Shown here: in pieces, positions 1 to 34,164 of the stretch | Numbering within the stretch: position 1 is the first letter of the stretch | How the letters are laid out: every line of letters starts with the position of its first letter | Origin: Planctomycetota bacterium | GTDB lineage: Bacteria; Planctomycetota; UBA1135; GCA-002748355 | Direction of reading: 5' to 3' | Assembly (NCBI GenBank): GCA_002685965.1 | Contig: NYZE01000124.1 | Span: 1-34,164 of the forward strand | Length of the DNA stretch: 34,164 bases | Notes under the pieces: model-generated | The model's database searches: none | The model's input: the letters and a program-made list of their open reading frames with translations, nothing else | Told to the model about the DNA's origin: nothing | Position numbers and translations under genes: made by a program

Positions 1-1483
1 CGGCAGCAACGAGGTCACTCTCCGTGGCACTTGGGCGCCCCTGCAGGATGTTCTCACGAATCGTCGCGTTGAACAGGAAGGGGTGCTGGTCGACGATCGC
101 GAGTCGCGGCAGGTAGGAATCGAGGGCAACCGTTCGCAGGTCACGGCCATCGATCAGGATGGTGCCCTCGTCCGGGTCGTAGAAGCGCATCAACAGGTCG
201 AGCACCGTCGACTTGCCCGCCCCGCTCGAGCCGACGAAAGCGATCTTCTCCCCGGGCCGCACGCGGAATGACAGACCCGACAGCACCGGATCGCTGTCGT
301 AGGCAAAGCTCACGCTGCGGAACTCGATGTCACCGCGCGGGTTCTCGAGGGGTTCGGCAGCGCCGCTGTCGTGAATCTCGGGCTGCGTGTCCAGGTAGAC
401 CTGAATGCGGTCCATCGCGCCCTGCGACTCCTTGAGCAGATTGTAGGTTCGTGCCGTGCGCTTGATGTGCTGGTAGGTCGTGCCGACGGCGGCGACGGCC
501 ATGAAGAGGTTCCCCCTGTCGATGTCCTGCGCGCCGGTGGAGAACACGAACTGCAACGAGTAGATGATCCCAGCAAACCCGCCCATGTAGATCAGGTACA
601 AGAAACCCTGCGACTTGGCCTTCGACTTGACCATGCGCATCGTCCGGATCAGGAAGCGTTCGTTGATCTCGTGAAACTCGGCGATCTCGCGTTCCTCGAG
701 CTGGAAGGCCTTGACCGTCCGCACGCCCGAGAACATCTGTGACATGGCATCGGTCGCATCGCCTAGCGCTGCCAGGCTCTTGCTCGAGCTCTTGCGCACC
801 TTCCGGCCGAAACGCCCCATCGGCAGCATCAATACCGGCACCATGGCGAGTACGAACAGTCCCAGGCCCCAGTGCACCGAAGCCGCCAGAACCGCGTTCG
901 TCAGGATCATGAGCGGCTCGAGGAACGTGTTCTCGAACAATAGAGTGTAGGAGTGGCGGATTGTGTTGGTGTCGTTGGAGACGGTGGAGATCAGCTCGCC
1001 CGTGCGCTGCTTCGAGAAGAAGCGCACACTGAGTCTCATCATGTGGCCGCACAAATGGTTGCGCAGATCCACGACTGCCCGCGTCGCCGCCAGGTTGGCC
1101 AGAATACGGAAGGCCCACACTGTCACGGCGCCGAACACGGCCAGCACGGCGATCATGACAGCCGATCCGGCCACGACCGCACGCTGATACTCGACGCTAC
1201 TGGGAATCCCCCGCGGCACGAAGTGGTCGAGTCCCACGCTGTCGAGGAACGCGATCTTCACGGTGCGGAAGGCTGCAAACAACCGGTTCGAGGTCCCCGG
1301 CGTCGCGGAGATGTCGTTGCCGAACAGCTGGCCGATTTCGACCAACAACAAGAACGGTCCCTTGACCGCCAGCGCCTGCAGCAGGCCGACCACGATGATG
1401 GCCAGCACAAGGCGCTTCTGCCGACTCAGCTGGCTACCAAGCTGCCTGAGCAGCGGTGCGAGCGAGGACCCCCCTGAGGACAT
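1..1483 (-). CDS. MsbA/ABCB-type ABC exporter, permease fused to ATPase (3' end beyond window)
   Basis: About 494 codons are readable from ATG at 1483 to the left edge without a stop. The N-terminal two thirds is an exporter-type six-helix membrane domain; hydrophobic stretches near residues 25-45 and 120-145 are clear. The ABC ATPase domain follows, with Walker A GSSGAGKST near residue 415 and a Q-loop region reading VDQHPFLFNATIRENILQG near the edge. The signature motif, Walker B and H-loop would lie outside the window. Family members are homodimers that export lipids, lipid A, peptides or drugs across the inner membrane; the substrate cannot be read from sequence. The gene lies 66 bases downstream of the PpiC-like foldase on the same strand, with a hairpin repeat between. 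ATG 1483 is the first plausible start before the membrane domain. Confidence 0.9.
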   Translation of the reverse strand, partial: MSSGGSSLAPLLRQLGSQLSRQKRLVLAIIVVGLLQALAVKGPFLLLVEIGQLFGNDISATPGTSNRLFAAFRTVKIAFLDSVGLDHFVPRGIPSSVEYQRAVVAGSAVMIAVLAVFGAVTVWAFRILANLAATRAVVDLRNHLCGHMMRLSVRFFSKQRTGELISTVSNDTNTIRHSYTLLFENTFLEPLMILTNAVLAASVHWGLGLFVLAMVPVLMLPMGRFGRKVRKSSSKSLAALGDATDAMSQMFSGVRTVKAFQLEEREIAEFHEINERFLIRTMRMVKSKAKSQGFLYLIYMGGFAGIIYSLQFVFSTGAQDIDRGNLFMAVAAVGTTYQHIKRTARTYNLLKESQGAMDRIQVYLDTQPEIHDSGAAEPLENPRGDIEFRSVSFAYDSDPVLSGLSFRVRPGEKIAFVGSSGAGKSTVLDLLMRFYDPDEGTILIDGRDLRTVALDSYLPRLAIVDQHPFLFNATIRENILQGRPSATESDLVAA

Positions 1484-1506
1484 GGGCAGCAGGTTAGCAG
1501 CGGAGC

Positions 1507-1541
1507 AACTCAAGTGCCCCAAGGGCGCAAGAGTTGCCCTC
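1507..1541 (-). terminator. Hairpin after the foldase gene; copy A of an intergenic repeat
   Basis: On the minus strand, AGGGC and GCCCT can pair across a nine-base loop, about 9 bases after the stop codon of the foldase gene. There is no T tract, so this is an attenuator or Rho-assisted end rather than a classical intrinsic terminator. The 35-base block resembles the block after rho (12965-13000) and, inverted and longer, the block after the response regulator (21334-21375). Confidence 0.45.
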
Positions 1542-1549
1542 CCCCTTCC

Positions 1550-3169
1550 CTATTCGACGCGGGTGCGCCCAGCGACTTCGTTAGCCCAGCTCAGGAAGCG
1601 GTGGCTCAAGAAGTCCTGCCTGACCAGGTCACGCTGGTTCTTCTCCCCGAGCGTCACCGTGCCGGTCGGTGCCAACCTCTGCGTGATCTTGCAGATGTAG
1701 TAGCCGTCCTGCCCACGCAGCGGGCCGGCGACGGCGCCTATGGCGACGTCGTAGAACAGGATCTCGGCGACCGAGTAACCCTGGATGAAGTCGGTGTACT
1801 CGTTCTCCTTCAGCTCTTGCCGGATCTCGTTGAGCGACTTGCCGGAGAGCTTGCCCTGATCCTTGAAGTGCTCGGGCCAGATCGCGTGCTTGGACATCGC
1901 GTCCTCGAAGGTCATGGCCCCGGACTCGATCTTGCGCATGACCTGCTCAGCCTCACCCCTGGCCGCGGCGAAGCCGTCCTTGCGCCAGGTACCGGCTGCA
2001 TCATCGAAGGCTGGCATGCGGATGGCCTCGAGCGAGGTGCGGCCGTCGGACAGGAAGGCGCGCGCCTTCACGAGGTGCGCGCCGAGCGTATCGTCGTTGA
2101 TCTCCTTGGCAATCATGTGCTCGAACGAACGCTCGAGCCGCCAACGTGCCTTGTAGACCTCGAAGCTCGGGTAGCCCTTGAAGGACATCGCGAGCACCTT
2201 GACCGTGAAGGGAGTGTCGTCGTAGGGCTTGCGGTAGTCCTCGAACTCCTTGCGGAACTGCTCGTCGCTGAGCCACATACCGGCCTTCTTGAGCTCCTGG
2301 CGGAGCGACGTCTGCAGCACGATATCGACGAGCGCACGCACGCGATCCTCAGGCTTGATCTTGAGCGCCAGGGTGCGCATCGCGTGCTCGGTCTTCCAGA
2401 CACGCCCGTTGACGGACAGGATGACGTCTGGCGGCACGCCGTCGGAGGCGTAACGAACGTCGGCCCATTCCTGCATCTTCTTGATGACCCAGGTACGACA
2501 GATGTGCAGCCACAGGGGTGGGACATCCTGACCTTCCTTGACGGCTTCAGCGAACTTGTTGAAGAACGCCGTACCCTGCGCACCACCGGAAGCGACAATC
2601 GCTTCGCGCGTGATCTGCGGCCACTTCGACGGGATGCCGCGAAAGAACACCTTGTCGAACAGGATCGTCGATCGCTGGATCGTGACGTACTCTTCCGGCG
2701 TAGTGTTGGTCTTGGCAAGCTGGGCGTAGAAGTTGCCGCCCGGATTCTTCGTCTTCCAGTCCTTGATCGTCTTCTCGATGTGCTTCTGCACATCGTCTTC
2801 GATGACATCGAACATCTTCTTCGGTGCGCCGGCCTTGATCTGCTCGGCCATCTGGTCTTCAACGATCAGCTCGATCAGCTTCTGCTGTAGCGTGCGCTGA
2901 CCGACCATGTAGACGGTCTGGCGATCGACTTCGAGTTGGTCGAGCTTGACGCCGTTCACCAGGAACGGCTTGACGACCTTGCCCTCGAGGCGCTGCGCCC
3001 GCTCGACCGCTTGGCGGATGCCGAGGACGCTACCGCCCTGGACCTTGTCCTGCCCCTTTGCGGCAGCAGGTGCGCCGGTGGCAGCGCGGGAGGTGCTGCC
3101 TTGTGCCTGAGTGGAAGCCAGCGCTGTCACGCCGACGAGAACGAAACAAGACGAAGTCGGAAGTCTCAT
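1550..3169 (-). CDS. Secreted PpiC/SurA-like peptidyl-prolyl isomerase or foldase
   Basis: 539 aa with an N-terminal signal peptide (hydrophobic core about residues 8-20, cleavage likely near AQG). Residues about 75-460 are helical and charged, as in the chaperone arms of SurA/PrsA proteins. The C-terminal part resembles a parvulin domain: an ESGAMTFEDAMSKHA segment, a Gly/Lys-rich turn, then AVAGPLRGQDGYYICKITQ, which matches the end of PpiC domains where Gly-Pro and Gly-Tyr residues are typical. Family role: folding of exported proteins in the periplasm. The parvulin core is divergent, so it may act only as a chaperone. Start ATG 3169 is set by the signal peptide. It lies 175 bases downstream of the YejE-like permease and may be cotranscribed or have its own promoter. 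Confidence 0.75.
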   Translation of the reverse strand: MRLPTSSCFVLVGVTALASTQAQGSTSRAATGAPAAAKGQDKVQGGSVLGIRQAVERAQRLEGKVVKPFLVNGVKLDQLEVDRQTVYMVGQRTLQQKLIELIVEDQMAEQIKAGAPKKMFDVIEDDVQKHIEKTIKDWKTKNPGGNFYAQLAKTNTTPEEYVTIQRSTILFDKVFFRGIPSKWPQITREAIVASGGAQGTAFFNKFAEAVKEGQDVPPLWLHICRTWVIKKMQEWADVRYASDGVPPDVILSVNGRVWKTEHAMRTLALKIKPEDRVRALVDIVLQTSLRQELKKAGMWLSDEQFRKEFEDYRKPYDDTPFTVKVLAMSFKGYPSFEVYKARWRLERSFEHMIAKEINDDTLGAHLVKARAFLSDGRTSLEAIRMPAFDDAAGTWRKDGFAAARGEAEQVMRKIESGAMTFEDAMSKHAIWPEHFKDQGKLSGKSLNEIRQELKENEYTDFIQGYSVAEILFYDVAIGAVAGPLRGQDGYYICKITQRLAPTGTVTLGEKNQRDLVRQDFLSHRFLSWANEVAGRTRVE

Positions 3170-3344
3170 GGAATCACCCGGATGGCCTCAAAAGGGCCCA
3201 TCTGAGGGGAAGGTAGGAGGGTAGTTCGGTGGTCCGGCCGCAAAGAACGGCCGAGAAGGTAACCCATGCGCCGGACGGACTGAAGCTGCCGACAGCCTGG
3301 ACAGCGCCACAACGCAAGAAAACGGTCAATACTCCGGGGACGTC
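3170..3344. other. Spacer between YejE-like gene and foldase gene, two small hairpins
   Basis: No gene is supported in these 175 bases. CCTCA at 3186-3190 pairs with TGAGG at 3203-3207 around a GGGCCC palindrome. CGGCCG at 3235-3240 pairs with CGGCCG at 3248-3253 across a seven-base loop. The second hairpin could end the upstream operon transcript. The first lies just upstream of the foldase start. I see no convincing promoter boxes. Confidence 0.4.
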
Positions 3345-4481
3345 TCACTCCCTCAGGCGCGGGTCCATGGCGTCACGGAGCCCCTCGCCCATGAGATTGA
3401 AGGCTGTCACCGTCCCAAAAGTCGCCAGCCCAGGGAACAGGATCAGGTGGTACATACCCTCGGTGACATATTCGCGGCCCTGTTTGGCGAGTTCACCCCA
3501 GCTCGCCATGGGCGGCGCGATGCCGAATCCGAGGAACGACAAGCTGCTTTCGATCAGGATGGCCCCGGCGACGCCGAACGTCGCATTGACGAGGACCGGG
3601 GACACGCAGTTTGGAACCAAGTGCCGGAAGATGATGCGGTTCGACGGCAGACCGAGGCTCTGTGCGGCAATCACGTAGTCTGCGGCCCTCGCCTTGAGGA
3701 ACTCGCCACGAATGAGACGTGCGGGGCCAGTCCACCGAATCAAGCCGAGCAGAATGATGATCGGGTAGATGCTCGGCGAGATGATCGAGATGACAGCGAG
3801 GATGAGAAACAACGTGGGGAAGCAGATCACGACCTCGATCACGCGCGAGATCAGCATGTCGACCCAACCACCGAAGTAGCCGGCAAGCGCGCCGATGATG
3901 ATGCCGAGGATCACGTAGATGCTGACGGACAACACTCCCACCGACATCGCCACGATCGTCCCATAGATCATCCTCGTCAGGACGTCTCGGCCGAGATCAT
4001 CGGTGCCGAGCAGGTGGCCCCGCCCCTCGAGGGTGTCCGAACCCGGCGTTCGCTTGCGCAGGGTTGGTTGGTTCTCCTTGAATCCGTATGGAACCAGCGG
4101 CATCAGCGCCCAGCCCTTGTCCGAGCTGCGCCAGAATTCAGTGTCACTGCCAAGCTCGTCGGCAAGCGCCTGCTTCCACGTCTTGTCCTCGAGCGGCCAG
4201 ACCGGCGCCAACAAAGAGATGTTGCGGCGCAGCCAGGACGAGACAACGGCCGGAATCGGATAGGCATCGCTGTCGAGGTAGGTCGTGAACGCCGGAAAGT
4301 AGAGTTGGCCCTTGTAGCTCGCCGCGACCGGCTTGTCGTTGGCGACGAGCGGCGCCAGCGTCGCGACACCGAACATGAACACGACCACGACGAGCCCGCC
4401 GACAGCGAGCTTCTTCTGGAAGAACTGACGCCGGACGATCGCCCAGTAGCCCTGCCCCCGTTGCTTGTCGGCCTTGCCCAT
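3345..4481 (-). CDS. Peptide ABC transporter permease, YejE-like (OppC/DppC superfamily)
   Basis: 378 aa if started at ATG 4481; a TTG one codon upstream is the alternative. One N-terminal membrane helix (about residues 23-45) is followed by a long exported stretch and then the five-helix importer permease domain. The coupling-loop EAA segment reads AAQSLGLPSNRIIFRHLVPN. The stretch after helix 1 begins with ANDKP and continues KGQLYFPAFTTYLDSD, which closely resembles the same place in E. coli YejE (ANDKP, then a YFP motif). It is longer here, with about 125 residues before the GTDDLGRDVLTRMIYG motif. Role: one of two membrane subunits importing peptides or peptide-like compounds. Its start overlaps the YejB-like stop by one base (TGATG), indicating translational coupling. 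Confidence 0.88.
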   Translation of the reverse strand: MGKADKQRGQGYWAIVRRQFFQKKLAVGGLVVVVFMFGVATLAPLVANDKPVAASYKGQLYFPAFTTYLDSDAYPIPAVVSSWLRRNISLLAPVWPLEDKTWKQALADELGSDTEFWRSSDKGWALMPLVPYGFKENQPTLRKRTPGSDTLEGRGHLLGTDDLGRDVLTRMIYGTIVAMSVGVLSVSIYVILGIIIGALAGYFGGWVDMLISRVIEVVICFPTLFLILAVISIISPSIYPIIILLGLIRWTGPARLIRGEFLKARAADYVIAAQSLGLPSNRIIFRHLVPNCVSPVLVNATFGVAGAILIESSLSFLGFGIAPPMASWGELAKQGREYVTEGMYHLILFPGLATFGTVTAFNLMGEGLRDAMDPRLRE

Positions 4482-5500
4482 CAATCCAGCGAGATCCGTG
4501 GGTCGACCATGCAGTACAGGAGGTCCGATCCCAGGATCCCGACCAGTGTCAACACGGCAGCGACAGTCAAGTTGGCCATGACGACCAGGTAGTCACGGTT
4601 GAGGATCGCCTCAAAGCCCAGGAGTCCCATGCCCCTGATGCTGAAGATCAGCTCGATGATGATCGAACCACCAAGCATCGCTGGCAGCAGGAACGCCACG
4701 AGCGTGATGATCGGGATCAGCGCGTTGCGCAGCGCGTGCCGGTAGATGACGGTCCGATCGTCCAGTCCCTTGGCGCGCGCCGTGCGGATGTAGTCCTGGC
4801 GCACGACGTCGAGCATGCCAGTGCGCATCTGGCGCGAGAGATAGGCGAAGCTGCCGTAGACGAGACAGATCACCGGCAAGATCATGCGTTTGCCGCTGTC
4901 CCACAGGTACTCGAACAGCGTGAACCGCTCGCTGCCGATCGCGTGGAGCCCGTCGACGTCGAACCAGTCGAAGAGGTTCACGCTCGCAAAGCAGACGATC
5001 AGCATCGTCGCAACCCACCAGTTCGGCATCGAGTAGAGCACGAACAGGACCGTCGACGAGGTGCTGTCGGCCAAGGTGTTCTGGTGTGTCGCGCTGAAGA
5101 TGCCGAGCGGCAGCGAGATCAGGTAGATGATCAACAGGCTGATCGTGTTCAGGAGCAACGTCACGGGCACGCGTTCGAGTAGCAGCTCGGTCACCGGCAT
5201 GTGGTACATCGCCGACTTGCCGAGATCGAACGAGGCGAACTTGCCCACCCAGTTCCACCATGCCGTCCACGGCGGCAGTTTGTCGCCGTTCGCGTCGAAG
5301 AAGCCCATCTCCATCTTCGCGAGGATCATGCCCTTCGAGGCCTGGATGTTCGTGCTACCACCTGGCCCCGTGCCCGGGCCCATTTCGTTGAGCTGGCCCG
5401 GTTCACCCGGCGTGAGCAACATGATCGACACGATGATGAACGTGATCATGAACATGGTCACGACCATCAACAGCAGCCGCCGCAAGATGTAAGTCAGCAC
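4481..5500 (-). CDS. Peptide ABC transporter permease, YejB-like (OppB/DppB superfamily)
   Basis: 339 aa, GTG start at 5500. It has the OppB layout: an N-terminal helix starting LTYILRRLLLMVV, a periplasmic loop, then five more helices. The EAA coupling loop reads TARAKGLDDRTVIYRHALRN. The end, with GLLGFEAILNRDY and VDPRI, matches YejB more closely than classical OppB. The loop after helix 1 is shorter than in E. coli YejB and rich in Gly and Pro. It pairs with the YejE-like permease to form the membrane channel of a peptide importer. It starts 15 bases after the solute-binding protein gene and overlaps the next permease by one base. Confidence 0.88.
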   Translation of the reverse strand: MLTYILRRLLLMVVTMFMITFIIVSIMLLTPGEPGQLNEMGPGTGPGGSTNIQASKGMILAKMEMGFFDANGDKLPPWTAWWNWVGKFASFDLGKSAMYHMPVTELLLERVPVTLLLNTISLLIIYLISLPLGIFSATHQNTLADSTSSTVLFVLYSMPNWWVATMLIVCFASVNLFDWFDVDGLHAIGSERFTLFEYLWDSGKRMILPVICLVYGSFAYLSRQMRTGMLDVVRQDYIRTARAKGLDDRTVIYRHALRNALIPIITLVAFLLPAMLGGSIIIELIFSIRGMGLLGFEAILNRDYLVVMANLTVAAVLTLVGILGSDLLYCMVDPRISLD

Positions 5501-5515
5501 GACCGGGAGCGCTCG

Positions 5516-7477
5516 CTACTGCCGCAGCCGAGTTCCGTTCGCGTCGTAGAGCCGCTCGTTCTCCGGTATGTACCAATCCCGCGGATTGGCCCCACCCTTC
5601 TTGATCGAGACGCGTTTGTACCGCTTGTGGAGGATGATGATGACCTCACCGTGCAGCAGGTACTGCTGCGGTGCATGCTCCCACCGGATGCGGTTGAACT
5701 TGTGCCAGATCTTGCGCCGCTCGACCGGATCGAAAACCGTGCGCACGTCCTCGAGCATCTTGTCGACCTCGGGCAAATGCCATCCCGAGTGGTTGACTTG
5801 CAACGGACCCGTCTGGGTCGAGAGGAACGACTCGTAGCACTCAATCCACGGATCCGAGTGCGACTCGTAGAGACACGCGGCGTCGAAATCGTTCTTTCGG
5901 TAGTTGCCAATGAAGGTCTTCCACTCGAGAGGCCGCACGTCGAGGCGGATGCCGACCTTCTCCATGTGCCCCTGCCACAGCTGGCCGAAGCGGGTGTATT
6001 CCGAACGTCCGGACGGCACCATCATCTCGAAGCGGAAGTCGAGCCCGTCCTTTTCGAGGATGCCGTCTCGGTTCTTGTCGGCCCAACCCGCTTCGGCGAG
6101 CAGCTGTCTCGCCTTGGGGATGTCGAGCAGCCGTGGCTCGATATCGAACGAGTAGTCCTCGTACCACTTCTTGAAGGGGCAGGTCGCATAGTCGCCGACG
6201 CCGTGATCGAAGATCTCCAGCATGGTCTTGCGGTCGATGAGGTGCCCCAGAGCTTGTCGTACGCGCTTGTCCTGGAACTGCGGTCGACGACAGTTCCACA
6301 CGACCAGGTTGTGACCGATGCCGACGTGGTCGTATCGGTACATGTTGAAGTTGTTGGTGATGGTCTTGTCGTCCTTGAACGAGCCGAACCACTTGTCCGG
6401 ATCGACGACCGAGATGTCGAGCTGTGCCTTCCGGCACGCCTCCCACAAAACGACGTCGTCGTTGATGAAACGCCAACGCACGATGCCGAGGTTCCATTTG
6501 TCCGGATGCACCTTCATCCACCAGGACCGCGGGTTGCGGTAGAGCGACAGCATCTGCCCTTTGACCCAGGACTTCTTGGGGTCGTATGTGTACGGCCCCG
6601 TGCCAACCGATGGCTCGCGAATCTCGTTGTAGAGTTCACCAAAGCGCTTGCCGAATGGCTCGGTCGCGTACGAACCTTCGGGGTACTTGGCTCGATCCTT
6701 GGCCGCGATCGTCTCGACCTTCTCGCGGACCCACTTGGCGCTGAAGATCCGCAGCGGGCTGTAGGCACACGCGTAAAGACCGCGCCAGTACTTTTTCTTG
6801 TAGTGGAAGACGACCTTGTGCGTGCCAACTGCTTCGACCTTGCCGACCTCCTTGAAGGACTCCCTCCAGAAGTCCGACTTGACGGTCTCGTCGCGGATCA
6901 GGTTGACCGTGTAGACCACGTCCTCGGAGGTGAACGGCGAGCCGTCCGAGAACACAACGCCTTGGCGCAGCCAGAACGTGTAGCGCAGCTTGTCCTCGGA
7001 GATCTCCCACTTGGTCGCAAGCCACGGCTCGAGCGACAGGTCATCCGGGCTGATCCCGACCAGAGCATCGTGGATGTAGTTGCACATGGTCCTGACGCGG
7101 CCCTCGCTCGTGATCCACCGGTTCATCGTGCTCACCTCGGAGCCCCGCGCGACATAGGTACCGCCGACGGGGTAGCGCTTTTGGGAAACGTGCGGTGGCA
7201 ACGAATCGGCTTGGTCGTTGCCAGAGCCGTTGCCCAACTGGACCTTTGCACCCGAGAACGAGCGCGCGATCGTCCGGCGCAGATCGCCCAGTTCGCCGCG
7301 TAGCATCTCCGAGTTCGAACCCGCGCCGATCTTCAGGTCGGCTACCACATCGGTCAGCTTCTTGGTCTCGGCGTGGAAGCGGTCCAAGGACCACAGCACG
7401 CCGATCAAGGCCACGAAGATCAGGGCCAGAAACACGACGCCGATGGCGCCGGTACGCGAGGGACCGGTCAGACTCAT
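5516..7477 (-). CDS. Membrane-anchored extracellular solute-binding protein, family 5 (YejA/OppA-like)
   Basis: 653 aa. Residues 11-29 form an uncleaved membrane anchor (GAIGVVFLALIFVALIGVLW) with no lipobox Cys. A polar helical linker (about 30-100) follows, then the SBP_bac_5 fold from about residue 105. Typical features include FWLRQGVVFSDGSPFTSEDV, the GPYTYD turn, and CRRPQFQDKRVRQAL, which fits the N-RPQF-D-RVRQAL region of YejA-like proteins. Role: captures peptides outside the inner membrane and delivers them to the two permeases encoded just downstream. Family members are normally lipoproteins or free periplasmic proteins, so the helix-plus-linker anchor is a variation. It lies 61 bases after the DUF4340 gene, so it may be part of one long transcript. 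Confidence 0.88.
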   Translation of the reverse strand: MSLTGPSRTGAIGVVFLALIFVALIGVLWSLDRFHAETKKLTDVVADLKIGAGSNSEMLRGELGDLRRTIARSFSGAKVQLGNGSGNDQADSLPPHVSQKRYPVGGTYVARGSEVSTMNRWITSEGRVRTMCNYIHDALVGISPDDLSLEPWLATKWEISEDKLRYTFWLRQGVVFSDGSPFTSEDVVYTVNLIRDETVKSDFWRESFKEVGKVEAVGTHKVVFHYKKKYWRGLYACAYSPLRIFSAKWVREKVETIAAKDRAKYPEGSYATEPFGKRFGELYNEIREPSVGTGPYTYDPKKSWVKGQMLSLYRNPRSWWMKVHPDKWNLGIVRWRFINDDVVLWEACRKAQLDISVVDPDKWFGSFKDDKTITNNFNMYRYDHVGIGHNLVVWNCRRPQFQDKRVRQALGHLIDRKTMLEIFDHGVGDYATCPFKKWYEDYSFDIEPRLLDIPKARQLLAEAGWADKNRDGILEKDGLDFRFEMMVPSGRSEYTRFGQLWQGHMEKVGIRLDVRPLEWKTFIGNYRKNDFDAACLYESHSDPWIECYESFLSTQTGPLQVNHSGWHLPEVDKMLEDVRTVFDPVERRKIWHKFNRIRWEHAPQQYLLHGEVIIILHKRYKRVSIKKGGANPRDWYIPENERLYDANGTRLRQ

Positions 7478-7538
7478 GCCTGCCGATTATGCCGCCTTCG
7501 TTGGCAAAACGTGTCAGACACCTGGCGCCAACGAGACG

Positions 7539-8732
7539 CTACTTCTTGACCGGCGCCTTCTTGCCGACGGGCGGCTTGTCGCCCGGCGCGGGCTTGGGCT
7601 TGTCGCCGACCTCCTTCGGAGTGTTGCCCTTGGCGGGGTCGCCCTTCTCGCCACTCTCCTTGGGGTCCTTCTTGGGATCCTCCTTGGGATCCTCCTTGGG
7701 ATCCTTCTTGGGATCGAAGAAGTCCTTCGGCTGCTTCTGGAAGGGCGTCACGTCCCAATCCGCGAGCGAAAACAGGAGCCGCGGGTTGCTCTGCAGGAAG
7801 GCGTAGTACTGCTGCTTGCCCTCGATCTGCTTGCCGATCGCCAGCAAGTGCACCTTGCCGTCCTTGGTCTTGACCTTGACCTGGACCTGCGGCGTCGCAA
7901 GGCCGTGCTTGGGGTGCTCCTGGCCGACCAGGAAGTCCTGCACGACGATGGAGCGCGCGCGCGACAAGAGGCTCTGAACCTCGTCCTTGCGCATCGCACC
8001 GACGTCCTCAGGACCCTTCGCGACCTGCCAGTCCTTCTTCTCTTCGCGCTTGAATGCGACCTCACCGTGCTCGTTCGACAGATGCAGCTCCACAACCTCG
8101 GCCTCGTCAATGTCTTGCACCGACTTCTCGACCCAGCGGTCTTCGGTCGCGTCGAGTGCGAAGTCGGCACTCGCGAGCACGATGATCTTCTCCTTCGGCC
8201 GGCGCACGTAGGTGCCCGACGTTGCGTCACTGCCAGCGTCGATGCCACCAGCTGATCGACCAATGATGAGCTGTGCCACTTCTTTCTTGTTGCCGTCGAT
8301 GAGCCGCAGGATCGTCGCGCTCTTGTCGTCCAGGCCATAGCCGGCCAGCGCGTTTTCGTCAGCGTTGTCGAGGATGATCGTCGACGCCGAGGCCTCGATC
8401 TTGCCGATCGGCTCGAGAATGCGCGACTCGATGTCGGTGCCCCGCGCCTTGACCTGACCGGCGAACGGACCCGAGACGATAGTCCACTCCTTCTCGCTAC
8501 GCTCGAACACGATCTGGTCCAGGGAGGGTTTGCCGTCCTTGCCGACCGAGGGCTTGCCCGAGTCATCGGACTTGGGCTTGCGGATCTCGATGACGGCGAT
8601 GTTGTCGGAAATGAGCCCGTCGAACAGCTTGGGACGCTCCTCGAGATAATCCACGCCACCGGCAAACACCTTGATGCTCGTCGGAATCAGCAGGATCACG
8701 AACACGCCGGCCAATAGCTGGTTGGTCTTCAT
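7539..8732 (-). CDS. DUF4340 domain protein, last gene of a Gld-type ABC-2 operon
   Basis: 397 aa. An N-terminal membrane segment or uncleaved signal (about residues 5-24, LLAGVFVILLIPTSIKVF) precedes two repeated beta-rich DUF4340 units (about 40-320), with the usual EIRK, W-V and LAIGK segments. The last 65 residues are a low-complexity Lys/Asp/Pro/Glu tail. The tail is built from DPK(K/E) repeats and encoded by short tandem DNA repeats at 7657-7714. DUF4340 proteins commonly sit next to GldG-like genes, but their molecular role is unknown. The ribosome site is unusually strong: GGAGGTGATC, fully complementary to the usual 16S tail, lies 5 to 14 bases before ATG and contains the stop codon of the preceding GldG-like gene. 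Confidence 0.85.
   Translation of the reverse strand: MKTNQLLAGVFVILLIPTSIKVFAGGVDYLEERPKLFDGLISDNIAVIEIRKPKSDDSGKPSVGKDGKPSLDQIVFERSEKEWTIVSGPFAGQVKARGTDIESRILEPIGKIEASASTIILDNADENALAGYGLDDKSATILRLIDGNKKEVAQLIIGRSAGGIDAGSDATSGTYVRRPKEKIIVLASADFALDATEDRWVEKSVQDIDEAEVVELHLSNEHGEVAFKREEKKDWQVAKGPEDVGAMRKDEVQSLLSRARSIVVQDFLVGQEHPKHGLATPQVQVKVKTKDGKVHLLAIGKQIEGKQQYYAFLQSNPRLLFSLADWDVTPFQKQPKDFFDPKKDPKEDPKEDPKKDPKESGEKGDPAKGNTPKEVGDKPKPAPGDKPPVGKKAPVKK
7657..7714 (-). repeat. Short tandem repeats encoding the Lys/Asp/Pro tail of the DUF4340 protein
   Basis: About four near-identical units of roughly 12-15 bases with the core CCTTGGGATC repeat head to tail, giving a DPKEDPKK-type protein tail. Variation is mostly in the third codon position and between Lys and Glu codons. 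Such repeats can change length by slippage. Confidence 0.7.
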
Positions 8733-8736
8733 TGGA

Positions 8737-11058
8737 TCACCTCCCCGCGCTCGTCAGGAAACCACGCTTCTCGGCCGATCGCTTCGACCAGAGCACGCAC
8801 CCAAAGCCCATCAACAGCACCATAGGCGCCAGGATGTTGAGCCAACGCAGGAACTGCTTCTTGGAACCGATGCGACGTCGTCGCTCTTCCGGCGTTTCCT
8901 TCCCGTTCGGATCCGGCGCGATGAACTCCAGGCTCCGGTCCACCTGCTTGCTGTTGCGCAGCTCGACCAGGTCGGTATCCAGCGCCATCCAATCGAGCGC
9001 GTTGTTGAACAGGTTGAGGCCACCGATGCTCCTCGTGAGTCCCATCATCGGACGTGGGCCGGTCAGAAAGTCGTCGCGGATCAGACTCGCATCACCAATG
9101 ACGAGCACGCGGGCGCCGACGGACTGGTCCATGCGCGGCGGCATCTTCGCGACCTCGGGCTTCGCCGGACCCGGCTGCGGACCGGGCAACTGCGGCATCA
9201 GGATCTCCGGCGGCTTGGGCTGTGGCTTCTCCGCGGGCTTCTTCTGCTCGTCAGAGTTCTTCTGCGCGTCAGAGTTCTTCTGCGCGTCGGTCTTCTTCTG
9301 CGTGTCTTGCAGGAGGCCGCCCTTCTTGTCGCCCTTCGCCGTCTCGGGCAGCGGCCGTTTGGGCAGGTCCTTGCCCTTGAAAGCCGAATCGAAGCTGCCC
9401 TTGGTCAACACGACGAGCCCCGGCTGCCGCCGCTTCTCACCGGGAAGACGCTGCTGCAGTTGCATGAGCACCTGGTCGGGGTCGGAGGTCGCCGGCGGTG
9501 CTGCGTCGAGGCCGAGTGGCGACGTATAGACCAGCACTTGCCCCTCGACACCGGGCTTCAACTTCGCGAGGCCGACCTCGGTCGGCCAGAAGAAGCTCAG
9601 CTGGCTCATGCCCCGAAACATCGGGTGTTTGACGTCGATGCCGGGCTTTAAGGTCTTCGCGAGCTCCTTGACGATCGTCGCGTCGTTGGACAACTGCGAC
9701 GCCACGCTGCTCCAGTCGGCCGACCGGGCATAGAACCAGTAGGGGATCCAGATCATCCGGGCACCCCCACCTTGCCCACCGATCGACCGTGACATCTTGA
9801 TCGCACGCACGGCGCTGGACGGGTTCATGTCCGCGACCAGCTTCTCGGTCCAAGCGACCCCGTAGGCCTCCAACTGCTGCTTGAAGGTCAGCTTCGCATC
9901 AGCCTTGTCGACCTGGAAGTTCTCCTTGTAGAAGCTGTAGTACTGATCCACCGAGTAGTCGGACCCCTCGAGCCAGACGATCAGGTTGCCGCCGCGCATG
10001 ACGTGCTGGTCGAGTTGGTACTTCTCCCAGTCCGTCAGGTCCTTCGGGTGCACCACGACCACAACGTCGAGGTCCTCGTCGAGCAGCTGGCCCTTGTCGA
10101 GCTCGACCCTGACGACCTCGTAGCGGTCGCGAATCGACTGCTCGCAGTAGTTGAACCCCGGCGGCTGCTGCTGCGGCTGCCGCCCAATGATGCCCCGCGG
10201 CGGTCCCACGGGACGGATGAGCAAACCGACGCGCGGCTTTCGGTCGATCACGAGCTCGCGGATCTTCGGCGTCAGCTGGCTCTCAAGAGCCGCTGAGCCC
10301 TGCACGTAAGGCAGCACCTTCTGCTTGTCGCCGCCGTAGCGGATGCGGATGCCCTGCCAGAACATGACCTGACGGATCGTGTCGTCCTCGAGCACGGTCG
10401 CCGGCGCTTCGGAGATGCCGAGCCGTTCAGCACGTTCCTTGACGGTCGTGTCCGACAGCGGATCGAGGTAGAGCACATCGACCCACTTGCCGCCGATCTT
10501 GTCGTATTCGTCGAGCAGGTCGACCATCTTCTTGCGATCGACCTGGAACTGCCCGGGGACCTTGCCCGAGAAGTAGGCCTCGATCAGCAGCGCCTGGGCG
10601 CCGTGCTCGCGACCGGCCAGCTGCACGTGGCGCCTGCCGCTGATCTTCGCTTTGTCGAGCGCGACCGTGAACGACGTGTCATCGCTCATCGTCGCCATGC
10701 CCTTGACCGGCTCGCCGACGCCGGGCCGGGCCCAGAACTCGACTGCGACTTGGGCTTCCGTGGCAAGACCGTGCGCACCCGTCAGCGTGACCTTGGCAGG
10801 CTTCTTCGTGTCCGCCTGGTCCACCGAGTCGACCTTGAACAGCATCGTGCGCGTTTCGGACAGCCGCTTCAGCACGCGGTGCGTCGACGGCGACAGGCTG
10901 TAGAGCTTCTCTTCGGTCAAGTCGACGCGGGGGCCGACTCCTTCCGTCAGATAGAGCACCTCAATGAAGATGCCGAACACGAGCAAGCCTGAGAACAGCG
11001 CAGCCGAAACGACTTGTCCGCACTCTCCAGGATTCCGTCCAGAGTGAGTTCTGATCAA
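8737..11058 (-). CDS. GldG-like ABC transporter auxiliary protein with internal insertion
   Basis: 773 aa from TTG at 11058, whose last two bases form the TG of the permease stop codon TGA. The open frame continues upstream but there it is only the shadow of the permease. Membrane helix 1 (about 18-37) leads into VDLTEEKLYSLSPST, the hallmark of GldG-like (ABC_transp_aux) proteins. The core resumes at ALLIEAYFSGKVPG (about 156). Residues about 76-155 are an extra beta-rich segment absent from the plain family pattern. After the core comes a Lys/Gln/Asp/Pro linker (about 590-640) and a C-terminal helix (about 740-760, LAPMVLLMGFGCVLW). In Bacteroidota, GldA/F/G are linked to gliding and secretion. 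In planctomycetes the substrate is unknown. Confidence 0.85.
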   Translation of the reverse strand: MIRTHSGRNPGECGQVVSAALFSGLLVFGIFIEVLYLTEGVGPRVDLTEEKLYSLSPSTHRVLKRLSETRTMLFKVDSVDQADTKKPAKVTLTGAHGLATEAQVAVEFWARPGVGEPVKGMATMSDDTSFTVALDKAKISGRRHVQLAGREHGAQALLIEAYFSGKVPGQFQVDRKKMVDLLDEYDKIGGKWVDVLYLDPLSDTTVKERAERLGISEAPATVLEDDTIRQVMFWQGIRIRYGGDKQKVLPYVQGSAALESQLTPKIRELVIDRKPRVGLLIRPVGPPRGIIGRQPQQQPPGFNYCEQSIRDRYEVVRVELDKGQLLDEDLDVVVVVHPKDLTDWEKYQLDQHVMRGGNLIVWLEGSDYSVDQYYSFYKENFQVDKADAKLTFKQQLEAYGVAWTEKLVADMNPSSAVRAIKMSRSIGGQGGGARMIWIPYWFYARSADWSSVASQLSNDATIVKELAKTLKPGIDVKHPMFRGMSQLSFFWPTEVGLAKLKPGVEGQVLVYTSPLGLDAAPPATSDPDQVLMQLQQRLPGEKRRQPGLVVLTKGSFDSAFKGKDLPKRPLPETAKGDKKGGLLQDTQKKTDAQKNSDAQKNSDEQKKPAEKPQPKPPEILMPQLPGPQPGPAKPEVAKMPPRMDQSVGARVLVIGDASLIRDDFLTGPRPMMGLTRSIGGLNLFNNALDWMALDTDLVELRNSKQVDRSLEFIAPDPNGKETPEERRRRIGSKKQFLRWLNILAPMVLLMGFGCVLWSKRSAEKRGFLTSAGR
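9241..9306 (-). repeat. Short tandem repeats encoding the Lys/Gln/Asp linker of the GldG-like protein
   Basis: An 18-base unit with the core TTCTTCTGCGCGTCAGAG (plus strand) is repeated about three to four times. It encodes alternating (D/S)AQKNSD-type residues in the extracytoplasmic linker just before a Pro-rich stretch. One copy differs by a single base. Confidence 0.7.
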
Positions 11059-11783
11059 CCGGCCCACTTGCGCACCTCGATCGTCACGTGGTTGAGGAAC
11101 AGGAAGAACGCACAAAACACGACGTAGTAGATCACGTCGGACAAGTCGAGCACGCCGCGCGCGATCGACTGGAAGTGCACCACCGGGCTCGCGAGCATGA
11201 CCGTGTCGATCAGCGCCGGCGGCAAGAAGAACGCTGCGATGCCGGGCAGGTAGTAGAGCAACAGGAGCACCACAACCGAAACGATCAAGGCGATGATCTG
11301 GTCCTGCGTCGTGCTCGAGACGAACAGGCCGAGTGAGAGGTAGGCCGCGGCGAGCAACAGCGCACCGAGATAGCCGCCGATGACCGGTCCCCAGTCCAGG
11401 TCGCCGAGCGCGGCAAGCGTGATCGGGTAGATCAGAGTCAGCAACATCAGCACGCTGAGAAACAGCAACGCGCCAAGGAACTTGCCCATGATCAGGCTGC
11501 CAGTGCGGACCGGGAACGTCAGCAGCAGTTCGATCGTGCCGAGCTTGCGCTCTTCCGACCACAGCCGCATCGCCAGGGCCGGCACCAGCACGAGGAAAAA
11601 CATCGGCAGCCGACCGAAGTAGGCGTCCATACGCGCTTCCGCGGCACGCCCGGCCTCGATGAACACGATCTGGAAGAACATGTAGGCGCCGATGCCCAGG
11701 AAGAGCGCGCCCACGACGTAGGCGATCGGCGACAGGAAGTACGAGCGCAGCTCGCGCTTCGTGATGGTCCACGTATCAGACAT
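11055..11783 (-). CDS. ABC-2 type transporter permease (GldF-like)
   Basis: 242 aa from ATG 11783, chosen because AGGAAGGAG lies just upstream at good spacing and the protein then starts MSDTWTITKRELRSYF, the usual entry of GldF-type permeases. An in-frame start at 11840 would add 19 basic residues with no family match. Six membrane segments are visible, among them PIAYVVGALFLGIGAYMFFQ (about 20-40) and LIVSVVVLLLLYYLPGIAAF (about 165-185), with the ABC-2 MRLWSEERKLGTIELLL loop between helices 2 and 3. It partners the ATPase encoded just upstream, whose 3' end it overlaps by 8 bases, and is followed with overlap by the GldG-like gene. Confidence 0.92.
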   Translation of the reverse strand: MSDTWTITKRELRSYFLSPIAYVVGALFLGIGAYMFFQIVFIEAGRAAEARMDAYFGRLPMFFLVLVPALAMRLWSEERKLGTIELLLTFPVRTGSLIMGKFLGALLFLSVLMLLTLIYPITLAALGDLDWGPVIGGYLGALLLAAAYLSLGLFVSSTTQDQIIALIVSVVVLLLLYYLPGIAAFFLPPALIDTVMLASPVVHFQSIARGVLDLSDVIYYVVFCAFFLFLNHVTIEVRKWAG

Positions 11784-12777
11784 CGATCGCTCCTTCCTGG
11801 CTCGGCGCCATGGCCGGCTCTGCGGACACCGCCGCCGCACCGTTTGCCGTCAACCGCCGGAACACGTCCTCGAGCGACGCCGATTTCCGCTTCAGCTCAA
11901 GGATCTTCCAGCCATTCGCCTGGACGAGGTCGTGCGCGATCTCACGTGCGTCCGTGTCCGGCTCACTCGCGAAAACGACGTGGAAGCGGGTGCTCCTGCT
12001 GCCCTCGACCTGCGGGGCCATGTCGACCCTCGCACCGGTGAAGGCGTCCTTGAGCTTGCCGTGCACGGTGTCCGGCGGCCCGATGATCTCGAGGGCGAGC
12101 GCTCCGGCTGGCAGCCGCGCGCATAGCTCCTCACCAGTGCCGTCGGCGACGATGTTGCCCTGCGCAACGATGATGATGCGATCGCACGCAGCCTCGACCT
12201 CCTGCAGGTAGTGCGTCGACAGCACAACCGTTCGGTTGGTGCCGAGCGAACGAATCAGATCGCGAATCTCGACGATCTGGTTCGGATCCAGGCCGGATGT
12301 CGGCTCGTCGAGAATCAGGATCTGCGGGTCGTGGATCATCGCTTGCGCAAGACCCACGCGCTGCCGGAAGCCCTTCGACAACTCGCTGATGCCCTTCTTG
12401 AAGACCGTGCCGAGGCCACATACCTGCACGACCCGGTCCATCGCGGCACGTCGACGGGCTCCCTTGACACCGCGCACTTCGGCGACGAACGAAAGATAGT
12501 CGTCGACTCGCATGTCGGTGTAGAGCGGGTTGGTCTCGGGCAGGTAGCCAACGCGGCGTCGAACCTCGAGCGGGTTCTCGCGCACGTCGATCCCTTCAAG
12601 CGCGGCCTTACCGTTGGTTGCGTAGAGGAAGCCGGTCAGGATTTTCATGGTCGTCGATTTGCCGGCCCCGTTGGGCCCGACGAATCCGACGACCTGGCCA
12701 GAGGGCACCTCGAAGGTGATGCCCTGCAATGCGGCCACCTGTCCGTACATCTTGACTAGATTCTGGACTGTAATCAT
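11776..12777 (-). CDS. ABC transporter ATP-binding protein (GldA-like)
   Basis: 333 aa from ATG 12777, chosen because the ABC domain begins ITVQNLVKMYG directly after it; the in-frame start at 12960 would add 61 residues of structured spacer. Walker A GPNGAGKST is at 34-42, a Q-loop-region GYLPE at 77-81, a degenerate signature LSKGF at 133-137 (family form LSGGQ), Walker B LILDE ending at E158, and the switch histidine in LSTHYLQE. The C-terminal extension of about 90 residues is typical of ABC-2 ATPases. It powers the permease and GldG-like complex encoded downstream. No strong ribosome site precedes the ATG. The 228-base spacer before it carries several hairpins. Confidence 0.93.
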   Translation of the reverse strand: MITVQNLVKMYGQVAALQGITFEVPSGQVVGFVGPNGAGKSTTMKILTGFLYATNGKAALEGIDVRENPLEVRRRVGYLPETNPLYTDMRVDDYLSFVAEVRGVKGARRRAAMDRVVQVCGLGTVFKKGISELSKGFRQRVGLAQAMIHDPQILILDEPTSGLDPNQIVEIRDLIRSLGTNRTVVLSTHYLQEVEAACDRIIIVAQGNIVADGTGEELCARLPAGALALEIIGPPDTVHGKLKDAFTGARVDMAPQVEGSRSTRFHVVFASEPDTDAREIAHDLVQANGWKILELKRKSASLEDVFRRLTANGAAAVSAEPAMAPSQEGAIDV

Positions 12778-12964
12778 GGCGGGTAGCGGTTCTTGACCGA
12801 TGTCCTCTCGTGGCGGACGAAGGCACGAGTACGTCTCTGATCCCGTAGCCCAACCAACGGGAGGAAGAGCTTGCCCTCTAGTGGGTTGGGGCCGATTTCG
12901 GGCAAAAACTCTAGAGTTCCCCCGGCCGGAACGCAAACCGGAACGGGAAACTCCTGGCAAAGCA
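12778..12964. promoter_or_regulatory. Structured spacer between rho and the Gld-type operon
   Basis: No gene is supported here. The stretch contains several nested inverted repeats. CCCAACC at 12849-12855 pairs with GGTTGGG at 12884-12890, and a perfect palindrome AACTCTAGAGTT lies at 12907-12918. GTTCC at 12916-12920 pairs with GGAAC at 12928-12932. The 8-mer CCGGAACG is repeated at 12926 and 12938. The motif AAGAGCTTGCCCTC at 12865-12878 resembles half of the intergenic repeat found at 1507-1541 and 12965-13000. It may act as a leader for the ABC operon or as an extended end of the rho transcript. Confidence 0.4.
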
Positions 12965-13003
12965 AACTCGAGTGCCCGCTAGGGCAGACGGCTTGCCCTC
13001 GGG
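12965..13003 (-). terminator. Hairpin directly after rho; copy B of an intergenic repeat
   Basis: AGGGCA at 12981-12986 pairs with TGCCCT at 12994-12999 across a seven-base loop. The stem extends to CCCG at 12975-12978 with CGGG at 13000-13003 after a two-base bulge. It begins 3 bases after the rho stop codon. No T tract follows, so an intrinsic terminator is not certain. The block closely resembles the one at 1507-1541. Confidence 0.5.
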
Positions 13004-13005
13004 AG

Positions 13006-14220
13006 CTACTCCTTGACCTTGAAGCTGGCCAGGAACTCGGCGTTGCTGTCGGTCTTGAGCAGCTTGTCGAGGAGCAACGGCATCGAGTCGAGAGAGTGCA
13101 TCTTGGCAAGCACACGGCGCAGCGTGTAGATGCGGTCGATGACTCCATCCGGCATGAGGAGTTCTTCCTTCCTGGTGCCGGAGAGTTCGATGTCGATGGC
13201 CGGCCAGATACGACGCTCGGCGAGTTGGCGCGACAGCACGATCTCCATGTTGCCGGTGCCTTTGAACTCCTCGAAGATCACGGTGTCGGCGCGGGAGCCG
13301 GTCTCGATGAGCGTCGTGGCCAGCATCGTGAGCGAGCCGCCGTCCTCGATCTTGCGTGCAGAGCCGAGGAACTTCTTCGGTTTCTCGAGCACCTTGGCGC
13401 CGAGGCCGCCGGACATGATGCCGCCACGGCCACTCGCCGTGGAGTTGTAGGCACGCGCCATGCGCGTGATCGAGTCGAGCACAACGACAACGTCCGTGCC
13501 AACCTCGACGAGACGCTGAGCCCGAGACAGAGTGATCTCGGACAACTTGACGTGGTTCTGCGGACCCTCGTCGAGCGTCGACACGAGGACCTCGCCCCGA
13601 TCGATCGAGCGGCGCCAGCCGGTCGCTTCCTCGGGACGCTCGTCGACCAGCAGTACGATCAGGTGCGCGTCAGGGTAGTTCGCCTCGACCGCGTGCGCGA
13701 TCTTCTGCATCAGCACCGTCTTGCCACTACGGGGCGGCGCGACGATCAATCCACGTTGGCCAAAGCCGATCGGTGCCAACAGATCGACGACGCGCAGATC
13801 GACGTCGCCGTCACCAGGCTCTAGGAGGATTTGAGGCTGCGGGTCGATCACCGTCAGGGATCCGAAGTCGGGCATCGCCGCCCGCTCCTCCGGCTTCATG
13901 CCGTCGACCGTGTCGACCTCGCACAGCAGGGGCTTCTGGCCGGGTTTCTTCGCGTCGCCGACCTGGCCCTCGACGAAGGAACCAGCCTTGAGCTTGTGCA
14001 GCTTGATCAAGCCCGGGGGGACGTAGTAGTCACCCTCGCCCGCCAGATAGCTATTCTCATAGAACCTGAGGAAACCGGACCCATCGTTCTGGATCTCGAG
14101 GATTCCGGCTCCCGGTGTCGTTGGACCGGAGGGCTGGGGGATGTAGTTGGGATTCGGCTTGTTGCGCCGACGACCTTTGCGTCTCTTGCGCTTGGTCGGT
14201 TGCTTCTGGGTCTCGGTCAC
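13006..14220 (-). CDS. rho: Transcription termination factor Rho
   Basis: 404 aa, GTG start at 14220 with AGAGG eight bases upstream. Order: a very basic N-terminus (about residues 6-22), a cold-shock-like RNA-binding domain with DGSGFLR at 46-52 (E. coli DGFGFLR), then the RecA-type motor. The motor has Walker A APPRSGKT at 161-168, the conserved LLVDERPEEAT at about 190-200, LDSITRMARAYN, and the EEFKGTGNMEIVLSR and SGTRKEELL motifs. Role: hexameric ATP-driven RNA helicase that ends transcripts. The roughly 47-residue N-terminal helix bundle of E. coli Rho is missing. The frame is closed by TGA at 14323-14325 with no usable start between, so this is not a start-site error. A hairpin follows the stop. 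Confidence 0.97.
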   Translation of the reverse strand: MTETQKQPTKRKRRKGRRRNKPNPNYIPQPSGPTTPGAGILEIQNDGSGFLRFYENSYLAGEGDYYVPPGLIKLHKLKAGSFVEGQVGDAKKPGQKPLLCEVDTVDGMKPEERAAMPDFGSLTVIDPQPQILLEPGDGDVDLRVVDLLAPIGFGQRGLIVAPPRSGKTVLMQKIAHAVEANYPDAHLIVLLVDERPEEATGWRRSIDRGEVLVSTLDEGPQNHVKLSEITLSRAQRLVEVGTDVVVVLDSITRMARAYNSTASGRGGIMSGGLGAKVLEKPKKFLGSARKIEDGGSLTMLATTLIETGSRADTVIFEEFKGTGNMEIVLSRQLAERRIWPAIDIELSGTRKEELLMPDGVIDRIYTLRRVLAKMHSLDSMPLLLDKLLKTDSNAEFLASFKVKE

Positions 14221-14959
14221 GGCTTGGACCTCTCGGGCGCAGCGTCTGTGTCCTCCAAGGCGCCCACCTTGGGCGCACGTCCGGCCGGGCCGGGGAGGAA
14301 GATCGACGACGCCGTCGCCTCCTCAAGGTTGCATGTAGATGCGGGGTCAGTGAAAGACCACGCACGTTGCAAAGCTTCGGGAAGGGAACCTTCCCTCATA
14401 GGGGTGGAGTCCAAAGCGGACTCCGGAAATTCATCGGGGGGTGGCTTGGAACGACCCGGCCGAACCGGAAAGCGGTCTGCAAAACCGAACGCAGAGCAGC
14501 CACGCCAAAAGAGCGCAGTTGAGCCGGCTCGGATTCCCCTCCTCGCACCGGGCACCGCTAGCGGGTAACGGGCAACGGGCAGAATCACCGGCGGCTCGCC
14601 GCTTCCTCTGGAATAGCACAGGACCAGTCGAGTTGCTACAAGCTCCTTGCCAAAGACGGGCCGATCAACGCGGTCCATTGGCAGCCGCTGCAGCCTTCGG
14701 ATCCGCCTCCGAATACCGAACGCACAGGACTAGTGCCAGCCGTCGGGATCGATGCCTTCCTGCAGCATACGACGGTTCCCGTGGCCGGGGGCCCGACGTT
14801 TCAGAACTTTCCTCGCCAGACCCTCACCGGCCACCGCCCTCACCTGGAATCCGCCCTTGAATCGGCGACGCCATCGGGCCTACTGCACTCCAGATTACTG
14901 CTGAGCCGCCCTCCCAGCCGAAGAGTGGGGAGACCAGTCAAAGATCCTGGGCAAAGATC
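14221..14959. promoter_or_regulatory. 739-base divergent intergenic region between rho and the ClpP-like gene
   Basis: I find no gene I can support; the short open frames here have no family-like sequence and overlap each other. Structure is evident. GGAGTCC at 14406-14412 pairs with GGACTCC at 14418-14424 across five bases. GTGGCT at 14441-14446 pairs with AGCCAC at 14498-14503, enclosing an inner hairpin CGGT/ACCG at 14473-14487. The stretch should hold the promoters of both divergent genes and, on the minus strand, a long rho leader. Leader-mediated autoregulation of rho is known in E. coli; applying it here is inference. No clear -35/-10 pair stands out. Confidence 0.45.
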
Positions 14960-15604
14960 ATGGGCCTGAAGACAAAGGGGACGAGAGTGACGATTGAGGC
15001 AATGCGAGGACACTCCAACATGAGCAGACTCGACGACGAGAAGCCCGACAACAAGGAGACGAACACTCCGCTCGAGCGTGATCTGCTCGAGGCCCGGACC
15101 GTGCTCGTCAGCGGCAGCATTGATGACAAGCTGTGCGCGAGCGTGGTAGCACGCCTCCTGATCCTCGAAAACCGTGACCCCGACGCACCGGTCACGGTCT
15201 ACATCAACTCGCCGGGCGGCTCGGCCGACTCCGGCTTCGCGATGTACGACATGCTTCGCTTCATCAAGTGTCCCATCCGCACAGTCGTCAACGGCTTGTG
15301 CGCGTCGGCAGCCGTGCTCGTCTTCCTGGCCGCCGACGAAGGCGGGCGCCTGACGCTACCGGGCAGCCGATTTCTGCTGCACCAACCATCGACGATGGGG
15401 CACGGCACCGCCTCTGACCTGCGCATCACGAGCGAACAGATCGTCAAGTTGCGCGAGAGCTATAACCAGATCGTCGCCGACGCGACCGGCAGGCCACTCG
15501 AGAAGGTGCTCGACGACGTCTCGCGCGACTTCTGGCTCAGCGCCAGCGAGGCGCTCGAGTACGGGCTGGCCAACAAGATCATCGTGCGCCACGCGGAGTT
15601 GTAG
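14960..15604 (+). CDS. ClpP-family serine protease (divergent)
   Basis: 214 aa from ATG 14960. ATG 15020 is an equally good start, with GAGG ten bases upstream, and would give 194 aa, close to the usual ClpP length. Numbered from 14960, the catalytic triad is complete: Ser116 in GLCASAAVLVF, His141 in LLHQPST, and Asp190 in SRDFWLSASEALEYGL. The YINSPGGS motif (81-88), which forms the oxyanion region, is intact. Role: self-compartmentalised peptidase that needs an AAA+ unfoldase such as ClpX. No clpX or tig lies next to it. The residues around the nucleophile differ from the standard AASMGA pattern, so this may be a second ClpP paralogue or a TepA/ClpP-like form rather than the main clpP. Confidence 0.88.
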   Translation: MGLKTKGTRVTIEAMRGHSNMSRLDDEKPDNKETNTPLERDLLEARTVLVSGSIDDKLCASVVARLLILENRDPDAPVTVYINSPGGSADSGFAMYDMLRFIKCPIRTVVNGLCASAAVLVFLAADEGGRLTLPGSRFLLHQPSTMGHGTASDLRITSEQIVKLRESYNQIVADATGRPLEKVLDDVSRDFWLSASEALEYGLANKIIVRHAEL

Positions 15605-15651
15605 CGGCAAGCGCGAGCGAACCGACCGAGCGCGCTATCGTTGAGCCAAGT

Positions 15652-17277
15652 ATGCGCGCCTTGCTCATGATGGGGTTGCTGGTCGGAGCACTCGGTGCTC
15701 AGAACACAGCTCAGCTACGTGGAAGGGTCGTTGACGGCGCAGGGAAGGCCGTTCCCCAGGCCAGGGTGCGGATCCTGGCGCAACCTGACCCGATACTCGT
15801 CGCGCTCGAAAGCCGCGGGCTGGATGCGCCTTTCATGATCGAGGTCCGCACCGGTAAGCGCGGGACGTTCCGCGCCGACGTGCCGCAGGACAGCCTGTAT
15901 CGCCTGGAGACTCGGTTCGGCGATCGTGTCAGCCGCGTCCGGCACGCCGTGCGGCCTGGGTCCCTCACTCACCTGTCGCTGATGAGCGGTTGTCGGATCA
16001 TTCTGCGTGAGGCGAAGCGTCACGACTGGGACGGCGGCGCGCAGTGGCACGTGCTCGGCTTCGACCGCGAACGGCACGAAGAGTTCTTCCTCGCCGCGGG
16101 CCGCGCGAGTTCGGACGCCACCGAGTTGCCCAGGCTGGCGCCCGGGCGCTATCGCTTGCGCTTCGTCACTGACGAAGGCCGCTCCTGGGAGCACCGACTG
16201 CACCTCGCGCCGGGTGCTGCAATCGACCTGGTGCCGGCACTCGTACCGCCCAAGGTCTTGGTGCTGTCGCAACGCGCGGTGGTCCGCATGCCGTTCCCGT
16301 TCCACCAAACGCCCCCCGCTGACCGGAGTCAGCCAGCACTCCGAGCGATCAAAGAGGTACGGCTGCCCGCATTCGACCTTTGGCTCCCGCTCGGAATCCA
16401 GGTGGCGAAGACGCCGATGCGGGTCTACCGCATCCAACCCACCAAGCTGAACCCGGGCTCGAGGCTCGAGATCGCTTCCGTGGGACGGTCGATCGAGGTC
16501 GGCAACACCACGCCGTTGCAGGTCGTGTTCACCTGGGCCGAGGCCGGCGTGCGCAGCAGTCACTCTCTCCGCTTGTTGGCCGGGACGTCGATGTTGGAGA
16601 ATATCCCCCAGGTCGACGCACTGGCCCTGTGCCATGACGCGTCTGGACGTTGGCAAGCAATCCGGGTCGCCGCCGACGCTGAGAGCACGACCCTGGCGCC
16701 AGACGCGGTGGGAGTCGCCAAGGTCACCGTGCGCGGCGCCGACGGTCAACCTCTACGTCAAGCCAAGCTGATCGCCTTCCCGGTCGATCTACCGCAAGCA
16801 CGCGGACTTGAGCACCTGTTCCCCACGCTCGTCCGCTATCCGAATCGAGGTGGTCGCGTCGTGATCGACGCTCTACCCCCGGGCGACTGGCAACTCCGCG
16901 TCGAGGCGGCGTGGCATGTGCCGTTCCAGGAACGCGTCACGCTGAAAGCCGGCGAGAACATCGAGCGTGACGTGCAACTGGAGCGTGGTTTTCGTGTGCA
17001 CGGCCGAGTCGTCGGCACGGACGGCGAGCCCGCCGCCGGCGTCCTCGTAACGATCCCCCACCCGCTGGTCGGTGATCGCACCGCGCCCCTCGACGCAATC
17101 ACGCACAGTGACGGGACCTTCATCTTCGGCGGACTCCCCGAAGGCGTGTGGCTCGTCGAAGCCCGCCGCAGACGGGGCACAGGCTCGGAACTGGCGCGCG
17201 CGCAGGCAACCGCGGGGCCAGCCCCGGTCATCTTGAAGCTCGTGGACGAGGACCCGCGCAAGCCTCACAAGTTCTAG
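15652..17277 (+). CDS. Secreted carboxypeptidase-regulatory-like (CarboxypepD_reg) multi-domain protein
   Basis: 541 aa with a short signal peptide (residues 1-16, cleavage probably after LGA). Three beta-sandwich units of the carboxypeptidase regulatory-like type are seen: residues about 22-110 (QLRGRVVDGAGKAVPQARVRI), about 355-440 (AKVTVRGADGQPLRQAKL) and about 448-530 (FRVHGRVVGTDGEPAAGVLV, then SDGTFIFGGLPEGVW). The middle, about 115-350, is not assignable. No catalytic motif is visible. Such proteins are usually exported structural or binding proteins. It lies 47 bases after the ClpP-like gene on the same strand, and a strong hairpin follows it. The substrate or partner is unknown. Confidence 0.75.
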   Translation: MRALLMMGLLVGALGAQNTAQLRGRVVDGAGKAVPQARVRILAQPDPILVALESRGLDAPFMIEVRTGKRGTFRADVPQDSLYRLETRFGDRVSRVRHAVRPGSLTHLSLMSGCRIILREAKRHDWDGGAQWHVLGFDRERHEEFFLAAGRASSDATELPRLAPGRYRLRFVTDEGRSWEHRLHLAPGAAIDLVPALVPPKVLVLSQRAVVRMPFPFHQTPPADRSQPALRAIKEVRLPAFDLWLPLGIQVAKTPMRVYRIQPTKLNPGSRLEIASVGRSIEVGNTTPLQVVFTWAEAGVRSSHSLRLLAGTSMLENIPQVDALALCHDASGRWQAIRVAADAESTTLAPDAVGVAKVTVRGADGQPLRQAKLIAFPVDLPQARGLEHLFPTLVRYPNRGGRVVIDALPPGDWQLRVEAAWHVPFQERVTLKAGENIERDVQLERGFRVHGRVVGTDGEPAAGVLVTIPHPLVGDRTAPLDAITHSDGTFIFGGLPEGVWLVEARRRRGTGSELARAQATAGPAPVILKLVDEDPRKPHKF

Positions 17278-17298
17278 CCGTGGGGTGCAAACGCAAGA

Positions 17299-17321
17299 GG
17301 CCGCGGGCAGTGCCCGCGGCC
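17299..17321. terminator. Strong bidirectional hairpin between convergent genes
   Basis: GGCCGCGGGC at 17299-17308 and GCCCGCGGCC at 17312-17321 form a perfect ten-base-pair stem with a three-base loop. It lies 21 bases after the stop of the plus-strand gene and 27 bases after the stop of the minus-strand DUF1501 gene, so it can serve both. There is no flanking T tract. Confidence 0.75.
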
Positions 17322-17348
17322 CTTCGACGTCCCCGTGTTTGGGAGGAT

Positions 17349-18662
17349 CTAGCCGAACACGTCGTGCAGCGGCCACTGCGCGCCGAGCACCTTGGTGCTG
17401 TCGGCGCCCCAGAGCTTCTCGATCAGCGTCGCATACATGCTGAGGAAGTGGTTCGGGGTGACCTTGTCCAGCATCGTCGTGTATTGGAAGTGGGCGCGGT
17501 TGTAAGGCGTCGAAACCTTGCTCCAGTCCGGGAAGGTCGTCCGCACGCCCGCGTTCTTGATCGTGGCACCCGCAAGGTAAGCGATGCCTGCGAAGCCATG
17601 ATCGCAGCCGAGGTTACCGTTCTCGCCGACACGGCGACCGAACTCCGACTGGACTAAGACGGTGACGTTGCTGTCCTTGGACCAAGCCTTGAGGTCATCA
17701 AGAAAGGCCTTGACGTTGTCGGCGACCGCGCCGAGCAGGTCAGCGTGGTTTCCCAGCGTGTTGTCCGCGGCGTCGACCTCGTTGGCGTGAGTGTCCCAGC
17801 CACCGAGGGACGTCATGTAGATAGGCGTCTGCAGCCCACCGACGATGTAGCGCGCCACGAACTGCAGCCGGTCACGGACATAGCGGTCTTGCGTCGTCGC
17901 GCTCGGGTAGGTCGCCTTGGGCGTGTAGCTGCCGCCAGCCGTCTGCAGGATCAGCGAGTCGCTGGGTGCTTGACCAATGGCATCCGCAAGGAACCTCAGG
18001 TTCGGGATGGCGGTCGGCCGCAGCACCTTGGCGTTGGACTCGAGCAGTGCCAACTCGACATCACCGTCGACGGCACGCGTTGCAGAATCCGTCGAGAACG
18101 CGAAGGTCGACAGACTGTTCGGCTGGAGCACGGGAACCGGATGACCGATGAAGTGACGGTTGAGGCGGTTCTCGATGTTGAGCGCCTCGATCTGAGCTGC
18201 ACCGGTGTAGACCTTCGACAGCACTTCGCCAAGCCAACCAGCGCGAACGTTGCGCGCCGTTTCGTCACCCTCGGCCATGATGTCCATGGACCGGAAGTGC
18301 GACAGGTTGGGCACCTTGTAGCCATAGCCCGGGAACAGGGCCAGCCGGCCCTGGTCGTACAGCGTCTTGAACGCCGCCAAGCGCGGGTGCAGGTAGTGGG
18401 GATCCGTCGTGTTGAGCTGGATCATCTTGGCCTTCGGTAGCGCCAACTGCGGGCGCGCGGCCTGGTAGACGGACTCGTCTGGATTGACCAGATTGTTGAT
18501 CCAGTCGTTGCCGCCGTTGAGCTGGAGGATGACCAGCTTCTGGTCCCAGCCGGCATTGGCCGCGGACAGCCAGTGCGGGGCGAGATCTCCCAGCAACGGG
18601 AGGGACAGGCCGGCACCAACGCCGCCAGCGATGAAGTCTCGTCGACTTGGTCTTAGCGTCAT
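17349..18662 (-). CDS. DUF1501 family protein with Tat signal
   Basis: 437 aa, ATG 18662 with AGGAG seven bases upstream. The N-terminus has a twin-arginine signal (SRRDFIAGG, followed by a hydrophobic stretch to about residue 35), so it is exported folded. The DUF1501 domain covers nearly all the rest. It has the family's LVILQLNGGNDWIN near residue 45, HPRLAAFKTLYDQGRLALFPG near 93-113, and a late SEFGRRVGENGNLGCDHG motif typical of the sulfatase/alkaline-phosphatase-like fold. The function of the family is unproven. It is nearly always encoded with a DUF1800 protein, as here: the DUF1800 gene ends 10 bases upstream. The DGFG-like HG motif is compatible with metal binding. Confidence 0.93.
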   Translation of the reverse strand: MTLRPSRRDFIAGGVGAGLSLPLLGDLAPHWLSAANAGWDQKLVILQLNGGNDWINNLVNPDESVYQAARPQLALPKAKMIQLNTTDPHYLHPRLAAFKTLYDQGRLALFPGYGYKVPNLSHFRSMDIMAEGDETARNVRAGWLGEVLSKVYTGAAQIEALNIENRLNRHFIGHPVPVLQPNSLSTFAFSTDSATRAVDGDVELALLESNAKVLRPTAIPNLRFLADAIGQAPSDSLILQTAGGSYTPKATYPSATTQDRYVRDRLQFVARYIVGGLQTPIYMTSLGGWDTHANEVDAADNTLGNHADLLGAVADNVKAFLDDLKAWSKDSNVTVLVQSEFGRRVGENGNLGCDHGFAGIAYLAGATIKNAGVRTTFPDWSKVSTPYNRAHFQYTTMLDKVTPNHFLSMYATLIEKLWGADSTKVLGAQWPLHDVFG

Positions 18663-18672
18663 CGTGCCACTC

Positions 18673-20196
18673 CTAGTTGATGTGGGCTTCCGGGAGCCCC
18701 TGGATCAAGTGAATCAGGTTTGAGACCTTCTGGTTCAACTCCCGCGCCGGCTGAGTGGCGTAGGACCAGGTGCGTGTGCCGGTGTTGGTCTTGGTCATGT
18801 AAGCGACCAGGTCGTCCCGCACCTTCTTGGGCACACTACTGTCGGTCAACAGCTCGAGGTAGTAGTCGACGATCGCATCCGGCGTCGCCGTGTCGAGATT
18901 CTTGCGCTTGATCTCGCGCTCCGGGTTCATCGTCGAGAGCAGGGGGCCGCGCGGTGAGTTCCTCGGCCAGTCACGCTGCTGGATGAATTGCGTCGCGTAG
19001 TTGATGCGGTTGAACACATTCTGCGAGTTGATCCACGCCGTGCCGTCGGGCATGCCCTCCGGGCCCGGGTAGTTCAGCAGCGGCAAGCCCATGCCGAGGA
19101 ACCGGTTGGCCGTGCGGATGTAGCTGATATTCGTCGTGTAGGTGTTGCGCATCATGCCCACGACGTACTCGGCCGGGTTCTTGACCAGCGTGCGCATCGC
19201 AGCAGTCGAGTAGAACGCCTTCGAGCGGAAGATCGTCTCCATCAGCGCGCGGATATCGTAGTTGTCCTTGCGCCAGCGGGCGGCGAGCTTGTCGACGAGC
19301 GCTTGGCTCGGGTTCTCGTAGACGAAGTACTCCCAGATCTTGGTGACCATGTAAGTCGCGGTCGACGGGTGGGCGAGGATCGCGTCGACGACGCCAACCA
19401 TGTCCCGCACGATCGCGTTGACCCCGGAACCGTTGTTCAGCGTCTTGCCGAGCACGGTCTTGCTGCCGTTGTCGTGGCTGCGCGCGTTGTAGAACTGGTA
19501 GTCGAGGATGTTCGTGATCCCCGTCAGTGCGCGCGCCGCTTCCTGGATGTCCGTCTCGGTGTAGCCACCGCCGACGCCCATCGAGTAGAGCTCTTGGATC
19601 TCACGCGCGTAGTTCTCGTTCGGCTTGAGGCTCGTCGAGATCCGGTTGTCGAGGAAGTAGAGCATCCCGGGGTCGATCGTGACCGCCAGCAGCAAGAACT
19701 TGAACGGCGAGAGCGACAGGCGACGCAACCAGTTGACGTGGCGCGCCAAGAGCTCCGGGTAGCGGACCGTGCCGACGCCGATCGAGAAGTGATCGTGCCA
19801 GAACATCGCCATCTTCTCTTGTAGCTGCCACGGGCTGTTGTTCATCAGCCACAGCCACGTCGCCACCTGGTGCCCGTAGTTCGAAAGGTTGACAACCTCA
19901 CCGTTCGGCAGCAGGTAGGTTCCCCGCTCGGGGATCGTGTGGTGCGGCACCAGCAGGAAGATGTCGATCGCGAGCTTGTGCCCGACGGTCGTGAGGGTCT
20001 CGGCTTCCTCAGGCCTGAGGCCAAACCCGGCTCGTCGACCGAGATGACGGACCTTCTTCATGTCCCAGGGGTCGGACGCGGACGGCTGCCAGGGAGTCAG
20101 GTCCTCGCTCGCCATCGGTGTCTGGTTGCCACCTTTGGGCAGCGGAACCTTTTTGTTGTGACGTGAGAAGGTCACGCCGCCTGCCTGAATCGCCAT
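18673..20196 (-). CDS. DUF1800 family protein
   Basis: 507 aa from ATG 20196, chosen because TGGAGG lies seven bases upstream. A further in-frame start at 20325 would add 43 residues of non-family sequence. Typical DUF1800 features are seen: HLGRRAGFGLRPEEAETL near residue 50, KMAMFWHDHFSIG (about 125-138), NYAREIQELYSMGVGGGYTE (about 195-215) with the conserved ARE-LE pattern, and the YMVTKIWEYFVYENPS region near 290. No signal peptide is obvious. In the family most members are exported with DUF1501 partners, and their activity is unknown. It is the first gene of a two-gene operon with the DUF1501 gene. Confidence 0.92.
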   Translation of the reverse strand: MAIQAGGVTFSRHNKKVPLPKGGNQTPMASEDLTPWQPSASDPWDMKKVRHLGRRAGFGLRPEEAETLTTVGHKLAIDIFLLVPHHTIPERGTYLLPNGEVVNLSNYGHQVATWLWLMNNSPWQLQEKMAMFWHDHFSIGVGTVRYPELLARHVNWLRRLSLSPFKFLLLAVTIDPGMLYFLDNRISTSLKPNENYAREIQELYSMGVGGGYTETDIQEAARALTGITNILDYQFYNARSHDNGSKTVLGKTLNNGSGVNAIVRDMVGVVDAILAHPSTATYMVTKIWEYFVYENPSQALVDKLAARWRKDNYDIRALMETIFRSKAFYSTAAMRTLVKNPAEYVVGMMRNTYTTNISYIRTANRFLGMGLPLLNYPGPEGMPDGTAWINSQNVFNRINYATQFIQQRDWPRNSPRGPLLSTMNPEREIKRKNLDTATPDAIVDYYLELLTDSSVPKKVRDDLVAYMTKTNTGTRTWSYATQPARELNQKVSNLIHLIQGLPEAHIN

Positions 20197-20525
20197 CAGA
20201 TAGCCTCCAGTAACGATGCTCTTGGGTGGGACGGTGACGGGCGGGCGCTGGCGGGATGCCAGCGGTGAACCGCTCCGTCGTTCGCAAGGAAAGCGCGCCT
20301 CAGTACGGGTTGACTCAGAAGCCATCGAGAAACGTAGCGAGGGTCCATAGATTCAATGGTAGCTCTCTCCCGACGCTTTAACGCGAGGAGCCGCACGCTT
20401 CTTGTAACACCGGGGTGACAGCATGATGCAGCCGAAACATCGCCCTTACGGACGTTACGGGCCGGCCTCGGCACACTTGTCCGTGAGCCTGCGGCGTGCC
20501 CGGCATGGTGGTGCCACCGACTAGA
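20197..20525. promoter_or_regulatory. Spacer upstream of the DUF1800-DUF1501 operon
   Basis: These 329 bases lie between the stop of the thioredoxin-like gene and the DUF1800 start. They must carry the operon promoter on the minus strand, but no convincing promoter boxes are visible. A small inverted repeat, GGTGG/CCACC around 20507-20518, lies just after the thioredoxin-like stop and may end that transcript. A 92-codon minus-strand frame whose stop overlaps the DUF1800 ATG is present but has no family-like features. Confidence 0.35.
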
Positions 20526-21281
20526 CTAGTAGAGCTCGATCGCCAGGCGCTTTCGCAGAGCGTCGACGAACTCCGTTTGGTCGGCGTGCAGCTGCATCAA
20601 TGCGACGGAGGCCCGCCGGGCCAGCTCTTCGTGCCAGCCTCGGTCCGCACGCACCGAGGCAAGCAGAGTTTCCATCGCGCCACGCTCGTTGCCAGCCACC
20701 CACAGCTGACGCGCCTCTCGGGCCAGTGCCACGGCCTCGCCGTCGCCCGGCGGCTCGCCCTCAAACCACTCCCAGGCCTCCAGCAGCCGCACCGCGCTGC
20801 CATGGTTGTCGTCTTCCTCCTCGATGGCCTCGAGTGACTCGCGAATCTCGTCGATCGCTGCCAGCTCCCGCCCACGAATCCTCTCGCTCGCCGTGTCCAA
20901 CGTCGTGAGCGGCACTGGCTCGTCCTTCGGAGCAGCGGGCAGCTCAATCCCGATGCGGCCCAGGAAGGCCTTGACCTTGGCCTCGTCCAGCGCACCGGCA
21001 ACGACATCGACCGGCTGCCCAGCGACGAAGGCGACGACGAACGGGATGCTCTGCACCTGGAACATGGCCGCCAGACGGAGCTCCTGTTCGGTATCGACCC
21101 TGGCCACCCGGAAGGCGCCATTCGACTCGGTCGCGAGCCGCTCGAGCAGCGGGCCCAGCGTGCGGCACGGCTCGCACCCGGACGCCCAGAAGTCGACGAG
21201 GATCGGGGTCTCTCGACTGGCCTCCACGACCTCGACGGGGAACGAGGCTTCGGTAACGTCAAAGACGGGCAGCAAGGTCAT
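20526..21281 (-). CDS. CnoX/YbbN-like thioredoxin fold protein with helical TPR tail
   Basis: 251 aa from ATG 21281; a TTG at 21299 would add six residues. Residues 1-110 are a thioredoxin domain with active site WASGCEPCR (C36-E-P-C39) and a cis-proline loop QSIPFVV. From about 130 to the end the protein is helical, with TPR-like repeats (REARQLWVAGNERGAMETLL, then LMQLHADQTEFVDALRKRL), the layout of E. coli CnoX. CnoX is a chaperone-redox protein that protects and transfers clients. Here the CxxC motif is intact, unlike E. coli CnoX, so reductase activity is possible. It stands alone between two transcripts, downstream of the response regulator and separated from it by a hairpin. Confidence 0.85.
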   Translation of the reverse strand: MTLLPVFDVTEASFPVEVVEASRETPILVDFWASGCEPCRTLGPLLERLATESNGAFRVARVDTEQELRLAAMFQVQSIPFVVAFVAGQPVDVVAGALDEAKVKAFLGRIGIELPAAPKDEPVPLTTLDTASERIRGRELAAIDEIRESLEAIEEEDDNHGSAVRLLEAWEWFEGEPPGDGEAVALAREARQLWVAGNERGAMETLLASVRADRGWHEELARRASVALMQLHADQTEFVDALRKRLAIELY

Positions 21282-21333
21282 GCCCCTGATCGTAGGCAAG
21301 GGGAAGAACAGATTCGACGGGGCATACCCGATA

Positions 21334-21375
21334 GAGCAAGCCGGCAGAGCCGGCTCCGTGCCCTGGCGGGCACTC
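21334..21375 (-). terminator. Hairpin after the response regulator; copy D of an intergenic repeat
   Basis: GTGCCC at 21358-21363 pairs perfectly with GGGCAC at 21368-21373 across four bases. GCCGGC pairs with GCCGGC at about 21340-21354, and an outer AGCAAG/CTTGCT pair encloses both. It lies 15 bases after the stop of the response regulator gene. The minus-strand sequence begins GAGTGCCCGCCAGGGCA, almost identical to the plus-strand start of the block at 12965-13000, and ends with a matching CGGCTTGC. Confidence 0.6.
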
Positions 21376-21389
21376 GCTTGCTGTGCGCC

Positions 21390-21758
21390 CTAGGCCACGA
21401 CTGCCTTCGCCATCTCCAGGATCCTCGACGGGCTGAACGGCTTCGTCAGGTAGTCGTTCGCGCCGGCATCCATGCCCATGGCCTTGTCCGCATCTTGGCC
21501 CTTCGCGGTCAACAACACGAGATACACGTCATCGAGGCCCGAGTCCGCACGCACTTCGCGCACGACGTCGTAGCCGTTCATCTTCGGCATCATGACGTCG
21601 AGGAACACGAGCACCGGCTTGTGAGCTCGAATCAACTCCAGCGCTTCCTCGCCGTTGCGGGCTTCCAGCACGTCCATGTCGCCCTTGCGCAGCACGAACG
21701 ACAGCGATCGGAGAATGAACGGTTCGTCGTCCACAACCAGGATCTTCTGCGTTGTCAC
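21390..21758 (-). CDS. Single-domain response regulator (CheY-like receiver)
   Basis: 122 aa, GTG start at 21758 with AGGAG seven bases upstream. It is a complete receiver domain and nothing else: acidic pair D10/D11, phosphoacceptor D54 in FLDVMMPKMNG, switch T84 in LLTAK, and K106 in LTKPF. Role: accepts phosphate from a histidine kinase not encoded in the window and passes the signal by protein contact. Its start codon overlaps the stop of the SpoIIE-type phosphatase by four bases. In many bacteria the receiver is fused to this phosphatase type, so the pair looks like a split version of one signalling protein. Confidence 0.95.
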   Translation of the reverse strand: MTTQKILVVDDEPFILRSLSFVLRKGDMDVLEARNGEEALELIRAHKPVLVFLDVMMPKMNGYDVVREVRADSGLDDVYLVLLTAKGQDADKAMGMDAGANDYLTKPFSPSRILEMAKAVVA

Positions 21759-23422
21759 GTTGTCACTCCTGCTGCCTCGACTTGCATTGTCTTGACCACT
21801 ACTGCGGTGACGTCGTCCTCACCGGGGCCCGCCGAGTGCAAATCCACCGCCGAGAAGATCCCTGCCAGGATCTCGTCCGCCTTCGATGAAGCGAGCCGGT
21901 TAACCACGTCGGCGAGACCCTCTTCGTCGAGCATCTCGCCCTGCTGGTTGGTCGCTTCGGTCACGCCATCTGTGTACATCACGATCAAATCACCGGGCTC
22001 GAGGAGCAGCTTCCGCTCGACATATTCCACATCGGGCAGGAAGCCGACCATGGGGCCCCCACCGCCGAGCCACTCGACCTCGCCCGACGCCCTCAACAGC
22101 AACGGAGGGTTGTGCCCGGCGTTCGTGTAGCGCACGACCGTGCCCGCTTCGCTCTGTTCGACGACGGTCAGCAGGAAACAGGTGATGAAGAGCTCGTTGC
22201 GGGTCAGGTCCGCAAACAGCCCGCTCGCCAGCTCGCCGAGGATCCGGCTCGGCATGGACTCGCGCCGCGCGATGCCGCGCAGGTGCGAGCGCGCCATCAC
22301 CATGGCCATGGCCGATGCCATGTTGTGCCCCGATACGTCGGCGATGATCAGCTGGTGGCGGCCATCGTCCGACTCGAGGTAGTCGAAGTAGTCGCCGCCC
22401 ACCTGGTTGGCGGGGCGATTGCGGCCAGCGAGATCGAGGCCGACCCAGGACGGTGCCTTCTCCGGCACGAGGGTCTCCTGGATCTGGCGCGCGAGCTGCA
22501 GCTCCTTCTCGGCCGCCGCACGGAGCCGCGTGCCGAGGATCAGCCCAATCAAAACACTGACCGACTGCGTCAGTTCCGCCTCGGGGTTGCCGATCGGCGC
22601 GCCCTTGCCACCATCGGCCTCGTTGCGGTCGAGCAGGACCAGGCAACCGAGCACAACACGGTCGGCCTCGCTGCCAAAGCAGATCGGCACCACCAGCAAC
22701 CAGTCGAGCGCTTCGGCCTCCAGCGTACCTGGCGCGATGTCGAGCTGGTCTGCGGCCCCATAGCAGACCTTGCCATCCGCCATCGCTTGCGCGATCGGAC
22801 CGCTCACACCGTTGTCGTCGAGTGGAATCTGGGCCGTCCAGAAGGTCTTGCCCTCGTCGCCCATCAGGTGCGCTTTTGCCGCGCCGAGTCCGTCCTGGGG
22901 CAAGACGACCGCACCCAGACGCACGCCGAGCGCCAGGAGCAGGGCCTCGAGACACAACCGGCTCATCTCTTCAGCGCTCTGGCAGGCGGGCAGACGATCG
23001 GCGAGGTCATGCACGGCGCGGATCTGCTCGAAGCAGGAAAGCAAGTGCTCGGTCGTGTCCTCGCCCTCGTAGTCGCGCATGCCCTCGCGCTCGACGATCG
23101 CGCCAATCAAGGCCGCGAACGATTCGAGTGCCGCGGCGTCATCACCGGCGTCCCCGGTTGCGATCACCCATACGCGCAAGTTCGCTGGCAGTTCGACGAG
23201 ACGCGCGACCGACACCCGGTTCTCCGGCAAACCGATGACCTCGAGCTGGTCACGGTAGAGCGCGTATTCGAGCGCCCCGTCCAGGTGCGCGGCACCGCCA
23301 GAAGCGAGCAGTTGGCCCTCGCCATCAGCGATCCAGAAGGCGTGGCTCGCGCCAACACCGACGGTGTGCGTGGCGACCTGGGCCAGGCTACTGGCCAAGT
23401 CGCGTGTCCCAACCCCAAGCAC
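21755..23422 (-). CDS. PP2C/SpoIIE-type serine phosphatase with GAF-like sensor region (RsbU-like)
   Basis: 555 aa from GTG 23422, which lies 5 bases after the kinase stop. Residues about 20-130 form an N-terminal sensor-like region. Residues about 140-300 look like a GAF domain ending in a helix. The linker QLARQIQETLVPE (309-321) is the standard lead into SpoIIE domains. Phosphatase metal sites are present: D344 in GGDYFDY, D362 in IADVSGHN, D485 in MYTDGVTEA, and E535/D536/D537 in GEDDVTAVV. Family role: removes phosphate from an anti-sigma antagonist (STAS protein), the opposite of the RsbW-type kinase encoded just upstream. No STAS protein or sigma factor lies nearby. Confidence 0.92.
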   Translation of the reverse strand: MLGVGTRDLASSLAQVATHTVGVGASHAFWIADGEGQLLASGGAAHLDGALEYALYRDQLEVIGLPENRVSVARLVELPANLRVWVIATGDAGDDAAALESFAALIGAIVEREGMRDYEGEDTTEHLLSCFEQIRAVHDLADRLPACQSAEEMSRLCLEALLLALGVRLGAVVLPQDGLGAAKAHLMGDEGKTFWTAQIPLDDNGVSGPIAQAMADGKVCYGAADQLDIAPGTLEAEALDWLLVVPICFGSEADRVVLGCLVLLDRNEADGGKGAPIGNPEAELTQSVSVLIGLILGTRLRAAAEKELQLARQIQETLVPEKAPSWVGLDLAGRNRPANQVGGDYFDYLESDDGRHQLIIADVSGHNMASAMAMVMARSHLRGIARRESMPSRILGELASGLFADLTRNELFITCFLLTVVEQSEAGTVVRYTNAGHNPPLLLRASGEVEWLGGGGPMVGFLPDVEYVERKLLLEPGDLIVMYTDGVTEATNQQGEMLDEEGLADVVNRLASSKADEILAGIFSAVDLHSAGPGEDDVTAVVVKTMQVEAAGVTT

Positions 23423-23427
23423 CGGGC

Positions 23428-23880
23428 TCAGACCCCGTCGAGAACTGGTGCCAGACTCTTCGCCAGCGTCAGGACGTTCTTGCCATCCTCACGGGCATAC
23501 TCCATGTGGTCGAGCACCGCCCGAATGATGTGGATGCCATAACCGCCCTCGGGAATGCGCGTCGCATCCTCGGTATCGGGCGCTCCTAGGACCTCGGTCG
23601 GGTCGAATGGTGCGGCCTCATCGCTGATCTGCACACGAAGTGCTTCCCCGTCCCAGCTGAGCAGCACCTCGATGAAAGCCCGCGATCCGGGCGCCGGGCC
23701 CCCGTAGCCGTGGCGCAGGACGTTGGAGACCGCTTCCTGCAACGCCAGCAACACGTTGTAACGCGTCTGGACAGGGTCTTCGTAGAACGGGACGAGTTCC
23801 AACAACGCCTCGGCAGCCTGCCAGGTGATTCGAAGGTGGTCGACGTTGCCCGTCAGCTTGAGGTGGACTTCGGCAGTCAT
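23428..23880 (-). CDS. RsbW-like anti-sigma serine kinase (GHKL ATPase domain)
   Basis: 150 aa from ATG 23880, chosen for GGAGG seven bases upstream; a longer frame to 23973 has no family match. The single HATPase domain has the N box with E49 and N53 in LQEAVSNVLRHGYGG, the G1 box SDEAAPFDP (D87), and the G2 box GGYGIHII at 112-119. Members phosphorylate a STAS-domain antagonist and bind a sigma factor. It is first in a three-gene unit with the phosphatase and the response regulator. The opposing kinase and phosphatase indicate partner switching, but the switched target is encoded elsewhere. Confidence 0.92.
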   Translation of the reverse strand: MTAEVHLKLTGNVDHLRITWQAAEALLELVPFYEDPVQTRYNVLLALQEAVSNVLRHGYGGPAPGSRAFIEVLLSWDGEALRVQISDEAAPFDPTEVLGAPDTEDATRIPEGGYGIHIIRAVLDHMEYAREDGKNVLTLAKSLAPVLDGV

Positions 23881-24082
23881 GAGAAGGCCTCCACGGTGAT
23901 TCCGGCGCTTGCACACCGCACGCGTCGGTAATCTATCGGCGTCGAGCGGTGACTGACTGAAGGGGCGAGGCATGGTGCCCGTTCGCCCCGGGGAGATCGA
24001 AAGAACGCCCCCTTGGACGTGCTGCCGTGCTCCACCTGACTGCTACACTCCGCAGGCGCGCTGGCGGGCGTACGGAGGGAAC
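23881..24082. promoter_or_regulatory. Divergent promoter region between signalling operon and amidase gene
   Basis: This 202-base spacer separates two divergently read units and must contain both promoters. The least GC-rich part is TAATCTAT around 23931-23938, a possible -10 area in either direction, but no well-spaced -35 partner is convincing. GGAGG motifs at each border are the ribosome sites of the two flanking genes. Confidence 0.35.
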
Positions 24083-25129
24083 ATGCGATATTGGCGGTGG
24101 TTGGGAGCTGGGCTCCTCGTGGCGCTGTTCAGCGCCTGCAGGACGATCGATCTGCCGGCCATGGATCCGTCGCTGCCGAGTCTGCACGTCGAGGATCTGC
24201 TTGCACCGACGGCGAGCAGCGCGACGCGCGAGATCGACCGCCTCAACAAGGCCCTGCCGCGGATACCCCGGCACCAGCGCGAACAGCGAGCCGCCGTCGT
24301 GCTGCGGATCGCCGTGCTACAGACCAGGCGTGGCAACCTCCGGGATGCCGAACGCCTGGTGCGGCGCTCGATCGGCGGCCACCCGTCGTCGCGGCCACGT
24401 GCCATCGGCCTGGCCTGGTTCGTGCAACACCGCATCGACATGGCTCGCGACCGTCCAGTTGCCGCGCGTGGCGCGCTCGAGTCCGCGGCTCGCTACACGT
24501 TCGGTCCGGCAGCGCGCCGGCGCATTGCCAGCGCTCGTGCCGCCCTGACGCCGCGAGTCGTCAGACCTGCTCCGACCAAGTCGACCACCCCGGTCGCCAT
24601 CGTGCGGCGCGGCTCGTGGGGTAGCGCCGCGGCGCGTCCGAGGGCAATGGTCCCGATGGAAGCACCCGATCGCATCACCGTGCACCACTCCGCGATGTGG
24701 ACCTCGCCCGACCTTGTCACAACGTGCAAGCTCGTGCGTTCGTTCCAGCGCTACCACATGAACCAGCTCGGCTGGGGCGACATCGGCTACCACTACCTGA
24801 TCGATCGCACAGGCAAGGTCATCGAGGGTCGCGAGCTCCGCTGGCAGGGCGCCCACGCCGGCGACGGCATTGCCAACCAACGCAACATCGGGATTTGCCT
24901 GCTCGGGAACTTCCAACCCGGCACCAAGGAACGAGTGCAACGGCCGTCGACGAAGCAGCTCTATTCCCTGGAACTCCTCGTAACTTCGCTGTCCGACATG
25001 CACGGCATTCCCGTGGCCAGCGTCTTCACGCACGCCGAGGTCCATCCGAAGGGCCCGGGTGCGACAAAGTGTCCGGGCATGTACCTCACGCCATTTGTAA
25101 GGCAACTAAGGAGCCGGGGAACGCAGTAG
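24083..25129 (+). CDS. N-acetylmuramoyl-L-alanine amidase (Amidase_2/PGRP), probable lipoprotein
   Basis: 348 aa from ATG 24083, with GGAGG four bases upstream; an in-frame start at 23972 would precede the signal peptide. The N-terminus WLGAGLLVALFSAC has a lipobox-like end with Cys19, so lipid anchoring is likely. Residues about 45-170 are helical and Arg-rich and may form a repeat domain. The catalytic Amidase_2 domain lies at about 190-340. The zinc ligands are the first His of TVHHSAM, the His of EVHPKG and the Cys of TKCPGMY; the GYHYLIDRTGKVIEGR segment is typical. It cleaves the amide between muramic acid and L-alanine in peptidoglycan, for recycling or remodelling. It converges on the hydrolase gene at 25169. 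Confidence 0.9.
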   Translation: MRYWRWLGAGLLVALFSACRTIDLPAMDPSLPSLHVEDLLAPTASSATREIDRLNKALPRIPRHQREQRAAVVLRIAVLQTRRGNLRDAERLVRRSIGGHPSSRPRAIGLAWFVQHRIDMARDRPVAARGALESAARYTFGPAARRRIASARAALTPRVVRPAPTKSTTPVAIVRRGSWGSAAARPRAMVPMEAPDRITVHHSAMWTSPDLVTTCKLVRSFQRYHMNQLGWGDIGYHYLIDRTGKVIEGRELRWQGAHAGDGIANQRNIGICLLGNFQPGTKERVQRPSTKQLYSLELLVTSLSDMHGIPVASVFTHAEVHPKGPGATKCPGMYLTPFVRQLRSRGTQ

Positions 25130-25160
25130 AGCCAGGGCGCCGAGATCCGGCCGTGCCCAT

Positions 25161-25178
25161 GCTCCCCGCTAGCGGAGC
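25161..25178. terminator. Short hairpin between convergent amidase and hydrolase genes
   Basis: GCTCC at 25161-25165 pairs with GGAGC at 25174-25178, and CCGCTAGCGG at 25166-25175 is a perfect palindrome at the same spot. The structure overlaps the last codon and stop of the hydrolase gene. There is no T tract, so terminator function is only possible. Confidence 0.35.
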
Positions 25179-27184
25179 GTGATCTTGCTCAGGGGAGTGA
25201 ACTTCGTTCCGACCATGGCCTGGCCGAGCAAGGTGATGCCGGTGAGCGTCAGCTTCGGCAACGGTATGATCTGCTCGTGCTGACCGCTCGCTGGGGTGAC
25301 GCCGCCCCAAATGAAAAACGGATCCATGATGTACCAATAGCCGAACGGGGTCTGGATCTTGCCCTGAACTGTGCCGAGCATCATCAGCGCGAACTGGTTG
25401 GGTTTGGCGAGCAATGACATCGTGGCGGTGCCGCCGGAGTACGGTGCGCCGGCCCAGTAGACCTGCGGCAGCGTCGGTGTGTGCGGTTCGACTTCGACGC
25501 GGCGCGCATCGCGGTGCACGTACAAGAAGGGCACGGTGAGTCGGCCAGTCGCGTCCGGCGCTGCGATGCGCTCCTCGTCGACCACGGAGTTGTTCAGCTT
25601 GTAGGTCCGGACACGGTAGTAGCGACCGGGGTTGACCTTGAACTTGCTCAACCGCCGCCAGGTCAAGTCGACGAAGGCGTCCGCTTGTTTGGCGTAGTCA
25701 ATACGCGAAGCGTCGCTCCTGAGCTTGACGTCGAGGGTGACCTTGGTCGAGGTCTCGGCTGCGGTCGCCGGATCGAAGGTCATGTAGCCGCCCATGGTGC
25801 CGGTGACGTCGCCGTCGAAGCGACTGCCATTGCCGGGGCTGTCATCAAGCGTCAGGTTCGAGAAGGCCGGCAGCGGCCGGTCGAGCCTGATCTCGGAAAA
25901 CTCGCGCGACAGCGCCGCCTCGATTGCACTCCACGGACCGGTCGAGGCATGCGCCCGATAGTCCCAGTAGGCCGTGAAGGGCTGCCGTGCGACCTGGCAC
26001 GCCCGGAAGAAGTCGGGCTTTTCGGTCCAGCCCGTCACCAGGTCGCCCCGACCACCGACGAAGAACATCGGCGCCATGCCCGCCGCGGCTCGTTTGCCCA
26101 CCTGCGAGGGATAGTCAAAGAGGTCGTAGATCTTGTCGCCAAGCGACGATCTCAGATTCTGCTGCGCCGTTCCAAACAGGGAGTCGGTCTCTGAGCGGAG
26201 GGCGAAGTCGCCATGCGTCAAGCCGAACGCGGGCACGATGCCGCCGACTGCGGCGAAGCGATCAGCGTGGCGCAGTCCGAGTGCAAACGCCCCCATCGCG
26301 CCAAACGACACGCCAAAGGCATAGACTCGGTTCGCGTCCACGTTCGCCTTCGTGTCCGCTAGCACTCGGTCGATCGTCCACAGGATCCGGCGCTCGGTGT
26401 AGTCGTGCACCGTACCCTTGGCCGGACCATTGCCGTAGTCCTCGTGCTTGCCGAACCAGACGCTGTGCGGCAGCGGCAAGTTATGGTCGTGCAAGATCAC
26501 GTGCACGGCGTTCGGCGGCGCGTAGCCGGAGAACGGCCCGACCTTGTAGTTGCTCCCACGCGAGTGCAGATAGAGAAAGAGCGGCCGCGGACCCTGTGAT
26601 GCGGGATCGTAGTAGACGCGGTAGTTGATGACGCGGCCGGCGACGTTGGCCTGCGCCGGAGTCGCCGACGTCGTCACCGCGGGCAGGAAGTGCGCGTAGT
26701 GATGATCCTTGCCGCCGGTGGTGCCCTGCAACACAGGCTGCGGCATGGCGATGGACTCTTGCAGGGGACCGGCGGTGTTGCCACCGCCGATCGTCGTGTT
26801 CTCCACCGTCTTGGCCACGGCCGTGACCGCGTAGTACATCGTCGCGGTCGCTGCGGCGGTCACGACGAAGAACGCCTCGTTTTGCTTAAGCGGCGGATCG
26901 TTCGCCTTGATGACGAACGGTTGCAACGCGTCCTTGTTGAGGTAGCTGCCGGCCGCGACCGTCGCGATCAGCGTGGCTGTCGCCAGGTCCGCGCTCTTCG
27001 TGATCGGCGCCGTCGACCGGTACACGTTGTAATCCTCCGGTACGGGCATCGTCGTGACTTCGTTCCAGGTCACGAAGGTCTGGCCGAGTCGGAAAGTCGC
27101 CTTGACGCTCGTCGCTTGTTGCGCAGCCGATGCGGCGACGACGAGGGCGCAGACGAGGAGGAAGCGGCAAGGGAGCATGAGCAT
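25169..27184 (-). CDS. Secreted multi-domain alpha/beta hydrolase (esterase/PHB-depolymerase-like)
   Basis: 671 aa from ATG 27184; ATG 27178 is an alternative, and both begin a signal peptide (core CRFLLVCALVVAASA). Residues about 25-150 look like a fibronectin-type beta domain (TFVTWNEV, then YYAVTAVAK). The alpha/beta hydrolase covers about 185-430, with an oxyanion loop LYLHSRG (204-210), the nucleophile Ser293 in GVSFG (291-295) and a likely catalytic His in YRAHAS. A second beta domain follows (about 460-560). The last 105 residues form a C-terminal module also found at the end of the CotH-like protein and in the fragment at 31065-31502. Likely role: extracellular ester hydrolysis; the substrate is unknown. 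It is the last gene downstream of mog. Confidence 0.8.
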   Translation of the reverse strand: MLMLPCRFLLVCALVVAASAAQQATSVKATFRLGQTFVTWNEVTTMPVPEDYNVYRSTAPITKSADLATATLIATVAAGSYLNKDALQPFVIKANDPPLKQNEAFFVVTAAATATMYYAVTAVAKTVENTTIGGGNTAGPLQESIAMPQPVLQGTTGGKDHHYAHFLPAVTTSATPAQANVAGRVINYRVYYDPASQGPRPLFLYLHSRGSNYKVGPFSGYAPPNAVHVILHDHNLPLPHSVWFGKHEDYGNGPAKGTVHDYTERRILWTIDRVLADTKANVDANRVYAFGVSFGAMGAFALGLRHADRFAAVGGIVPAFGLTHGDFALRSETDSLFGTAQQNLRSSLGDKIYDLFDYPSQVGKRAAAGMAPMFFVGGRGDLVTGWTEKPDFFRACQVARQPFTAYWDYRAHASTGPWSAIEAALSREFSEIRLDRPLPAFSNLTLDDSPGNGSRFDGDVTGTMGGYMTFDPATAAETSTKVTLDVKLRSDASRIDYAKQADAFVDLTWRRLSKFKVNPGRYYRVRTYKLNNSVVDEERIAAPDATGRLTVPFLYVHRDARRVEVEPHTPTLPQVYWAGAPYSGGTATMSLLAKPNQFALMMLGTVQGKIQTPFGYWYIMDPFFIWGGVTPASGQHEQIIPLPKLTLTGITLLGQAMVGTKFTPLSKITLR

Positions 27185-27210
27185 CAATGCAAATCTGAGC
27201 TTACCCGATT

Positions 27211-27738
27211 CTATCCCTTTGGCCGGAAGGCCTGCACACACGCAGGGTCCGTCTCCAGGCGCGGACCCTCGATGAGATCGACGCAATAAGGAATCGCGGG
27301 AAACACCGCCATGAGGCAATCGTGGATCGCTGCCGGCTTGCCGGGCAAGTTGACGATCAACGCTTGGCCCCGGATTCCGGCCGCTTGACGGGACAGGATG
27401 GCCGTCGGCACGAATGCGAGGGATACGCTGCGCATGAGTTCCCCGAAGCCGGGCATGAGCTTCTCCGACACAGCTTCCGTCGCTTCGGGCGTCACGTCGC
27501 GTGTTGCTGGCCCCGTTCCACCAGTGGTAACGACCAGGCAGCAGCGCTCCCGGTCGACGAGTTCGATCAGCGTCGCCTCGATCCGATCGCGTTCGTCGGG
27601 AATCACCCGCACCACCGGCTCCCAGGGCGAAGTCAGGATCTTGGTCAGCTCGTCGTGGATCGCCGGCCCACCCCGGTCCTCGTATTCGCCTCGGCTCGCC
27701 CGGTCCGACACCGTGACGATGCCGATGCGCACGGTCAC
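27211..27738 (-). CDS. mog: Molybdopterin adenylyltransferase MogA
   Basis: 175 aa from GTG 27738; the long open frame upstream is the shadow of ald. It matches MogA from end to end: SDRAS (11-15), IPDE with D48, TTGGTGP (71-77), D81 in ATRDVTPEA, MPGFGELMR, and AILSRQAAGIRG, ending in EGPRLETDP and AFRPKG. The Asp pair corresponds to the catalytic residues of E. coli MogA (D49 and D82). It adenylylates molybdopterin before metal insertion in molybdenum-cofactor synthesis. It is slightly shorter than E. coli MogA (195 aa) because a loop near the C-terminus is missing. Its GTG overlaps the ald stop by four bases (GTGA). No other Moco gene lies in the window. Confidence 0.95.
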   Translation of the reverse strand: MTVRIGIVTVSDRASRGEYEDRGGPAIHDELTKILTSPWEPVVRVIPDERDRIEATLIELVDRERCCLVVTTGGTGPATRDVTPEATEAVSEKLMPGFGELMRSVSLAFVPTAILSRQAAGIRGQALIVNLPGKPAAIHDCLMAVFPAIPYCVDLIEGPRLETDPACVQAFRPKG

Positions 27739-28853
27739 GCGGTCAACGCCTCGAGCGGGCTGACGTAATCGACCCCAAACGAGGCGGCCACGGCCGGATC
27801 GGTCAACTTGCCGGCAACGACGCTCGCCGCCCCGCGGAAGCTCTCGTCCGTCTCGATCACGGCACGCGCTCCGTGCTTGGCCAACCTCTCGACCCAAGGT
27901 TTGGTCGCGGCGGTCAGCGCGAAGGTCGACGTCCGTGGCACGGCGCCAGGCATGTTGGCCACGCAGTAGTGCACGACGCCATCGACGACGAAGGTCGGGT
28001 TCTCGTGCGTCGTCGGTCGTACGGTTTCGATGCAGCCACCCTGGTCGACCGCCACATCGACGATCACGGCGCCCTGCTTCATGTTCACGAGGTCGGCCCG
28101 CCTCACGAGCATCGGGGCACGCGCGCCCTTGACCAACACCGCGCCGACCAGGAGGTCGGTGGTCGGTAAGTGCTGCTTGATTGCATAGGGGCTCGAGTGC
28201 ACGAGTTGCACGTTTGGCGGCAGGACGTACGACAACCAGCGCAGACGCTCGAGGTTGATGTCGAGCACGACGACCTGGGCACCAAGTCCGGCTGCCATGC
28301 GTGCCGCTTCGGTGCCGACCGTGCCGCCACCGAGAATCAGCACCTTGCCCGGTTCCACACCGGGCACCCCACCCAGTAGCACTCCATTGCCACCGTAGGG
28401 CAGCTCCAAGTGATAGGCGCCTTCCTGCACCGCCATGCGTCCAGCGACTTCGCTCATCGGCTCGAGCAGGATGAGTCCGCTGCCCGGGACATCGACCGTC
28501 TCGTAGGCGAAACATGTCGATCCCGTCTTGAGCATGGCATCCGTCAGCTCGCGACTCGCCGCCAAGTGGAAGTAGGTGAAGAGGGTCTGGCCCGCACGCA
28601 TACGCGGCCACTCGGGTGCGATGGGCTCCTTGACCTTGACGATCAGGTCCGCAGCACTCCAAACCTCGTCGGGACCATCGACCAGGCGCCCACCGACATT
28701 CGTGTACGCATCGTCGGCAATGCCCGAGCCGAGACCGGCACCCCGCTCGATGAGAACCTCGTGCCCGCCACCAATGAGGTCCTCGACACCTGCAGGAACC
28801 ATGCCCACGCGGCCTTCTTGGGGTTTGATCTCCTTTGGAACCCCGACGATCAA
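27735..28853 (-). CDS. ald: Alanine dehydrogenase
   Basis: 372 aa, TTG start at 28853 supported by GGAG eight bases upstream and by the protein beginning [16 protein letters not shown]. Family active-site residues are all present at standard numbers: R15, K75, H96 and D270. The NAD-binding Rossmann motif is [11 protein letters not shown] from about residue 174. It interconverts L-alanine and pyruvate plus ammonia using NAD. Length is normal. It overlaps mog by four bases, so the two are translated together, an unusual pairing with no obvious metabolic reason. The 48-base spacer upstream makes cotranscription with the unknown genes at 28902-30793 possible. Confidence 0.96.
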
Positions 28854-28901
28854 GCGCGACTCTCCATGCGCGGATCGTAACGACGTTGCCGCGCGTTACC
28901 T

Positions 28902-30110
28902 CTAACTTCCTTTGTGGCCGGCGGCAAGGCTGCGGCAAGAGCCGGCGAGATTGGCGGCATCGTGTTGACCAACGCTGCCGCGCACGTAGAAGCGGATCGA
29001 TACGGACCCATCGCCGTGCGGCTCGATTCGGGGTGACGGTTCCACCAAGACCCGTGGGTCGCACTCGAGCAGGCTGCGCACGGCTGCCTCGCCGCCTGGA
29101 CCGGTATCTTCGGCCGGGATGCGCAGAGTCTGCACGCGCGGCGCCGGTTCGCCGTTCGCCGGCCGCGCCGCCACGCGGGCTGGAGCCGCCGCGGGCTGTG
29201 AGCCGTGATCGACCATCTTCTCCGCAGGCTCACGCGTTGCCTCCTCCTGCGCCACTGGCGTTGCCGGAACCGGCAGGACGTCTTGCTTGCCTTCCCCTGC
29301 CTCGCGATCGCCGCGGAACAGGAGCAGCGCGAGGAAGAACAGGGCGAGGAGACCGAGACTCCACACCCACGGCTCGGACCACAGGTCCGTGCGCGACGTG
29401 GTCTCGGCCACCGGGCGCTTGGCCAGGCGGGTGAGGCGCGCCTCGAGTTTGCCGACGTTGGCCGCGAGGTCGCGCAGGTCACGCTCACTGCGCTTGCTGG
29501 TGGCAGCGAGCTGGCGTTCGAGTTCGTTCAGCTTGCCGCTCAGGAGCTTGGTCTGCCCGGCACTTGGCGCCCCGGTGACCGCTGCGTCGGTACTCTTCTT
29601 GAGTTCCTTGACGATGCCGGTCAGCGCCTCGAAGCGAGCAGTCCAGCTACGCTCGGCGGCCACTCTGCTCTTGACCGCGGCCTTGACATCAAACGCTCCC
29701 GGACGAGCGGCCCTGGCCAGGACCGCGCCGACCCGCCTGGTCAGGGCGCCGATCTTCTCGCCGAGCGCGGCCAGGTCCCGCGTCAACTCGTCCATCCGCA
29801 TCACGTCCGCCGCTGCGGTCACGGGACGCCTGTGGAGCCGCTCGATACCGATGCGGTTCTTTTCCGCGGCTTCGGCGATCCTGCCCGACTCACCCTTCGC
29901 GGCTTCGATCGCATAGGTGAGCTCGACGAGGCGGCCCTGGACACGGTCGCTGAGGCCCGAGTCGCGGACCTCACGTTCGAGGCTCGACAGCCGCGCCACG
30001 AGCGGCGCCCAGACGAGCTCTTCGGTCATCTCGTCCGAACCCGGCGCCACGCAGGCGGCCACGAGCAAGAGCAAGACAGAACAGCGCGACAGCAACTTCA
30101 CGGGAGCCAT
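28902..30110 (-). CDS. Unknown lipoprotein-like coiled-coil protein with internal membrane helix
   Basis: 402 aa from ATG 30110; a GTG one codon earlier is the alternative. I do not recognise the family. The N-terminus ends in a good lipobox, LLLLVAAC. Residues about 30-240 are long, charged helices with heptad-like Leu spacing (RLSSLEREV, LAALGEKIGALTRRV, LAANVGKLEARLTRL), predicting a coiled coil. A membrane helix follows at about 250-270 (WVWSLGLLALFFLALLLF), then a Pro/Ala/Glu linker. A small C-terminal domain (about 335-395) holds a short beta pattern ending VSIRFYVRGSVG. A lipid anchor plus a second membrane span is odd; residues 1-21 might instead act as a plain signal or anchor. It overlaps the upstream gene stop by one base (TGATG). 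Confidence 0.7.
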   Translation of the reverse strand: MAPVKLLSRCSVLLLLVAACVAPGSDEMTEELVWAPLVARLSSLEREVRDSGLSDRVQGRLVELTYAIEAAKGESGRIAEAAEKNRIGIERLHRRPVTAAADVMRMDELTRDLAALGEKIGALTRRVGAVLARAARPGAFDVKAAVKSRVAAERSWTARFEALTGIVKELKKSTDAAVTGAPSAGQTKLLSGKLNELERQLAATSKRSERDLRDLAANVGKLEARLTRLAKRPVAETTSRTDLWSEPWVWSLGLLALFFLALLLFRGDREAGEGKQDVLPVPATPVAQEEATREPAEKMVDHGSQPAAAPARVAARPANGEPAPRVQTLRIPAEDTGPGGEAAVRSLLECDPRVLVEPSPRIEPHGDGSVSIRFYVRGSVGQHDAANLAGSCRSLAAGHKGS

Positions 30111-30793
30111 CACGAGGCCGTCCCTCCGAGTCGCCGGAACAAGGGTTGCAGCACGCGAGCACGGTCCGCGCTCCCACTACCCGGCAGCGGCAAGAGCCGC
30201 ACCGACTCGTCGGCGGCCGAAGTCCACGCAACGCGTGGACCGAGCACGAGGTCACGCAAGGCACGCAGCTCTTGCCCGTAGAGCAAGAGCCGGCAGCGCT
30301 GCGGCCGCCAGGGCTCGCGTCCGAGGTTCTTGATGGACATGCGCAACCACATCCGGCGGGCGTCCTTGCGCGGCTTCCTGCGCAGCGCCACACGCCACGG
30401 ATGGTGGTAGCCCTCCTGTTCTCTCCACGCAGTTCGAAGCTGCTTGTCCTCGAGCACGTGCAGCTCTTGCTCCTGGGTTTCGTCACTCGTGTCAACGACC
30501 GACAACACGAACTCGAGCGGCGCATCGATCCAGCCCGACACACGCCCATCCGGCGCCAGCACCGTCTCGCTCGCGAGTTCGACCTCGAGCGGGTGCCGCG
30601 GCACCGTTGCTCGAATGCGCAAGAGCGACCGGCCTTCGGGCAACCCGAGCAGCGCTTCCCACAGCACTTCGCCGTCCATCGCCACGCACCGCACCCCGTC
30701 GCGACGCCGCTCGAGCAACCACTGCACGCCGCAAAGCTCCGCCTGACACGAGGCGGCGCTAGAGGGAACAGGAACGTCGAGCGTCAAAACCAT
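30110..30793 (-). CDS. Unknown protein coupled to the coiled-coil lipoprotein gene
   Basis: 227 aa from ATG 30793; the frame stays open to 30856, so up to 21 more residues are possible. I do not recognise the family. The protein has no signal peptide or membrane helix, so it is probably cytoplasmic. It reads as mostly beta strands with Trp and Arg: VEVELASETVL, WIDAPLEFVLSVVD, then an acidic helix DETQEQELHVLED, then HHPWRVALRRKPRKDARR, MWLRMSIKNLGREPW and CRLLLYGQELRALRD. The stop overlaps the start of the next gene by one base, so the two products probably work together. It is the first gene of its unit; 189 bases separate it from the tRNA on the other strand. Confidence 0.65.
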   Translation of the reverse strand: MVLTLDVPVPSSAASCQAELCGVQWLLERRRDGVRCVAMDGEVLWEALLGLPEGRSLLRIRATVPRHPLEVELASETVLAPDGRVSGWIDAPLEFVLSVVDTSDETQEQELHVLEDKQLRTAWREQEGYHHPWRVALRRKPRKDARRMWLRMSIKNLGREPWRPQRCRLLLYGQELRALRDLVLGPRVAWTSAADESVRLLPLPGSGSADRARVLQPLFRRLGGTAS

Positions 30794-30982
30794 GGACTTG
30801 CGGGTTCGAGGGCGAAACGGGGATCCGCGGCCTCTCCCAAACCGCAGTCCACCCACCTAGTATTTCCTGCCCGAACGACACCCGCAACCGCGCTCGCTCA
30901 CCGCCCGGAAACCCCTTGCGGTCCCTGCGGCGGTTGATAACGTCCATTGGCCTGCCCGCTGTCTCGCAACCTCGGGCACCAT

Positions 30983-31059
30983 GGGCGATTAGCTCAGTTG
31001 GTTAGAGCACTAGCTCGACAAGCTAGGGGTCGGTGGTTCGAGTCCACTATCGCCCACCA
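30983..31059 (+). tRNA. tRNA-Val (anticodon GAC), CCA encoded
   Basis: All arms fold: acceptor GGGCGAT 30983-30989 with ATCGCCC 31049-31055; D stem GCTC/GAGC; anticodon stem CTAGC 31010-31014 with GCTAG 31022-31026; variable loop GGGTC; T arm GGTGG-TTCGAGT-CCACT with one G-T pair; discriminator A 31056 and CCA 31057-31059. The anticodon loop reads TCGACAA, giving anticodon GAC at 31017-31019 (valine, GUC codons). The base before the anticodon (position 33) is C at 31016, whereas nearly all tRNAs have U there. The body otherwise looks like a normal bacterial tRNA-Val(GAC). Confidence 0.93.
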
Positions 31060-31064
31060 CATAG

Positions 31065-31502
31065 AAGACTGTCGATGCTGCACTTGCAGCAACCCGCGCG
31101 AGCCGCGCCGGCGCGACCTGTTTCGGTAGCGGTTGTCCGAGTAGCTCACCGTTGTCGCTGCACTACGAAGGATCGTGGAGCCTCGGGGCGACGCTGAAGA
31201 TCCTCGTTACGAATGGGCCGGCAACGACTGCGGGGTTGGTGCTCATCGGAGCGTCGGCGAACTCGCCGTTCCCGATCGACCTTACCGGCGCCGGGATGAC
31301 GGGCTGCAAGTTGTGGCACTCGCCGGATCTCGTGTTCGGTGCCGCGTTCACCAGCAACAGTGCGATGCTGTCGTTGCCGATCCCGAGTGTGGCGAGTCTG
31401 TCGGGCTTGACCCTGTTCTCACAGGGCTTCGCGATCGACTCCGCCGCCAATGCGTTCGGCATGAGCGCGAGCAATGGCGGGAAAGTCGTCATTCGGGATT
31501 AG
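31065..31502 (+). pseudogene. Headless fragment: C-terminal beta module of a secreted protein
   Basis: The frame is open from 31065 (just after TAG at 31062-31064, three bases past the tRNA CCA) to TAG at 31500-31502. It has no ATG or GTG start before the module begins at about 31113 with ATCFGSGCPSSSPLSLHYEG. The only possible start is TTG at 31152, inside the module, with no ribosome site. The sequence has the pattern of the C-terminal module common in secreted planctomycete proteins: a GCP-type Cys motif, ATLKILVTNGPATTAGLVLIG, SLPIPSVASLSGLTLFSQGF, then SNGGKVVI at the end. It is best read as the 3' remnant of a larger secreted-protein gene whose front was lost at the tRNA border. A small TTG-started protein of 116 aa is the alternative. 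Confidence 0.7.
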
Positions 31503-31575
31503 CAACGGAGCTCCCGGCGGGATCGGAGAAGAGCAGATTCTTGGCCTCCGGTTCCGGCTCTGGCCACGCTGAAGG

Positions 31576-31602
31576 ACGGGCTTCCACCAGGTGGAAGCCC
31601 GT
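31576..31602. terminator. Perfect hairpin between convergent fragment and CotH-like gene
   Basis: ACGGGCTTCCACC at 31576-31588 and GGTGGAAGCCCGT at 31590-31602 are perfect inverted repeats around one central base, giving an 11-base-pair stem with a small loop. It lies 73 bases after the fragment and 31 bases after the stop of the CotH-like gene. It is probably a bidirectional terminator. Its survival beside the fragment suggests the fragment keeps the natural 3' end of the lost gene. Confidence 0.7.
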
Positions 31603-31633
31603 TCCGCTCTTACGGCTCGACGTTCAACAGGCC

Positions 31634-34054
31634 CTACTTCGGGCAGAACGTCATCTCCAGCGCATTCGAACCGAGGAAGCCCGACGTGTCGATTCCGACC
31701 GTCTGCAAGTAGAGCCGCAGGCCCACCAGGTTGGTGTCATCCGGGATCGGGAACGGCACGTCGGCGCTGCCTGAACCGTTGCTGGGGATCAGCAAGAGTC
31801 CGAGTATCGGCGGTGAGACCAGCAGGACGACGTCGTTGGCCAGCGGCACCGAGAACGGCCCGGCGGTGAGCAACGTGAAGAACATGCTGTTGGGCACGCC
31901 GTTGCGTAGCTGCAGCGTCGGCGCCGAGGCGATCTTCGGACTGCCGGCCAAACCGAACGTGATCTGGTGCGCCGTCGGGTCGAGCGCGGAATAGGTGCGC
32001 GTCCCGCAACTCGCCGGGAAGTTGACGGCCTCCGGCGTCGGCACGACGAACGTCACCCACGGGATCCGTCCGTCGATGACGCGCCCGGTCGAGATGTCAT
32101 CGAACTGATCGCCGAACTCGACGTAGTCGAGGATGTAGCTCCCAGTCGCGTCGAACAACGCGACCTCTTCGCCGCTGCCTGAGAGCTTGAAGTTGGCGTG
32201 TAGCTTGCCGTCCTTGCTGTCTTCGTCCGCCCAAACGAGGATCGTCTTACCGGGCTGGATGACGGTATTCGCCGGGAACGGCCACTTCTTTGAGTTGCCG
32301 AGGTCGTCGCTCAGGTGCATGCCAGCGAGGTCGACCGCCTGAGTCCCCGTGTTGACGAGCTCGACCCAGTCCTCGCGCTCGCCTTTCTCGTCCTTGATCC
32401 CGCTCGCGTTCTGCGCCAAGAGCTCGTTGATCCTGATCGGCGACGAACGAGTCGGCCAAGTGACACGGTAGTTCGGACGCTGGTAGCCGTTGCCGTAGTT
32501 GATCCAGCCGGTCCAAACACCGGCCGTCGTGGCCGCACCAACCCAGTACTCGACCTGAGTGCCGGCCGGTTGCGCGACGATCGAACCGCCCCAGACACCG
32601 TCGTTGGCCCCGCCGTCCATGTGCTGGCCGTCGTCGTACATGGCCGCCTGAATGAACGGTCCCCGCACGCGCCAGTGCAACAGAACGCTGGCTGCACCGG
32701 GCGCCCGCGCCGTCACCCAAACCTTGTTGGTGCGCGTCGGCCGCACCGGCGTGTGACGCAGCTGCGACACGGTCACTGCCGTGCGCCGAATATCGGCGTG
32801 GTTCGTCAAGTACCTGTGCCGACCATCGATCATCGACTGCAGGCTGCTGATCGTCGAGAACCAGCTGAGCCGATAGGCCGTCGTGACATTGCCCCTGAAG
32901 CCGGCGACGCTGTACAGACGATGCGGGTCGCGTTGCACTTCCGCGTCGATGAGGTTCTGCAGGACGTTGATGCGTGCGCGTGCAGCTGGCCAGTTCAGCT
33001 CGTCCTTGATCCTGCGGACCTTGGCGGCGAACCGCTCCTTCCACGGTGTGTGCGCGAGCGGCTTCGTCATCAACGGTCGAAGGTTGCCGCTGCGTAGGTA
33101 GGCATAGTAAGGGGTCAGGTTCGGCAGCGACGTCTGCGAGTTGTAGTCCGTGTAGCCGCCGAAGCAGTTGTTCATGTCCCACGGCAGCAGGCTGAAGCGA
33201 CCGTGATAGTCGTCGTGGTACACATAGATGTTGTGGCACCAGCGGCCGACGTAACTGTCGAGCCAGAGCATCGTGTTGCCGAGCGCCAGCACCGTCAGGA
33301 CGTTCTCGACGTCGAACACCTTCGGTAGCTCGGTCGGCAGCTGGGCAGCTGGGGTGTTGTTGAGCACGTCGCAGGCCTTGATAAGGTCGACCCACGGGTT
33401 GGGGTTCTGCTCCGTCTTCAGCTCGAAGCCCTTCTTGTACTCGTCGACGTTGTTTCCGTACCAGTTGAACCCCGTGTAGTTCGCGGGGTTGTTCGACGCC
33501 TGTCGCTCGCCGCGGTAGCGATTGCCGTCCTCGGTCGGGAACCAGTCCTCGAGCAGGTCCTTGTTGATCTGCTCCGTATTGATGTACGGGCCCCAGTTCA
33601 AGCCGTTGATCTTGAGGACGACGTAGTTGCTCCTCGGCGCGGGCGTGAACTTCCGCATGATCTCGTAGCCGAACACTTCACGGGTCATCGTCGGGTCCAT
33701 GAAGTTGTTGTTGATGTTCAGGGTCTTGTGCCCCCAGAGCTTCTGTTCCTGGAACTCATCGAGCGCGACCTTGAACGCCCTCTTCTTCGACGACGCCGGG
33801 ATGCCCCAGTAACTCGAGTTGCCGCGGAAGCGGACGCCGACGTCCTTGTAGGTGTCGCCGTCGATCTTGAGGTCGGCCTTGATGTAGATCTTGGCCCGCC
33901 AGTTGTTCGAGAGCTGGGTCCAGTAGTCCGGCTGCTGGAAAATGAGCTCGACCGTGCGGACCTTCGTGATGTCGTAGAGGTCCTTGCGTTGGGCTGCGAG
34001 ATCAGCAGAGGGAACCTGCAGGGCAACGAGGATGACGAGCGGGGCCAGCTTCAT
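31634..34054 (-). CDS. Secreted CotH-kinase-family protein with lamin-tail domain and C-terminal module
   Basis: 806 aa, ATG 34054 with GGAG six bases upstream. A signal peptide (residues 1-21) is followed by a CotH domain (about 35-400) with GVRFRGNSS at 73-81, NINNNFMDPTMTRE at 113-126 and the acidic LLPWDMNN motif with D293. A beta domain follows (about 430-540), then a lamin-tail domain (about 545-670) with IRINELLAQN, DWVELVN, and WPFPANTVIQPGKTI. The last 125 residues (from about 682) are the same module type as at 31065-31502, ending GSNALEMTF. CotH in Bacillus phosphorylates spore-coat proteins; secreted planctomycete relatives have no proven substrate. It is the first gene of its unit; the promoter should lie in the last 110 bases of the window. 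Confidence 0.9.
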   Translation of the reverse strand: MKLAPLVILVALQVPSADLAAQRKDLYDITKVRTVELIFQQPDYWTQLSNNWRAKIYIKADLKIDGDTYKDVGVRFRGNSSYWGIPASSKKRAFKVALDEFQEQKLWGHKTLNINNNFMDPTMTREVFGYEIMRKFTPAPRSNYVVLKINGLNWGPYINTEQINKDLLEDWFPTEDGNRYRGERQASNNPANYTGFNWYGNNVDEYKKGFELKTEQNPNPWVDLIKACDVLNNTPAAQLPTELPKVFDVENVLTVLALGNTMLWLDSYVGRWCHNIYVYHDDYHGRFSLLPWDMNNCFGGYTDYNSQTSLPNLTPYYAYLRSGNLRPLMTKPLAHTPWKERFAAKVRRIKDELNWPAARARINVLQNLIDAEVQRDPHRLYSVAGFRGNVTTAYRLSWFSTISSLQSMIDGRHRYLTNHADIRRTAVTVSQLRHTPVRPTRTNKVWVTARAPGAASVLLHWRVRGPFIQAAMYDDGQHMDGGANDGVWGGSIVAQPAGTQVEYWVGAATTAGVWTGWINYGNGYQRPNYRVTWPTRSSPIRINELLAQNASGIKDEKGEREDWVELVNTGTQAVDLAGMHLSDDLGNSKKWPFPANTVIQPGKTILVWADEDSKDGKLHANFKLSGSGEEVALFDATGSYILDYVEFGDQFDDISTGRVIDGRIPWVTFVVPTPEAVNFPASCGTRTYSALDPTAHQITFGLAGSPKIASAPTLQLRNGVPNSMFFTLLTAGPFSVPLANDVVLLVSPPILGLLLIPSNGSGSADVPFPIPDDTNLVGLRLYLQTVGIDTSGFLGSNALEMTFCPK

Positions 34055-34164
34055 ATCGGTCTCCGTGAGAGCGCCAAGAACATCGAGAACGCCAATGTTA
34101 CGGAGATTGCCCGGATACCGACAGTGGGGACAGCGGACAGGGAGCGACCGCCAAGAAGGTCCAG
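34055..34164. promoter_or_regulatory. Upstream region of the CotH-like gene, cut by the window edge
   Basis: 110 non-coding bases remain. They contain the GGAG ribosome site of the CotH-like gene and presumably its promoter on the minus strand. The AT-richer run around 34095-34103 is a possible -10 area, but no -35 partner can be confirmed. Confidence 0.3.

Follow-up and report, generated by a model that had tools for sequence, protein, structure and literature searches.

How a module that otherwise closes secreted proteins came to stand directly behind a tRNA gene, with neither a start codon nor a front part, is the question raised by one locus of a planctomycete genome. The window analyzed here is the whole of contig NYZE01000124.1 (34,164 nucleotides, forward strand; assembly GCA_002685965.1), part of a metagenome-assembled genome of 3.57 Mb. 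A reading made from the sequence alone had attributed the loss of the front of the gene to the turnover of a mobile element at the tRNA. In the present study, the fragment, the bases that separate it from the tRNA and the corresponding regions of related genomes were examined computationally.

The headless module

The tRNA-Val(GAC) gene is called at positions 30,983–31,059 (plus strand) by both ARAGORN and Rfam. Five bases behind it, at 31,065, opens a stop-to-stop frame of 145 codons, which ends with the stop codon at 31,500–31,502; this length is unremarkable here, since many overlapping frames are equally long. The sequence-only reading had the frame begin no more than 6 bases from the CCA end and saw no start codon before the module, and both observations stand: the first ATG, GTG or TTG is the TTG at 31,152, which already lies inside the module. 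Its description of the frame as a C-terminal module and nothing else is accurate for residues 20–141, which carry the module whole, and inaccurate for the first 18 codons, which are spacer and element sequence (see below), not gene.

The module (FGxGC ... SNGG; 31,122–31,499, plus strand) belongs to a secreted-protein family and appears here without front part, signal peptide or start codon. A profile was built from the other genomic copies, the window copy serving only as the first query. It matches residues 20–141 of the fragment (nucleotides 31,122–31,487) over positions 1–125 of 126, with 124.7 bits. Because the profile covers the fragment nearly end to end, the module is whole from nucleotide 31,122, and a start at TTG 31,152 would truncate it. 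Placed among the 52 module copies above 45 bits, the fragment would rank 20th of 53. The genome as a whole contains 54 module matches at E≤10, the fragment itself included, mostly within longer frames. Neither Pfam nor NCBIfam matched the fragment, a protein search of the genome-contig collection with it returned no relative, and a literature search on the module found nothing; the predicted fold of the fragment alone (pLDDT 40) was too poor for use. The fragment is most likely untranslated. Since the module is undecayed, its front was lost recently or the fragment has been kept. Elsewhere in the genome, a 164-codon frame (C38:14433, L111) reads by eye as a signal peptide followed by the module alone, so the module may stand by itself as a secreted protein.

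On the 3' side, a perfect terminator hairpin had been described. A strong hairpin is indeed found between the genes at 31,574–31,605 (folding z -2.15, equalled by 6 of 200 shuffles), but its designation as a terminator fails: it has no T-run, and a scan of 30,700–31,700 for a stem followed by a T-run detected no terminator-like site. The hairpin lies about 28 bases from the stop codon of the convergent neighbor on the minus strand, which encodes an 806-residue CotH-kinase/LTD protein (31,634–34,054). Positioned between two convergent genes, it tells little about the module fragment. The CotH-kinase/LTD gene itself carries a divergent copy of the module at its end (41.5 bits), and the two module genes are thus arranged tail to tail.

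A three-way junction between the tRNA and the module

The border of the truncation, which had been drawn at the CCA end, lies instead at the end of a folded element, 3 bases before the first residue of the module. Directly behind the 3' end of the tRNA, after a spacer of 10 bases (31,060–31,069), a 49-base three-way junction occupies positions 31,070–31,118 (plus strand), where it is matched by a covariance model termed R3 with 46.3 bits (E 8.1e-11). Its helix P1 pairs 31,070–31,074 with 31,114–31,118 (the outermost pair is not standard), and P2 and P3 comprise 31,077–31,090 and 31,094–31,111, respectively. With the element ending at 31,117/31,118 and module homology starting at 31,122, the junction between them (31,119–31,121) is placed within a few bases.

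A second copy of this arrangement exists in the same genome. In a DNA search of the genome, the similarity of the window locus to the tRNA-Val(TAC) gene on contig C5 extends beyond the tRNA itself, to query base 135. Among the 37 distinct tRNA trailers of the genome, that of C5 resembles the window trailer most (score 37, next 20; at most 27 in 2000 mononucleotide shuffles), and the two share a common branched fold. When R3 was applied to the genome (30 sources covering 37 tRNA places), the C5 trailer scored 57.7 bits and the next best place after these two 13.6 bits; at E≤1e-3 the C5 copy is the sole match besides the window. The C5 locus (27,538–28,400; L106, L205) consists of the tRNA-Val(TAC), the junction element and a broken integrase, and represents a second scar in the genome. 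Inspected by eye, its integrase corresponds to the front half of a tyrosine recombinase, frameshifted and ending before the catalytic domain; Pfam gave no match to this half. In the window, the 2.2 kb that follow the element contain no integrase detectable by tblastn, in line with the earlier statement that none remains, and we therefore consider the locus a remnant and not an element. The genome has just two PF00589 matches, neither of them on this contig; the frames that contain them are 320 and 324 residues long.

Distribution of the element

As a query against 154 genomes of the order we used the open half (P0002) of the C5 recombinase, and 38 of these genomes contain relatives; ARAGORN located a tRNA in the stretch at 46 of the 56 recombinase loci that were read. 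Three covariance models were prepared: R1 from 3 sequences, the window included, R2 from 24 sequences, and R3 from 27 integrase-linked sequences, from which the window and C5 were excluded and three further sequences (L221:3387, L220 and L230) were omitted as misplaced or weak. Models seeded on the window were used to choose and align the R3 sequences, so the independence of R3 from the window is incomplete.

Within the order, R3 yields 44 matches in 33 of the 154 genomes at E≤1e-3. All 33 matches of at least 32 bits are situated at a tRNA or tRNA remnant: 27 of them at an intact tRNA called by ARAGORN, 9–32 bases away (9–15 bases in 22 cases, 22–32 in five), and six at remnants recognized by eye. 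The same is true of the ten that were absent from the training of R3, eight of which are at a tRNA and two at a remnant. Integrase sequence is present no more than 1.8 kb downstream at 27 of the 33 (tblastn, self-matches removed). A first count had used each locus's own protein and the doubtful frames L218 and L228; the recount without these gave the same 27 of 33. At the six other sites, the window among them, tblastn found no integrase at E≤1e-3, and at one of the six, in genome G020, a fragment resembling an integrase is visible on inspection. Only 2 of the 11 matches with 28.5–31.3 bits are at a tRNA, and these weaker matches were accordingly treated as mostly noise.

In a phylum-wide set of 392 genomes, matches at E≤1e-5 occur in 13 genomes, six of which are from the order, including the genome under study. 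Outside the order there are eight such matches, six behind an intact tRNA, one behind what by eye is the 3' part of a tRNA, and one without a tRNA; an integrase is found at five of the eight. All four of the intact integrases tested match PF00589. As for tRNA types, the element appears behind tRNA-Val and behind genes classified by ARAGORN as tRNA-Pro, Gly, Arg, Thr, Phe, Asp, Ala, Met and SeC, with the integrase next in most cases. One copy (G141) follows a tRNA-Thr and is succeeded by a decayed recombinase (124 residues by tblastn).

Exact patterns were also searched for. The pattern with CTGCACTTGCAG behind CCACCA occurs in two of the 154 genomes, that of the window and G032, and the similarity of the G032 trailer is marginal if taken alone (reached by 2 of 2000 shuffles). 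G032 also holds a degenerate tRNA-Val copy (C99:35,071–35,130, L057) that has lost its D-arm region and is followed by a junction-like trailer (by eye), perhaps an old att relic. The exact-pattern scan of the genome-contig collection gave 19 matches, one of them behind a tRNA (L187, the same sequence as G141:C273); the other 18, none behind a tRNA, look like chance and were set aside. In viral contigs the scan gave two matches, neither at a tRNA. A shorter exact pattern gave 43 matches.

Several additional features of these loci were noted by eye. At L232, L234, L225, L303, L304, L219, L223 and L312, the tRNA pieces flanking the element, 5' halves or 3' parts, are broken off around the anticodon arm or later, which points to a crossover in that arm and not within the element. 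A second trailer type, with the motif GGGCACTTCG(C/T)C ... GGCGAACG, precedes related integrases behind tRNA-Pro, tRNA-Arg and tRNA-Gly (L245, L248, L252, L256 and L257). Between the junction element and the integrase start, dyads of the form GGTAGTCCTACC or GTGCACGTGCAC are seen at L206, L218, L223, L251, L254 and others; they are probably operators of the integrase gene.

Covariation and folding of the element

At gathering score, Rfam 15 finds only the tRNA in the window and in 10 other loci, no family matching the junction element, and literature searches on the junction structure found nothing. In the 27-sequence training set, 92.4% of the cells are paired, and 78 cells show double changes, whereas shuffles give 24.6 such cells and slid controls no more than 9; for one of the five measures in this test, the number of pairs changed on each side, 2 of 500 shuffles attained the observed value. 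A set from outside the model (20 matches and one stray row, L319:1922) is 92.7% paired, with 59 double-change cells versus 16.4 in shuffles and at most 7 when slid. Both alignments were fitted to the model. An alignment of 24 stretches by MAFFT, delimited by R1 and folded with RNAalifold, arrived at the same three helices; 10 of the 13 pairs carry double changes.

With the outermost pair omitted, G-U exceeds A-C on the tRNA-sense strand by 20:2 in the training set and by 12:1 outside the model (the stray row being dropped for this count), which suggests that this strand is the one that folds and that the element acts as RNA, although the bias may be inflated since covariance models favor G-U over A-C. 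Folding energy was dropped as evidence: integrase-linked trailers do not fold more stably (mean z -0.91, n=45) than ordinary tRNA trailers (-0.87, n=35, and -1.14, n=20). What sets them apart is covariation and a branched shape, the latter predicted for 20 of the 45 integrase-linked trailers, as opposed to 5 of 35 and 1 of 20 ordinary ones. Of these 45 trailers, 22 come from loci outside the model, and the junction element is therefore one type among several.

The tRNA-Val(GAC) locus in related genomes

The tRNA-Val(GAC) of the window is identical to those of the same-family genomes G003, G004 and G006 except for T-stem positions 50, 51 and 65, differences that are weakly consistent with a 3' part of the tRNA brought in by an element. 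R3 has no match in genomes G001–G006 of the family and one in G007, at another tRNA, and the tRNA-Val(GAC) trailers of the family bear no resemblance to that of the window. The T-stem of the G007 tRNA-Val(GAC) also deviates; an integrase effect was considered for it and dropped, as tblastn found no integrase behind this gene.

Relatives had been named as the place to look for a full-length gene behind tRNA-Val. The module and the frame are both missing from all 19 relatives' tRNA-Val(GAC) loci, followed up to 1.5 kb downstream (L035 and L039 have little or nothing downstream). The set contains no genome of the same genus, hence neither an empty site nor the full-length gene was seen. The lost front part of the module gene was not found. 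No attR repeat of the 3' end of the tRNA was found within the window when up to 3 mismatches were allowed, and the DNA search of the genome returned only other tRNAs at E≤1e-3, a search in which a short repeat could be missed.

Origin of the locus

Taken together, the stretch 31,060–31,118 is very probably the scar of an integrative element at tRNA-Val(GAC). The earlier proposal that the front of the gene was lost through element turnover at the tRNA is thereby strengthened, the end of the element being still in place. An integrative element with a tyrosine recombinase would have inserted into tRNA-Val(GAC), its end restoring the 3' part of the tRNA and setting the three-way junction behind it as a new trailer. 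The integrase, the remainder of the element and the front of the module-bearing secreted-protein gene, which may have been either cargo of the element or chromosomal, would have been lost later, leaving the tRNA, the junction element and a bare C-terminal module. The likeliest cause of the junction at 31,119–31,121 is a deletion reaching from the end of the element into the middle of the module gene.

Other explanations of the three adjoining parts were weighed. The trailer might be the ordinary host trailer of tRNA-Val, common to paralogous tRNA-Val genes and unrelated to mobile elements, and the strongest similarity within the genome is in fact that between two tRNA-Val trailers. The same structure, however, stands behind many other tRNAs, mostly with an integrase next, and it is missing from the tRNA-Val(GAC) trailers of the family, where the one match, in G007, is at another tRNA. 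We reject the plain paralogue reading because other tRNAs and integrases carry the structure, and consider it most improbable. An unrelated rearrangement or a metagenome misassembly could also have joined the parts, given an assembly of 167 contigs that is 93% complete with 2.7% contamination, but the C5 precedent in the same genome, the five other sites in the order where the structure adjoins a tRNA or its remnant and no integrase is matched, and the coincidence of the junction with the edges of both element and module make such an accident very unlikely. The idea that the short frame is a working gene, begun at TTG 31,152 or at a non-standard start and driven by the tRNA promoter, draws on the undecayed state of the module and on the C38 frame with its signal peptide and module alone. 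It is nevertheless quite unlikely, as a start at TTG 31,152 would leave out the FGxGC motif, a signal peptide is lacking, the codons upstream belong to the element, and the frame recurs at none of the 19 relatives' loci.

The role of the junction element is a separate matter, for which the main rival to an RNA is a folded single-stranded DNA recombination site used by the integrase. Integron attC sites are the precedent: they fold as single strands in which R and L repeats pair, as demonstrated for the bottom strand (PMC8352920), and they resemble the present element in being structure-conserved sites tied to a tyrosine recombinase. The location of the element, at the end of an integrating unit beside such a recombinase, would suit this function. 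On the other hand, the element is a branched three-way junction with three covarying helices, not a single imperfect hairpin, and has a tRNA-sense G-U bias (which top-strand single-stranded DNA would fit too), and the tRNA remnants suggest a crossover in the anticodon arm, beyond its borders. A DNA site is thus unlikely. As an RNA within the tRNA transcript, the junction element would shield the maturation of the tRNA, bar read-through from the tRNA promoter into the integrase, or both.

Comparison with known systems

A related arrangement is that of intS in KplE1, where an integrase gene likewise lies beside a tRNA with regulatory sequence in the gap and the integrase promoter is overlapped by attL at the tRNA. 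In that type of gap the sequence is explained by sites for the integrase and RDF that overlap the promoter (PMC2951348), whereas here a covarying three-way junction is followed by a dyad; in the window, moreover, the integrase is gone. The terminator and antiterminator canT at the end of Tn916 offer a functional likeness, an element end that governs read-through from a host promoter, with a probable cis-acting RNA (PMC11658703). Here there is no T-run, and the role is a proposed one. Hammerhead ribozymes, again small structured RNAs beside integrases, occur near bacterial integrase genes (PMC3088659). The Rfam hammerhead models gave no match to the junction element at gathering score, nor at E≤10. 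The joining segments of the element also look too short for a hammerhead core. Tycheposons, described from another phylum, are tRNA-targeting elements with tyrosine recombinases like those found here; we know of no such junction structure in them.

Implications

As a casualty of an element at a tRNA, the gene fragment is ordinary; the junction structure is the part worth following. It has been kept by compensatory change across several families of one phylum. It is bound to the stretch that separates an integrase from many kinds of tRNA, and its novelty lies in its absence from Rfam 15 and from the literature searched. We tentatively propose, with nearly as much to be said for this as against it, that the three-way junction may constitute an undescribed class of structured RNA, which the tRNA-integrating elements of planctomycetes graft onto their targets as a new 3' trailer, which acts in the tRNA transcript, and which can outlive the element and so marks dead insertions devoid of an integrase. 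If this is true, its roles in the tRNA transcript could include insulating, antiterminating, directing 3' processing and perhaps self-cleavage. The structure may then be used as a test for dead insertions without an integrase, and it raises the question of how an element that serves as the trailer of an essential tRNA spares that tRNA and escapes transcription from the tRNA promoter.
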